Program-made: the position numbers and the translations under genes
The notes under the pieces: model-generated
The model's input: only the letters and a program-made list of their open reading frames with translations
Told to the model about the DNA's origin: nothing
Database searches by the model: none
NCBI GenBank assembly: GCA_949296415.1
Contig: CASFQC010000012.1
Span: forward strand, 1 to 53,457
Source of the DNA: an uncultured Bacteroides sp.
GTDB lineage: Bacteria > Bacteroidota > Bacteroidia > Bacteroidales > Bacteroidaceae
Direction of reading: 5' to 3'
Length of the DNA stretch: 53,457 nucleotides
In this document: positions 1-53,457 of the stretch, one piece after another
How the letters are laid out: each line of letters opens with the position of its first letter
Position numbering within the stretch: position 1 is the first letter of the stretch

Positions 1-24
1 CTTTAACTTACAGGAGTTTCATCG

Positions 25-98
25 TGGACCAGCCAGGGCTTGAACCTGGGACCTCCAGATTATGAGTCTGTTGCTCTAACCAACTGAGCTACAAGTCC
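25..98 (-). tRNA. tRNA-Met (CAT anticodon)
   Basis: Read on the minus strand this folds as a cloverleaf: a GGACTTG acceptor 5' strand, a D arm GCTC...GAGC, an anticodon loop CTCATAA closed by CAGA/TCTG, and a T arm CCAGG-TTCAAGC-CCTGG. The anticodon is CAT. CAT can belong to elongator Met, initiator Met or the lysidine-modified Ile tRNA; elongator Met is the most likely reading, but the choice is inferred. One acceptor mismatch (T6-T67) and an A-G at the top of the anticodon stem are visible. CCA is not encoded. Confidence 0.88.
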
Positions 99-239
99 GG
101 TGCATGCTTTCTTGCATTGCGGATGCAAAGATAGGGATTCGTTTCGACATATGCAAGCTTTCGGAGGAAAAACAATGAAATATTTTTTAGGAGGGCAGCC
201 ACAGAAAGGACACCAAAGACTCGCAAGGAGGCATTGCAG

Positions 240-330
240 CAGGACAGGAAAAGCGCAAGCTGCGCGAATTGTTCCGGATTGCGACAAGCTTGTCCGTAAA
301 AATCCGCGCAGCTTGCGCTTCTGTTCTGTC
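240..330. other. large intergenic hairpin downstream of the M43 gene
   Basis: The arms AAGCGCAAGCTGCGCG (251-266) and CGCGCAGCTTGCGCTT (305-320) are perfectly complementary over 16 bp, and pairing continues imperfectly outward (GACAGGA with TCTGTTCTGTC). The loop itself carries the self-complementary 12-mer GACAAGCTTGTC at 283-294. It sits just past the stop of the M43 protease gene, where a transcript of the minus-strand cluster would end, so it may act in termination or mRNA 3'-end stability. No T-run follows it, so it is not a classic intrinsic terminator. Confidence 0.5.
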
Positions 331-360
331 TGTTGCCCCGCCGGGAGCATCAGAACCGCC

Positions 361-1722
361 TTACTCCAAGGGCAACGCCTCGCAGACGGTGAAGTGCGGC
401 TCGAAGTCTTCCGCTGCCGTGGCATTGCGCGTGCCTGCTTCGGGGAACACGCTTCCGGTGAAGTCCTTCGGTCCGGGTATGTCCACGGAGTGGCTCAGTA
501 TGTACCTTGCGCGTTCGGCCTGCTGCGGCGAGAACTGGTCGGAGTAGCACACGGCATAGTCCATCACATTGTGGCTCTGGAACTGTTCGCCGGTCTCGCT
601 GTTGATGCGCCATACCCATTCGTCGCGTTCGGCGGCGGTGAGCAGCAGACGGTAGCCCACAGTGGCCAGCCAGCTGTTGAACTGCGCGTCGTACAGGTCC
701 TTGCGGTAGGGAGGCGTGTCGGTGCAGTAGTCGGTGTCGTAGTCGCAGTCGTTGCCATAGTCGTCCTGGTTGAAGGCATGGTAGAGGCCGATGAAGTGTC
801 CCAGTTCATGCGCCAGCGTCACTATGGGGTCGGACTGATAGTACTCGTTGTCGTTCGCAGGCAGGTCGTAGAGGTACGTGCTGTTGATGCACACAGCCTG
901 CGGGAAGGGGTTCTCGCTGAAGTCCGTACCTGCGGGATAGGTGCTTATTCCCTCAAGCTCGTAGGGCGCAGGCAGCAAGGGGAACTGCGAGATGCCCAGC
1001 ACGTTGCGGTAGTCGTCGGCATACTTGAAGAGGAATATGTTGACGTACTTGGACGGATCCCAGTAGGAAGAGGTGTTGTGCGTCTCCTGTCCGAGCATGA
1101 ACTGTTCGGGGTTGAGGACGAACCACTGGGTCTGCACCCTGTCCACACCGGGTTCTTCCAGCCGATTGCCTTCGGGGTCTTCCGTGGCCATGACGAACTC
1201 CATCCCCAGGTCTACCCCGCACTCGGCATAAAGGCGGTTCACGCCGTCGAGCAGCGTCTGCAGATGTCCTTCGGGGAAATATACTTCGTCGTTGCTGTCG
1301 CGGTTGTAGAACATGTGGAACACCACAGGCAGCTTGTAGCGGTGGCCTTCGGTGTAGGCGTAGGCATTCTGCCGCACGACGACGGAGTCGGTGCTTCCGT
1401 CTTCTCCCGTCAGGCGTATGGTGGCGGAGCGTGCGTCCTGCCACAGGTTTTCCTCTACGGCAACGGACAACGTGGCACCGTCGGCCGAAGGTTGCGGCGT
1501 GGCCCATGCGTTGGTGGTGGAGGCGGTCCATTGTCCCCCGCCGTTCACTTGTACGGACAGCGTGGTGCCTTCCGCAACCACGTCGTCCAGGCTTGTCTCG
1601 GCCACGCTCACGGGTCCGTCGGCTTCCGGTTCCGGCTGCACGGCCGGTTCATCGTCGTCGGAGCATGCCCAGCAGCAGGCACACAACGCGGCAACAAGCA
1701 GATAGTTCAATTTAGTTTGCAT
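361..1722 (-). CDS. BACON-domain M43-type zinc metalloprotease lipoprotein
   Basis: Predicted cell-surface zinc endopeptidase of 453 aa. A signal peptide ends at Cys20, followed by SDDDE; an acidic run after the lipid Cys is the Bacteroidetes surface-export signature. Residues about 36-120 look like a BACON domain. The catalytic core carries HELGHFIGLYH (305-315), the HExxHxxGxxH metzincin site, and a downstream Met-turn (NVMDYA), as in pappalysin-like M43 proteases. It is the last gene of a minus-strand run and starts 50 bp after the Omp28 gene. The substrate cannot be read from sequence; host or dietary protein is an inference from the family. Confidence 0.9.
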   Translation of the reverse strand: MQTKLNYLLVAALCACCWACSDDDEPAVQPEPEADGPVSVAETSLDDVVAEGTTLSVQVNGGGQWTASTTNAWATPQPSADGATLSVAVEENLWQDARSATIRLTGEDGSTDSVVVRQNAYAYTEGHRYKLPVVFHMFYNRDSNDEVYFPEGHLQTLLDGVNRLYAECGVDLGMEFVMATEDPEGNRLEEPGVDRVQTQWFVLNPEQFMLGQETHNTSSYWDPSKYVNIFLFKYADDYRNVLGISQFPLLPAPYELEGISTYPAGTDFSENPFPQAVCINSTYLYDLPANDNEYYQSDPIVTLAHELGHFIGLYHAFNQDDYGNDCDYDTDYCTDTPPYRKDLYDAQFNSWLATVGYRLLLTAAERDEWVWRINSETGEQFQSHNVMDYAVCYSDQFSPQQAERARYILSHSVDIPGPKDFTGSVFPEAGTRNATAAEDFEPHFTVCEALPLE

Positions 1723-1772
1723 GTCAGTTCGATTTTAGTTAAGGGTTTATGTTACAATGTATCCTGAGTTGT

Positions 1773-2948
1773 TCAGTCTTCGTATTCAAAGGCCACCTGC
1801 TCGTTCATGCCACAGGATATGACGTTGTCGGTCAGGTAGCGCGCTCCTCCGGTGCTTTTGTTCACCATGACTACCGCGCGCAGGTTGGTCAGGTCTTCGT
1901 ATTCAAAGTCGTCCATGGACACTTCGCACGAGTAGACCTGCGTGGTGCCTCCCTGGGTTTCTTCTTGTCCGCCCAAGGCTTCTCCCGTCACGGTATTCAT
2001 GTTCGATATCCAGCGCACCACGTAGTTGTGGTGTGTAAAGTCGTAGTCCTGCAGTTGGCTGCCGTAATAGTTTTCCTGCCCTGTGGCATAAAGGTTGTTT
2101 TCTATGAGCCATACGGCTATGCGGTATCGTCCGGTGTCGGCCACCTTGACGTGTGCGGTAACTTGCACCGTTCCCCTACTTTCTATGGCCGAGGTAGCTG
2201 CGGCGATGGCTGTGGATGCAGGTTGTGCAGTCAGCTGGTTGGCCAGGGTGGTGATGTTGCGTGTCACGTCAGCGGGAATATTGGCATCGGCGTTGTACTC
2301 CGACGTCATGTTGAAGTACAGCTGCGGTATGCTGTTGATGCCCAGTGCCAGCAGCACCTGCATGCTGTAGTCCGACACGAAGGGGTCGGCAAACACGCCG
2401 TGCGCGGCGGTGAACACCACCTTGTCGGCATCGCTGCTCTCCACAAAGTCGTGTATGCCGGCAATGACCCTCGGACAGTACGTACATCCTAAGCTGGTGC
2501 CCTGTATGGCCAGTGCGCGGTGGGTGAACCCGTCGTACCGGTCGGGCTCCGGATCTTCGGGAACCTCCAGTATGCTGTTCACCACGGACACGGTGATGTA
2601 GTCGGTGTTGCGGTTGCCGTAGCTGGCAAAGAATTCGTGCTGCCCCACTTCATCGGAGCTGAAGGTGTAACGTCCGTCGGCACCGGGTTCCAGGCGCGCG
2701 TAGTTGTTGGTGCGTTCGTATATGGCGGCATCGGCGGTCACGTCCGTACCGTCGTTGGTGACGGTAAGGATAACTTCCTCTCCCACTTCGATGTACGACG
2801 CCGACACGTTCAGGTACAGCCCTTCCTGCCCGGTTCCGGGGTTGTCGCCGGGGTTGTCTATTTCTTCTCCCCCGGGATATGGATTGCCTGCGCAGGCGGC
2901 AAATCCCAGGAATGCCGCCAGGCAGAGTGCTTTGTCAAGTAACTTCAT
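1773..2948 (-). CDS. Omp28-related outer-membrane lipoprotein with thioredoxin-type CxxC
   Basis: A 391-aa lipoprotein (lipobox FAAC, Cys19) resembling the Omp28 family first known from Porphyromonas. Residues about 42-125 look like an Ig-like beta domain. The C-terminal part has CTYC (155-158) and, about 50 residues later, SIPQLYFN, which reads like the cis-proline loop of a thioredoxin fold. A redox or disulfide-handling role is therefore plausible but inferred; the family's biochemical role is not established. It lies between the DUF6029 gene (55-bp gap) and the M43 protease gene (50-bp gap), and two genes downstream of TlpA, which is also a CxxC protein. Confidence 0.85.
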   Translation of the reverse strand: MKLLDKALCLAAFLGFAACAGNPYPGGEEIDNPGDNPGTGQEGLYLNVSASYIEVGEEVILTVTNDGTDVTADAAIYERTNNYARLEPGADGRYTFSSDEVGQHEFFASYGNRNTDYITVSVVNSILEVPEDPEPDRYDGFTHRALAIQGTSLGCTYCPRVIAGIHDFVESSDADKVVFTAAHGVFADPFVSDYSMQVLLALGINSIPQLYFNMTSEYNADANIPADVTRNITTLANQLTAQPASTAIAAATSAIESRGTVQVTAHVKVADTGRYRIAVWLIENNLYATGQENYYGSQLQDYDFTHHNYVVRWISNMNTVTGEALGGQEETQGGTTQVYSCEVSMDDFEYEDLTNLRAVVMVNKSTGGARYLTDNVISCGMNEQVAFEYED

Positions 2949-3003
2949 AACGGTATGTATTCTTTGATGGTTTCTGATTGTAGGCCTCCGTCCTCCTCCG
3001 GTT

Positions 3004-4578
3004 TCAGAAAGAGGAGGTGATGGTCAGCCCCGCTCCCGTATAGGCAGGCGTGTAGCGGCACACGCCTCCGGAACATACGTATCCGGCCCTGTTGCGCCCG
3101 TAGCTCAGCTGTATGCGGGTGTTCTTCCGGGTGTAGCTCACCGAGCCGTTGTAGTAGTGGATTTCGTTCTCCAGGCTCCACATGTCGCTCAGCGTAAAGC
3201 TCCAGCGCGGTGCCAGGTTGAACTCGGCCAGGGCGGCCACCCAGTCTTTCTCGTTGTTGTCTTGCTCGTACTTGGAGTAGAGGTACTGCAGTTCCACGCG
3301 GAGCGACTTCTTGCGGTCGAACTTGTACAGTCCGTCGAGCACGAAGATGTTGGAGGCATACGTCCTCTCGTCCAGTCCGTGCGACGGGCTCCATTCCTGT
3401 ATGGAAACCAGGAAGGTGGTCTTCAGCTGCTTGTTCCACTGGCGTTCTATGTCGCCGTTGATGTCGCGCCACAGCAGCCTCGACTTCTGCGTCACGGCCT
3501 TGTCCGAGTAGTAGAGGGAGGCGTTGAAGTGCACGTTCCAGTACTTGCTGCGGTCGTCGCGGTCGCGCCAGGAGTAATAGGCGTCGAACTGTCCGCCGCG
3601 TTCGCCGTCGCCCTGCACCTGGTAGGGGTTCAGGTTGGCCAGCATGTAGGTGTATTGCCTGGTCAGAGCAGGCAGATAGTTCAGCACGTTTCCGGTTCCG
3701 TCGCCGGTCAGAGACAGCTGGGTGTTCATGTGCTTCAGCTCGCGGTAGGTCAGCAGGGCGGAGAATCCCCGGTTGCTGTATCCTGCCTCGGCCATGAAGG
3801 CATGTCCTTTCACGGCCTCGTTCAGCACCACCGGACTGACGTCTTTCCCCTTGGCCACATATTCCACGTTGGCATTGAAGCCTTTCCAGCCAAGGTTCAG
3901 CCTGCCCGAGTACATGTCCACGTTGGGACGGGCTATGCTGGGCATGCCGTCCAGCTCAAGCGACTGATAGCGGTTGACGTAGCTGCCTTCCAGGTCCAGC
4001 AGTCCGTCGTTCCATCCCGCCAGCCGTGCCAGCGAGAGGCTGAGGTCGGCACCGCGCACCCACGAGTCGGCATAGTCGGTGTAGAGACGGGGTCTGCCGT
4101 AGAGTGCCTTCACGTTGACGTAGTCCTTGTAGTGGTAAGAGGCATACACGCCCTCTATGGAGTTGTTGAATCCTAACGTGCGGTCCTCGTAGCTGCGGAA
4201 CACCAGTCCCGAGCCGAACTGCTCGAAGATGTCGCCCGCACGGAAGCTGAAGTCGTCGTCCTGCCAGGCGGCGTATTTCACGCCCAGCAGCACCCGCTTG
4301 TCGCCATACACGCCTATGTCGTAACCCTGCAGGGCAGGCAGGTATCCTTCCAGCTGCACGCCCGCGCTGAACTTGCCTTGCGTGTAGTCCAACTTCAGGT
4401 AGCTGTTGCTGCCGAACTTGTCGTCGGGGTTCACGGCGTCGGTGCCGTCCAGGCCGCTGTCGTCCACGTAGTAGATGTTGTTCGTCTCTATGCTTCCGGA
4501 CAGGTGTCCCTTCTGTTGGGCCGCTGCCGGCACGACGGTTCCGGCCAGCAGGAGTGAAAACAATATGTATTTCCGCAT
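3004..4578 (-). CDS. DUF6029-family outer-membrane beta-barrel protein
   Basis: A 524-aa protein with a cleavable signal peptide ending near PAAAQ. It is made almost entirely of alternating amphipathic segments rich in aromatic residues and ends in Phe (ITSSF), the usual terminal residue of an outer-membrane barrel. The opening GHLSGSIETNNIYYVDD matches my recollection of the Bacteroidales DUF6029 family. Function unknown. Its start lies 2 nt after the stop of tlpA, so the two are almost certainly co-transcribed and probably translationally coupled. Confidence 0.8.
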   Translation of the reverse strand: MRKYILFSLLLAGTVVPAAAQQKGHLSGSIETNNIYYVDDSGLDGTDAVNPDDKFGSNSYLKLDYTQGKFSAGVQLEGYLPALQGYDIGVYGDKRVLLGVKYAAWQDDDFSFRAGDIFEQFGSGLVFRSYEDRTLGFNNSIEGVYASYHYKDYVNVKALYGRPRLYTDYADSWVRGADLSLSLARLAGWNDGLLDLEGSYVNRYQSLELDGMPSIARPNVDMYSGRLNLGWKGFNANVEYVAKGKDVSPVVLNEAVKGHAFMAEAGYSNRGFSALLTYRELKHMNTQLSLTGDGTGNVLNYLPALTRQYTYMLANLNPYQVQGDGERGGQFDAYYSWRDRDDRSKYWNVHFNASLYYSDKAVTQKSRLLWRDINGDIERQWNKQLKTTFLVSIQEWSPSHGLDERTYASNIFVLDGLYKFDRKKSLRVELQYLYSKYEQDNNEKDWVAALAEFNLAPRWSFTLSDMWSLENEIHYYNGSVSYTRKNTRIQLSYGRNRAGYVCSGGVCRYTPAYTGAGLTITSSF

Positions 4579-4580
4579 CT

Positions 4581-5066
4581 TTATTCGCTCAGTTCTTTAA
4601 GTTTGTCCAATAGTTCGTATTCGCTGCCGGGGGTGTATCCGGTATGGGCGTAGACCACATTGCCCTCGGCGTCCACCACGAAGGTCTGTGGCGTGAGCGA
4701 CACGTTCATGGCGCGCTTCAGGTCCTGGTTCTTGTCGAACAGGCAGATGAACTGCCAGTCGTATCCCTGGGCCATGGAGCGGGCGCGCGAGGTGAAGCGG
4801 CTATCGTCGATGGACACGGCTATGATGTTGAAGTCCACTTCTTCCCGCCACTCTTCCATCACCTCGTTCAGCGCATTCAGCTCGGTGAGGCAGGGTTTGC
4901 ACGTCACTCCCCAGAAAGACACGATGGCGGGCTTTCCGTCCAATACCTTCTTGGTGCTCACGGTTTCGCCCTTGGCGTTTTCCACCTTCACGTCGGGCCA
5001 TGCGGTTTGCGCGTACAGGCCGATGCCGCACAGCAGCACAGCCAGGGTGCAGAGTATTTTCTTCAT
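4581..5066 (-). CDS. TlpA-like thiol:disulfide oxidoreductase
   Basis: A 161-aa secreted thioredoxin-fold protein. The signal peptide ends at LYAQ. The active site is WGVTCKPC (Cys56, Cys59) and the cis-proline loop is TPQTF (Pro125), as in TlpA/ResA proteins that reduce disulfides outside the cytoplasm. It is encoded immediately before the DUF6029 barrel (2-nt gap) and the Omp28 CxxC lipoprotein, which suggests that this locus handles disulfides in envelope proteins. An intrinsic terminator separates it from the upstream lipoprotein gene, so it may have its own promoter or depend on read-through. Confidence 0.88.
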   Translation of the reverse strand: MKKILCTLAVLLCGIGLYAQTAWPDVKVENAKGETVSTKKVLDGKPAIVSFWGVTCKPCLTELNALNEVMEEWREEVDFNIIAVSIDDSRFTSRARSMAQGYDWQFICLFDKNQDLKRAMNVSLTPQTFVVDAEGNVVYAHTGYTPGSEYELLDKLKELSE

Positions 5067-5084
5067 TGTCTATGGATTTATCGT

Positions 5085-5131
5085 TTTACAAAACAAAGCA
5101 GAAGTCCGGCTTTGTCCGGGCTCCTGCTTTT
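5085..5131 (-). terminator. intrinsic terminator/attenuator between the 886-aa lipoprotein gene and tlpA
   Basis: On the minus strand the stem AAAGCAGGAGCCCGG pairs with CCGGACTTCTGCTTT (plus positions 5117-5131 and 5096-5110) and is followed by a T-rich stretch, GTTTTGT. It lies 19 bp past the stop of the upstream gene and ends 19 bp before the tlpA start codon, so it could limit rather than fully block read-through into tlpA. Confidence 0.75.
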
Positions 5132-5149
5132 ATGGTTATCGTCAGAGGT

Positions 5150-7810
5150 TTATTTCTTCTCTACCTCCTTCAAGGCATCAGCCGGATTGAACACCCTGCC
5201 TGTTCCTATGGTCACGGGCGTCTGGCGCGACATGCGCGTCCTGCGGAAGGTGCCGTCGGTTCTCTGTGCACCCACAGCCTTTACATTGTCTATGTTGCGC
5301 GAAGCGGCAGAGCGGGTCTGTGCCTGCGTACCGGCGTTGCGGGTCAGCACAAGGCCGCCCAGGGCATCCGTGCGGAAATACCAACTGTAGTAGCCGGGCA
5401 TGATTTCGTAGGCCAACGAAGGCGTGTAGGTCAGGTCACCGCTCGTCACGTTGCCCACGGTCAGCGTGTTGCCGTCTTCCGACACGGTCACGGGATACGT
5501 GAAGGCTCCCATGGTAGTGGCGTCGTTGCTGTTATAGCCATACAGTCCCACGCTATAGTAGTTCCATGCGCAGAGGGGATCGATGTAGTTGGCATAGGTG
5601 CCCGTAGACTGGTCGTAGGTGGTGGCCATCAGCGTCAGCTGGTCGTTGCCTTCCTCGTCCTTCGATACTTCGAACACCAGCTTGGGACCGAAGTCACGGA
5701 ACATGTCTTCCACGGAATAAGCCGAATAAGTGGTGCTGTTGAAGAGGTCCCACGGAGTGGCGAATGCCGTATATATCCGGTCCATCTCCATTCCGGTAGC
5801 CACTACTTGGTTCTGTCCGGCATATTTCTGGCGGAAGTGGTCAGCGGCATTGTTATAGTTCTCCATTTCGCGGTTTATGGAAGCGTTGGCCTCTTCCTCG
5901 GTCAGGCCTGTGCCCATGTAGTATTCCAGCAGAGACTGGCGTTCGGCGTCGTTGAGTTGCCTTTGGGCAAATGGATTGCTGTCGAAGTTCACTTCGGCGG
6001 ACTGAGTCTTGATGTCCTGCGACATATAGTCCATACCCGTGAAGGTGGCAGTCCATGAGCCTTGCAGCAGGTCGAACAGTTCGCTTTCTACCGGCTCTTT
6101 GGCAGGTACGGATCCTGTGGTGGCCGTCATTTGCAGCGTGGATGTCCCTCCGTCGAAGTCGTTAAACAACTGTGTCTTTTCATCGGCGTTGTATGACTCC
6201 AGCACCAGTTTGCTCTCGGTTTCGTCCATGGAACTCCACGTCATGTTGTAGCCTTCGCTGCTGTTGATCTGTGCCAGCGTCTCGGCGTCGTTTATCACGG
6301 CTCCATATTGATCCATCATCATCTGCAACTGTTCCTCGCGTTGCTCCACGCCCAAGGAGTTCAGCATGGGATACCACTCCGACGTGTAGTTCATGAGGTA
6401 CTTCAGTCCGGCGCAGTCGCCGTTGGGGGCTTTCACGTTGAATCCCACCAAGTAGGGGTTTCCTGTCTCTATGGGGTGTACTTCCATTTCTACCGCAGGC
6501 TGGTCTGACACGATGGGGCGGATACCGTCTAAGCGGTGGAAGGTAGTTGTAGTACCCTCGTCATTATAGATGGCGGTCACCAGCATGCTGTATTCATGTC
6601 CTTCTTCCAAAGGATAAGCCGTTTCGTAAGCTCCTTCGAAGGAATCTCCGTTGTTCATCACGTACACGGGCAATCCATCTTCTCCACCTATGAGCTGGAG
6701 CAACAGGTCGTAACCGTTCTCTTCCACGCTCATGTCAAGCATCAGTGCGGAATATTGCAGCACGTTCTCGCTGGGCACGAACTGCACGTAAGCCGTCTTT
6801 TCGGTAGTGCGGGTCACGTTGATGACCACTTCGCCGTCGCCCTGGTTTTGGAACTGGGTGAAAAGATACTGCTTGGCATAAGTTCCGGTAAACTGGTCGC
6901 CATACAACGAGGGTTCGCACTCTTCGGTATATTCTCCCAGGTTCAGGTTTCCGCTGCGCGTCTGGGTCAGGAGTATGCCCGGATCGTCAAATCCGCCGCC
7001 TCCCTGTCCCGGAACGTAAAGGCTGTCGGGCGTGCTGCCATTGGCATCGCACTCTGCAATCATCAGCACGTAGTTGGTTCCCGGCAATATGCTGAGGATG
7101 TTTTCCACCGGTGTGCCGTCGGAATACGTGGAATTCAATGCATCGGCATTGGCATCCTCTCCGTTCCTGAAGGTAATGGTCCTCGGTCCACGGAAGCGCG
7201 GGTTGTTGTTAGGCATGTAACTGTTGTAGTACACGCAGTCAAAGTCCGAGCGTGCGAACTGTATGCGGTAGCTCTCGTACATGTTGCGGTCCATCAGCGC
7301 GGCAAACCAATACATACTGTCGGGCACTTCCACATGGAAGGTCATGTCGAACATGTTGGCCTCCAGTATGGTAAGCGTCTGGGTGTAATTGGCCGTGGTC
7401 ACTTCCTGGGTCTCCACCTGGTATTCGTCGCCTCCCCTGAAGACAAAGAACACCGTGTACGTGGTGTTGCCTACCATGCCGCCGCTCACGGTCACGGTGT
7501 TGCTGCCGTCTTGCATGGACACGATGCGTCCGTTGTCCCGTGCCTGCTGGTAGAGCACGGCAGCATCGGGAGCTTCGGCTCCGGTACCTTCCACCACACT
7601 GTAGCCGCATTCCTCCACATTGGAAGTGACTATGGTAAAGGTGGCCGAGGAAGTGTTTACTTGGGCAGGAGTGATTTGCACGCTCATGCCTTCTTCTTCA
7701 TTGCCCGGTTCGGGTTCGGTCACGGGGTCGTCATCGGAACACCCGTAGAATGCCGTCATGGCCATCATGCAGGCCATGACAAGCGAAAAAGCATAATTAA
7801 TCCTTTTCAT
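5150..7810 (-). CDS. large surface lipoprotein of unknown function
   Basis: An 886-aa protein starting at MKRINYAF. An in-frame Met 23 codons upstream is less likely because the signal peptide begins here. The lipobox ends at Cys24, followed by SDDDP, the surface-export type of acidic run. Residues about 40-130 look like a fibronectin-III/Ig-like module (MVGNTTYTVFFVF). The rest is beta-rich with no motif I recognise, and I do not recognise the protein. It heads the five-gene surface cluster and is followed by an intrinsic terminator, so it is probably made in excess over the downstream genes. The C-terminal tail is rich in Arg, Thr and Ser and ends EVEKK. Confidence 0.8.
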   Translation of the reverse strand: MKRINYAFSLVMACMMAMTAFYGCSDDDPVTEPEPGNEEEGMSVQITPAQVNTSSATFTIVTSNVEECGYSVVEGTGAEAPDAAVLYQQARDNGRIVSMQDGSNTVTVSGGMVGNTTYTVFFVFRGGDEYQVETQEVTTANYTQTLTILEANMFDMTFHVEVPDSMYWFAALMDRNMYESYRIQFARSDFDCVYYNSYMPNNNPRFRGPRTITFRNGEDANADALNSTYSDGTPVENILSILPGTNYVLMIAECDANGSTPDSLYVPGQGGGGFDDPGILLTQTRSGNLNLGEYTEECEPSLYGDQFTGTYAKQYLFTQFQNQGDGEVVINVTRTTEKTAYVQFVPSENVLQYSALMLDMSVEENGYDLLLQLIGGEDGLPVYVMNNGDSFEGAYETAYPLEEGHEYSMLVTAIYNDEGTTTTFHRLDGIRPIVSDQPAVEMEVHPIETGNPYLVGFNVKAPNGDCAGLKYLMNYTSEWYPMLNSLGVEQREEQLQMMMDQYGAVINDAETLAQINSSEGYNMTWSSMDETESKLVLESYNADEKTQLFNDFDGGTSTLQMTATTGSVPAKEPVESELFDLLQGSWTATFTGMDYMSQDIKTQSAEVNFDSNPFAQRQLNDAERQSLLEYYMGTGLTEEEANASINREMENYNNAADHFRQKYAGQNQVVATGMEMDRIYTAFATPWDLFNSTTYSAYSVEDMFRDFGPKLVFEVSKDEEGNDQLTLMATTYDQSTGTYANYIDPLCAWNYYSVGLYGYNSNDATTMGAFTYPVTVSEDGNTLTVGNVTSGDLTYTPSLAYEIMPGYYSWYFRTDALGGLVLTRNAGTQAQTRSAASRNIDNVKAVGAQRTDGTFRRTRMSRQTPVTIGTGRVFNPADALKEVEKK

Positions 7811-8391
7811 TTTTAGCTTTAATGTTAGGGTTATGGTTAGTGAATAAAATAAGAGGTCGATAGTCGGTTTGCACGACAACGATGCACGTCCGCGGAGAGC
7901 AGTATGTCCGGCGGTTGCACATCAACAGGTTGCCTTGAAGATGGTGGAAAGTCAGCGTTGGGAATCCGGACACTTGACATTCTTCAATATCATGTCCAGG
8001 TTAAAAAATGTCCGGAATGTCCTTATCAAGCTAAGCATCTTTTTATTTCTTTTAAAGGTATATAGCTAAACATTCGGCAAATTTATAAAAATCATACGTT
8101 ACTGAAAACATAATTTCCCATTTTTTTGCGCCTTCTGCCCGTTTTTAACATTAGGACGGGGAAAATGGGATATTCATTGATAAAAAAGCAAGCAAACAAA
8201 GGGTATGTGTTGACAAAAGGAAGGCATTACGCCCGCTGTGCTTTCGTTTGTGTCAGCAAGGCTCTTCGCCTGTCGTCCTGCTGCAGTGCAGGGCATGAAC
8301 CATGGCAACGGACTGAGGATGAAACGGGAATGCGGCTCCGCCCCGTTGACGCTTTGCCGGCGGGACCTTCCCCCGTTCTTTGTGCAAATTG
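7811..8391. other. long intergenic region with nested hairpin
   Basis: I see no coding sequence here. A nested inverted repeat lies at 8117-8169: outer arms CCCATTTT/AAAATGGG and inner arms CCCGT/ACGGG. A TAnnTTTG-type box for the minus-strand lipoprotein gene is at 8078-8085. Together these suggest a leader of roughly 260 nt before the lipoprotein start. I cannot assign a known riboswitch or RNA family. Confidence 0.35.
8078..8085 (-). promoter_or_regulatory. candidate -7 box (TAAATTTG) for the surface-lipoprotein cluster
   Basis: The minus-strand octamer TAAATTTG fits the Bacteroidetes -7 consensus TAnnTTTG. No clear TTTG -33 box is seen at the expected spacing. It is about 270 bp upstream of the start codon at 7810. 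Confidence 0.35.
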
Positions 8392-8442
8392 AAAAAGCGG
8401 TTGTGAAGTCCTGTTAAACGGAAATTCACAACCGCTTTTTTT
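8391..8442 (-). terminator. strong bidirectional intrinsic terminator after folK
   Basis: AAAAAGCGGTTGTGAA (8392-8407) pairs perfectly with TTCACAACCGCTTTTT (8425-8440), with flanking A and T runs. It closes the minus-strand run that ends with folK, 38 bp after its stop. The symmetry lets it work in both directions. Confidence 0.9.
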
Positions 8443-8479
8443 CAAGCAATGACAATCGGTTCCGGGAAACGTCTGTGCC

Positions 8480-8944
8480 TTACCCGGCCTGCACTTCCGC
8501 CGCCAGCTGCGCCACGGTCTTGCCCGTGAGGGGATGCACCGCGTCGGGCGCAATCTCGGCCAGCGGGAGCAGCACGAAGCTGCGGAGATGCATCAGGGGA
8601 TGGGGAATGACCAGTTCGGGCAGGTCCACCACAAGGTCGTCCCACATCAGCAGGTCTATGTCGATGAGGCGGTCGGCGTAGCGTCCGTCTTCGGTCCTTG
8701 ACGTGCGTCCCAACTGACGTTCTATGGACTGCGCGGTGCGGAGGGCACGGAGGGGGTCAAGGGTGGTGTCCACCCCGACGGCGGCATTGAGAAACGGGTG
8801 ATCCGAGGTGAATCCCCACGGGTCGGTGAGGTGGAAGGACGACACCTGCTCCACCTTGCCCATCACGCTTCCTATAAGGCGTATGGCCATGCGCAAGTTG
8901 CGTTCCTTATTGCCGAGATTGGAACCTAAGCTAAGGTATAACAT
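8480..8944 (-). CDS. folK: 2-amino-4-hydroxy-6-hydroxymethyldihydropteridine pyrophosphokinase
   Basis: HPPK transfers pyrophosphate from ATP to 6-hydroxymethyl-7,8-dihydropterin in folate synthesis, in the cytoplasm. The 154-aa length is normal. The N-terminal LSLGSNLGNKERNL and the conserved block RYADRLIDIDLLMWDD are diagnostic, and the IPHPLMHLRSFVLLPLAEI region matches the C-terminal part of the family. It is the last gene of the minus-strand run, 49 bp after queA, and is followed by a strong terminator. Confidence 0.95.
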   Translation of the reverse strand: MLYLSLGSNLGNKERNLRMAIRLIGSVMGKVEQVSSFHLTDPWGFTSDHPFLNAAVGVDTTLDPLRALRTAQSIERQLGRTSRTEDGRYADRLIDIDLLMWDDLVVDLPELVIPHPLMHLRSFVLLPLAEIAPDAVHPLTGKTVAQLAAEVQAG

Positions 8945-8993
8945 AACGTTGGTCTGTGACAGAGTTTACAATGAATGGGGGGTGCATGGCGGG

Positions 8994-10052
8994 TTAGCGG
9001 TCGGTGATAAGCATGGCATCGCCGTAGATGCCGAATCGGTAGCCTTCCTTCAATGCCACGTCGTAGGCGTTCATCACGTTGTCATATCCGCCGAAAGCGG
9101 CTACAATCATCAGTAGCGTGGAGAGCGGCATATGGAAGTTGGACACCATAGATGTGGCTACGGTGAAGTCGTAGGGCGGGAATATGAACTTGTTCGTCCA
9201 TCCGTCGTATGTCTTCAGGTGTCCGTCGGTACTCACGGTGCTTTCTATGGCACGCATGGCGGTGGTTCCTACGGCACATACCTGCTTTTCCAGGTCTTTG
9301 GCACGGTTCACGGTGTTCACGGCCACATCGTCCACCAGCATCTGTTCGGAGTCGGTTTTGTGCTTGGTGAGGTCTTCCACGTCTATCTCGCGGAAGTTGC
9401 CCAATCCGGCGTGCAAGGTGATGAACGCGAATTCTATGCCTTTTATCTCCATTCTTTTCATCAGTTCTCGGCTGAAATGCAGATTGGCCGTAGGCGCGGT
9501 CACGGCTCCTTCGTGGCGTGCGAATATGGATTGGAATCTTTCGGCGTCTTCGGCCTCTACGGGGCGGTTGATGATGCTGTGGGGCAGCGGTGTCTCGCCC
9601 AGGGCGTAAAGTGCTTTCTTGAATTCGTCGTGCGGGCCGTCGTACAGGAATCTCAGGGTGCGTCCACGTGAGGTGGTGTTGTCTATCACTTCGGCTACCA
9701 TGGAGTCGTCTTCGCCGAAGTACAGCTTGTTTCCGATGCGTATTTTCCTGGCCGGGTCTACCAGCACGTCCCATAACTTCTGGTCAGGGTTCAGTTCGCG
9801 CAGAAGGAAGACCTCAATGCGTGCCCCGGTCTTTTCCTTGTTTCCGTAAAGGCGTGCGGGGAACACCTTGGTGTCGTTGAAGATGAACACGTCTTTGTCG
9901 TCAAAGTAATCCAGTATGTCTTTGAATATCTTGTGCTCTATCTCACCGGTTTTTTTGTGGAGCACCATTAACCGAGACTCGTCTCTGTACTTGGCGGGAT
10001 ACATGGCGATTCTGTCTTCGGGCAGTTTGAATTTGAATTGCGACAGTTTCAT
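8994..10052 (-). CDS. queA: S-adenosylmethionine:tRNA ribosyltransferase-isomerase
   Basis: QueA converts preQ1 at the wobble position of tRNA to epoxyqueuosine, using the ribosyl group of S-adenosylmethionine. The protein is 352 aa, the usual length. The N-terminus [18 protein letters not shown], the central [15 protein letters not shown] block and the C-terminal [19 protein letters not shown] are clear family hallmarks. It lies between truB (71-bp gap) and folK, so two RNA-modification genes are adjacent in the same run. Confidence 0.96.
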
Positions 10053-10123
10053 ATCAGTATGTATTTAAAGATTTCACTTTTTCTTGTTTATCCGGCCTCC
10101 TGCGGGCCGTTCCGGGTGCGGGC

Positions 10124-10834
10124 TCACTCTTCGCCGGTTTCCACCTCCTGGGCGTCTATCCATGCGGCAAAGTCCAGCGGATTCAGACAGTCTTCCACAC
10201 GGAAGCCTCCCACCCTTGTGCGGCGCAGTGCCGTGAGGTGTGCCCCGCTTCCCAACGCCTGTCCTATGTCTCTGGCCAGTGCCCTGATGTAAGTCCCTTT
10301 GCTGCACACTACCCTGATGGTGATTTCTTCGGGCAGGCGGCAGTCCAGCAGCTCTATTTCGTCAATGACCAGCAGCTTGGGTTTCAGTTCCACTTCCTTG
10401 CCTCGGCGTGCCAGGTCGTAGGCGCGGGTACCGTTGACCATGCAGGCTGAGAAGGCGGGCGGGACTTGTTCTATCTGTCCGGTGAAGCGTTTCAGCGTTT
10501 CCTCCACCAGCGGCAGGGTGATGTGGTCTGTGGGATAAGTGGCGTCTATTCCGTGCTCCAGGTCGAAGCTCGGTGTGGTGGCTCCCAGACGCAAGGTGGC
10601 TACGTATTCCTTGGTGTGTTGTTGGAACTCTTCTATGCGCTTGGTGGCCCGTCCCGTACATATTATCATGACTCCGGTGGCCAGGGGGTCAAGTGTGCCT
10701 GCGTGTCCCACCTTCATCCTTTTCACGCCCGTCCGGCGGCAGATGTGGTAGCGCACGTGTCCCACTACCTTGAACGAAGTCCATCCCAAGGGCTTGTCAA
10801 AGCACAACACTTCACCTTGTTGGAAGTTCATCAT
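10124..10834 (-). CDS. truB: tRNA pseudouridine(55) synthase
   Basis: TruB makes pseudouridine 55 in the T loop of tRNAs. The catalytic Asp lies in [13 protein letters not shown] take the first of two adjacent Met codons (MMNFQQGEV, 236 aa) because that ATG overlaps the stop of uppP as ATGA, which points to translational coupling; the longer in-frame extension would run back through uppP. A second conserved block is [15 protein letters not shown]. The end of the frame (VETGEE) is normal for the Bacteroidetes form. Confidence 0.95.
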
Positions 10835-11685
10835 ACTACCTCCAGCGAATAACCGGCCATGAGCAGTACCAGGATGATGCCGCCCACGATGATGCGGTAC
10901 CATCCGAAAGCCTTGAAGCCGTATTTGGTGACAAAGCTGATAAAGAACTTTATGGCCAGCATGGCCACTACGAAAGCCACCGCGTTGCCTACGAGGAGTG
11001 CGGGAAGGTTGTCGGTGATGATTTCTGTCCCGCCGTCAAGGAACAGCTTCAGCATTTTGTAGCAGGTGGCGGCGAACATGGTGGGCACGGCTAGAAAGAA
11101 CGAGAACTCGGCTGCGGCCTTGCGGGTGAGTTTCTGGGCCATGCCGCCCACAATGGTGGCCATGGAGCGCGACACGCCAGGTATCATGGATATGCACTGG
11201 AATAGGCCGATGACGAATGCCCGCTTTTCTGTCAGCTTAGTGTCTTCGTTCCCGTTGCCGAACAGCTTGTCGCAGAACAGCATGAACACGCCGCCCACAA
11301 TGAGCATTACGGCCACTACAGTGACGCTTTCCAGCATGGCGTCTATCATGTCGCTGAACAGGAAACCCAGTATGGCAGCGGGGATAAAGGCTACCAGCAG
11401 CTTCCAGTAGAAGTCATATTTGTGTAAGAAGCGGCAGAGCGGCGAGGCGCCTTCGGGTGCCGGAGTGTGGTTGAGGCGGAAAAAGCGTTTCCAGTAGAGC
11501 ACCACTACCGAGAGAATGGCGCCGAACTGGATGATGAACGTGAACGCCTTGACAAATTCGGTACTTTCCACACCCAGCAGGTTCTGGGTGATGATCATAT
11601 GTCCGGTAGACGATACGGGAAGGAATTCGGTGAGTCCCTCCACTATGGCGATGATTATGGTCTCTAAGATAGTCAGGTCTCCCAT
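10831..11685 (-). CDS. uppP: undecaprenyl-diphosphate phosphatase (BacA/UppP)
   Basis: Integral membrane enzyme that recycles undecaprenyl pyrophosphate to the lipid carrier used for peptidoglycan and glycan export; overexpression gives bacitracin resistance. The protein is 284 aa. Both catalytic signatures are present: [14 protein letters not shown] near residue 16 and PGVSRSMAT in the middle. Several hydrophobic segments follow. The stop overlaps the truB start (ATGA) and the start lies 3 nt after the DUF3098 gene, so the middle of this run is very tightly packed. Confidence 0.96.
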
Positions 11686-11688
11686 GGG

Positions 11689-11949
11689 TTATGCTGTTTG
11701 TGGGTTGTCGGAATCGGTCTGTTCTTTGTCTCTGGGCTTGCGTACCACGCCGTAAATCATGAAGATGAAGCCGATGAGGCATACCAGTGGGGCCACTTTG
11801 ACGCGGCGTACGCTGAAAATGTCGGGTTCGAAATGCGTGGCCGACGAGGCGGGGCCGCTCATGAGGATGAAGCCAATGATTACCACTGCCATGCCTATGG
11901 CCAGCAGCAGGAAGTTGGTCTTGTCGAAAGCTAATTTCTGTTTGTCCAT
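11689..11949 (-). CDS. DUF3098 small membrane protein
   Basis: An 86-aa protein with two hydrophobic helices (FLLLAIGMAVVIIGFILM and APLVCLIGFIFMIYGVV). The MDKQKLAFDKTNF start was chosen over an in-frame Met 19 codons upstream because the protein begins there with the typical amphipathic lead-in. DUF3098 proteins in Bacteroidetes sit between ftsX and uppP in my recollection, as here. The conserved position suggests a role in cell envelope or division, but the function is unknown. Confidence 0.88.
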   Translation of the reverse strand: MDKQKLAFDKTNFLLLAIGMAVVIIGFILMSGPASSATHFEPDIFSVRRVKVAPLVCLIGFIFMIYGVVRKPRDKEQTDSDNPQTA

Positions 11950-12015
11950 ATTGTTTTTATTGTATTGTTGTTTTCTTCGTTTTCTTGTAAGGTCCTTTCT
12001 CCGCACATGCGGCCG

Positions 12016-12900
12016 TCAGATGTGGTAGAGTGTGTCGGCATCCATGTGCAGGTACCGGTTGACCGAGAACAGCGCGCAGAGGCAGGTTATGGCCACGCCC
12101 GCCACCAGAACCACGCTTGCTACGGCCAGCATCACTTCAGGTGTGAGCACCCGTATGAGGCCCGGTTCCCGGGTCACCAGCCAATAGGCGCCTCCGAGCA
12201 GCAGTCCGTCGGCTACGGCGGCAGACATGAGTCCCACCCAAAAGTTGCGCCGGAGGAAAGGCCGGCGTATGAATCCCCATCCGGCTCCCACCAACTTCAT
12301 GGTGTGGATGAGGAATCGCTTGGAGTAGACGGTCAGCCTTACCGTATTGTTGATGAGCACAAAGGATATGCACGTCAGCAGTCCGGCCAGCACCAGCAGC
12401 GAGAGGCTGATGGCGCGCACGTTCTCGTTCACTGCGTCTATCAGTTCTTTCCGGTAGACCACGTCTTCTATGTTGTTGTGCTGCCTTATGTCACGTTCTA
12501 TCATGTCCAGGCTGTCGGCGTTGGCATAGCTTGCGTTGAGGTTCACTTCTATGGAAGCGGAGAAGGGGTTGTACTGAAGGAAGTCTTCGGGGTTGGCGCC
12601 CAAGGCCTCGGTCTGTTCGCGCAGGGCGTCTTCCTTGGAGATGTACACGGCCTGCTTCACGTAGGGCTTGGTCTTGAGCTGCTGTTGGAGGCGCAGTATG
12701 TCGCTCTCCTTCATGCTGCCGTCGGGCACTATGGTGAAGCTTATGTTTTCCTTGACATAGACCGAAAGGTTGCGTGCGCCCAGCACGGACAGTGTTACCA
12801 GTCCAAGCAGCAGCAACACCAGCGTGGTGCTGACACTTGCCGTGATGAACTGCATGTCGGCATAGGCAAGCTTATGTCTTCTGGCGGTCTGTTGTTTCAT
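12016..12900 (-). CDS. ftsX: cell-division permease FtsX
   Basis: A 294-aa inner-membrane protein. It has an N-terminal transmembrane helix (residues about 20-42), an extracytoplasmic region of about 130 aa containing VKENISFTIVPD, and three further helices that form the FtsX/MacB-like permease domain (LVGAGWGFIRRPFLRRNF). FtsX with the ATPase FtsE regulates peptidoglycan hydrolases at the septum. No ftsE gene is adjacent; in this phylum it is commonly encoded elsewhere. It lies 56 bp after the methyltransferase gene and 66 bp before DUF3098. Confidence 0.93.
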   Translation of the reverse strand: MKQQTARRHKLAYADMQFITASVSTTLVLLLLGLVTLSVLGARNLSVYVKENISFTIVPDGSMKESDILRLQQQLKTKPYVKQAVYISKEDALREQTEALGANPEDFLQYNPFSASIEVNLNASYANADSLDMIERDIRQHNNIEDVVYRKELIDAVNENVRAISLSLLVLAGLLTCISFVLINNTVRLTVYSKRFLIHTMKLVGAGWGFIRRPFLRRNFWVGLMSAAVADGLLLGGAYWLVTREPGLIRVLTPEVMLAVASVVLVAGVAITCLCALFSVNRYLHMDADTLYHI

Positions 12901-12956
12901 GTCTTTCGCTGTCTGTTGGCTGTATATGGGTATAGGAGGGGGCGTCGCCTGCCCGG

Positions 12957-13868
12957 TCAGGGTTTGGACTGCTGTTTTTTACGGAATACATATATCATGG
13001 AGCTGCTCAGCTCTTTCCTGCCCAGCGACTTCAGCCAGGCGGACGCGCCGCTGGCCAGTCCGCGCACCATGTCGTGGTCGCTGCGCATGTACTGCTCGCT
13101 GAGCATGGATATGTAGAAGGCATCAAAGGGCATGGGGTAGTGTGCCGCCATGATGAACCCGTACTTGCTTGCCAGCCGCTGTATGGTGGAGGGGGTGAAG
13201 TGCCACCGGTGCCGGGGCACGTCGTAGGCCGCCCAATAGGCTCCGTACTTGCGCGCATCGGCCGAGAGGTGGTTGGGGGCTGCCACCACCAGCACGCCTT
13301 TGGAGTCAAGCAGCCGGTATATCTCGTTCCATATGTGTTCCAGGTGTTCAATATGTTCCATCACGTGCCACAGGGTGACTACATTGAAGCTGTGGTCGGC
13401 ATATCCGGCTATGGCGCTGTCTTCTTCTATGTTGTGGTCGAAATGTATCAGGGCATAGTTGCGGGCGGCTATGCTGCTGTCCACGGCCTTCACCTGCCAT
13501 CCGCGTTTCATCATGGCGCGTGCGAAGTAGCCTGTGCCTGCGCCTATGTCAAGCAGGTTGCCTTTGCGGAGATGTGCCGCGCGTTCCACCAGCCGGGCTT
13601 TCCGTCTCAGCATGAAGGCGCGCACCAGGTGGTAGGTGGTGTTCACTATGCCTTGCCAGGTGTCGGTGTGCGAGATGTAGGCGGGCGCGTCGTAATAGTC
13701 GTCCATGGAGTCGTCTGCAGGGAAGTCCTGCGTGAAAAGGAAGCCGCATCCGGCGCACCGCCAGAGCTGGAAGGTCTCACCTGTGGCGCAATGGTCCACA
13801 CAGGTCATTTCCTGTTTCAGCTCTGTGCCGCCGCATACGGGGCAGGTGGTTATGTTGATTCTGTTCAT
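12957..13868 (-). CDS. class I SAM-dependent methyltransferase with N-terminal zinc ribbon
   Basis: A 303-aa protein. Paired cysteines CPVC (9-12) and CAGC (38-41) form a likely zinc ribbon. The SAM-binding motif LLDIGAGTGYF starts at about residue 105, and VVTLWHVMEHIEHLE follows, as in the Methyltransf_23 group often linked to cell-surface glycan or lipid modification. The substrate is not identifiable. It is the first gene of the run that continues into ftsX, with a TAnnTTTG box 77 bp upstream. Confidence 0.88.
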   Translation of the reverse strand: MNRINITTCPVCGGTELKQEMTCVDHCATGETFQLWRCAGCGFLFTQDFPADDSMDDYYDAPAYISHTDTWQGIVNTTYHLVRAFMLRRKARLVERAAHLRKGNLLDIGAGTGYFARAMMKRGWQVKAVDSSIAARNYALIHFDHNIEEDSAIAGYADHSFNVVTLWHVMEHIEHLEHIWNEIYRLLDSKGVLVVAAPNHLSADARKYGAYWAAYDVPRHRWHFTPSTIQRLASKYGFIMAAHYPMPFDAFYISMLSEQYMRSDHDMVRGLASGASAWLKSLGRKELSSSMIYVFRKKQQSKP

Positions 13869-13944
13869 CAGCCGTTATACGAAGGGTAAGTACGACACAA
13901 GGCCTTCCTTGTCCTTATCGGACAGGAATACCCTGAATTTGGTG

Positions 13945-13952
13945 CAAAAATA
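13945..13952 (-). promoter_or_regulatory. -7 box (TATTTTTG) of the methyltransferase-ftsX-uppP-truB-queA-folK run
   Basis: The minus-strand octamer TATTTTTG matches TAnnTTTG. It lies 77 bp upstream of the methyltransferase start. No clean TTTG is seen at -33. Confidence 0.5.
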
Positions 13953-14060
13953 GGAATAAAAACCGATATGGCTTGTTTCGGTTAAGCTTTATTAATATAT
14001 GGCGGAAGATGGAGAAGGGGACAAAAAAAGGATACGCAGCCTGCGCATCCTTCAAGAAGG

Positions 14061-14131
14061 TTGGACTACCAGGATTCGAACCTGGACAAACAGAACCAAA
14101 ACCTGTTGTGCTACCATTACACCATAGTCCA
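14061..14131 (-). tRNA. tRNA-Gln (TTG anticodon)
   Basis: On the minus strand the acceptor TGGACTA pairs with TAGTCCA, the anticodon arm is ACAGG-TTTTGGT-TCTGT with anticodon TTG, and the T arm is CCAGG-TTCGAAT-CCTGG. It is 71 nt long without an encoded CCA and stands alone between the methyltransferase and GH3 genes. Confidence 0.95.
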
Positions 14132-14213
14132 AACACGTGGTGCTTTCTGTTAAAAAGCGGTGCAAAGATAGGGCTTTCACAGGGAATCACCAAATATTCA
14201 GGCCTTTTTTTTC

Positions 14214-16358
14214 TTATATGCGGGGCGGACTGTACTTGTAGCTTATCTTGCGAAGATTTCTGCTGTCCGAGCTTCCTCCATACTCTATGGTGTATTTGCC
14301 CTTGGACGGGCGCATGGTCTGCGTGTCTTTGTTCCACCAGCTGAAGAACTCGTCGTCCAGCACAAATTCTAACGTGCGGCTCTCGCCTGCGGGGATGTAC
14401 ACTCTGCGGAAGTCACGCAGAGTGCGGTGCGGGCCGTCGGGGTCGTCGTCGCGGCGGAGATAGACTTGTACCACTTCGTCGCCGCCGCGTTCTCCGGTGT
14501 TGGTCACGCGCACGCTCAGCCGTCCGTCTTTCACACTGGCTTTTCCATAGGCGAAGGTGGTGTAGCTCAGTCCGTGGCCGAAGGCAAAGAGTGGGCGGCT
14601 GTCCAGGTAGCGGTATGTGCGTCCTTTCATGGAATAATCCTGATAATCGGGTATTTGTCCGGTGTTTCTGTAGAAGGTCACGGGCAGGCGTCCGGCGGGG
14701 TTGTAGTCGCCGTAGAGCACGTCGGCCACGGCGGTCCCTCCCTCCTGTCCGGGATACCAGGCCTGCAGTATGGCGTCGCAGGCTTCCGCTTCAGGCTCCA
14801 GCGCGATGGCGCTGCCCGAGAAGCAGACGAACACCACAGGCTTTCCCGTCCGCCTTATTTCGGCTATCAGCTGCCGCTGTGCGGCGGGCAGCTCTATGTC
14901 CGTGCGGTCGCCTCCGTGGAATCCGGGCGCGTCCACCACCATTTCCTCGCCTTCCAGGGTAGGCGAGATGCCGCCGGCAAACACCACGACATCAGCCTGT
15001 TCTATCTGGCTGAGCATAGGACGGATGTCTTCGGAGGCGGTTACATGCCCGCATCCGGGTATGTATATCAGCTTGCCTGGCGCGAGCCTGCGTTCCAGGG
15101 CTTCATACAGCGTGACGGTGTGTGCCGGAAATCCGTTGTAGTTGGCCCATTGCATCACCGAGTCGTTGGCGTTGGGTCCTATGAGGGCTACCGTCATGTC
15201 CTTGTCCAGCGGCAGCAGCCGGTTGCGGTTCTGTAGCAGCACCATGCTTTCGCATGCCATCTGCAGGGCCAGCCTGCGGTGTGCCGGGCTGCTTATGACG
15301 GTTTCCGGTATGGAGTCCCAAGGAGTGGAGCCGTCCATCTCGCCCAGTTCGAACCGGGCTTTCAGCAGACGCTTTACGGAGCGGTCTATTTCAGCTGTTT
15401 CTATCAGTCCCTTGTCCACGGCTTCCGTTAGTCCCCTGTAGGACGAGCCGCATTCCAGGTCTGTGCCGGTGCGTACGGCGTGCGCTGAGGCGTCGGCCCT
15501 GTCCTTGTGGGTTTGGTGATGCCCTTTGTGGTAGAAGTCGTCTATGGCTCCGCAGTCGCTTACTACTATGCCCTGAAAGCCCCATTCCTGTCTCAGGATG
15601 TGGTTCAGCAGCCGGTTGCTGCCACAGCAGGGGTCGTCTTCGAAACGGTTGTAGGCACACATCACCTCCTTTACGCGGGCTTTCTGCACCAGTGTCTTGA
15701 AGGCGGGCAGGTACGTCTCCCACAGGTCGCGCGGTGCTATGTCTTCGGCGTTGAAGGAGTGACGGTTCCATTCCGGTCCCGAATGTACGGCGTAGTGTTT
15801 GGCACAGGCATGTGCCTTGTCGTAGCGCGTCCCTTCCGGTCCTTGAAGTCCGCGCACTACGGCTGTGCCCATCCGTGCCGTGAGGCAAGGGTCTTCGCCG
15901 TAGGTTTCCTGTCCGCGTCCCCATCGCGGGTCGCGGAAGATGTTCACGTTGGGTGTCCAGAACGTCAGCCCCTCGTTTTGCCGGAAGCTGTTGCGTAGGC
16001 GGGCTGTCCGGTGTTTGGCCCGGGCTTCGTCGCTCACGGCGCAGAACACATAGTACAGCAGGGAGTCGTTGAACGAGGCTCCCATTCCTATGGCTTGGGG
16101 AAATACGGTGGCCTGTCCGGCGCGTGCCACGCCGTGCAGTGCCTCGCTCCACCAGTTGTAGGGCTTGATGCCCAGTCGTGGTATGGCTGGCGAGTTGTTC
16201 TGCATGAGCGATACTTTTTCTTCCAAAGTGAGCCTTTCCAACAGGTCTTCCGCCCGCTGGTCGGGTGTGAGTGACGGGTCCTGGTAAGGCAATTGGGCCT
16301 GTCCGTTCACTACGGACAGCCATCCCGACAGTAACAGTAGCATAAGTTTCTTTGTCAT
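14214..16358 (-). CDS. glycoside hydrolase family 3 (beta-xylosidase/beta-glucosidase type)
   Basis: A 714-aa secreted enzyme whose signal peptide ends near VNGQAQ. The GH3 N-terminal domain carries the nucleophile Asp268 in GIVVSDCGAIDDF, plus KHYAVHSGPEWNRH. The second domain begins around residue 350 and contains ALIGPNANDS and the FSGSAIALEPE region. A C-terminal fibronectin-III-like domain (GRLSVRVTNTGERGGDEVVQVYL) follows. The short linker regions and the YNWWSEALHG block resemble the bacterial xylosidase subgroup; the exact substrate is inferred. It lies 54 bp after comF. Confidence 0.92.
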   Translation of the reverse strand: MTKKLMLLLLSGWLSVVNGQAQLPYQDPSLTPDQRAEDLLERLTLEEKVSLMQNNSPAIPRLGIKPYNWWSEALHGVARAGQATVFPQAIGMGASFNDSLLYYVFCAVSDEARAKHRTARLRNSFRQNEGLTFWTPNVNIFRDPRWGRGQETYGEDPCLTARMGTAVVRGLQGPEGTRYDKAHACAKHYAVHSGPEWNRHSFNAEDIAPRDLWETYLPAFKTLVQKARVKEVMCAYNRFEDDPCCGSNRLLNHILRQEWGFQGIVVSDCGAIDDFYHKGHHQTHKDRADASAHAVRTGTDLECGSSYRGLTEAVDKGLIETAEIDRSVKRLLKARFELGEMDGSTPWDSIPETVISSPAHRRLALQMACESMVLLQNRNRLLPLDKDMTVALIGPNANDSVMQWANYNGFPAHTVTLYEALERRLAPGKLIYIPGCGHVTASEDIRPMLSQIEQADVVVFAGGISPTLEGEEMVVDAPGFHGGDRTDIELPAAQRQLIAEIRRTGKPVVFVCFSGSAIALEPEAEACDAILQAWYPGQEGGTAVADVLYGDYNPAGRLPVTFYRNTGQIPDYQDYSMKGRTYRYLDSRPLFAFGHGLSYTTFAYGKASVKDGRLSVRVTNTGERGGDEVVQVYLRRDDDPDGPHRTLRDFRRVYIPAGESRTLEFVLDDEFFSWWNKDTQTMRPSKGKYTIEYGGSSDSRNLRKISYKYSPPRI

Positions 16359-16412
16359 ATGGCAAATGTGTTTAAAGGTGATGTGCGGTGGGATAAGGAG
16401 CTTTCCTTGTGC

Positions 16413-17111
16413 TCAGCTGTCGGCTCTTGCCAGAGCCAGCATGCTGACGCTTGTGCCTTCCGCCTGTTTCAGAGCGTCGGCGCAGGCGGTCAGGGTGGCT
16501 CCTGTGGTCAGCACGTCGTCAATGAGCATGATGTGTTTTCCCCTTATGGCGGAAGGGTTGTCCAGTCTGAATACGTGGCTCATGTTGTTCCAGCGTTCGG
16601 CTACGGTGAGGTGTGTCTGCGAGCCGGTGTCCTTCACCCTGCACAGGCAGCCGTCCAGTACGGGCAGTCCGGTGACTTGCGCTACGCCTTGCGCCAGACA
16701 TGCGCTCTGGTTGTATCCCCGTTTCCTCTGTTTCCGTCTGTGCAGGGGTACGGGCATCAGCGCGTCCACTTCGCTGAAGAATCCGCAGGCGGCCAGCTCT
16801 CCTCCCATGAGCCGGCCCATTGCCACTCCCAGATCTTTGCGCCCGCCGTACTTCATCAGTCTGACCAGCCTGCTGTAGGGGCTTCCCTTGTGATAATAGA
16901 GAAAGGCGGTGGCACGTGCTACAGGCACCTTTCCCCAGAACATCTGCTCTATGTACGGATCCTGGTCCTGCCAGTATCCGGTGCGTGGCAGGCGGCATTT
17001 GCATGCGGTGCACAAGGTGTCTTCCCCTTCCTGCAATGCTGAGCCGCATACCGGGCAGCAAGGCGGAAAGAACAGCGACAGCAGGCGGTGTATGTTTAGT
17101 GCGAGGGACAT
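16413..17111 (-). CDS. ComF-family phosphoribosyltransferase-like protein
   Basis: A 232-aa protein with an N-terminal double zinc finger (CCPVCGSAL and CTACKCRLP) and a C-terminal type I phosphoribosyltransferase motif, IMLIDDVLTTGATL. The RRKQRKRGYNQSACLA block is also typical. ComF proteins are associated with DNA uptake in naturally competent bacteria, but Bacteroidales carry it widely and its function there is not settled. It is tightly packed after the inositol phosphatase gene (22 bp). Confidence 0.93.
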   Translation of the reverse strand: MSLALNIHRLLSLFFPPCCPVCGSALQEGEDTLCTACKCRLPRTGYWQDQDPYIEQMFWGKVPVARATAFLYYHKGSPYSRLVRLMKYGGRKDLGVAMGRLMGGELAACGFFSEVDALMPVPLHRRKQRKRGYNQSACLAQGVAQVTGLPVLDGCLCRVKDTGSQTHLTVAERWNNMSHVFRLDNPSAIRGKHIMLIDDVLTTGATLTACADALKQAEGTSVSMLALARADS

Positions 17112-17133
17112 AGGCTGTGGCTTAGCGTGTGTC

Positions 17134-17940
17134 TCATAGCGGAGGCATGGCCTCTTGCAACAGTCTCAGCAGATGTGCATGGAGCAGTCCGTTGGTGGCC
17201 ACTATGTGGTGTCCGTCCAGGAAGCGGGTACTGCCGGAGAAGTCGGTCACCTGCCCGCCCGCTTCCAGCACCATGAGTGCGGCGGCTGAGTAGTCCCATT
17301 TGCTTATGTAGGCTTCCTGCCAGGTGTCAAGCCTCCCGTCGGCCACGTGGCATATGGCCAGTGCGGCCGAACCGTTCATCCGCAATCCGGCCACTTTCCC
17401 GTAGAGGGCATGTATGAGATGCTCGCCGGTGCGGGCATACAGTCCGGAGTTGTAGGGTAGTTCCGCTCCGCAGAGAGCCTTGTCCATGGTGTCGGTGGCG
17501 GACACGTGCATGCGTCGTCCGTCCACATAGGCGCCTCCGTCTTTCCATGCGTAGAAGCATTCTTTCTGGCAGGGGTCGTACACCACGCCGGCCAGCAGTT
17601 CGTGCCTGTCGCGCAGGGCTATGCTCACACAGTAAGGGGCGTTGCCATGTATGTAGTTGGTGGTTCCGTCCAACGGATCCACTACCCAGCAGTAAGGCTC
17701 GTCCTTGTAGTCGGCCGAACCTTCTTCGGTGATGAACCCGGCTTCCGGAAGCAGGTTGCGCAACTGTTCTACGATGAGCCGTTCCGATTGGCGGTCGACA
17801 TAGGACACGTAGTCGTGCGCGTGTTTTTCCTCTACGGCTTCGCGGCGGAAGTTCAGCCTTTCAGCCTTCAGGAAGATTCCGGCATGGCGTGCTGCCAGGC
17901 ACATTTGTTCCACGAGAGAGGGTAGGTTCGGATGGGTCAT
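17134..17940 (-). CDS. inositol monophosphatase family protein
   Basis: A 268-aa cytoplasmic magnesium-dependent phosphatase. Metal-site motifs are EEGS (about residue 72), WVVDPLDGTTNYIHGN and, near the C-terminus, KWDYSAAALMVLEAGGQVTD. Substrates of this family include inositol phosphates, histidinol phosphate and 3'-phosphoadenosine 5'-phosphate; sequence alone does not choose between them. It lies between the acyl-CoA synthetase gene (52-bp gap) and comF. Confidence 0.93.
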   Translation of the reverse strand: MTHPNLPSLVEQMCLAARHAGIFLKAERLNFRREAVEEKHAHDYVSYVDRQSERLIVEQLRNLLPEAGFITEEGSADYKDEPYCWVVDPLDGTTNYIHGNAPYCVSIALRDRHELLAGVVYDPCQKECFYAWKDGGAYVDGRRMHVSATDTMDKALCGAELPYNSGLYARTGEHLIHALYGKVAGLRMNGSAALAICHVADGRLDTWQEAYISKWDYSAAALMVLEAGGQVTDFSGSTRFLDGHHIVATNGLLHAHLLRLLQEAMPPL

Positions 17941-17992
17941 ATATTTGTATGTTTCAGGTTTGTCGGTGACGGGTCTTTGGTGATGTCCGGTT

Positions 17993-19639
17993 TCAGACTA
18001 TTTCTATGCCCTGCTCCTTGCAAAGTTGCAGTCCCAGTTCCTTCAGGCGGAACTTCTGTATTTTTCCGCTTCCGGTCATGGGGAACTCTTTTACGAAGAA
18101 CACGTATTTGGGAATCTTGTAGCGCGATATCTTGCCTGTGCAGAAGTCGCGCACGTCGCTTTCGTGTAGGTCGGCTCCTTCTTGCAGGATGATGAACGCC
18201 CCTACCTGCTCCCCGTATCTTTTCGAGGGAATGCCTGCCACCTGTACGTCCTTCACTCCGGGCAGGCGGTAGAGGAACTCTTCTATCTCACGCGGATAGA
18301 TGTTTTCCCCTCCCCGTATTATCATGTCCTTGATGCGTCCGGTGATGCGGTAGTTCCCTTGTCCGTCTTTCACGCCCAGGTCTCCGCTGTGCAGGAATCC
18401 GTCCTTGTCTATCACTTCGGCGGTGGCTTGCGGGTTCTTGTAGTAGCCTTTCATGGTGTTGTAGCCACGGTTGCACATTTCTCCCTGTACGCCTGTGGGA
18501 CATTCCTTTCCGGTCTCAGGGTCGATGACGCGCACTTCGGTGTGCTCGAAGTCCCTGCCTACGGTATGGCAACGCACGTCGAACGGGTCGTCGATGCGCG
18601 AGGCGGTCATGCCCGGTGAGGCTTCGGTCAGTCCGTAGACGCTGGTCACTTTCATGAACATCTTCTCCTCCACCTGTCTCATCAGTTCCACGGGACATAG
18701 CGAGCCGGCCATGATGCCTGTGCGCAGGCTGCTGAGGTCGAACAGGTCGAACATGGGGTGGTTCAGTTCGGCGATGAACATGGTGGGCACTCCGTAGAGG
18801 GCCGTACAACGTTCCTTGTGCACGGAGGCCAGCACCACCAAGGGGTCGAAGCGTTCCACCATCACTTCGGTGCAGCCGTGTGTCAGACAGTTCATGGTGG
18901 CCAGCACCACGCCGAAGCAGTGGAACAGGGGCACGCATACGCAGAGCTTGTCTTCCTGGGTGAACTTCATGTGCTCTCCGGTAAGGTATCCGTTGTTTGC
19001 TATATTATAATGTGTCAGCATCACGCCTTTGGGGAATCCGGTAGTTCCGCTGGTGTATTGCATGTTCACCACATCGTGACAGTTCACCTGGGCTTTCAGT
19101 TCGTCCAGCCGGGTGTTGTCGGTGTTCTCGCCTACAAGCAGCAGTTCGGTGGTGTTGTACATGCCCCGGTGTTTCTCCTGTCCCACGTACACTACGTTCC
19201 TCATTTGCGGGAAGCGTTCGCTTTTGAGGTGCCCGCGCTGGCAGGTGCGCAGTTCGGGCAGCATCTGGTAGGTCATCTGCACGAAGTCGCTGTCGCGTTC
19301 GCCGTTGACTATGCACAAGGTGTGCATGTCCGAGTTCTGGCATAGGTATTCCAGTTCTGCCTGCTTGTAGTTGGTGTTTACGGTGACGTACACCGCGCCT
19401 ATCTTGGCGCAGGCGTAGAGCAGTGTGAGCCAGTCGGGCACGTTGGCCGCCCATATGCCTACGTGTGTGCCCCGGCCTACGCCTATGGATATGAGTCCTT
19501 TGGCCATGTTGTCCACACGGCGGTTGAACTGGCTCCAGGTGAAGCGCAGGTTACGGTCGGAATATACTATGTATTCTTTGTCGGGAGTGGTGGAGGCCCA
19601 GTGTTCCAGCCATTGCCCGAGTGTGAGTTCTGAAAGCAT
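17993..19639 (-). CDS. AMP-binding acyl-CoA synthetase
   Basis: A 548-aa ANL-superfamily enzyme that activates a carboxylic acid with ATP to an acyl-AMP and then to acyl-CoA. Hallmarks are [17 protein letters not shown] (P-loop A3), the GLTEASPG core motif, [25 protein letters not shown] and the C-terminal Lys in [11 protein letters not shown] chose [11 protein letters not shown] as the start because it is preceded by an A-rich stretch; an in-frame Met 13 codons upstream lies in GC-rich sequence. The chain length of the acid is unknown. It follows the xre-cupin gene by 111 bp, a pairing that suggests the regulator controls it. Confidence 0.9.
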
Positions 19640-19750
19640 TTTCTTGTGGGGTAATGAAAGATTAGGGGTTTGTGGCATTCCGGCGGCCGCGCGCGGAGGC
19701 GGGACCGCCTTCCGGCGGCGTGTGTTCCCGTCCCCCGTCTTCCGCCGTCT

Positions 19751-20326
19751 TTATGCAGGGGTGTAGATTACAGCCAGAATCTTGGCTGCCTGTCCCTGGT
19801 AGGCGTGTACGTGGTGTGGCACGATGGAGTCATAGTATATGCTGTCGCCTTCTTCCAGCAGGTAGGTGTTCTTGCCGTAGCATATCTCCATGGTGCCTTC
19901 CATCACCATGATGAATTCCTCGCCCTCGTGCGAGGACAGCACGAAGTCGTTGTTGTCTGTGGGAGCCACGTCTATGATGAAAGGTTCCATGTGGCGGTCT
20001 GATTTCGACTTGGCCAGCGAGTGGTATTCCATGTGCTTGCGGCTCTGGATGGCGTTGTTGGAGAAGCTTATGCTGTCGCTTGCTTCCGACTTGCGGCAGA
20101 TGGCGGGTCCTGTCTCGTCCTGGTCGTCGAGGAAGGTGCCCAGACGCACGCCCAGCACGCGGGCTATCTTGATGAGGGGTGCCAGCGAGGGCAGGTCGGT
20201 GTTGTCTTCTATGCGTTTCACTTGTTCTATGGCCAGTCCGGAACGTTCGGCCAGTTCTTCCATGCTGATGCTCTTGCTTTCGCGGAGGGACTTTATCTTC
20301 TCTCCTACAATCTTGCTTGTGTCCAT
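19751..20326 (-). CDS. XRE-family regulator with C-terminal cupin domain
   Basis: A 191-aa transcription factor. The N-terminal helix-turn-helix (residues about 5-60) contains ISMEELAERSGLAIEQVKRIED, and the C-terminal cupin (about 120-190) contains EGEEFIMVMEGTMEICYG and DSIVPHHVHAY. The start MDTSKIVGEK was preferred over a Met 21 codons upstream because the HTH family begins here. HTH-cupin proteins often sense a small ligand and regulate the neighbouring gene, here the acyl-CoA synthetase; that link is an inference. A MITE-like element lies 155 bp upstream. Confidence 0.92.
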   Translation of the reverse strand: MDTSKIVGEKIKSLRESKSISMEELAERSGLAIEQVKRIEDNTDLPSLAPLIKIARVLGVRLGTFLDDQDETGPAICRKSEASDSISFSNNAIQSRKHMEYHSLAKSKSDRHMEPFIIDVAPTDNNDFVLSSHEGEEFIMVMEGTMEICYGKNTYLLEEGDSIYYDSIVPHHVHAYQGQAAKILAVIYTPA

Positions 20327-20481
20327 AACTGTTGAGTAAATTAGGGGTCTCCCTCCGCTTTCCCTTGTGGAAAGGCAGATGGGGGACATAAGGTTTTCTG
20401 ATTGGTCTGTCGGTACAGGCTCCGCCCGCTTTCTCCCTTGGGGCAGAGAGGACGGACGGCGGTTCTCCGTTGTCCGGCCTT

Positions 20482-20656
20482 AGAGCCTGTTTGATTTTTC
20501 CTTTTTAAGGTTTTTATCCAGTCTGTTCCCAAGCCTTTTTCCGGCCTTTTCCCCGTTCCCCTTTGTCACGTAGCCCGCTACGCTTCTCATGATAACGGGA
20601 AAACATTCTCGGAAAAACCTCTCAAAACAGTACTGGGCAAAAATTAAACAGGCTCT
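20482..20656. mobile_element. MITE-like palindromic element, complete copy
   Basis: About 175 bp bounded by near-perfect terminal inverted repeats: AGAGCCTGTTTGATTTTT at the left and the complement of AGAGCCTGTTTAATTTTT at the right (1 mismatch in 18). The whole element is an imperfect palindrome around the central CGTAGCCCGCTACG (about 20569-20582). A clearly related copy starts at 53296. It contains no gene and lies between the divergent xre-cupin and EamA genes. I could not establish a target-site duplication. Confidence 0.75.
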
Positions 20657-20738
20657 TACCGCTGGCAAATGTAAGATATTCTTAGCCCGTTTGCAACAAA
20701 ATGCGGAGAAATGTGTACGGAAATCGGCCTGTGTTGCG

Positions 20739-20746
20739 TACTTTTG
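20739..20746 (+). promoter_or_regulatory. -7 box (TACTTTTG) of the EamA gene
   Basis: TACTTTTG matches TAnnTTTG and lies 23 bp before the chosen ATG at 20770, so the leader is short. This supports that ATG over an in-frame Met upstream of the box. Confidence 0.55.
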
Positions 20747-20769
20747 CGGCCGTTTTAAACAGAAGTGGT

Positions 20770-21696
20770 ATGTCTAAGTTCAGTCTGAAAGGTCATGGCG
20801 CCATGTTGGGTGCCAATGTGATGTGGGGGCTCATGTCGCCCCTGGCCAAGTTTGTGATGATAGGCGGTGCGGTCAGCCCGCTGGTGGTGACGGATTTGCG
20901 TGTGTTCGGCGCCATGGTGCTGTTCTGGGTGGTGTCGTTCTTCTGCAAGCCTGAGCATGTGGGACATAAGGACATGGCCCGGCTGTTCGGCGCCTCGCTG
21001 CTTGCCATTGTGTTCAACCAGGGTTGTTTCATATCGGGGGTGGGGCTTACGTCGCCTGCCGACGCATCCATCATCACCACCAGCATGCCGTTGTGGGCCA
21101 TGGTGCTGGCCGCCTTCTTCCTGAAGGAGCCTATTACGGGCAGGAAGGTGCTGGGCATAGCCGCCGGAGCCACGGGCGCGCTGCTGCTCATTCTGGGCAG
21201 CCGGCATGGCGGACAGCAGGGGGCGGACAACAGTGTGCTGGGTGACTTGCTGGTGTTGCTGGCCCAGCTGAGCTATGCCTCGTACATCGTGCTGTTCAAG
21301 GATTTTGTGGGACGCTATTCGCTGGTCACCATCATGAAGTGGATGTTCACTTACGCCTTCATCTGCCTGCTGCCTTTCTCCGCACCCGACCTGATGAGTG
21401 CCGACTGGGCCGCGCTGGGCATGCGCGAGGTGGGTGCGCTGGCGTTTGTGGTGGTGTGCGCCACTTTCCTTAGCTATATGCTGATTGTGGTGGGGCAGAA
21501 GGAACTGAGGCCTACCGTGGCCAGCATGTACAACTATGTGCAGCCTGTGGTGGCCTGTCTGGTGGCCGTGTGGTGGGGCATGGACAGCTTCAACCTGATG
21601 AAGGGCATGGCCGTGGCGCTCATCTTCGGGGGAGTTTATCTGGTCACCATCAGCCGGAGCCGCAAGGATATGGAGGCGGCGGGAAGGGAAGTGTGA
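20770..21696 (+). CDS. EamA/DMT-family transporter
   Basis: A 308-aa inner-membrane protein with about ten hydrophobic segments forming two EamA repeats. The first begins GANVMWGLMSPLAKFV and the second near LGDLLVLLAQLSYASYIVLFKDF. These drug/metabolite transporters export amino acids, nucleotides or drugs; the substrate here is unknown. The start MSKFSLKGHG lies just past a promoter box. The gene is monocistronic as far as I can see, since a 460-bp repeat follows. Confidence 0.93.
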   Translation: MSKFSLKGHGAMLGANVMWGLMSPLAKFVMIGGAVSPLVVTDLRVFGAMVLFWVVSFFCKPEHVGHKDMARLFGASLLAIVFNQGCFISGVGLTSPADASIITTSMPLWAMVLAAFFLKEPITGRKVLGIAAGATGALLLILGSRHGGQQGADNSVLGDLLVLLAQLSYASYIVLFKDFVGRYSLVTIMKWMFTYAFICLLPFSAPDLMSADWAALGMREVGALAFVVVCATFLSYMLIVVGQKELRPTVASMYNYVQPVVACLVAVWWGMDSFNLMKGMAVALIFGGVYLVTISRSRKDMEAAGREV

Positions 21697-21742
21697 GGAG
21701 GATGGCATATCTGGCCTGTGTGCGAGGTGTGCCTTCCGCCTG

Positions 21743-22202
21743 TTGACATTCTGACACTTTGCTTTCTTTTAACACGGAGAATCGCTTGTTTCCGGCCAAG
21801 GGAAGGGGTGGTGGAAAAGAACGCAGGATTTTTTCGCCTTTCTTCTTGTACCTTAGGATGATAGCCTGGATTTTAACACTTCACGACCCGTCGGAAAATG
21901 CGGAAAAATCTGTCCGGAATGCCGTTTTCCGCAGGGCGGAGACGGACAACATATCATCAGGAACCGGGCAATAGGTCATCCGCCGGCGGATGACAGGTCG
22001 CCAGCTGGCGGAAAACAGGTAGCTTGCGTGACGAAAACGGCTTTCTGTCTGCCGTTTTATTAACATAAAGAAACATACTGGCCTGTTTTACGCTTATTTT
22101 TAATCTATTTAAACGGATGTATCCTTACATTATCCGTTTTTCTTCCTGCCTTTGAAAAAGTGCCGGTTAGCGGAATGGCCGGAAACGTCGCTTTATGTAA
22201 GC
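21743..22202 (+). repeat. 460-bp dispersed intergenic repeat, copy A
   Basis: Recognisable by ACACTTTGC...TTTAACACGGAGAATCGC at the left, GGAAAAGAACGCAGG, TTTTAACACTTC, GGAAAA.GCGGAAAAA, short inverted repeats such as GGTCATCCGCCGGCGGATGAC, and TATTAACATAAAGAAACA toward the right. Copies B (29840-30300, reverse) and C (45724-46184, forward) share this order. The right end points to the DUF2723 gene, whose -7 box lies about 150 bp downstream. A reading frame (21759-21974) stays open through the left half. Confidence 0.8.
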
Positions 22203-22348
22203 AAAATGGCGGATATGCTGTCTTTCTGCCGATGCGGAGACGGGCATTTCCATGCCGACCTTATGGCACAAGTCCGAAATAAGCGGATAAAAATCTTAAA
22301 AAGGACAATTTAAACAGTATATGAATCGGAGGCTACGGGCTAATTCAC

Positions 22349-22356
22349 TATCTTTG
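22349..22356 (+). promoter_or_regulatory. -7 box (TATCTTTG) of the DUF2723-deacetylase pair
   Basis: TATCTTTG fits TAnnTTTG. It is 92 bp upstream of the DUF2723 start codon and downstream of repeat copy A. Confidence 0.55.
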
Positions 22357-22447
22357 CGGCCGTGTATGCCCGTACCTGTTCCGAGCGGGAGGCGGGAAGG
22401 ACACATGCGACACAAGTAATCTCTTATACATTTTTATTCATTTTGGA

Positions 22448-25400
22448 ATGAAACGATACAGCACCGTAAACAACCTCATGGGTTGGATTACTTTCCTTAT
22501 TGCGTCGACGGTCTACTGCATGACCATCGAACCTACCGCAAGCTTCTGGGACTGCGGGGAGTTCATCACCACCGGTTACAAACTGGAAGTGGGCCATCCG
22601 CCCGGAGCACCGTTCTTCATGCTGATGTCCAACTTCTTCACCCAGCTGGTTTCCGACCCCTCACAGGTGGCCAAGATGGTAAACTACATGAGCGCGCTGA
22701 TGAGCGGCGCCTGTATCATGTTCCTGTTCTGGACCATCACGCACCTGGTGCGCCGTCTGGTGGTCAAAGAACGCGAAGGCGTCAGCAGCGGACAGCTGGT
22801 GGCTATCATGGGCAGCGGACTGGTGGGCGCGCTGGCCTATACCTTCAGCGACACTTTCTGGTTCTCGGCCGTAGAGGGTGAGGTCTATGCCTTCTCCTCG
22901 CTGTTCACCGCCGTGGTGTTCTGGCTCATACTGAAGTGGGAAGATGTGGCCGACCAGCCCCACAGCGACCGTTGGCTGGTGCTCATAGCCTATCTTACCG
23001 GTCTGTCCATAGGTGTGCATCTGCTGAACCTGCTGTGCCTGCCCGCTATCGTGCTGGTGTATTATTATAAGAAAGTGCCCGATGCCGACGCCAAAGGCTC
23101 TCTCCTGGCTCTGGCGGTATCCATGGTCCTGGTGGCTGTGGTGCTCTACGGCATGGTGCCCGGCATAGTGAAGGTGGGCGGATGGTTCGAACTGCTGTTT
23201 GTCAACGTGCTGGGTTGCCCGTTCAACACCGGCGTCATCATCTATGTCGTGGTGATGGCCGCCAGCCTCATATGGGGAGTGTACGAGAGCTATCAGGACC
23301 GCAACAAGATGCGCATGGCCTGCTCCTTCGTGCTCTCCATAGCCCTGCTCGGCATACCTTTCTACGGCCACGGAGCCAGCGCGGTGGTGATAGGCGTTGT
23401 GGTGCTGGCCTTGCTGTGGCTCTACGTCAGCCCGCGCACGCAGGCACGCCTCAAGCAGAGGTTCCGTCTGAGCGCACGCGCCATGAACACAGCCATGTTG
23501 TGTACCATGATGATAGTCATAGGCTACTCTTCCTACGCCCTCATCGTGATACGTTCCACCGCCAACACCCCCATGGACCAGAACTCGCCCGAAGACATAT
23601 TCACCCTGGGCGAATACCTGGGCCGCGAGCAGTATGGCACACGCCCCCTGTTCTACGGGCCGGCCTACAGCTCCAAGATAGCCCTTGACGTGGAAGACGG
23701 CTACTGCGTGCCCCGCGTAAGCTCCAGCCAGACCAAGTACGTGCGCAAGCCCAAGGACACTCCCGATGAGAAAGACCGGTACATAGAGATACCCGGACGC
23801 ATAGAATATGAATACGCGCAGAACATGTTGTTTCCCCGCATGTACAGCAGCCTGCACACCCAGTATTACCAGAGCTGGATGGACATAAAGGGACGCGATG
23901 TGAGCTACGACGAATGCGGCACGCCGGTGACGGTGAATATCCCCACGCAGTGGGAGAACATCAAGTTCTTTTTCAGCTATCAGCTGAACTGGATGTACTG
24001 GCGCTACTTTATGTGGAACTTCGCCGGACGGCAGAACGACCTGCAAGGCGGAGGAGAGATAGAGCACGGCAACTGGATTACCGGCATATCCTTCATTGAT
24101 AACTGGCTCATAGGCGACCAGTCGCAACTGCCTACCGAGCTGAAAGAGAACAAGGGACACAACGTATTCTACTGTCTTCCCTTGCTGCTGGGCATGCTGG
24201 GCCTGTTGTGGCAGGCCTACCGGGGACAGAAAGGCATACAACAGTTCTGGGTGGTGTTCTTCCTGTTTTTCATGACGGGCATAGCCATCGTGCTTTACCT
24301 GAACCAGACCCCCCAGCAGCCGCGTGAACGCGACTACGCCTACGCAGGCTCCTTCTACGCCTACGCCATATGGATAGGCATGGGCGTGGCCGGACTGGTC
24401 CACCTGCTGCATCGATACCTCAAGATGAAGGAACTGCCTGCCGCCATTGCCATGTCGGCGCTGTGCCTGTTGGTGCCCATACAGATGGCCAGCCAGACTT
24501 GGGACGACCACGACCGCAGCGGACGTTATGTGTGCCGCGACTTCGGCCAGAACTACCTGATGTCATTGCAGGAGAGTGGCAACCCCATCATCTTCACTAA
24601 CGGAGACAACGACACCTTCCCCCTGTGGTATAACCAGGAGACGGAAGGCTGCCGCACCGATGTGCGCACCTGTAACCTGAGCTATCTGCAGACAGACTGG
24701 TACATTGACCAGATGCGCCGCCCGGCTTACGACTCTCCCTCGTTGCCCATTAACTGGAGCCGTAAGGAATACATGGAAGGCACCAACGACTACGTGCCCA
24801 TACGGCCCGAATACAAGCAAAGCATAGATGCCCTCTATGCGGAAGCCGCGAAAGAATCGACTGCAGGAAACCGGGAGGTGATGATAAACGTGCAGAAAGA
24901 GTTCGGAGACAATCCCTACGAATTGAAGAACATCCTGAAATACTGGGTACGCAGTAAGGACGAGAAACTCCGTGTCATTCCTACGGACAGCATTGTGGTC
25001 AAGGTGGACAAGGACGCCGTGCGCCGTAGCGGGATGCTCATACCGGGCGACTCTATTCCCGACTACATGCACATCTCTCTCAAAGGCAAGCATGCTTTGT
25101 ACAAGAGTGAGCTGATGATGCTTGAGATGCTGGCCGAGACCAATTGGGAGCGTCCGCTTTACATTGCCGTCAGCGTGGGGATGGAGAACCGCCTGAATCT
25201 GGACAACCACTTCATGCTTGAAGGTCTGGCCTACCGCTTCACGCCGTTCGATACATCCAAGACCGGCGTGAGCGTGGACAGCGAAAGGATGTACGACAAT
25301 CTGATGCACAAGTTCAAGTTCGGAGGCATAGACAAGCCCGGCATTTACATTGACGAGAATGCTATGCGCATGTGCTATTCTCACCGCCGTATCTTTGCCC

Positions 25401-25792
25401 AGCTGGCCATGCAACTCGCGTCTGAAGGCAAGACCGACAAGGCCAGGGAGGTGCTGGACTATGCTGAGAAGATGATTCCCGCCATGAACGTGCCTTATGA
25501 TTGGGATAACGGTGCCTATCAGATGGCCGGTGTCTATGCGGAGATTGGCGATACGGACAAGGCCGGACACATTCTGAAGGCTTTGGCGGACAAGGCTGTG
25601 GAATACTGTAACTGGTATCTCAGCTTGGATACGAAACGCTTCTACATTTCCGCCGGTGAGTTTGAAAGACACTGGAGGGCGCTGAACATGGAAGTCGAAC
25701 TGATGAAGAGATGCCAACTGCCGGAAGCCGGCCAGTACGATGAAAAGGCAAACCAACTGCAACATCTTTATAATAGCCGCCTGCCACAATAA
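22448..25792 (+). CDS. DUF2723 / glycosyltransferase family 117 membrane protein
   Basis: A 1114-aa integral membrane protein with many hydrophobic segments and a large soluble C-terminal part with repeat-like helices (from about residue 800). The hallmark lies near the N-terminus: FWDCGEFITTGYKLEVGHPP, an acidic first-loop motif like that of GT-C enzymes that use lipid-linked sugars. It probably transfers sugar to protein or glycan at the membrane; the acceptor is unknown. The stop overlaps the start of the polysaccharide deacetylase gene (TAATG), so the two are translationally coupled. Confidence 0.92.
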   Translation: MKRYSTVNNLMGWITFLIASTVYCMTIEPTASFWDCGEFITTGYKLEVGHPPGAPFFMLMSNFFTQLVSDPSQVAKMVNYMSALMSGACIMFLFWTITHLVRRLVVKEREGVSSGQLVAIMGSGLVGALAYTFSDTFWFSAVEGEVYAFSSLFTAVVFWLILKWEDVADQPHSDRWLVLIAYLTGLSIGVHLLNLLCLPAIVLVYYYKKVPDADAKGSLLALAVSMVLVAVVLYGMVPGIVKVGGWFELLFVNVLGCPFNTGVIIYVVVMAASLIWGVYESYQDRNKMRMACSFVLSIALLGIPFYGHGASAVVIGVVVLALLWLYVSPRTQARLKQRFRLSARAMNTAMLCTMMIVIGYSSYALIVIRSTANTPMDQNSPEDIFTLGEYLGREQYGTRPLFYGPAYSSKIALDVEDGYCVPRVSSSQTKYVRKPKDTPDEKDRYIEIPGRIEYEYAQNMLFPRMYSSLHTQYYQSWMDIKGRDVSYDECGTPVTVNIPTQWENIKFFFSYQLNWMYWRYFMWNFAGRQNDLQGGGEIEHGNWITGISFIDNWLIGDQSQLPTELKENKGHNVFYCLPLLLGMLGLLWQAYRGQKGIQQFWVVFFLFFMTGIAIVLYLNQTPQQPRERDYAYAGSFYAYAIWIGMGVAGLVHLLHRYLKMKELPAAIAMSALCLLVPIQMASQTWDDHDRSGRYVCRDFGQNYLMSLQESGNPIIFTNGDNDTFPLWYNQETEGCRTDVRTCNLSYLQTDWYIDQMRRPAYDSPSLPINWSRKEYMEGTNDYVPIRPEYKQSIDALYAEAAKESTAGNREVMINVQKEFGDNPYELKNILKYWVRSKDEKLRVIPTDSIVVKVDKDAVRRSGMLIPGDSIPDYMHISLKGKHALYKSELMMLEMLAETNWERPLYIAVSVGMENRLNLDNHFMLEGLAYRFTPFDTSKTGVSVDSERMYDNLMHKFKFGGIDKPGIYIDENAMRMCYSHRRIFAQLAMQLASEGKTDKAREVLDYAEKMIPAMNVPYDWDNGAYQMAGVYAEIGDTDKAGHILKALADKAVEYCNWYLSLDTKRFYISAGEFERHWRALNMEVELMKRCQLPEAGQYDEKANQLQHLYNSRLPQ

Positions 25793-26451
25793 TGTTCATA
25801 GAACAACCTCCCCAATTGGTGCGCAAGCTATATGCCGGCGCACTATGGCGGCTTGATCCGAAAGATAGGGCCGTTTATCTGACTTTTGATGACGGCCCTA
25901 TCCCCGAAGTGACGCCGTGGGTACTTGACGTACTGGACAAATACGATGTGAAGGCCACTTTTTTCATGGTGGGCGATAACGTGAGGAAGCATCCCGACAT
26001 GTTCAGCCTGGTGGTGGAGCGCGGACACCGTGTGGGCAACCATACCTTCAACCATATAAGGGGATTCGAATATTCCGCTGCCGACTATATGGAGAATGCG
26101 CAAAAGACGGTGGATATCATGACCCGTACCGGAAGTGTGGACAATGTCCGGCTGGAGCAGGCCATGATGCCGCTGCTGTTCCGTCCTCCTCACGGGCATA
26201 TGGGATGGGGACAGTACAGGGCACTGAAGAAGGGTTATACCATAGTGATGTGGGACTTGGTGACGCGTGATTACAGCAAGAAGATGCGTCCCGAACAGGT
26301 CCTGCAAAACGTGAAGCATTATGTGAGGAATGGTTCCATAATCACTTTCCACGACTCGCTGAAATCCTGGAACAACGGTAATTTGCCTTACGCACTGCCG
26401 CGTGCCTTGGATTACCTGAAGTCTGAAGGCTACGCTTTCAGGCTGTTGTGA
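25792..26451 (+). CDS. polysaccharide deacetylase (NodB-like, CE4)
   Basis: A 219-aa protein carrying the CE4 motifs in order: TFDDGP (metal and base Asp), GNHTFNH (H-x3-H metal ligands), FRPPHGHMGWGQ and MWDLVTRDY, then ITFHDS near the C-terminus. This family removes N- or O-acetyl groups from peptidoglycan, chitin-like or other glycans. No signal peptide is obvious, so the location is unclear. It overlaps the stop of the GT117 gene by 1 nt, suggesting both act on one glycan. Confidence 0.93.
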   Translation: MFIEQPPQLVRKLYAGALWRLDPKDRAVYLTFDDGPIPEVTPWVLDVLDKYDVKATFFMVGDNVRKHPDMFSLVVERGHRVGNHTFNHIRGFEYSAADYMENAQKTVDIMTRTGSVDNVRLEQAMMPLLFRPPHGHMGWGQYRALKKGYTIVMWDLVTRDYSKKMRPEQVLQNVKHYVRNGSIITFHDSLKSWNNGNLPYALPRALDYLKSEGYAFRLL

Positions 26452-26469
26452 CAATAGAGATTATATATT

Positions 26470-26517
26470 CAGCCCGCCCCTACAGGTATGCCATTGCGTG
26501 CCTGTAGGGGCGGGCTG
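26470..26517. terminator. hairpin between convergent genes
   Basis: CAGCCCGCCCCTACAGG (26470-26486) and CCTGTAGGGGCGGGCTG (26501-26517) form a perfect 17-bp stem with a 14-nt loop between the deacetylase and DUF4861 genes, which end toward each other. There is no strong T-run, so termination may depend on the very stable stem. Confidence 0.6.
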
Positions 26518-26546
26518 TGTCTGTTTGTCTGTCTTGACGGGAAGCC

Positions 26547-27776
26547 TCAGTCTGTGTGCACGTCAAGCGGATGCTGTATCTTCTGCACATGTTGCTCCAG
26601 ATAGCGGGTCCATGTGCCGAAGTCGGGCATGTCCGAACGGTTCCATCCGTAGCCCCAGTAGTAAGTGTACGTCGTTCCGGGCTTGTAGGTGGATATTCCC
26701 AGGACGTGGCCTTCCACGCCGGAAGGCTTGTCTTTTCCGTCCAAAGGTCGGGTCTCGGCCTTGTCCGGTGGGGTGACAAAGGCTGCCCCTACATATATCT
26801 TGCCGTTGTCCGGTCCGGTGGTGGGGTCTTCATAGGCGATGAAACCCTGTCCGGCCGATGCGCTTACCGCTCCTTGCTTGTCGTGCAGCACGATGCCTGT
26901 AGCCAGCGGAAGGGACTGGCTCAGTCCGCTGTAGGTCAGTTCGGTCTTGTTCAGGTGCGAGCCGGCATCCAGTGTGATGAGGCGTGTTTCTGTCACAGTC
27001 TGGTCCGGTCCTGCCTGCATGGGCTTGAACGTGAGTCTTACGCTGAAGCGCAGGGGACCGTTGTCCAGTATCTCGGCTTTGTCGTAGCACCACGGATAGA
27101 GTAGTTCTCCGTCGTACATTAGAGCTGCCGTACCTGCGCCCAATGTGGGGCCTACGGCATAGCAGTCCATGCCTTGTCCGTGGTCTATGTGGTAGCTGAA
27201 GGTGCTTTCCAGTTCTGCCGCAGCCTTGGGGTCGGTCTTGCGCAGTTCGTTTACCTGTTTCCACGAGTCGGGGTTCAGGTGCTTGGCATACATGTCTTCC
27301 AGTACGGGTTCGGTAGTTCCTCGTTTGCAGAAAAGGTCGTATCCGTAGCCCCGTTCTCCTCTGGCCTGCAAGGCGGGGCCGTAGGCGCGGAAGGCCACCT
27401 GGTCGTTTTCCCATGCCAGGTCGTCGTCGCGTTCGGGATATTCCCGGCCGCAGGCTGTCACGGGCACTTCAGCGGGCTGTCCGCGGCTTATGGTATAGGT
27501 GGCTTGCGCGTCGGCTTTTACATTGGCGGGAAAAATCAGCCGCCCGTCGTAGGTTATCTGGCTGGGCACTTCTTCGCCTTGTCCGTCGGTCACTACAGGC
27601 TGCCCGCTGTTTCCCAGGTTCAGCCGTTCCGACACTTCTTCCATCGGCACTTCTATCATCTCGCCCATGCGGTCCAGTCCTATGGGATTGGTCACGGTCA
27701 CGGTCAGTGTGTCCTTATGTGTGCAGCCCGCGCATATCAGGGCTGCCGGAATCAGGGTCATCAGTCTGCTTTTCAT
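26547..27776 (-). CDS. DUF4861 lipoprotein
   Basis: A 409-aa lipoprotein (lipobox CAGC, Cys18). It has an immunoglobulin-like N-terminal part and long beta-rich stretches (TVTETRLITLDAGSHLNKTELTY, shortened here to its core LITLDAGSHLNKTELTY), then YYWGYGWNRSDMPDFGTW near the end, matching my recollection of DUF4861. Such proteins occur in polysaccharide-utilisation loci for uronic-acid polymers, and here it follows a KduD-like dehydrogenase gene, which fits that setting. No catalytic residues can be named from sequence. A terminator separates it from the dehydrogenase gene. Confidence 0.85.
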   Translation of the reverse strand: MKSRLMTLIPAALICAGCTHKDTLTVTVTNPIGLDRMGEMIEVPMEEVSERLNLGNSGQPVVTDGQGEEVPSQITYDGRLIFPANVKADAQATYTISRGQPAEVPVTACGREYPERDDDLAWENDQVAFRAYGPALQARGERGYGYDLFCKRGTTEPVLEDMYAKHLNPDSWKQVNELRKTDPKAAAELESTFSYHIDHGQGMDCYAVGPTLGAGTAALMYDGELLYPWCYDKAEILDNGPLRFSVRLTFKPMQAGPDQTVTETRLITLDAGSHLNKTELTYSGLSQSLPLATGIVLHDKQGAVSASAGQGFIAYEDPTTGPDNGKIYVGAAFVTPPDKAETRPLDGKDKPSGVEGHVLGISTYKPGTTYTYYWGYGWNRSDMPDFGTWTRYLEQHVQKIQHPLDVHTD

Positions 27777-27801
27777 ATCTTTTCCGTGTTAATGTGAAAA
27801 C

Positions 27802-27841
27802 AAAAAGAGCCGCAAGGAGGCTTTACAGCTTCCGTTGCGGC
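27802..27841 (-). terminator. intrinsic terminator after the KduD-like gene
   Basis: On the minus strand GCCGCAA...TTGCGGC (stem ends at 27835-27841 and 27809-27815, with inner GGA/TCC pairs) is followed by TCTTTTTG. It lies between the dehydrogenase stop and the DUF4861 start. Confidence 0.7.
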
Positions 27842-27866
27842 GTTGGAAATTATCAATGACAAAATC

Positions 27867-28670
27867 TCATTTCGGTTGTTTGCCTATATAGGCCAGGATG
27901 CCGCCGTCTACATACAGTATCTGTCCGTTTACGGCGTTCGACGCTTCCGAAGCCAGGAACACGGCCGGTCCGGTCAGTTCTTCGGCGTCGAGCCAGCGTC
28001 CTGCCGGTGTCTTGGCGCAGATGAACGAGTCAAACGGATGGCGGCTTCCGTCGGGTTGCGGTTCGCGCAGGGGTGCGGTCTGCGGGGTGGCTATGTATCC
28101 AGGTCCCAGTCCGTTGCATTGTATGTTGTATTCGCCGTATTCCGAGCAGATGTTGCGGGTGAGCATCTTCAGTCCTCCCTTGGCTGAGGCGTAGGCCGAT
28201 ACGGTCTCGCGTCCCAGTTCGGACATCATGGAACAGATGTTGATAATTTTGCCATGTCTCTTCTTCATCATGGCGGGCAGTACGGCCTTTGATACGATGA
28301 AGGCTCCCGTGAGGTCCACGTCAATGACGCGGCGGAACTCGTCGGCGTCCATCTCGTGCATGGGTATGCGGCGTATGATGCCTGCGTTGTTCACCAGAAT
28401 GTCGACGGAACCTACGGTCCGTTCGATGTCTGCCACCATGGCCTGCACTGCGGGCTCGTCGGTCACGTCGCACAGATAGCCGTGTGCCTTGATGCCCCGG
28501 GCGGCATAGTCGGCCATGGCCTTGTCATAGTGTTCCTTGCTGGTGCAGTTGAAGCAGATGGTGGCTCCCTGCTCGGCGTATGCGGTGGCAATGGCGAAGC
28601 CTATGCCGTAGGAGGCCCCTGTGATGAGGGCCACTTTGCCTTCCAATGAAAAATTCAGATAAGGATTCAT
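27867..28670 (-). CDS. SDR-family gluconate 5-dehydrogenase / 2-deoxy-D-gluconate 3-dehydrogenase (KduD-like)
   Basis: A 267-aa short-chain dehydrogenase. It has the nucleotide-binding TGASYGIG near residue 18, NNAGII, the catalytic Ser of the NICSMMSELG stretch, and YASAKGG with catalytic Tyr and Lys. The C-terminal RWLDAEELTGPAVFLAS and VNGQILYVDGG blocks are those of gluconate 5-dehydrogenase/KduD proteins, which act on keto-deoxy sugar acids released from uronates. The usual partner kduI is not in this window. An 83-bp promoter-leader sequence shared with the DUF5715 gene lies about 100 bp upstream. Confidence 0.92.
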   Translation of the reverse strand: MNPYLNFSLEGKVALITGASYGIGFAIATAYAEQGATICFNCTSKEHYDKAMADYAARGIKAHGYLCDVTDEPAVQAMVADIERTVGSVDILVNNAGIIRRIPMHEMDADEFRRVIDVDLTGAFIVSKAVLPAMMKKRHGKIINICSMMSELGRETVSAYASAKGGLKMLTRNICSEYGEYNIQCNGLGPGYIATPQTAPLREPQPDGSRHPFDSFICAKTPAGRWLDAEELTGPAVFLASEASNAVNGQILYVDGGILAYIGKQPK

Positions 28671-28765
28671 AATGGTGTCTTTTTATAAAAGTATATAAGG
28701 AATTCCATTGTGCGGGAGTCCGGACCTCATGGCGTGACTGTTTCCGCACACGCTACAAATATAGT

Positions 28766-28848
28766 GAAAGGCGAACGCCGCGACGGCAGGAAGCAATGCT
28801 TCCGGATGTCATGGCTGAGCCGCATCCTATATTCGCATGGCAAATATA
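28766..28848 (-). promoter_or_regulatory. duplicated promoter-leader, copy 1 (KduD-like gene)
   Basis: The -7 box TATATTTG (28841-28848, minus strand) is followed by a leader containing GCCATGACATCCGGAAGCA. The 83-bp segment aligns without gaps to 29681-29763; I count 68 identical positions. Both copies precede minus-strand genes. Confidence 0.65.
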
Positions 28849-28929
28849 CTAAAAAGTATGTCTGTCTGTATCTTGCGGACAGCTTTATTTTTTCCTTTTT
28901 AACTGTCCGGACTTTCGCCGGGTCGCATG

Positions 28930-29619
28930 TCAGTCCTTGTGCCGGGTGGTAATGTGGAAACAGGCCTGCCTTATCTCATACTTCACGTAGCATTTTCCGG
29001 CTTGGCGCAGGTCGCGCAGCACTTCGGCCAGCACCAGTTTCAGAGTGTCGGCTCCTACGTCTTGCATGGGGCGTCCGTCGGGGTCTTCTATTTTTTCGAA
29101 ACGTTTCCAGCTCACGTCAAAGGTGGTGCCGTAGGCGTGTGTGGAGTTGGCGCTGGCGTTGGTATTCCGTCGGCGCAGGCGTTTCACGTCGTTGCCCGTG
29201 CGTAGTACCGAGGTCACGATGATGCGGTTGGGGTTCAGCCCCTTGGAGTCAAGCGAGTCCAGAAAGTTCTGCCCTATGGTGTCCAGTAGCGAGGCGGCTC
29301 CGGGGATGAGGTAGGGGATGGAGTGGGTGAGCGAGTCTATGGCATACAGCCTGTTGCTTTCTATCTGTCTCAGGCTTTTTGTCATCTTCTCGGCTTCTCG
29401 GCGCGAGGCTATGGGGCGTATGCCTATGGCCTGTGCCACGTTCAGCTGTTTTTGGTTCAGGTCGCCGAAGGTACGGCCGAAATTGGACACGCCGCGTATG
29501 TTGCGCGGATTGTTCATCTTCATGGAGTCGTCTTTCTTCTTGCATCCGGCGAAGGCGAAAGCCGAAACCAGCGCTGTGACAAGCAGCAGGGGCATGATGG
29601 GTCTGTGGAGGTTTTTCAT
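28930..29619 (-). CDS. DUF5715 lipoprotein (M15-peptidase-like fold)
   Basis: A 229-aa lipoprotein (lipobox FAGC, Cys25, followed by KKKDDS). The central SNSTHAYGTTFDVSWKRF carries His and Asp at the spacing of zinc ligands in M15 D,D-peptidases, and a later CFHITTR supplies a third His. This suggests a peptidoglycan peptidase or binding protein, but catalysis is unproven. An Asn- and Arg-rich stretch, KRLRRRNTNASANSTHA, precedes the motif. A promoter-leader shared with the KduD-like gene and repeat copy B lie upstream. Confidence 0.85.
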   Translation of the reverse strand: MKNLHRPIMPLLLVTALVSAFAFAGCKKKDDSMKMNNPRNIRGVSNFGRTFGDLNQKQLNVAQAIGIRPIASRREAEKMTKSLRQIESNRLYAIDSLTHSIPYLIPGAASLLDTIGQNFLDSLDSKGLNPNRIIVTSVLRTGNDVKRLRRRNTNASANSTHAYGTTFDVSWKRFEKIEDPDGRPMQDVGADTLKLVLAEVLRDLRQAGKCYVKYEIRQACFHITTRHKD

Positions 29620-29680
29620 TTGCAGTCAATGGTTCTTCTTCGGGGGCTGTCCTTCTTCGGACAGTGCGCGTGGAGATAGG

Positions 29681-29763
29681 GAAAGGCGCGTGCCGCGACA
29701 GGGGGAAGTGTTGCTTCCGGATGTCATGGCCGAACCGCATCCTGTCTTCGCAGGGCAAAGATA
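29681..29763 (-). promoter_or_regulatory. duplicated promoter-leader, copy 2 (DUF5715 gene)
   Basis: The -7 box TATCTTTG (29756-29763, minus strand) is followed by a leader with GGCCATGACATCCGGAAGCA, matching copy 1 at 28766-28848 without gaps. It ends about 60 bp before the DUF5715 start codon. Confidence 0.65.
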
Positions 29764-29839
29764 GTGCAAAATGTGTGTAGTGCCAAAAGGGAGCCGCCCT
29801 TTCTCTTCTGACAGAATCATCCTGTTTTCCTCATTTCCC

Positions 29840-30300
29840 CTGTCATAAAGATGTTAAAATGCTGTTTCTGCTTACCGGTACTTTTCCATAATACGCCCGG
29901 GAATCGGTTGTTGTAAGGATATGTCTGTTTAAATATATTAAAAATGAGCCTATGACAGGCTGTTTTGTTTCATTGTGTTAATGAAATGGTGGACAGGAAG
30001 CCGTTTCCGTCATGCAGGCGACCCGTTTCCCGTCGGCTGGCAACCTGTCATCGGCCGACGGATGACCTGTTGCCAGCTTCCTGATGATATATTGTCCGCT
30101 TCCGTGCTGCGTAAAACGGGCTTCCAGGCGGATTTTTCTGCGTTTTCTGAGGATATTTGAAGTGTTAAAATTTGACTTATCAGTCTAATAATCAATATAA
30201 AAGGCTGAAAAATACTGCGTTCTTTCCCACCAAGCCTGCACTGGGTCGGAAATACGCGATTCTCCATGTTAAAGGAATGCAAAGTGTCAAAGTGACAAAA
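29840..30300 (-). repeat. 460-bp dispersed intergenic repeat, copy B (reverse orientation)
   Basis: The reverse complement shows the same order of blocks as copies A and C: GTCACTTTGACACTTTGC, AACATGGAGAATCGCG, GAAAGAACGCAGTA, TTTTAACACTTCAAA, GGACAATATATCATCAGGAA, GGTCATCCGTCGGCCGATGAC, CATTAACACAATGAAACA. Its right end faces the DUF5715 promoter-leader on the minus strand. The frame in the left half is open, as in the other copies (within 30010-30375 on the minus strand). Confidence 0.8.
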
Positions 30301-30467
30301 CCTGTCTGTCGGCATGACCTGTAAGCGCGCGTCCATAAGATGCCGTGCAGACGGAAGAAGGGCTGACGGTGGCATTGCCGGAACCCACCAACGGCATCGC
30401 GCCTGTGCTGCGCATAAGGAAATGAAAATAGTAGGACAGGCAAGGCCGGATTCTTCATATAATCAGT

Positions 30468-30475
30468 TATCTTTG
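30468..30475 (+). promoter_or_regulatory. -7 box (TATCTTTG) of the yfhO-family gene
   Basis: TATCTTTG fits TAnnTTTG and lies 28 bp upstream of the ATG at 30503. It supports that start over an in-frame Met about 190 bp upstream. Confidence 0.55.
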
Positions 30476-30502
30476 CGCCATAAATCAAGAATCCGCAACG
30501 AT

Positions 30503-33223
30503 ATGAAGATGAACTGGAAAAGACTGTTGCCCGACGTGGCGGCCATTGTGGCGTTTATACTGATTTCTTTTGTCTATTTCTTCCCGGCCGACATTGAAGG
30601 CCGCATCCTGTTCCAGCATGATACGGCGGCCGGAGCCGGAGCCAGCCGCGAGGTGAACGAGTATTATGAGCAGACTGGCGAACGCTCGCGGTGGACCGAC
30701 GCGCTCTTCGGGGGGATGCCTACCTATCAGATAGCTCCCTCCTACGACTCCACGCGCCCGCTGACGTGGATGCAGACCGTGTACCGCCTCTTCATGCCGG
30801 GCTGTGTGGGGCTGGTGTTCATACTCATGTTGGGATTCTACATATTGCTCAGGGCCTTCGGACTGCCTGCGTGGCTGTCGGGACTGGGCGGGGTGCTGTG
30901 GGCATTCTCTTCCTACTTCTTCATATTGCTGTCGGCGGGCCACTTGTGGAAGTTCATCACGCTGGCCTACATTCCGCCCATGATGGGGGGCATTGTGCTG
31001 GCCTATCGCGGACGGTTGCTGGCGGGCGGCGCACTGACGGCGCTGTTCGTGGCCCTGCAGATTGTGTCGAACCATGTGCAGATGTCGTATTACTTCCTGT
31101 TCGTGGTGCTGTTCGTGGTGCTGGCCTACTTCATGCAGGCATGGCGGGCGAGGCTGCTGCCACAGTTCTTCAGAGCCACGGCCGTGCTGGTGCTGGCCGG
31201 ACTGGTAGGGGTGGCCGCCAACCTGTCGAACCTATATCATACCTATACCTACAGCAAGGAGACCACACGCGGACAAAGCGAACTGGTGCAGTCCGGCGGC
31301 AGTGGGGGGACGCAGGCCACCGGCGGCGGACTGGACCGTGCCTACATCACACAGTGGAGCTATGGCGTGGGCGAGACGCTGACTTTGCTGGTGCCCAATT
31401 TCAAGGGAGGGGCTTCCGTGCCTCTGGCGGCCAGCGAGACGGCCATGGACAAGGCCGACCCGCGCTATTCGGGCATAGGACTGTACAACTCGCTGACGCA
31501 GTACTTCGGCGACCAGCCCATGACTTCCGGTCCGGTGTATGTGGGCGCGTTCGTGCTTTTCCTTTTCCTGTTGGGATGCTTCATTGTGAAGGGACCCATG
31601 AAGTGGGCGCTTTTGGGTGCCACGCTGCTGTCTGTCATGCTGTCGTGGGGCAAGAACTTCATGCCGCTCACCGACTTCTTCATCGACTATATACCTATGT
31701 ATAACAAGTTCCGCGCCGTGTCGTCCATACTGGTGGTGGCCGAATTTACCATTCCGCTGCTGGCCGTGCTGGCACTGAAGGAGGTGGTGCGGCGTCCGGA
31801 ATGTCTTCTGGACAAGATGCGGCCCACGTCAGGAGGACGTACTGTGTTCATTCTCGGTGCCCTGACGGGACTGGTCCTGTTCTATGTGGGATTTCAGGGC
31901 GGGGGAGAGAGCGTGTCCTTCGGTCCCTCCCAACTGGCCTCCATGCTGGCCTCGGCTGTGCTCACCGGCGGATATTTCCTCCTGGCGCGGTATGTGATGA
32001 CCCGTTACAAGGGCGGTGTGCTGATGTTCACGTTGTGGCAGACGGCAGGCGTGGCTCTGCTGCTCATGATTGTGCCTTCGGCATTCTCGTCGGGCTTTGT
32101 CCCCGCACAGGAAATGTCCATGTTGCAGTCGGCCATACCGGCTCAGGAACTGCAGCCCATTGTGGACAACCTGTCGGAAATGCGTCAGGCACTGCTTACG
32201 GCCGATGCCCGGCGCAGCCTCTTCATCATCCTCATAGGCTGTGCCTTGCTGTGGTGCCATGCGGCCGGCAAGCTGCGTGCCCCGCTCGCTTTGGGCGGCA
32301 TGGCCCTGCTTTGCCTCATAGACTTGTGGGGCGTGAACAAGCGCTACCTGAACGACTCGCAGTTCGTGGCCCCTTCGGCCAGAACCACCACTTTCGCACA
32401 GACCGATGCGGACAAACTGATTCTTCAGGACAAAGACCCGGACTACCGTGTGCTGAACTTTGCCGTAAGCACCTTCAACGACAACTCCACATCCTATTGG
32501 CATAAGAGCGTGGGCGGTTACCATCCGGCCAAGCTGCGCCGCTACCAAGACCTGATAGACCGCCATATAGCGCCCGAGATGCAGGCCCTGCAGACCGAAG
32601 TGATAAGCCGTAACGGGCAGATGGACAGCGTGGACGCCTCGAAGTTCCGCGTGCTGAACATGCTGAACACAAAGTATTTCATTTTCCCCGCCGGACAGCA
32701 GGGACAGACCGTGCCCATACAGAATCCTTATGCCTATGGGAATGCCTGGTTTGTGGACAGAGTGGACTACGTGGACGGCGCCAATGCGGAAATGGACGCC
32801 ATGTCCACACTGGACCTGAGGCATGAGGCCGTGGCCGATGTCCGCTTCAAGGCCACGCTGGACGGTGCCGTACAGCCGGAAGCCGACAGCCTGTCCGTCA
32901 TACAGCTTACCTCCTACGCCCCCAACAGGCTGACCTACCGCACGGACAATGCCCGCGACGGAGTGGCCGTGTTCTCTGAAATATATTATCCGCAAGGCTG
33001 GGAAGCCACCATTGACGGCAAGCCGGCCGAAATAGGGAGGGCTAACTATGTGCTCAGAGCCATGTCCGTGCCTGCCGGGCAACATGAGATAGTGATGACT
33101 TTCGATCCGAAAAGCCTGCACGTCACCGAAGCCATAGCCTATGCCGCACTCGTCCTGATGTTCCTTGCGCTGGCGGGGGCGGCGCTGAAGACGGCTGTAC
33201 GGGGCGTAAAGCAGGGGAAATAG
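30503..33223 (+). CDS. YfhO-family GT-C-like membrane protein
   Basis: A 906-aa integral membrane protein with about twelve hydrophobic segments. The first helix is followed by FFPADIEGRILFQHD, and a Thr-Arg-Pro loop (YDSTRPLTW) sits before the second helix. The large C-terminal soluble region contains ARDGVAVFSEIYYPQGWEAT, the ugly-duckling-like block seen at the end of YfhO proteins (YYPGW...DG). YfhO proteins add glycosyl groups, for example to teichoic acids in Firmicutes; in Bacteroidales the acceptor is unknown. The start follows a promoter box directly. Confidence 0.9.
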   Translation: MKMNWKRLLPDVAAIVAFILISFVYFFPADIEGRILFQHDTAAGAGASREVNEYYEQTGERSRWTDALFGGMPTYQIAPSYDSTRPLTWMQTVYRLFMPGCVGLVFILMLGFYILLRAFGLPAWLSGLGGVLWAFSSYFFILLSAGHLWKFITLAYIPPMMGGIVLAYRGRLLAGGALTALFVALQIVSNHVQMSYYFLFVVLFVVLAYFMQAWRARLLPQFFRATAVLVLAGLVGVAANLSNLYHTYTYSKETTRGQSELVQSGGSGGTQATGGGLDRAYITQWSYGVGETLTLLVPNFKGGASVPLAASETAMDKADPRYSGIGLYNSLTQYFGDQPMTSGPVYVGAFVLFLFLLGCFIVKGPMKWALLGATLLSVMLSWGKNFMPLTDFFIDYIPMYNKFRAVSSILVVAEFTIPLLAVLALKEVVRRPECLLDKMRPTSGGRTVFILGALTGLVLFYVGFQGGGESVSFGPSQLASMLASAVLTGGYFLLARYVMTRYKGGVLMFTLWQTAGVALLLMIVPSAFSSGFVPAQEMSMLQSAIPAQELQPIVDNLSEMRQALLTADARRSLFIILIGCALLWCHAAGKLRAPLALGGMALLCLIDLWGVNKRYLNDSQFVAPSARTTTFAQTDADKLILQDKDPDYRVLNFAVSTFNDNSTSYWHKSVGGYHPAKLRRYQDLIDRHIAPEMQALQTEVISRNGQMDSVDASKFRVLNMLNTKYFIFPAGQQGQTVPIQNPYAYGNAWFVDRVDYVDGANAEMDAMSTLDLRHEAVADVRFKATLDGAVQPEADSLSVIQLTSYAPNRLTYRTDNARDGVAVFSEIYYPQGWEATIDGKPAEIGRANYVLRAMSVPAGQHEIVMTFDPKSLHVTEAIAYAALVLMFLALAGAALKTAVRGVKQGK

Positions 33224-33340
33224 CCGTGCCAAGCTGTCTTTTCCCTCCATACTCCCGTATGAAAATCAACAGGATAGCTGTATAATTTGGAGATTTGGGC
33301 ATAAAAACATTCCATTTGGTACACTTAGGCTTTTTTCCCG

Positions 33341-33372
33341 TTTGGAACAATCCGACGGTTTGCGTATTTTTG
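33341..33372 (+). promoter_or_regulatory. complete promoter (TTTG -33, TATTTTTG -7) of the three-gene envelope cluster
   Basis: TTTG at 33341-33344 and TATTTTTG at 33365-33372 are separated by 20 bp, matching the Bacteroidetes sigma-factor consensus at both boxes. The start codon of the first cluster gene is 35 bp downstream of the -7 box. It is the cleanest two-box promoter in the window. Confidence 0.7.
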
Positions 33373-33407
33373 TGGGAAACGTTGTAACACTTAAATGTCA
33401 GTTATAT

Positions 33408-35114
33408 ATGAAGACCACCAGAACACTTCTCATCATCTGTTGCACACTGGCAGCCTTGTTTGCCACCAGGCAAGCCAACGCGCAAAACCAGGTAGACTCA
33501 CACTACGGAGAGACCGAAACATTCAGACGAAGCTCCTTGTGTCTCATCATCCTTACGCATCAGGGCACACGTTATGCCGAAGAGATGGAACAACAGTTCC
33601 TGCAGATGCCCCTGCCCGAACGCTACAATGACCACAACGTAGACATACGGGTGCTGCACACCAGCGGCAAAGCCTCGAAAAGCGACATAGAACGCCTGCT
33701 GCAGAAGAACGGAATAGCCAAGCAACTCGTGGCCAAGTGGTTCAACCGCGACCCCTATACCGGACACATGGACATGGAACTGATTCACCGCAGAGGGGGC
33801 TATAACGCAACCTATGCCGACAGACGACGTGTGGAAAGCACCGAGCGCGGACTGGCCACCCTGCCCGAAGAGGGGGTGGACCTCATACAGAACACCTTCG
33901 TGCTGGTATGCGATATGAGCTACTACGACAAGGCCAATACCGGACAGGCTTTCAGCGCGCTGCTGGCCTTGGGAGCGGCCGCACTCGACGTCAATGCGGA
34001 GGTGCAGCGGCAGAAAGGCAACTACGATGCGGCCACCAACAGCCAGCTGGCCTCGCAACTGGCCGCCACAGGCTCGGCCGTAGCCTCGGACATAGGCGGG
34101 TTTGCCGTGAACATGAGGGCACATCTGTTGCGTCTGAAGTGGGACAACAAGCTGAAGGACATTATCTACCGCAACTATTGGGTGGATGATGACACGCCCG
34201 AGGCGGAAGCTTCGGAACGGAGCGCCGCATTCGAGGCCGACGACGAGAACTTCGGGCTGGAATATCTGGGATACTACCGCTCGCGCAGCGCACGTACCGT
34301 GTTCAAAAGTCAGGTGGAGCTGAATCAAATCATACGCCGCGAATGCGCCAACACCGTCAGCCAGGCCATGACCCGGCTGGCGAAGGCGTTCCCTGTGTTC
34401 AAGCCCAAAAGCCCGTTCTACTGTGACGGAGACCGGATTTATGCCTACATAGGCACAAAGGAAGGCGTGCGCTACGGGCAGAAATACGAAGTGCTGGAAC
34501 AGAGGCGCAAGAAAGGCACCATAGAATACAAACGGGTGGCTACGGTGACCCCCACCAACATATGGAACAATATAGGCGTACGCTTTGACGACAGCGACAT
34601 GGCCATGGAGACAGAAGGCACGTCATTCCGACGCCGGAGCGGTAGCAGAGACCTCTGCGGGAAAGGTTACCTGCTGCGCGAACAAGGCAAACTGGGATAC
34701 CAATACAAGAGGCACAACTTCACCATAGGCGCCATAGCGGAAACCCACTACATGGAAGATTACGACTACAACACCGACTACATGTTCGGTATGGAAATGG
34801 GTTGGACGGTGAACTTCGGCAAATGGTTCGCATGGAATGTGCTGCAAGGCAAGGGACTGTTCACTTCGGGCATAGCGGCCGGCGGATATACCTCCGTCAC
34901 ATTGCGCACACCGCCCACAAGGAAAGGGGCGCTGGCCTTATTCGTACAGCCGCAGGCAGGCTATCTGTATCGTGACATTGACGATATGGAATACAGTGAG
35001 AGCGGTTTCGACTGGAACGTAAAGGCCGGCATAAACCTTACCCGTTCCCTTTACGTGGCCTACACCTACGGGCAGTATACGCGCAATGGAGTGTCGCTCG
35101 GCCTCATTTTTTAA
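33408..35114 (+). CDS. secreted outer-membrane protein of unknown function (envelope cluster gene 1)
   Basis: A 568-aa protein with a signal peptide ending at ANAQ; the start MKTTRTLL was preferred over a Met 22 codons upstream because it begins the signal and follows the promoter. The N-terminal half is alpha/beta, with NTFVLVCDMSYYDK and VASDIGGFAVNMRAHLLRLKW. The last about 120 residues form beta strands ending LGLIF, so a C-terminal outer-membrane barrel is likely. I recall similar proteins across Bacteroides but no named function. A CsgG-like organisation of the N-terminal half is possible and unproven. Confidence 0.8.
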   Translation: MKTTRTLLIICCTLAALFATRQANAQNQVDSHYGETETFRRSSLCLIILTHQGTRYAEEMEQQFLQMPLPERYNDHNVDIRVLHTSGKASKSDIERLLQKNGIAKQLVAKWFNRDPYTGHMDMELIHRRGGYNATYADRRRVESTERGLATLPEEGVDLIQNTFVLVCDMSYYDKANTGQAFSALLALGAAALDVNAEVQRQKGNYDAATNSQLASQLAATGSAVASDIGGFAVNMRAHLLRLKWDNKLKDIIYRNYWVDDDTPEAEASERSAAFEADDENFGLEYLGYYRSRSARTVFKSQVELNQIIRRECANTVSQAMTRLAKAFPVFKPKSPFYCDGDRIYAYIGTKEGVRYGQKYEVLEQRRKKGTIEYKRVATVTPTNIWNNIGVRFDDSDMAMETEGTSFRRRSGSRDLCGKGYLLREQGKLGYQYKRHNFTIGAIAETHYMEDYDYNTDYMFGMEMGWTVNFGKWFAWNVLQGKGLFTSGIAAGGYTSVTLRTPPTRKGALALFVQPQAGYLYRDIDDMEYSESGFDWNVKAGINLTRSLYVAYTYGQYTRNGVSLGLIF

Positions 35115-35300
35115 TTATTTAATACAGACAGCACACAGCCTTTGTACTTTTAGCACTATATTAGCAACCTCACAGTCTTTTTCCCTTTTCCGGACCTTGA
35201 TTGCTGCCGGATGATGGAAGCCAAAAGGCAGTGAGGTTGTGCGTTTCCTTCCGGAAACATGCAACGCAACTTTTTTATTCACTATAACAACAATAACGCT

Positions 35301-35783
35301 ATGAAGCATTACAGAAGATTGCTATTGATGTTGTGCATAGCATTGCTTGCCGCTGCCCCGACGGTGTACGGACAGAATGCCGAATACAACATTGCCTGCG
35401 CCGGACAAGGCAAAGACGGCGCCTATATGGTGAAGGTGACCACCCGCGTAAAAGACACTAAGAAAGGTGTGGAAGAACTGAAGAAATGTGCCGTGCACGG
35501 AGTGATGTTCCGTGGGTTCATGGGGGAAGCCACGGGATGCACCGACCAAAAGCCGCTAATAAAGAATCCCAACGTGGCTCAGGAGAAAGCCGACTTCTTC
35601 ACCGACTTTTTCACCACAGGCGGGTATGCACGTTATGTGTCCTACATCGACTCTTCATTTACCAGTACCAAGATAAAGCGCAAGAACTATGAGGTGTCGG
35701 CCATATTCCTTGTCGACAAAGAGTCGCTGCTGCATTATCTGGAGCAGGAAAAGATAACAGACGGTTTCTCCAATCTGTGGTAG
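35301..35783 (+). CDS. small secreted protein (envelope cluster gene 2)
   Basis: A 160-aa protein with a signal peptide ending at VYGQ. The mature part starts with AEYNIACAGQGKDGAYMVKV and contains three cysteines. Its single alpha/beta layout loosely recalls LPP20/FlgT-N-type domains, an inference only. It starts 186 bp after gene 1; that gap holds a 9-bp inverted repeat (CAACCTCAC at 35165 and GTGAGGTTG at 35231) and a weak TACTTTTA box, so it may have an extra promoter. I do not recognise a named family. Confidence 0.75.
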   Translation: MKHYRRLLLMLCIALLAAAPTVYGQNAEYNIACAGQGKDGAYMVKVTTRVKDTKKGVEELKKCAVHGVMFRGFMGEATGCTDQKPLIKNPNVAQEKADFFTDFFTTGGYARYVSYIDSSFTSTKIKRKNYEVSAIFLVDKESLLHYLEQEKITDGFSNLW

Positions 35784-35819
35784 AGCCCTTTTTAAATTAA
35801 TGCATAAACTTATAAAGAT

Positions 35820-36767
35820 ATGAAGCGCATATTCTTACTTATTCCGTTGCTGTGCCTCGCCCTGACCATGCAGGCACAGAAGACCATGTCGCCGCCCACT
35901 ATCATGGTGGTGCCCGACGACATTTACTGCAAGACACACGGATACACCAAACCATTCAACAACCGGGGCACGACTGAAGAACGTCCCGATTACAAACGGG
36001 CCTTGACCGAGGACCACAACATGCACGCCGTGCTCACACAAATCAAGGAACTCATCATGGAGCGCAACAGCAAGTTCAAGATTATAGACCTGATGACATC
36101 CATAAAAAGCTATGAGGATGCCTTGGTGATGGATGCAGCCAATATGGCCGATGAATCGGAAAGCGTGGACGAAGCCATCATACGTAATTCGGATGCCGAC
36201 GTGCTCATCAAGGTAGATTTCAACATCCTGAAGGAAGGTCCCGAACGGCAGGCACAGTTCACTATTACGGCTACCGACGCTTACACCAACCAGCAGTTTG
36301 CTCCGGTAAGCGGCATAGGTTCTCCTTCTACGGCAGCCAATCCGGCCGTCCTGGTGCGGGAAGCCATATTCGGCAAGATGGATGCGTTCCTGCAACAGAT
36401 ACTCAATTACTACACCAACATGCTGACCGACGGGCGTGCCGTGGCATTCTACTTCAACATACAGCAAGGAGCCGGTGTGGACATGAACACTCAGACCGGC
36501 GAATATCCTCTGGGTGACGTGATAGACGACATGCTTTATGATAACTCTGTAGACGGCACCGGAATGGAGCAGGTACAGGGAGGTGACACATTCCGATACT
36601 ACCGTTCGGTACACATACCGCTTATGGCCGACGTAAGAGGACGGATGCGCAAGCAGAACGCCATGAACGTGGCACGGCGCATCGCCCAACAACTGCAGCA
36701 GAAATACCAGATAGAGTGCAGCTGCAAGATGGCCGGACTGGGGAAAGTATATATCTACATAAAATGA
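35820..36767 (+). CDS. DUF6175-family secreted protein (envelope cluster gene 3)
   Basis: A 315-aa protein with a signal peptide ending at MQAQ. The mature N-terminus PPTIMVVPDDIYCK, then the NSDADVLIKVDFNI and TATDAYTNQQF stretches, fit DUF6175 and resemble the anticodon-binding-like fold of CsgG/LpoB proteins (a nucleotide-free periplasmic fold). The C-terminal half holds ARRIAQQLQQKYQIECSC and ends IYIK. It follows gene 2 by 36 bp and is closed by an inverted repeat at 36795-36846. Function unknown; an accessory role in an envelope complex is an inference. Confidence 0.82.
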   Translation: MKRIFLLIPLLCLALTMQAQKTMSPPTIMVVPDDIYCKTHGYTKPFNNRGTTEERPDYKRALTEDHNMHAVLTQIKELIMERNSKFKIIDLMTSIKSYEDALVMDAANMADESESVDEAIIRNSDADVLIKVDFNILKEGPERQAQFTITATDAYTNQQFAPVSGIGSPSTAANPAVLVREAIFGKMDAFLQQILNYYTNMLTDGRAVAFYFNIQQGAGVDMNTQTGEYPLGDVIDDMLYDNSVDGTGMEQVQGGDTFRYYRSVHIPLMADVRGRMRKQNAMNVARRIAQQLQQKYQIECSCKMAGLGKVYIYIK

Positions 36768-36794
36768 CGTACCGTTCCTGACCGTTGGAAGACT

Positions 36795-36846
36795 CTGCCT
36801 GTGATGTATGCCTCTACATGTGAGATGCGTCTTACGTCACAGGCAG
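36795..36846 (+). terminator. hairpin closing the three-gene envelope cluster
   Basis: CTGCCTGTGA (36795-36804) and TCACAGGCAG (36837-36846) form a 10-bp stem with a long structured loop, followed by ATTCCTTTTC. It lies 28 bp after the DUF6175 stop. Confidence 0.5.
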
Positions 36847-36926
36847 ATTCCTTTTCAGCTGCTCGGAACGGAATTTGTCTTTACCGGTAAAGCAACCTTC
36901 TTATTCACAAACAAACATTAACAGCA

Positions 36927-38576
36927 ATGAGATTTTACAGACAGACAAGCGCGGCCTTTGCCGCCGCATTTCTGTTGTGTGCAGGATGTGCACAGCAGGG
37001 AACAACTCCGGACATTCAGACCGCAGCAGACGGTATCACACCTCCTGTCATGGGATGGAGCTCATGGAACGCCTTCAGGGTGAACATAAACGAGGATATC
37101 ATCAAAAACCAGGCCGACTTGCTGGTGCAGAAAGGGCTGAAGGACGCAGGCTACAATTACGTTAACATTGACGACGGATTCTTCGGAGAACGCGATGCCG
37201 AAGGCAAGATGCATGCACACACTACCCGCTTCCCAAACGGCATGAAGCCTGTAGTGGACCATATACACGGACTGGGGATGAAGGCCGGCATATACACCGA
37301 CGCGGGAAATAACACCTGCGGTTCCAGAGGAGACAATGACGTGAACGGCATCGGAGCCGGCATATATGGGCACGAGGATCAGGACGCGCAACTGTACTTC
37401 GGTGAATGGGGATTTGACTTCATCAAAATTGACTACTGTGGGGGGAGTGATCTGGGACTGGACGAGAGGAAACGTTACACCGCCATAAGGGAAAGCATAG
37501 ACAAGGTAAACAAAAATGTGTCGGTCAACATCTGCCGGTGGGCATTTCCCGGAACATGGGGAAAGGAGTTGGCCGCTTCGTGGAGGATAAGCGGAGACAT
37601 CAACGCTTCGTGGGAATCGCTGAAGTATGTGGTGGGAAAGAACTTGTACCTGTCGGCTTATGCCAGGGACGGACACTACAACGATATGGATATGATGATT
37701 ATAGGTTTCCGCAACAACAGCCGTGTGGGAGGAAAGGGACTTACCGTAAATGAAGAGATTGCACAATTCGGACTGTGGTGTATCATGAGCTCGCCCTTGC
37801 TCATAGGATGTGATCTGGCTGCGTTGCCCGACTCTTCGCTCCAGTTGCTTACCAACCGTGAACTTATAGCCCTGAACCAAGACCCGCTGGGACTTCAGGC
37901 TTACGTGGCGCAACACGATAACGAGGGATATGTACTGGTAAAGGACATTGAGAAGAAACGCGGACTGGCGCGTGCGCTGGCCTTTTACAATCCCTCGGAT
38001 CAGCCGTGTCGGTTCTCTGTACCTTTCAATATACTGGAACTGGATGGAGAGGTGAAAGTGCGCGACCTGGTGGAACATGCCGATTTGGGCACGTTCAGTG
38101 ACAGACTGGAGATGACGCTGCCTCCACGCAGCGGACGGTTCTTTCGTATAGAAGGAAAGAAGCGCTTGGAGCCTTCAGTCTACGAGGCCGAATGGGCTTA
38201 TCTCCCCCTGTTCAACGATTTGGGTAAGAATCCGACTGGTATAACCTACGCTTATGATGACCGGATGTCGGGCAAGATGAAGGTGCGCTATCTGGGCGGA
38301 CAGCCCGAGAACTATGCCGAATGGCCGGAAGTGTACAGTGAAGAGGGAGGCGAGTACGGGCTTACAGTATATTATTCCTACGGCAAGGGCAGAAAACTGG
38401 AAATAAGCGTGAACGGTACAATGACCGGTTCGGGCGAGCTGGCCGATGACAATGAATGTCACAGCGTGACTATTCCTGTGACACTGAAACCCGGATACAA
38501 CGTAATACGCATAGGCAACAGTTACAACTGGGCTCCGGACATAGACCGCTTCACTCTGGCAAAAGCCATGGAATAA
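36927..38576 (+). CDS. glycoside hydrolase family 27 alpha-galactosidase-type lipoprotein
   Basis: A 549-aa lipoprotein (lipobox CAGC, Cys21). The GH27 TIM barrel starts with PPVMGWSSWNAF and contains VNIDDGFFGERD, the nucleophile Asp169 in FIKIDYCGG, and the likely acid/base Asp224 in RISGDI. A C-terminal beta-sandwich (from about residue 420) with YSYGKGRKLEISVNG looks like a carbohydrate-binding module. It removes terminal alpha-linked galactose or N-acetylgalactosamine; which one is not decided by sequence. It is monocistronic, ending in a strong convergent terminator shared with the metallophosphoesterase gene. Confidence 0.93.
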   Translation: MRFYRQTSAAFAAAFLLCAGCAQQGTTPDIQTAADGITPPVMGWSSWNAFRVNINEDIIKNQADLLVQKGLKDAGYNYVNIDDGFFGERDAEGKMHAHTTRFPNGMKPVVDHIHGLGMKAGIYTDAGNNTCGSRGDNDVNGIGAGIYGHEDQDAQLYFGEWGFDFIKIDYCGGSDLGLDERKRYTAIRESIDKVNKNVSVNICRWAFPGTWGKELAASWRISGDINASWESLKYVVGKNLYLSAYARDGHYNDMDMMIIGFRNNSRVGGKGLTVNEEIAQFGLWCIMSSPLLIGCDLAALPDSSLQLLTNRELIALNQDPLGLQAYVAQHDNEGYVLVKDIEKKRGLARALAFYNPSDQPCRFSVPFNILELDGEVKVRDLVEHADLGTFSDRLEMTLPPRSGRFFRIEGKKRLEPSVYEAEWAYLPLFNDLGKNPTGITYAYDDRMSGKMKVRYLGGQPENYAEWPEVYSEEGGEYGLTVYYSYGKGRKLEISVNGTMTGSGELADDNECHSVTIPVTLKPGYNVIRIGNSYNWAPDIDRFTLAKAME

Positions 38577-38600
38577 AGGCAGGGCTTCCCATGCCATTTA

Positions 38601-38664
38601 AAAGCCGGAAGAGACTGTGCCGGTACGGTGATTTCCGTATCCTGACACAGTCTCTTCCGGCTTT
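38601..38664. terminator. bidirectional terminator between GH27 and metallophosphoesterase genes
   Basis: AAAGCCGGAAGAGACTGTG (38601-38619) and CACAGTCTCTTCCGGCTTT (38646-38664) form a perfect 19-bp stem with a 26-nt loop, between two convergent genes. Confidence 0.8.
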
Positions 38665-38684
38665 CTGTAAGGTAAGGGCTTGCC

Positions 38685-39674
38685 TTACTTCTTCACATAA
38701 CTGTCCGGATAGGTGGTGGGATATGCCTGCACGCCTCCCTCCAGAACTATCCACGTATCAAAGGTGCGTTGTCCTTCCTTCATCACCATCACACGTGCTC
38801 CGTTTGGCAGATGGTTGTACACGGTGTTTCCGCCCGTATAACGTCCGTATCCCAGCAGGATGCCATGCCACATTACGGTGTAGTCGTTGTCGTGGTCGTG
38901 TCCTACAAACACTCCCATCACGTCGCCGGCCTCTTTCATGGCGGCAAACATGCCTGTGTTCAAGGCCGGAGCGCAAGCTTTCTCCATGCGGGTGCCTATA
39001 AGCACGGCGTTCTCGTCGGATGCCGCCAGATTGTATTCTGGCAGGGGAATGTGGAAGAAGGCCAAAGCCGGAAGCGGTTTGCCGCCGTTGGCTGAGGTGA
39101 ACGCCGCACTTTGGGCGCGGTAGCGTCCCACTTGGGCATGGCTGAGCCAGGCATAACCTTTCACATCGTCCAGCGGGGCGTAGGAATGCGAGTCGAAGAA
39201 ATAGAGCACGGCGGCATTGCGTCCGTCACCGTCCGATGACTTGACGGTCAGCGTATAGTCGGGCGACTCCTCCTGTCCGCGGTCGGGCTGAAGGTTGCCG
39301 GGCACCGAACGTACAATGTCATAAAGCTGGGCGCGGCTCATGCCCTGCTCGTCGTCGTGGTTGCCGAAGGTCACCACGAAAGGTACCTTGTGCGCAGCCA
39401 CCCGCCGGAGCACGGTCACCATGCCGGTATCGGCCGGTTGGGCGTAAATCACGTCGCCGGTCAGCACCACCAGGTCGGGACGTTCGGACTCCAGCACTTC
39501 GTCTATCCGTTCCAGAGCAATGTCCGATGCCGGATTGCCGTACTTGAAGTGCACGTCGGTGAACTGCACAATCTTGAACTCGCCATCGCTGTTGAACTTC
39601 AGCGTGGCCTGTTGGGCCTTCAGCGCGGGCATGACCGACGCCGCAAGGCAAAGGGTAATGAAGAAATGTTTCAT
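38685..39674 (-). CDS. secreted calcineurin-like metallophosphoesterase
   Basis: A 329-aa protein with a signal peptide ending near ALKAQ. All metal-site motifs are present in order: FTDVHF (D-x-H), LTGDVIYA (GD), FGNHDDE (GNHD), FHIPLPEY and VGHDHDNDY (GHDH). The family hydrolyses phosphomonoesters or phosphodiesters. It lies 39 bp downstream of the M60 peptidase gene in the same direction, so the two are probably co-transcribed. Confidence 0.92.
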   Translation of the reverse strand: MKHFFITLCLAASVMPALKAQQATLKFNSDGEFKIVQFTDVHFKYGNPASDIALERIDEVLESERPDLVVLTGDVIYAQPADTGMVTVLRRVAAHKVPFVVTFGNHDDEQGMSRAQLYDIVRSVPGNLQPDRGQEESPDYTLTVKSSDGDGRNAAVLYFFDSHSYAPLDDVKGYAWLSHAQVGRYRAQSAAFTSANGGKPLPALAFFHIPLPEYNLAASDENAVLIGTRMEKACAPALNTGMFAAMKEAGDVMGVFVGHDHDNDYTVMWHGILLGYGRYTGGNTVYNHLPNGARVMVMKEGQRTFDTWIVLEGGVQAYPTTYPDSYVKK

Positions 39675-39713
39675 GTCTGTTTATATTTGGTAGATTGATA
39701 GGCTGACAGAACC

Positions 39714-41249
39714 TTAATCCTTTATTCTTGTCAGGTCTTTCTTCGGTTTGGGATAATGTCCGGAGGCTATGTGGCGTTTGGTGTCATTCACCATGTCTGG
39801 GGTGATTTCGAAACGATACTTTCCGTAGTCGTTCACCTCAAAGGTGCCGGTGACGAAGAATCCCCATGCTTCGAAGAAGTCGGTCAGGTCGGTTTCCAGC
39901 AGGTCACACGCCACCTTGATGAACTCATACATGTTGTTGATGGAAGCGTTGCCCTGTCCTTTGTCCGGATGGGTGCGCATATGTTCCATAAGGTCGGCAT
40001 AAAAATCCTTGTATCCTTTCTCCTGGGCATAGAGATAGAGTTGCCAGAAAGGCACCAGCTTCTCAAAGGGGTCTTCCACACACATGATAAAGGGTTTTTC
40101 AGGAGCGTCGACCACGTGCTTGAGTGCGTTTTCATAATTATGGCTTTTGCTCAGACGGCTTGGCTGTCCTGCCTGTCGCAGTACGTACATGGTAAAAAGG
40201 TTGTTGCTCACTTCCGTCATGCCGCCCCAGGTGAGCTGCGGGCGCATTTGCATGACGTGTCCTATCTCATGGTTCACACCCCAGTCCTTGTAGATGTCCG
40301 GTCCGAGAGCCGCTCTCATGGTGCTTTCATTGCCAAGAAAAGCCACTCCGTCGCCATCGCGGAACATGAAATAGTTGTAGTTTACGCGGGCCAGAATGCG
40401 CTTGGATGGTATACGTCCGTATTTCGTCGCTCCGCTGAAGGTGTACTGCCGTTCCATGATTTTGTCGTAAGCGCTGGCCAGTTCTTTACCTTCGCCATAT
40501 CTGAACTTTTTAAGGTATTCCACCGGATAGGCCAGCTGCATGTAGCGTGTCTTTACATCCATTACCGGACTCACGGCGTTGTCCAGCAGCCGGTTCCAGT
40601 CTTCGTTGGTCTGTGTCTCCGCATCAAAGTATCCGTTGGGCTTTCCTGTCACGAAATGTATGGTGATGGAGGGCGCGGTTTCCGGGTCGTCGGCGGAGTA
40701 GTCCACATAGACGTTGCCAGCCTTTTCCACATAGATTACATTGACTCCTTCGTGCAGGTCAAAGTATTGCCGCTTCAGTCCCCAACCTTCCGGGTCTTTG
40801 TCCGCAGCGAATCCGGGTGTGGGCTGGCGCATCCAGTCGGGAATGAGCAGTCCCACATGGCGTCCGTGCATATCGCCTGCCAGTATCACGTTTTCACCCT
40901 GTTCCAGGTAGACTCCGGTCATGTTCTCGTAGCGGCTGTAGCCGTTGTGCAGTTTGAGCTTCTCTTTCAGTACGTTGTCTGAAGCCACAGGCTTGTAGCT
41001 GGCCAACAGGTAGCGTGCCTGGTATGTCCCGTCGCGGAGCTGTTCCGCCAGCTGTCTCATCAGCGGACAGCCGAATGACTTCAGCTGTCTGTTCTTGAAG
41101 CCTTTGGCCAGTTTCGAGGCGGTCCAGTCATCAAAGTAGACCAGGTCTTTGGTTATGGCTTGGGTGGAATATGAGGGCGTCTGCCCTAAAGCTGCTGTAC
41201 CTATGCCGCATAGCATGGCTACAGCCAATGTTCTGAAGATTGTGTTCAT
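39714..41249 (-). CDS. M60-family metallopeptidase (mucinase-like)
   Basis: A 511-aa protein starting at MNTIFRTLAV; a Met 10 codons upstream lies within the promoter region. The signal peptide ends at ALGQ. The zinc site is NHEIGHVMQ (His327, Glu328, His331), with the third ligand Glu346 in GGMTEVSNN, the gluzincin arrangement of M60/enhancin-type peptidases, which include O-glycopeptidases that cut mucins. The N-terminal 200 residues are beta-rich. The -7 box TACCTTTG lies 28 bp upstream. A host glycoprotein substrate is inferred. Confidence 0.92.
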   Translation of the reverse strand: MNTIFRTLAVAMLCGIGTAALGQTPSYSTQAITKDLVYFDDWTASKLAKGFKNRQLKSFGCPLMRQLAEQLRDGTYQARYLLASYKPVASDNVLKEKLKLHNGYSRYENMTGVYLEQGENVILAGDMHGRHVGLLIPDWMRQPTPGFAADKDPEGWGLKRQYFDLHEGVNVIYVEKAGNVYVDYSADDPETAPSITIHFVTGKPNGYFDAETQTNEDWNRLLDNAVSPVMDVKTRYMQLAYPVEYLKKFRYGEGKELASAYDKIMERQYTFSGATKYGRIPSKRILARVNYNYFMFRDGDGVAFLGNESTMRAALGPDIYKDWGVNHEIGHVMQMRPQLTWGGMTEVSNNLFTMYVLRQAGQPSRLSKSHNYENALKHVVDAPEKPFIMCVEDPFEKLVPFWQLYLYAQEKGYKDFYADLMEHMRTHPDKGQGNASINNMYEFIKVACDLLETDLTDFFEAWGFFVTGTFEVNDYGKYRFEITPDMVNDTKRHIASGHYPKPKKDLTRIKD

Positions 41250-41276
41250 AGTCCTGTCTTTAGTTTGTTTGACAGA

Positions 41277-41284
41277 CAAAGGTA
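41277..41284 (-). promoter_or_regulatory. -7 box (TACCTTTG) of the M60-metallophosphoesterase pair
   Basis: On the minus strand TACCTTTG fits TAnnTTTG and lies 28 bp upstream of the chosen start codon at 41249. Confidence 0.55.
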
Positions 41285-41328
41285 ATGTTTTCCCCGTCTT
41301 TGTTCCTGTCTTCTGGCAAAAAACGCAT

Positions 41329-41389
41329 AAAAAAAGTGTCCGGCGGCGGAAAGGACAGGCCCAGACCTGCCGTTTCCGCCGCCGGACAC
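41329..41389 (-). terminator. strong intrinsic terminator after the OMP-barrel gene
   Basis: On the minus strand the stem GTGTCCGGCGGCGGAAA (41373-41389) pairs perfectly with TTTCCGCCGCCGGACAC (41336-41352) over 17 bp and is followed by seven T residues. It terminates the DUF4136-barrel pair before the M60 promoter. Confidence 0.88.
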
Positions 41390-41412
41390 AGCCTTTGCGG
41401 GATGTTTCGTCT

Positions 41413-42060
41413 TCAGAATATCACACCTACTCTGAAGCCTGCATTGTTTTGCCCTTCTATCTCGCCGGACAGCGTGACGGGCTTGTTGGTCATGTAGCTG
41501 TAGTATCCGGCCACATGAAAGCCTATGCGGCAGATTTTGAAGGGGAATATCTTCAGACCTATTTCGGGTGAGGTGTAGAATCCCCACGGATTGTCATACA
41601 GGCCTCCCGTGCCGAAGTATGTGGTGTAGCGTGAATAGGCTGCGCCCACCTTCAGGCCGATATAGGGACGCACTGTCCTGCTCTTGCTCAGGTTGAAGGC
41701 GGCGGTCACGCCAAAGGGCAGCTGGTAGGCCGAACGTTGCTGGTCGGTGGTCAGCGCTTCGGTGGGCGATATGGGCAGCGTCTGCCGTCCCACATACTTG
41801 TGGTTGGTGTGGAAGTTCAGGAAGGCGCCCACCGTCCAGCGGGGCGTCACGTCATAGGTGGCCTCGATGTTCATTCCCCATCCGCTGGCCTTGTCGGCAT
41901 ATCCGGTGGAGAAAGGTACGTTCATCTGCCAGTCCACTCCTATATGGAAGTCTTTGGCCGGCGTCTGTGCATAATTCTTGGCTGCGCCAGCCAGCATCAG
42001 TGCCAGGGCGCACGACATGATACGTAATATGTTGCTTTTCATTTTCGGTTTCCTCCTCAT
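41413..42060 (-). CDS. outer-membrane beta-barrel protein
   Basis: A 215-aa protein whose signal peptide ends near NYAQ. Eight or so amphipathic beta strands and a C-terminal Phe (RVGVIF) fit a small OmpW/OmpA-type barrel. I start it at MRRKPK because that ATG overlaps the DUF4136 stop (ATGA), indicating coupling; a Met 6 codons later is an alternative. Function unknown. Confidence 0.82.
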   Translation of the reverse strand: MRRKPKMKSNILRIMSCALALMLAGAAKNYAQTPAKDFHIGVDWQMNVPFSTGYADKASGWGMNIEATYDVTPRWTVGAFLNFHTNHKYVGRQTLPISPTEALTTDQQRSAYQLPFGVTAAFNLSKSRTVRPYIGLKVGAAYSRYTTYFGTGGLYDNPWGFYTSPEIGLKIFPFKICRIGFHVAGYYSYMTNKPVTLSGEIEGQNNAGFRVGVIF

Positions 42061-42701
42061 TCCGTTTGTTTGTCTGTAGTCAGATAAGGCGACTGGTCGA
42101 ATGCCTGGCCTATGCCTTCATGCAGCAGCTGCCTGTTCACGCGGTTGTTGGCGTACAGGTATCCTGACATGCTGGCATACCACACTACGGGAATCTTCGA
42201 CGGATGTTCCGCCGTGCCTCTTTGCGTCAGGTCCACCATCTCCATGACTAGTGTCTGGGTGTCGTAGGCGTAGGTCACCGGGTAGGGGTAGTACCATCCT
42301 CCCCATCCCCATCCCCAGTAGAAGGGATCCCACCATCCGTTCCAGTAGTCTCCGGTTATTACGAAGTTGGTCTGTGCCACGTAGGACAGCTGCACGCCCA
42401 CGTCGGCGTTGTCTTTCTGTGCGGGGTCGCTTATGCGCGTATAACCCAGACTGTTCATGCGGGTCTCCACCTCGTCCAGAATGGTCATGGCGTTCTGGTC
42501 TGTCCAGTAGGAGACGTGTGTGTTGCCTGCCTCCAGAATGCTGTCGGGCAGGTAATAAGTGGCAAAACTGCCGAAGTCCGTGTCGGCGGCATGGTCGGTA
42601 TACACCGTCAGGTCGGCGTCCAGGCTGTCCATGTCGGGGACTTTCTCGCAGGCAGTCAGCAGGCCGGCTGCCATGCAAGCCAAAAACATTATTTTCCTCA
42701 T
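42057..42701 (-). CDS. DUF4136 lipoprotein
   Basis: A 214-aa lipoprotein (lipobox TAC, Cys18). The start MRKIMFLAC was preferred to a Met 12 codons upstream because the signal begins there. The DUF4136 region includes DFGSFATYYLPDS and VGVQLSYVAQT, then a Trp- and Tyr-rich WGWGWGGWYYPYPVT segment. The stop overlaps the start of the barrel gene. Likely an envelope partner of that barrel. Confidence 0.88.
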   Translation of the reverse strand: MRKIMFLACMAAGLLTACEKVPDMDSLDADLTVYTDHAADTDFGSFATYYLPDSILEAGNTHVSYWTDQNAMTILDEVETRMNSLGYTRISDPAQKDNADVGVQLSYVAQTNFVITGDYWNGWWDPFYWGWGWGGWYYPYPVTYAYDTQTLVMEMVDLTQRGTAEHPSKIPVVWYASMSGYLYANNRVNRQLLHEGIGQAFDQSPYLTTDKQTE

Positions 42702-42792
42702 ACAGGTTTTCTCCTTTCTCTTTTTTAATATGTCCATATGGCTTTATCTCACGAGGGACGCATCCCCGTGGCTTTCATTTACAGAAATGAGG

Positions 42793-43319
42793 TCATCCGT
42801 ATTTTACTGCATCCCTTTCGGTTAAATAGCTTGAAGTGGTGTTGTGCAGGGTTAAAACGTCTTGCGGATTACCGGTTAGCGAACCTTCCCATAATATGGT
42901 ATCTGTTTCATGGGGAAATGTTTCGTAGTGCGGATTCAATAACCTGTTGTATGACAGGTCCAGCGACCGTATCACGTACCTTGACAGGTCAGGAAACTCC
43001 GTGAGGCTGTCACCAGACAGGTCATAGTAATCCATCACCACGTCGGGGCGGACGTGGCGGAGCTGTTCCAGCTTGGAAAAGCTTTTGTCCTGTGCTGCTT
43101 CCGGATGTCATACTCCTCCGGGTCGTAGCCGTAGGGGTTATAGCCATCGTTTCCCTGTGCGGACATCCAGTCCACTCTTTTCCCTTCCGCAGGGCGCAGT
43201 AGGGGCAGCCCCGCAAAATCTCTCTGATTATTCTCTTTTTGGCCATAGACTTTTGGTTTTAAGGTTGCTTTTTTCATGGTTCTTGTCAGGAAACGTTTTT
43301 TTGCCATATCGGCAGACAT
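42793..43319 (-). pseudogene. collapsed second copy of the HExxH/LRR module
   Basis: The segment from about 42940 to 43109 matches the LRR lipoprotein gene (44380-44549), and the segment from about 43110 to 43285 matches the start of the HExxH gene (45494-45660). The junction is at CCGGATGT/CATACTCC. Relative to the intact locus, about 945 bp are missing, which joins the 5' end of one gene to the middle of the other out of frame. Two short frames remain (42793-43041 and 43035-43319). This copy keeps GYNPYGYDPEEY and, separately, MDYYDLSGDSLTEFPDLSRY. It is non-functional. Confidence 0.8.
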
Positions 43320-43352
43320 GCTTCTCTACTTTTTTTGACATGGAGTCTTGTT

Positions 43353-43790
43353 TTATGGATATTTGGCATGCATCAATATGCGGTTTCTCCACAGCATCAG
43401 CAGGCGGTCTTCTCTGTTCCTTTTTAAGCTATACGAGTCATAATCATAATATGTCCCATTGAAGAGATCAAACGCCATATCGTCAATCGTTCCGGACCAT
43501 ACCGCTTGCGGCCCGAACACTTTTTTCAAAGTTTCTTTCGTCGGATAGATCTGGTTATCCATAAGGAAGAGAGCGGCTTTGCATTCGGCACACAATGCAG
43601 ACCAGTAAAGCTTGCCTGATGTGGCAAGTTCGATGTCTCTGTTCAGTTCTCTTTTAAGGTTGTCATAAGCCTTTCTGTATGCTTCCTGTGCCTCTTTTTT
43701 CCGGCCGTTCAGCTCAAGTGCTATGCCCTTTGACAACAATTGAGGGAGTTCATGAGGCAGCCATGGATAAGTTGCTTTCTTTCTTTCTTT
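43353..43790 (-). pseudogene. 3' part of the LRR/TPR lipoprotein gene, out of frame
   Basis: This frame encodes about 128 aa after a TTG codon (KGIALELNGRKKEAQEAYRK, helical, TPR-like) and is the natural continuation of the LRR gene upstream: the frame can be followed without a stop back into the CTTT tract. Removing one 4-nt unit would join the two as ...IERKKATYPWLPHELPQLL. It is therefore the detached end of one gene, not an independent gene. Confidence 0.7.
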
Positions 43791-44625
43791 CGATTATTGT
43801 CGCCTCTATCTGTTCCATAATCTTCAGTGCGGCTTCCCTTTCTCCAAGGTGTGCAAGACACATGGCTTTGACATCTTTTACAGAGGAATAGTTTTTAGCC
43901 CGGAGGGATGCGTCCAGCAGGCGGACGGCCTTTCGCAACGAGTCCGGGCTGTCCATGTAATATTTTATGTAGGTCATAGCCGTTTCAGACAGCAGACTGG
44001 ATGCGCTTAGCCGTTTTCTGTCTGTGACGCCCGGAAAACAAACGAGACATCTTAACGGTTCTTTGTCGGCCAGTCCTTCGCTGACTACGGTATCGGCTTG
44101 CAGGTAGAAAAGAAGGCTTGGACAAAAATAACGGTTATGCGATACGTCAAAATATTGCGACACGTCTGCCCATACGTTATAGTCCAGCATGTTGTGGGCC
44201 AAGACAAGCCTGCGTAGCGGTTTCCGGCAAAAGAACTCCAACAGCGAGTTGTGCGACACGTCCAGTTCCTCCAACATCGGAACGTCCAGCTTGTGTATCT
44301 CTAATTTCCCTTCCAACCGGTTGTAGGACAGGTTCAGCTTCTCCAGTCCGGTCGGCAAGTACCGGGGAACAAACGTGTCCAACTGGTTGTGCGACAGGTC
44401 CAGCGAACGGATCACGTACCTTGACAGGTCGGGGAACTCTTTTAGGCTGTCGCCGGAGAGGTCATAGTAATCCATCACCGAGTCGGGACGGACGTGGTGG
44501 AGACGTTCCAGCTTGGAAAGGCTTTTGTCCTGTGCTGCTTCCGGATGTGTGCAAGATACGACGGATAACGCGGCTGTCAGACATAGGAGAATTTTAGTAT
44601 TTATGGAAGTCATTGCGATATTCAT
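43750..44625 (-). CDS. leucine-rich-repeat lipoprotein, C-terminally truncated by a frame change
   Basis: A 291-aa protein with a lipoprotein signal (lipobox VVSC) and about five LRR units such as RSLDLSHNQLDTFVPRYLP and LEKLNLSYNRLEG. A helical TPR-like part (ALKIMEQIEATIIERKK) follows, then a sudden stop within about 10 codons after a (CTTT)4 tract on the plus strand (43775-43791). The reading frame continues in 43353-43790. It overlaps the stop of the HExxH gene (44594) by 32 bp, so the pair is coupled. In a toxin-immunity reading this would be the immunity or receptor-type partner; that is inference. Confidence 0.75.
   Translation of the reverse strand: MNIAMTSINTKILLCLTAALSVVSCTHPEAAQDKSLSKLERLHHVRPDSVMDYYDLSGDSLKEFPDLSRYVIRSLDLSHNQLDTFVPRYLPTGLEKLNLSYNRLEGKLEIHKLDVPMLEELDVSHNSLLEFFCRKPLRRLVLAHNMLDYNVWADVSQYFDVSHNRYFCPSLLFYLQADTVVSEGLADKEPLRCLVCFPGVTDRKRLSASSLLSETAMTYIKYYMDSPDSLRKAVRLLDASLRAKNYSSVKDVKAMCLAHLGEREAALKIMEQIEATIIERKKESNLSMAAS
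43775..43791. repeat. CTTT tetranucleotide tract inside the LRR gene
   Basis: Four tandem CTTT units followed by C (AAAG on the coding strand). With four units the LRR frame ends soon after the tract. With three units the frame continues into the downstream TPR-like segment, giving a protein of about 420 aa. A change in unit number by slippage could therefore switch the protein length. Confidence 0.7.
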
Positions 44626-45550
44626 TTAAGGCGTCACGGAAATAATCCATGTTGTACTTTCCAATATATTCATGCATTTTGTTGTCATCATATTGCGGTT
44701 TCATGTCATTTGTAATGAAAATGCTGATAAATTCTTCCGAATATCCTCTGTTCTTCATAACATTGTATATTATACTTCCAGGTATGTTCTTTAAACCTGT
44801 TTTTTTTGAAATATCATTGCAGATACTATTGTAAATGGCAAAATGGCGGGCATGCATGGATTCATGGGTCAATATGACAACCAAGGCCTCCTCTGCTGTC
44901 CTGACTGTACTCCAATCAAAGCCTGTACTGTCAGCGGTGGCATTAGCTGTTGTCCATCCGTTTTCATCAATGCATTTTTCATTGAATGTGATGGAATATA
45001 GTCCGGTGTTAGGGTCATATTTTGTTATTGCAGCGGAATCTTTCTCGTCAGCTTTAGTGAATGTGTCTATTTGCAATACCATACTTACGTATCCTCTGTC
45101 AAAATACACCAACAGTTCTTTCAGTACAGAGTTGCTTTCCATTATTTTCATCAGTTGCCTTTGGAATGCTGGCTTTTCCTCCATGTCTTTAAAGTAGAAG
45201 TGATTCTTGTCCGTCACGTCCACCCCGTCCACCCCGTCCTTTTGCGGATTATGACCTCCTCCCACTTCCGTATCATACACATCATAATAAGGACTGTTGT
45301 AGTAGTAATAGTCTTCCCCGTAGATATCAAACCATATGTCACTCTCGTCTCCGGGATATTCCCTGTCAATGAAGGGGTTGTCCGTGTCTCCCCAAGGCGG
45401 GATTCCGCTGCTCCATCCCCCGCCGTCATCTCCGGAGTCGTAGTATCCGTAGACCGTCACTTCGGGCAGCGTGCCCCCGTCCTTTATGTAGCCGTACTCC
45501 TCCGGGTCGTAGCCGTAGGGGTTATAGCCGTCGTTTCCCTGTGCGTACAT
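44594..45550 (-). CDS. HExxH-containing protein of unknown function (candidate toxin-like)
   Basis: A 318-aa protein from MYAQGNDGYN. The N-terminal third is low-complexity and rich in Gly, Asp and Tyr (GTLPEVTVYGYYDSGDDGGG). The C-terminal part contains VVILTHESMHARHFAIYN, an HExxH zinc-site candidate (His229, Glu230, His233). The frame is open upstream to 45666 with no ATG; an ATGGCC at 45630 would be in frame with it after one extra A in the A6 tract, and the decayed copy supports MAKK-ITREDFAGL as the ancestral start. Sequence is AT-richer than its neighbours. No signal peptide. Not a recognised family. Confidence 0.65.
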   Translation of the reverse strand: MYAQGNDGYNPYGYDPEEYGYIKDGGTLPEVTVYGYYDSGDDGGGWSSGIPPWGDTDNPFIDREYPGDESDIWFDIYGEDYYYYNSPYYDVYDTEVGGGHNPQKDGVDGVDVTDKNHFYFKDMEEKPAFQRQLMKIMESNSVLKELLVYFDRGYVSMVLQIDTFTKADEKDSAAITKYDPNTGLYSITFNEKCIDENGWTTANATADSTGFDWSTVRTAEEALVVILTHESMHARHFAIYNSICNDISKKTGLKNIPGSIIYNVMKNRGYSEEFISIFITNDMKPQYDDNKMHEYIGKYNMDYFRDALNEYRNDFHKY

Positions 45551-45657
45551 CCTGTCCTCTCTTTTCCCTTCCGCAGGGCGCAGCAGGCGCAGCCCCGCAA
45601 AGTCTTCTCTGGTTATTCTTTTTTGGCCATAGACTTTTGGTTTTAAGGTTGCTTTTG

Positions 45658-45665
45658 CAAATATA
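45658..45665 (-). promoter_or_regulatory. -7 box (TATATTTG) of the HExxH-LRR module
   Basis: The minus-strand TATATTTG fits TAnnTTTG and lies 28 bp upstream of the candidate ancestral ATG at 45630. No -33 TTTG at the expected spacing. Confidence 0.45.
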
Positions 45666-45723
45666 CACTATTCCTTTCATAATTGTCCGCTGATTTCTTA
45701 TGTTATGTAGCATGTTTCCCGCC

Positions 45724-46184
45724 TTTTGTCACTTTGACACTTTGCATTCCTTTAACACGGAGAATCGCGTATTTCCGACGGGGTGCAGGCCCGGTGGAAA
45801 AGAACGCAGGGATTTTCAGCCTTTCCTGTTGTACTTTAGGAAGATAAGCCGAAATTTAACACTTCAAACGCCCTCAGAAAACGCGGAAAAGTCCGTCCGG
45901 AAATCCGTTTTTCACACGGCGGAGGCTGGCAACAGGTCATCGGGAAGCTGACGGCAGGTCATCAGTCGGCTGCCAATGGGTTGACAGCCGGCGGGGAATG
46001 GGTTGTCCGCACGGTGAAAACGGCTTCCCGACCTGCTTGTTATTAACATAAAGAAACAGAGAAGCCTTATTTGCAGTTTTGTTTAACGTATATAAAGGGA
46101 TTTATCCGTACATTGTCTGTTTTTCCGGCCTGTTTTGAAAAAGAGACGGTAAGCGGAAACGGAATTTTCCCGTCTTTGTGACAG
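45724..46184 (+). repeat. 460-bp dispersed intergenic repeat, copy C
   Basis: Contains TTTGTCACTTTGACACTTTG, TTTAACACGGAGAATCGCG, GTGGAAAAGAACGCAGG, TTTAACACTTCAAACG, GGCAACAGGTCATCGGGAAGC, TTATTAACATAAAGAAACAG and GGTAAGCGGAAACGG in the same order as copies A and B. The right end faces the mtnN gene, whose -7 box lies 85 bp downstream. The left-half frame is open (45700-45951). Confidence 0.8.
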
Positions 46185-46268
46185 AAAAAACGGAGAAACG
46201 GTGTGATTATGTCATTCCTTTCTATGCCCTTTGCAGGGAAAGGAGGCGGCGGTTTTGGGAAAAAGACG

Positions 46269-46276
46269 TAATTTTG
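46269..46276 (+). promoter_or_regulatory. -7 box (TAATTTTG) of the mtnN-luxS pair
   Basis: TAATTTTG fits TAnnTTTG and is 27 bp before the mtnN ATG at 46304, which argues for that start over a Met 42 codons upstream. Confidence 0.55.
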
Positions 46277-46303
46277 CCGCACGAACAGAAAAATGAGGAT
46301 ACA

Positions 46304-46990
46304 ATGAAGATTGGCGTCATTTGTGCCATGGACAGCGAGTTCCGGCAGCTTGCCGGACGCATGGCAGAGAGAACGGAGAGCAGCGACGGCCTGTTCACTT
46401 ATACGCATGGCCGGATAGGACGGAATGAAGTGGTGCTGATGCAGTGCGGCATAGGCAAGGTGAATGCTGCGGCAGGCACGCTGAGGCTGACAGACAGGCA
46501 CCGTCCCCACTGTGTGCTGAGCACGGGCGTGGCGGGAGGTATAGACCCTTGCCTGGGCGTGGCGGACATGGTGGCCGGAAGCCGCACGGTGTATCACGAC
46601 GTGTGGTGCGGCGAGGGGAATGCCTACGGACAGGTGCAGGGCCTGCCCGCACAGTACGAGGCCGACCGCCGACTGCTGGAGCTGGCCCTTTCCCTTGACG
46701 GACCGGAACACCGTGTGCACGGAGGCCTGATCTGTACGGGCGACCGCTTCATCACCGACCGTGCCGGGTTGGATGCCATCAAAGGGAAATTCCCTGAGGG
46801 GCTGGCTGTGGATATGGAGTCGGCGGCCATCGCGCAGGTGTGCCATCTGTGCGGGGTGCCTTTCCTCAGCCTGCGCGTCATAAGCGACACGCCGGGAGCC
46901 GACAACCACGCCGCCCAGTACGCCGGTTTCTGGGAGACGCTGGCCGGACGTTCCTTTGACACCACCTGGAGATTTCTGGAGCTGATATAA
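46304..46990 (+). CDS. mtnN: 5'-methylthioadenosine/S-adenosylhomocysteine nucleosidase
   Basis: A 228-aa cytoplasmic enzyme that cleaves the glycosidic bond of methylthioadenosine and S-adenosylhomocysteine. It starts with MKIGVICAMDSEFRQL and has LMQCGIGKVNAAAGTLRL, LSTGVAGGIDPCLGVADMV, a VDMESAAIAQVCHLCGVPF block with the conserved Met-Glu, and LRVISDTPGADNH with the catalytic Asp. The product S-ribosylhomocysteine is the substrate of LuxS, encoded 18 bp downstream. Confidence 0.95.
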   Translation: MKIGVICAMDSEFRQLAGRMAERTESSDGLFTYTHGRIGRNEVVLMQCGIGKVNAAAGTLRLTDRHRPHCVLSTGVAGGIDPCLGVADMVAGSRTVYHDVWCGEGNAYGQVQGLPAQYEADRRLLELALSLDGPEHRVHGGLICTGDRFITDRAGLDAIKGKFPEGLAVDMESAAIAQVCHLCGVPFLSLRVISDTPGADNHAAQYAGFWETLAGRSFDTTWRFLELI

Positions 46991-47008
46991 CAACATACTA
47001 CTACCGCA

Positions 47009-47491
47009 ATGAAAAAGATACCGAGTTTTACCATTGACCACATCCGTCTGCTGCGGGGCATATATGTCTCGCGCAAGGACGAAGTGAACGGCGAAGTCAT
47101 CACCACGTTCGACATCCGCATGAAGGAACCCAACCGCGAACCTGCCTTGGGACAAGGCGCGCTGCACACCATAGAGCATCTGGCGGCCACCTACCTGCGC
47201 AACAATCCCCAGTGGCAGGACCGCATCATCTACTGGGGTCCCATGGGATGCCTTACGGGCAATTACCTGCTGATGCGGGGCGACCTGCAGCCGGCCGACA
47301 TACTGGAGCTGATGCAGGACACCTTCCGCTTCATAGCCGGCTATGAGGGCGAGGTGCCCGGAGCGGCTCCCCAGGACTGCGGCAACTACCTGCTGCACGA
47401 CCTGCCCATGGCACGGTGGGAGTCGGCCAAGTACCTGCACGAGGTGCTGGAGCACATGACCGAAGCCAACATGAACTATCCGGCCAAGTGA
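47009..47491 (+). CDS. luxS: S-ribosylhomocysteine lyase (autoinducer-2 synthesis)
   Basis: LuxS, 160 aa, converts S-ribosylhomocysteine to homocysteine and DPD, the autoinducer-2 precursor. The zinc ligands are visible: HTIEH near residue 52 and the Cys in APQDCGNYLLHD. The N-terminal IPSFTIDHIRLLRGIYVSR and the GPMGCLTGNYLLM block are typical. It is coupled to mtnN upstream, so both steps of the activated methyl cycle are in one transcript. Confidence 0.97.
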   Translation: MKKIPSFTIDHIRLLRGIYVSRKDEVNGEVITTFDIRMKEPNREPALGQGALHTIEHLAATYLRNNPQWQDRIIYWGPMGCLTGNYLLMRGDLQPADILELMQDTFRFIAGYEGEVPGAAPQDCGNYLLHDLPMARWESAKYLHEVLEHMTEANMNYPAK

Positions 47492-47513
47492 AAGGCTACA
47501 AACGCATAATAGG

Positions 47514-48044
47514 ATGATAAGCATACGCAAGGCCAGCCTGGCCGACCTGCCGGAGCTGATGGAGCTTTTCGGACAGGCCAGGCTCATCATGCGGAGTGAC
47601 GGCAACATGAACCAGTGGACCGGCGGATATCCGCAGGCCGGACTGGTGGAGGGCGACATCGCGCGGGGCGACTGCTACGTATGTATGGATGGGGACAAAA
47701 GAGCGGTGGGGACTTTTGCCTTTATCGTAGGCGAAGACCCCACTTATGCGAAAATCTATGAAGGCAGTTGGATGGATGACACCCGCCCCTACGGGACCAT
47801 ACACCGCCTGGCTTCCCTGCCCGACGTGCATGGAGTGGCTGCCGCCTGCATAGACTGGTGTTACTCCCGGTTGCCCAACCTGAGGGCGGACACGCACCGC
47901 GACAACCGCATCATGCGCCACGTGTTGCAGCGCAACGGGTTCGTCTGTTGCGGCATCATTTATCTGATGAACGGCGACGAGCGGCTGGCCTATCAGAAGT
48001 GTGCGGCTCATGCTGTGCCGTCTCCGTCGGCCACGGGAGGATAG
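47514..48044 (+). CDS. GNAT-family N-acetyltransferase
   Basis: A 176-aa protein. It starts with ISIRKASLADLPELMELF, the usual GNAT beginning, and has IHRLASLPDVHGVAAACIDWC and DTHRDNRIMRHVLQRNGFV, the acetyl-CoA binding and final helix-strand motifs. The substrate is unknown. It follows luxS by 22 bp and is probably co-transcribed. Its last 37 bp overlap the end of the convergent helicase gene. Confidence 0.9.
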   Translation: MISIRKASLADLPELMELFGQARLIMRSDGNMNQWTGGYPQAGLVEGDIARGDCYVCMDGDKRAVGTFAFIVGEDPTYAKIYEGSWMDDTRPYGTIHRLASLPDVHGVAAACIDWCYSRLPNLRADTHRDNRIMRHVLQRNGFVCCGIIYLMNGDERLAYQKCAAHAVPSPSATGG

Positions 48045-50464
48045 CGGCGTTCAAGCTCCTCAACGGGGCATCCGGTGAAGTAGTCTTCTACGAAGTCCCA
48101 TCGCTGGGTGTCGGTCAGGTGTCCGTTGCCGAAGAACAGGGTGAACAGCCTGATCTGTTCCTGGAAGATGCGTTCGTTGTTTTCCAGAATCCGGTTGCGG
48201 TATTCGCCCGACGCGGCCAGCTCCTTCATGAGTCCGGGCCGGTGGAACCGCAACAGTACGCAGGGCGTTCCTCCGCCTGTCATGCTGAAGGACAGGCAGT
48301 CGAGCATGGACAGCAGGTTGAGCAGCATGTTGAGGTCGGAGAATGGGGTGCAGTAGAAGGTCAGACGGTCGCCTTTCTGTCCGCCGATGCGTTGCGCGGC
48401 CAGCTTCCGGTAGCGCGACAGGAGGAGGTCGAACCCCTTGGTCACGGTGAACGACAGCTCGCTGGATTCCTTCTTTTGGGCGCTGCTTATGTAGCTCACG
48501 CTCCGTCCCTCTTCCGTGCGGCTTTCCAGCAGCGCGCCGAGGAACCGTTTGGCGGAGCGCACGTCCATATGGTGTTCCGCAAAGATGGCCCGGAGCTCTT
48601 CCTCGTCGAATTTCCCCTTGCGCTTCAGCAGGGCGGTCTTCATCATCACGGTGAGGCTGTTGAAGAGGGAGTCCATGCGCCGGTGTATCTCCGTGGCGTC
48701 TTCCTTCAGCATCACTTCGTGCTTGCCCACGGCGACGGCTCTTGCCCCTTCGAGCAGCGTGCCGTTGCCCAGCTTTTGCTTGAACTCCTTATATCCCAGT
48801 TCGGGGAACCGCTCTTCCCACAGCCTTTCCAGACTGACGCGCCACACGTGGTCTCCATCCTTCACAGGCGTGAGGTATTCCCCGTATGTACGGGCGAAGA
48901 GGTCGCCGGTCTTGTCCTGTACGAAGCCTTCGGAGAGCAGGTTTTGCGGACTGACGTCGAACAGCGGTTCGCCATAGCGCTGGTGCAGGTCGTCCTCCAG
49001 CCAGAGCAGGGCGGTCTTGACAAACTGTCCCAGTTCCGATTCATACTCCAGCTTGTTCTTTGTGCGGGGCAGCTTTACTGCGAATTCGAAGTCGGACAGG
49101 GATATCCTCATTTCCGGCTGTTCCCCTTTCATCTGATAGACCTCCAGCAGCTTGCGCAGGATAAGGGCCAGCTGCTCCTGGGCGATGTTGCCCGACTGGT
49201 GCAGCCGCTTCATGTAGTAGAAGTCCCGTTCGTGGAAGTCGGTGGCGGCCACACCCTGTATGCCGGCGTCGCGCGCGGCACGTCCTATCTCCTGTATGTA
49301 GTCTACGAAAGTGCTTGACGGGGCCACGTGGTACACGCGGTCTATGTCGCTGATGTCCACTCCCATGCCAAAGGCTTTGGTGGCCACGATGAGCCGTTTG
49401 GTCCCTTCCTTGAATTCCTTTATGATGCCGGCTTTCTGCTCCTTGTCCTTCTTGCCGTAGTACGAGGCTGCCAGCCGCCAGTTCTCCGGCCGCACCCAGC
49501 TTTTTACGCGCAGGTCTATGGAACTGGCAAAGGGGTAGTACAGCAAGGTCTTGTGTCCGTTGAGGAATCCTTCTATCCGTTCGGACACTACCCGTTGCTT
49601 GGCCTTGTCGTAGGTCTCGTCTTCCCCGATGGCCATCTGCCTGATGTCGAACCCTATGTTCTGCCTTTTCGCCGTACCCATGTAGAGCACGCAAGGCGCC
49701 ATTTGCAGGGAACGTATGGTCTCGAACACCATGTCGTTGCCGCCTTGCGGGTTCCATACGGCTGTTGCGGTGAGGGCAAAGATGGGGAAACCGTATCCGA
49801 GGCTTTGTTTCAGGCCGTTCAGGTAGCGTCCCAGAAACCAGTAGTCCACCCTGAACTCTTTTCCCCAGGTGGTCACGGTATGGGCTTCGTCCACCACGAC
49901 CAGTCCGATGTGGCGTTCTCCTACGAAGTGCCTTATGTCATAGGACAGGAGCAGTTCGGGCGAGAGGTAGAACAGGTCCACTTCGCCTTCGCGCACCTGT
50001 CTGTACACTTCGGACTTCTGTTCGGGCGACAGGTCGGACGAGGCGTAGGCCACACGTCCGTATCCCTTGTCTTGCAGGCTTTCCACCTGGTCTGTTATCA
50101 GCGCTTTCAGCGGAGAAACCACGATGGTGAGCATGCCGTAAGCCTTTCCCAGATAGATGGCCGGCAGTTGGAACAGCAGCGATTTGCCCGAGCCAGTGGG
50201 GGCCGTGAGCAGCAGGTTGTCGGCCTCGTGGCCTTCGCGGGCTTTCTCGGCCTCGCGTACCACGTGTTCTATGAGCTGGCCTTGCGATATGCCCAGCTTG
50301 TCTTTACCTCTGGACAGGTCGTCGTATATCTCCAGGTTGCGGAAATGGGGGTATCCGTAGATTTCGCCCAGCAGGTTTTCCATGTCCTTGCGGCAGGAGT
50401 CGGGCAGTTTGCGCTCTTTCAGTTCCGGCAAAGGGCGTGTGGGGTTATGTGGGGTTGTTGTCAT
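48008..50464 (-). CDS. RecQ-like SF2 DNA helicase
   Basis: An 818-aa ATP-dependent helicase. The motifs are Walker A APTGSGKS (88-95), motif Ia VVSPLKALITDQV, DEAH box VVVDEAHTV (192-195), motif III FALTATA, and the helicase C-terminal block VATKAFGMGVDISDID with QEIGRAARDAG. The C-terminal region (from about residue 480) is unusually long and does not look like RecQ's RQC/HRDC. I chose MTTTPHNPT as start because the promoter box lies between it and the Met 34 codons upstream. Role in repair or defence is open. Confidence 0.88.
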   Translation of the reverse strand: MTTTPHNPTRPLPELKERKLPDSCRKDMENLLGEIYGYPHFRNLEIYDDLSRGKDKLGISQGQLIEHVVREAEKAREGHEADNLLLTAPTGSGKSLLFQLPAIYLGKAYGMLTIVVSPLKALITDQVESLQDKGYGRVAYASSDLSPEQKSEVYRQVREGEVDLFYLSPELLLSYDIRHFVGERHIGLVVVDEAHTVTTWGKEFRVDYWFLGRYLNGLKQSLGYGFPIFALTATAVWNPQGGNDMVFETIRSLQMAPCVLYMGTAKRQNIGFDIRQMAIGEDETYDKAKQRVVSERIEGFLNGHKTLLYYPFASSIDLRVKSWVRPENWRLAASYYGKKDKEQKAGIIKEFKEGTKRLIVATKAFGMGVDISDIDRVYHVAPSSTFVDYIQEIGRAARDAGIQGVAATDFHERDFYYMKRLHQSGNIAQEQLALILRKLLEVYQMKGEQPEMRISLSDFEFAVKLPRTKNKLEYESELGQFVKTALLWLEDDLHQRYGEPLFDVSPQNLLSEGFVQDKTGDLFARTYGEYLTPVKDGDHVWRVSLERLWEERFPELGYKEFKQKLGNGTLLEGARAVAVGKHEVMLKEDATEIHRRMDSLFNSLTVMMKTALLKRKGKFDEEELRAIFAEHHMDVRSAKRFLGALLESRTEEGRSVSYISSAQKKESSELSFTVTKGFDLLLSRYRKLAAQRIGGQKGDRLTFYCTPFSDLNMLLNLLSMLDCLSFSMTGGGTPCVLLRFHRPGLMKELAASGEYRNRILENNERIFQEQIRLFTLFFGNGHLTDTQRWDFVEDYFTGCPVEELERRYPPVADGDGTA

Positions 50465-50535
50465 AAGCGGTGCAGTATGAATTACATGGGTAAGTGGTGC
50501 GTTTCTTCTTGATGGAAGAAGAGAGAAACTTATTA

Positions 50536-50567
50536 CAAAAGTAATATAAAAATCCATCTCCCACAAC
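50536..50567 (-). promoter_or_regulatory. promoter (GTTG -33, TACTTTTG -7) of the helicase gene
   Basis: On the minus strand TACTTTTG (50536-50543) is preceded by GTTG (50564-50567) with 20 bp between them, close to the TTTG/TAnnTTTG consensus. It gives the helicase its own promoter and supports the start at 50464. Confidence 0.6.
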
Positions 50568-50674
50568 TTTTTTGCGGAAGACGGAGTCTGAGGTGAACCC
50601 GTCCGCAGGAAGCGGTGAGTCCGTTCGTGCCAAATGATTGAAAAATGCGGTATACTCTGGATGGTTGTGTCTGT

Positions 50675-53281
50675 CTATCGCCTGAAGCCTATGGGTAGGG
50701 ATGTGTGTGCGGAAGCCGATGGGGGAACCATGAGGCTGGCTTTCTTCACGTCGCAGGCTTCCACGGTCTGTAGGGCGGTGCGTGTCGGGAGGTCCTGGCC
50801 GGACATCAGCCTGTCCGACAAGGCCGATAGCAACCCTTCGTCCACAAACCGGCACATCCAGCGGGCGTTGCTGAAGAACCTGTCCTTGCCTGCCACGGCC
50901 TGACGGATGGTGTAGTCCAGTGCTTTCCTGGCTTCTTCCGACAAGCGGAATTCCATGGCTCTCAGCCGTCTGCAGGCTATCTCCATCAATTCTTCAGGAG
51001 AATAGTCCTCAAAATGCAATACGCAGGAGAACCGGTCTCTCAGTCCGGGATTTGTGGCCAGCAGGGTTTCCATTTCCTGCTCATATCCGGCCATGATGAC
51101 CAGCATGTCAGGGTTGGGGGCGGACAAGGCGGTCAGCAGTGTGTCCACTACCCTCATGCCGAAGTCCCTCCGGTTGTCCGGACCTACGTACAGGGTGTAT
51201 GCCTCGTCAATGAAGAGCACGTTTCCCCGTGCGGATTCCAACACCTCAAGGGTGTTCCGTTCCGTGTCGCCGATGAACCGTCCTACCAGCCGGCTGCGCT
51301 CTGTCACCACCACTTCGCCTTTCGACAGCAGTCCCAGCGACCGGAAGGCTTGTCCCAGAAGTTTGGCCACGGTGGTCTTGCCCGTTCCCGGATTGCCGGT
51401 GAATATCATGTGCGACAGTCCCCGTCCGGTGGGCTTCAGTCCGGCCATCCGCCGTTGTTCGTCAAAGCGCACGCGGTTGAACACCGTTTGCAGGCGTCCT
51501 TTCAGTTTGTCCAGTCCCACCAGTTTGTCCAGCCCGTCCATGCTTTCGGCAAATCCGGCATGTGCCGTTTCGGCAACGGGCCTTTCCACGTCACTGGCCG
51601 CGATAGTGGATGCGGTACGCTTTCCCGTCCAGACGGTTGTGGCCAGCAGTCGGTTGCGGCAGCGGACCAGCAGGTGTTCCTCCATATACCGGTCCAGCTC
51701 TCTTTTTCCCCAGTGGGCCAGCTGTCCGTGGTTGCAGGCTTCTGTGAAGTAAGAGGCTGTCCGTCGGGCTGCCCCTTCGGAGAACCGGAAGTCTTGTTTC
51801 TCCAACTGGCTTTGCAGGTAGTGCACCAATTGCATGGGAGTGGCCTGTTTCTCGTCTATGCGGTTTTGTGGAGGGAAATACTTCCGCAGGGCCGGCGCGT
51901 TTTCCAGCAGGTTGTCTATCTGTTGTGCAGTCCCGCACAGGCAGAGCGACCATTCCTTTTGCGTCTCCAGCTTGTTCTTCAGCTGGCGCAGCAGCGGTTG
52001 TCCTTCGGCTGTGGCCAGTATGCCGATGTTGTAGAAGCATACGGTGCGTTGCCAGCAACCGTCCAGCGGGTCGTTGCAGGTGTCTGCGGACATCTGCCGT
52101 TGGTAGGCCTCTATCCAGCGGGCGGCATCTTCCGTGTGCAGGTCGGTGCACTGGAAGGCCATCCGTGCGAACGGTTCCACCAGGCTGTGGTCTTCTGTGG
52201 CGAACAGGTAGTGTCCGTAGCAGGTCAGCGACTTCAGTGCCCAACGGAAACGCATGTGGTTGAACTGCTGTGTCCGGAGGCAGTCCAGCAATTTCTGTCG
52301 GACAGCTCCCTGCCGTGGGGTAAGGCATATCAGGTTCCAGTAATACCCGTCCTCGCTCCGCATGGCTTCCAGTGCCAGTCGTTCGTCCGAACTGGAGGTG
52401 ACAGGACGTTGCCTGCCGGTGGTGAATCGCTGTCCGTCGGTGTGGAAGGGAATGACGGAGTAAGGCTCTCCGTTGTGTTCGGCTACCAGCAGGTAGTTTC
52501 CGGGCATCCAGATGCGGGTGGGTACAATGGTGTCTGTGCCGCTTCCCATGGACAGGTAATTCTCGGTCAGGCACTGGAAGGTCACTTCGTTCCTTTCGTC
52601 GGGCTGAATGTCGAACTGTGGCGACAGTTGCAGACGGCCCGTCGCTTTTCCGTCGGTCTTCAGGTCTAAGGACAGCAGGCGCGGATGTTGTGTCAGACTG
52701 CCGCCTTGGGGCAGTACGCGGAAATCGTAGCAGAAGTGCCCGTCCAGGCGTTCGGTCACATGCCATTCCTTGGGGTTGGGTTCTATGTGTCCGAAGAGCA
52801 GGAAGTAATTGCCGGTTTCCAGTGACGGCACATGCTTGCTCAGGTCGGTCAGCCATTCGCCCTCGGAAGGTTCTTCACAGATGTGGCACAGTGGTCGTGC
52901 GGTTCCTTCGCGGTAGAGCCATATGTCTATGGTAGCGTCTATGTCGCAGGCTTTCCGGTCTACGTTGGCATAGTAGATGTAGAAGTTCTCTTCGTGCGGC
53001 TTGTCGGGAGCGGCATACAGTCGTGGGCGGTCCGTATGCAGGTCTGCCTTGGAATCGCCGTAATTCAGCTGCATGTAGCTGAAGGTGTAGTGGCAGTCCT
53101 TTTTTATGCGTGGAATCTGGTAGGTGTGCCCGTGCCGTTGCCCGCGTTTCACCGGGGTGCCGTCTTCATGGTCATCATCCGCCGGTATGGCGGCTTCTTC
53201 TGATTGCAGGTAGTCATGGAGCAGGACGTCGAATTCCTGTTCCGTCATAGGGTTTTCGTTAGGATTCGGATGATTTGTCAT
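50675..53281 (-). CDS. AAA+ ATPase (CbbX/SpoVK-like) with large N-terminal region
   Basis: An 868-aa protein. Residues about 1-300 are a beta-rich region with no recognised motif. Residues about 400-545 resemble an AAA module that lacks a P-loop (CGTAQQIDNLLENAP, then a lid-like helical part). The second AAA module is intact: Walker A GNPGTGKTT (629-637), Walker B VLFIDEAY (688-695), sensor and lid to residue 840. The CbbX/SpoVK subgroup remodels protein complexes; the substrate here is unknown. It starts 15 bp from a MITE-like element and precedes the helicase by 210 bp. Confidence 0.87.
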   Translation of the reverse strand: MTNHPNPNENPMTEQEFDVLLHDYLQSEEAAIPADDDHEDGTPVKRGQRHGHTYQIPRIKKDCHYTFSYMQLNYGDSKADLHTDRPRLYAAPDKPHEENFYIYYANVDRKACDIDATIDIWLYREGTARPLCHICEEPSEGEWLTDLSKHVPSLETGNYFLLFGHIEPNPKEWHVTERLDGHFCYDFRVLPQGGSLTQHPRLLSLDLKTDGKATGRLQLSPQFDIQPDERNEVTFQCLTENYLSMGSGTDTIVPTRIWMPGNYLLVAEHNGEPYSVIPFHTDGQRFTTGRQRPVTSSSDERLALEAMRSEDGYYWNLICLTPRQGAVRQKLLDCLRTQQFNHMRFRWALKSLTCYGHYLFATEDHSLVEPFARMAFQCTDLHTEDAARWIEAYQRQMSADTCNDPLDGCWQRTVCFYNIGILATAEGQPLLRQLKNKLETQKEWSLCLCGTAQQIDNLLENAPALRKYFPPQNRIDEKQATPMQLVHYLQSQLEKQDFRFSEGAARRTASYFTEACNHGQLAHWGKRELDRYMEEHLLVRCRNRLLATTVWTGKRTASTIAASDVERPVAETAHAGFAESMDGLDKLVGLDKLKGRLQTVFNRVRFDEQRRMAGLKPTGRGLSHMIFTGNPGTGKTTVAKLLGQAFRSLGLLSKGEVVVTERSRLVGRFIGDTERNTLEVLESARGNVLFIDEAYTLYVGPDNRRDFGMRVVDTLLTALSAPNPDMLVIMAGYEQEMETLLATNPGLRDRFSCVLHFEDYSPEELMEIACRRLRAMEFRLSEEARKALDYTIRQAVAGKDRFFSNARWMCRFVDEGLLSALSDRLMSGQDLPTRTALQTVEACDVKKASLMVPPSASAHTSLPIGFRR

Positions 53282-53295
53282 AGTTGTCTGATTTT

Positions 53296-53457
53296 AGAGC
53301 CTGTTTAAATTTTCCTCTTTAAGATTTTTATTCAGCCTCTTTTGAGCCTCTTTTCGGCCTCTTTTCCTGTTCTTATTCGTCACGTAGCCCGCTACGCTCC
53401 TCATAACAACCGGAAAATATCCTCGGAAACAGCCCTCAAAATAAGGCTGAGCAAAAT
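53296..53457. mobile_element. MITE-like palindromic element, second copy (cut by window edge)
   Basis: Starts AGAGCCTGTTTAAATTTTCC and contains the same central CACGTAGCCCGCTACGCT as the copy at 20482-20656, followed by related sequence to the edge of the window. The right terminal repeat is not in the window. It begins 14 bp upstream of the AAA+ start codon, so the promoter of that gene must lie within or beyond it. Confidence 0.7.

What the first reader, a model, noticed from the sequence alone, without database searches (positions are those of the whole stretch)
21743..22202. Family of about 460-bp intergenic repeats in three copies
Copies at 21743-22202 (+), 29840-30300 (-) and 45724-46184 (+) share the same ordered blocks over their whole length, at near-identical lengths (460, 461, 461 bp), but are diverged. 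No transposase is seen. The structured centre (inverted repeats such as GGTCATCCGTCGGCCGATGAC) and the constant size suggest a defined element or RNA family rather than random similarity.
Basis: seen in the sequence. Interest (0 to 1): 0.7.

Follow-up and report, generated by a model that had tools for sequence, protein, structure and literature searches.

The report
Dispersed intergenic elements with 22-bp arrays
The three repeats are real and belong to a large family of roughly 460-bp DNA elements that sit between genes in this gut-type bacterium and some relatives; each carries a short array of 22-letter repeats whose wording differs between the lineages compared while the spacing stays the same, which hints at an unknown DNA-binding partner.

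Summary
In detail: the three copies align over 460 columns without a gap, 71-74% identical pairwise. They are 3 of 68 leader matches in this genome. Copy number is patchy in the genus: 33, 14, 10 and fewer, none in 6 of 18 chosen genomes. Anatomy: a leader (first 86 positions without a gap in 29 copies; then a 10-bp insertion in 10 of them), an array of about four 22-bp units, an AT-rich part and a tail. In 133 kb of this genome, strong self-similarity at lags 10-40 is almost only at 22 bp. Unit letters are alike among copies of a genome but at chance level between the two genomes compared. Copies lie between genes, mostly divergent ones, outside promoter cores. Sites are not shared between two related genomes, and one site is empty in relatives. 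The RNA reading is not supported. No terminal inverted repeats were found. Closest known: BrickBuilt of Porphyromonas gingivalis, same build, other ends. Most likely a dispersed DNA platform bound by a lineage-specific protein; binder and mover are unknown.

The parts
21740..22205 (+). element copy 1 (the finding)
21740..21844 (+). copy 1, 105-bp leader window (TGACAnnnTGACAC ... GAGAATCGC ... GGTGGAAAAGAACGCAG)
   Evidence: model R1 match 21742-21843; alignment
21933..22052 (+). copy 1, 22-bp array (includes GTCATCCGCCGGCGGATGAC)
   Evidence: lag 22, up to 64% over 66 positions; Tandem Repeats Finder period 22 at 21973-22020
29840..30301 (-). element copy 2
30197..30301 (-). copy 2, leader window
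   Evidence: R1 match 30199-30299 minus
30014..30104 (-). copy 2, 22-bp array
   Evidence: lag 22, up to 61%
45723..46184 (+). element copy 3
45723..45827 (+). copy 3, leader window
   Evidence: R1 match 45725-45825
45915..46026 (+). copy 3, 22-bp array
   Evidence: lag 22, up to 67%; TRF period 22 at 45963-46005
22349..22356 (+). TATCTTTG, a -7-type promoter core (motif TANNTTTG recalled) before the gene at 22448, outside the element
   Evidence: (99 bp before the start codon)
20701..21696 (+). upstream neighbour gene of copy 1, EamA-like transporter; ends 43 bp before the element
22448..25792 (+). downstream neighbour gene of copy 1, TMEM260-like (PF11028)

Best explanation
It is a non-coding, dispersed intergenic DNA element of about 460-540 bp with constrained geometry: a leader, an array of about four 22-bp units, an AT-rich part and a tail. 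SHOWN: tens of copies, no predicted gene inside, sites between genes and outside promoter cores, sites not shared between the two related genomes compared, one orthologous site that is empty in relatives, and a 22-bp unit whose letters are alike among the copies of one genome and unrelated to those of the other. INFERRED: it works at the DNA level. The 22-bp period (two helical turns) puts repeated sites on one face of the helix, so that a lineage-specific protein binds them cooperatively, together with a leader complex. The element is copied to new intergenic sites by an unidentified machinery acting in trans. Between divergent promoters the bound array may also shape or insulate transcription.
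For: Spacing: 460 bp without a gap at 71-74% identity; the first 86 leader positions without a gap in 29 copies, and the only length change in the first 112 nt is an insertion of exactly 10 bp, one helical turn, in 10 of them. Period: best self-shift 22 in 26 of 29 copies and 44 in the other 3; 22 or 44 in 14 of 20 further copies and in 18 of 20 G755 copies; in 133 kb, 10 places at lag 22, one each at 11, 12 and 33, none at the 27 other lags of 10-40. Words: unit similarity within G000 0.509 (null 0.357; 40 of 49 copies that passed the array filter), within G755 0.522 (null 0.381; 18 of 20), between them 0.371 (null 0.360), while leaders are 54% identical between them. Dispersal: 68, 33, 14, 10 ... 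0 leader matches among 18 chosen genomes; empty site in 8 of 14 relatives; two G529 copies share 534 bp with sharp ends and unrelated flanks; of 92 G000 and 36 G755 neighbour proteins one plausible common gene, on the opposite side. Location: 28 of 43 fully called G000 copies between divergent genes against 11 of 79 gaps, or 31% of intergenic bases; TANNTTTG in 17 of 17 downstream and 13 of 15 upstream spacers tested, 4 times in 13,630 bp of element on both strands.
Against: No binding protein and no mover were found. No terminal inverted repeat above control (mean z 0.66 against 0.5) and no clear target duplication at the one pair with sharp ends. Free-standing 22-bp arrays without leader occur (L163:16947-17071; relatives), so array and element are separable. 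Dyad symmetry of the units is not general: G755 consensus no better than shuffled (p 0.76), G000 borderline (p 0.07-0.08), four free arrays p 0.06-0.5; only G529 and G488, words picked by eye, are perfect (p 0.002). Covariation about the dyad in G000 is modest (z 3.7, best of 23 axes in one of two registers; 2.0 in the other), and G755 has similar z on unrelated axes (3.5 and 3.4). A word shared within a genome could be a founder effect. Only two genomes were compared for words with many copies, and the compared arrays were chosen for lag 22. Copies are old (64% mean leader identity in G000), so no recent move was seen there.
Confidence: 0.5

Rival explanations
1. A classical miniature inverted-repeat transposable element: a deleted insertion sequence moved in trans by an IS transposase that recognises its terminal inverted repeats; the array is a passenger minisatellite.
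For: Dispersed, non-coding, intergenic, patchy copy number, sharp ends in one pair, empty site; the known BrickBuilt case is described this way (PMC4596501).
Against: Ends show no inverted repeat above an internal control; TGWCA-N3-TGWCA is at the 5' end in 16 of 29 copies and, inverted, at the 3' end in 0 of 29; no clear target duplication (two copies); 460 bp without indels at 26-29% divergence is not what a decaying passenger would be expected to show. The Y1 (IS200/RAYT) family PF01797 is in 1 of 12 copy-rich genomes, weakly, and in 2 of 10 copy-poor ones; other transposase families were not searched.
Confidence: 0.2
2. A structured non-coding RNA or cis-acting RNA leader family.
For: Inverted stems in the array are enriched (40 against 6-12 after mononucleotide shuffling, own copies); folding z-scores average about -2.4; the leader can form a hairpin, 86% of cells paired.
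Against: Both strands fold alike, G:T and A:C mismatches nearly equal, no covariation in the leader hairpin, no Rfam family, elements hold almost no TANNTTTG cores and lie upstream of them.
Confidence: 0.07
3. A vertically inherited regulatory module (enhancer-like upstream region) that serves divergent promoters of particular genes.
For: Two thirds of fully called copies lie between divergent genes, outside both promoter cores; spacing is constrained.
Against: Neighbours are hardly shared between G000 and G755 (three G000 proteins with any match, one at 57% identity, two at 22-39%); the pyrG site is empty in 8 relatives. Across other fetched loci five locus pairs had a match; one was strong (82% over 187 residues, L026 and L072, not followed up), one was the EamA gene in G007 some distance from its element.
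Confidence: 0.15
4. A relic of iteron-type replication origins (22-bp iterons plus AT-rich part) scattered in the chromosome.
For: 22-bp direct repeats next to an AT-rich repeated part, own letters per lineage, constant geometry; the likeness to plasmid iterons is recalled.
Against: Copy 1 has no blastn match in 72,556 plasmid or 50,697 phage records and GAGAATCGCGTATTTCSG none in viral contigs; distant relatives could be missed. No initiator gene was sought. Dozens of chromosomal copies.
Confidence: 0.05

Closest known systems
BrickBuilt of Porphyromonas gingivalis (Klein et al. 2015, PMC4596501; abstract, passages, section 5 and part 1 of 2 of section 7 read)
   Same: Leader + tandem short repeats of about two helical turns (23 nt there, 22 here) + tail; 19 copies there, tens here; intergenic; no transposase inside; arrays without leader or tail also exist.
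   Different: BrickBuilt has 12-nt inverted ends like IS5-family ISPg1/ISPg9 and a repeat number from 1 to 22.8, and the paper reports it only from P. gingivalis and P. gulae. Here no inverted ends were found, the near-full copies of this genome have about four units and nearly one length, the core occurs in several genera, and unit letters differ between genomes under a conserved leader. BrickBuilt sequences were not fetched, so homology of leader and tail was not tested.
REP/BIME elements with RAYT transposases (recalled)
   Same: Chromosomal, intergenic, palindromic, many copies, dispersed.
   Different: Much longer, 22-bp array; no PF01797 match in 11 of 12 copy-rich genomes searched (several of them incomplete).
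Iterons of plasmid origins (recalled)
   Same: Arrays of about 22-bp units with their own letters beside AT-rich DNA.
   Different: No plasmid match for copy 1, tens of chromosomal copies, no initiator sought.

Membership tests
MITE (miniature inverted-repeat transposable element) | terminal inverted repeats | tested here: not met
   29 copies: 5' end against reverse complement of 3' end mean z 0.66, internal control 0.5; G529 pair z 0.9 and 0.7. The 3' end is less well defined than the 5' end
MITE (miniature inverted-repeat transposable element) | target-site duplication | tested here: inconclusive
   none clear at the two G529 copies with sharp ends; other copies not tested
MITE (miniature inverted-repeat transposable element) | non-coding, short, no transposase, dispersed | tested here: met
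MITE (miniature inverted-repeat transposable element) | parent IS in the same genome | not tested
   only PF01797 was searched
BrickBuilt | leader, tandem repeat of 22-23 nt, tail | tested here: met
   (22 bp)
BrickBuilt | ends GAGACCTTTGCA...TGCAAAGGTCTC | tested here: not met
   ends read directly against the table in PMC4596501
BrickBuilt | variable number of repeat units | tested here: inconclusive
   near-full own copies align over 424-438 bp of copy 1 and the window copies have no length difference; but L010 is some 50-70 bp longer (by eye) and L038, L041 and L042 hold 7, 5 and 4 exact GAGTTAACTC
BrickBuilt | sequence homology of leader and tail | not tested
   BrickBuilt sequences were not fetched
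structured RNA family | covariation or strand-specific pairing | tested here: not met
structured RNA family | transcript | not testable with these tools
   no expression data
REP/RAYT | Y1-type transposase in the genome | tested here: not met
   1 of 12 copy-rich genomes, E 3e-6; G000 none, but its assembly is 80% complete

The most novel reading that the evidence does not exclude
A conserved scaffold with an exchangeable address: a chromosomal element family in which leader and 22-bp geometry are kept, while the 22-bp word is replaced as a whole in each lineage and shared by its copies, because it co-evolves with a trans-acting DNA-binding protein whose specificity switches (a rewriting intergenic binding code between promoters).
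Probability: 0.3. Interest if true: 0.85.

Novelty: new variant of a known kind. Interest (0 to 1): 0.6.

Why it matters
Tens of copies of one element stand beside ordinary genes in this genome and some relatives, with a geometry that is kept when the letters change. If a protein reads the 22-bp word, it would be a genome-wide, lineage-specific organiser or mover that is not yet named; it would also show that BrickBuilt of P. gingivalis is one case of a wider intergenic architecture. The word shared within a genome makes the partner directly testable by DNA pull-down.

Tried and rejected
First alignment of copies was made without turning the minus-strand loci and was discarded; repeated turned. 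The gap-free 105-column alignment uses windows of equal length; the wider alignment (checked) shows that only the first 86 positions are gap-free and that 10 of 29 copies have a 10-bp insertion after them, so the last part of model R1 is out of register for those ten. Coding origin: each of the six frames of the leader has stops in 19-47 of 49 G000 copies, and variability (29 copies) has no clear codon phase (0.77, 0.69, 0.64 bits); against this, one frame is open in 18 of 20 G755 copies. RNA: see rivals. Inverted ends: not above control. IS200/RAYT mover: not supported. An apparent shared site near an ABC-F-like gene in G458 (L167) has another immediate neighbour gene. GAGAATCGCNTNTTT in an order-wide sample: 54 of 295 genomes, mostly one hit, and the reversed control also hits some, so only genomes with several hits were followed; family sample 88 of 399 (plus and minus hits can be two arms of one hairpin). 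Other-genome places (54, both arms of hairpins counted, so some face the wrong way): lag 22 best in 24 only; for I kept the 28 with lag 21-23 or 44, which selects for arrays. Literature: the searches showed no description outside P. gingivalis/P. gulae in the held library, judged from listings; the library lacks most subscription papers. Gene names pyrG, typA, rpsO and ABC-F are given by eye from the protein letters, not from a family search; the -7 box motif is recalled.

Full report
CHECK OF THE OBSERVATION. The three segments align over 460 columns without any gap column; pairwise identities are 73.7, 71.3 and 73.9%, 286 of 460 columns are identical in all three, and flanks fall to 36-51%. 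BLAST of copy 1 against the own genome (G000, 2.81 Mb, 131 contigs, 80.5% complete) returns 71 matches at E<=10, nine of them nearly full length.

SIZE OF THE FAMILY. I took 29 copies from the best 30 loci (L027 was dropped because it is another piece of the copy in L018). A sequence-only model of their leader (R1, 105 positions) finds 68 matches at E<=1e-3 in G000; the 29 training copies match by construction. In 17 other genomes of the genus, chosen as near relatives or because they had core hits, it finds 33 (G755), 14 (G007), 10 (G783), 7, 6, 5, 4, 4, 3, 2 and 1, and none in six. The core GAGAATCGCNTNTTT recurs in several genera of the family: 24 hits in G000, 19 in G510, 16 in G321, 14 in G357, 10 in G396, 7 in G529; 88 of 399 genomes have any (plus and minus hits can be two arms of one hairpin). 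Exact TTTAACACGGAGAATCGC is in five stretches of public Bacteroidales MAGs. Copy 1 has no match in plasmid or phage records, and the core with flank has none in viral contigs.

ANATOMY. In order, on the leader strand: TGWCA-type sites eight bases apart (lag 8 is the top lag of the 5' part; strict pair in 16 of 29); TTTAACACGGAGAATCGC or, in a second subfamily, TTTAACGCAAATGCG; a T-rich and an A-rich arm (TATTTCCGGCC ... GGTGGAAAAGAACGC) that could pair; ATAAGCC..ATTTTAACACTTCA; the array; two or three AT-rich sites (TGCATAAATATGCA or TTAACATATTTATACATT); TTTGAAAAAGTGCCGGTAAGCGGAA; an ending like TTTTAACATCTTTATGACAG in part of the copies. The first 86 leader positions are gap-free in 29 copies; then 10 of the 29 have an insertion of exactly 10 bp, one helical turn, and there is no other length change in the first 112 nt. 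In some other genomes the leader arms form a near-perfect hairpin (L102, L117).

THE 22-BP ARRAY. Self-shift analysis gives 22 as best lag in 26 of 29 copies and 44 in the other three. In 20 further G000 copies, 22 or 44 is best in 14; in 20 of the 33 G755 matches in 18. Over window plus four 20-kb stretches of G000 (133,457 bp), places with at least 60% identity over 66 positions number 10 at lag 22, one each at 11, 12 and 33, and none at the 27 other lags from 10 to 40. Eight of the ten lie in elements (by position), one is a free array and one is an 11-bp array. Unit consensus in G000 is about GGACAACAGGTCATCCGCCGGC, in G755 about CGCCGCACGCGT plus variable bases. Similarity of units is 0.509 within G000 (null 0.357), 0.522 within G755 (null 0.381), and 0.371 between them (null 0.360), counted on 40 of 49 and 18 of 20 copies that passed a lag-22 filter; leaders are 54% identical between the two genomes, 64% and 74% within. 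Read by eye, still other words stand in G529, G488/G460, G636 and the buffalo-rectum MAGs. Dyad symmetry is perfect in two words picked by eye (G529, G488, p 0.002), borderline in G000 (p 0.07-0.08), absent in G755 (p 0.76) and unclear in four free arrays (p 0.06-0.5). In G000 the expected axis GGACAACA|GGTCATCC is the most complementary one and has the highest covariation in one register (z 3.7 of 23 axes; best z 2.0 in the other register; another run without wrap-around gave 3.4 on a different axis); G755 reaches 3.5 and 3.4 on unrelated axes. So the period is general, the palindrome is not.

RNA OR DNA. RNAfold z-scores of 29 copies are -2.35 on the leader strand and -2.63 on the other. Among inverted stems, G:T and A:C mismatches are 18 and 18 in own copies and 28 and 20 in 28 foreign copies selected for arrays. 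The leader hairpin does not covary above shuffles. No Rfam family. The leader is not coding in G000; one frame is mostly open in G755 (18 of 20), which I take as chance in a conserved stretch. This speaks for constraint at the DNA level.

LOCATION. A simple codon-based gene finder trained on the window puts no gene across any of 69 copies (49 G000, 20 G755). Of the 43 G000 copies with both neighbours called, 28 lie between divergent genes, 14 between tandem genes and one between convergent genes; in G755 9, 7 and 0 of 16. Background in the 133 kb of G000: 11 of 79 gaps of at least 30 bp are divergent, 31% of the intergenic bases, elements included. The TANNTTTG core (recalled as the Bacteroides -7 box) is in 17 of 17 downstream spacers and 13 of 15 upstream spacers tested, but only 4 times in 13,630 bp of element on both strands. 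So copies stand upstream of promoter cores and leave them intact. In G007, one copy (L031) looks as if between convergent genes (by eye).

MOBILITY. The divergent gene/pyrG pair (pyrG named by eye) that carries a copy in G000 (L020) keeps both flanks close together in 9 of 14 relatives; in 8 of these the gap holds no element by eye, and in G622 it holds a free 22-bp array with other letters. The other five did not keep both flanks close together on one contig. G000 and G755 share at most one plausible neighbour gene (57% identity, on opposite sides) among 92 and 36 neighbour proteins; two more G000 proteins match at 22-39%. In a wider comparison five locus pairs had a match, one of them strong (L026 and L072, 82% over 187 residues) and not followed up. 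Two G529 copies share 534 bp with sharp ends in unrelated flanks, without a clear target duplication. This supports dispersal. Against a classical MITE: no inverted ends. Against a RAYT-type mover: PF01797 in 1 of 12 copy-rich genomes and in 2 of 10 copy-poor ones.

READING. I take it as a dispersed DNA element with a constrained nucleoprotein geometry. The absence of indels over 460 bp at 26-29% divergence in the window copies, and a leader whose only length change is one helical turn, are the strongest signs that spacing matters. The 22-bp period with exchanged letters suggests a lineage-specific binder. That binder, the mover and any effect on transcription are inferred, not shown. A founder effect (all copies of a genome descend from one progenitor with its word) explains the shared word without a binder, and cannot be excluded.

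KNOWN RELATIVES. BrickBuilt of P. gingivalis (PMC4596501: abstract, passages, section 5 and part 1 of section 7 read) has the same leader-array-tail build with 23-nt units, 19 copies, intergenic sites and promoter activity in E. coli; its ends are IS5-like and differ from ours. PMC5771137 (passages only) treats BrickBuilt as a MITE. I therefore say it is built like BrickBuilt, and is not shown to be a member. The searches showed no other description in the held library.

Noticed in passing
window 20484-20655 and 53292-53457 (cut by the contig end): Another dispersed repeat (174-bp match, 76% identical) with inverted ends AGAGCCTGTTT...AAACAGGCTCT at the first copy, which looks like an ordinary MITE.
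   Followed up: no
window 28761-28861 and 29676-29776: 101-bp repeat, 79% identical, on both sides of the DUF5715 gene next to element copy 2.
   Followed up: no
window 42941-43319 and 44381-45656: Duplicated, partly broken genes (repeats of 168 and 111 bp, 88% and 94% identical); relatives of the 318-aa protein at 44594-45550 (no Pfam family) also stand beside copies L004 and L005, so gene and element were probably duplicated together.
   Followed up: partly
L166:19431-19814: About 384-bp array of an 11-bp unit (GTACGCAAACG), roughly 30 units, near element L029.
   Followed up: no
L163:16947-17071; L145, L162, L169, L172, L176, L179, L180, L182: Free-standing 21-23-bp arrays without leader in intergenic regions of G000 and its relatives, each with its own letters, for example upstream of typA, pyrG and the TMEM260-like gene.
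   Followed up: partly
L165:14332-17637 (G000 C3): The segment 14332-16305 is inverted relative to its neighbour at 17057 compared with several relatives, and an element stands at the junction (about 16430-16920).
   Followed up: no
L026 and L072: A segment near element L026 matches at 82% over 187 residues in L072, from a genome of another family of the order.
   Followed up: no
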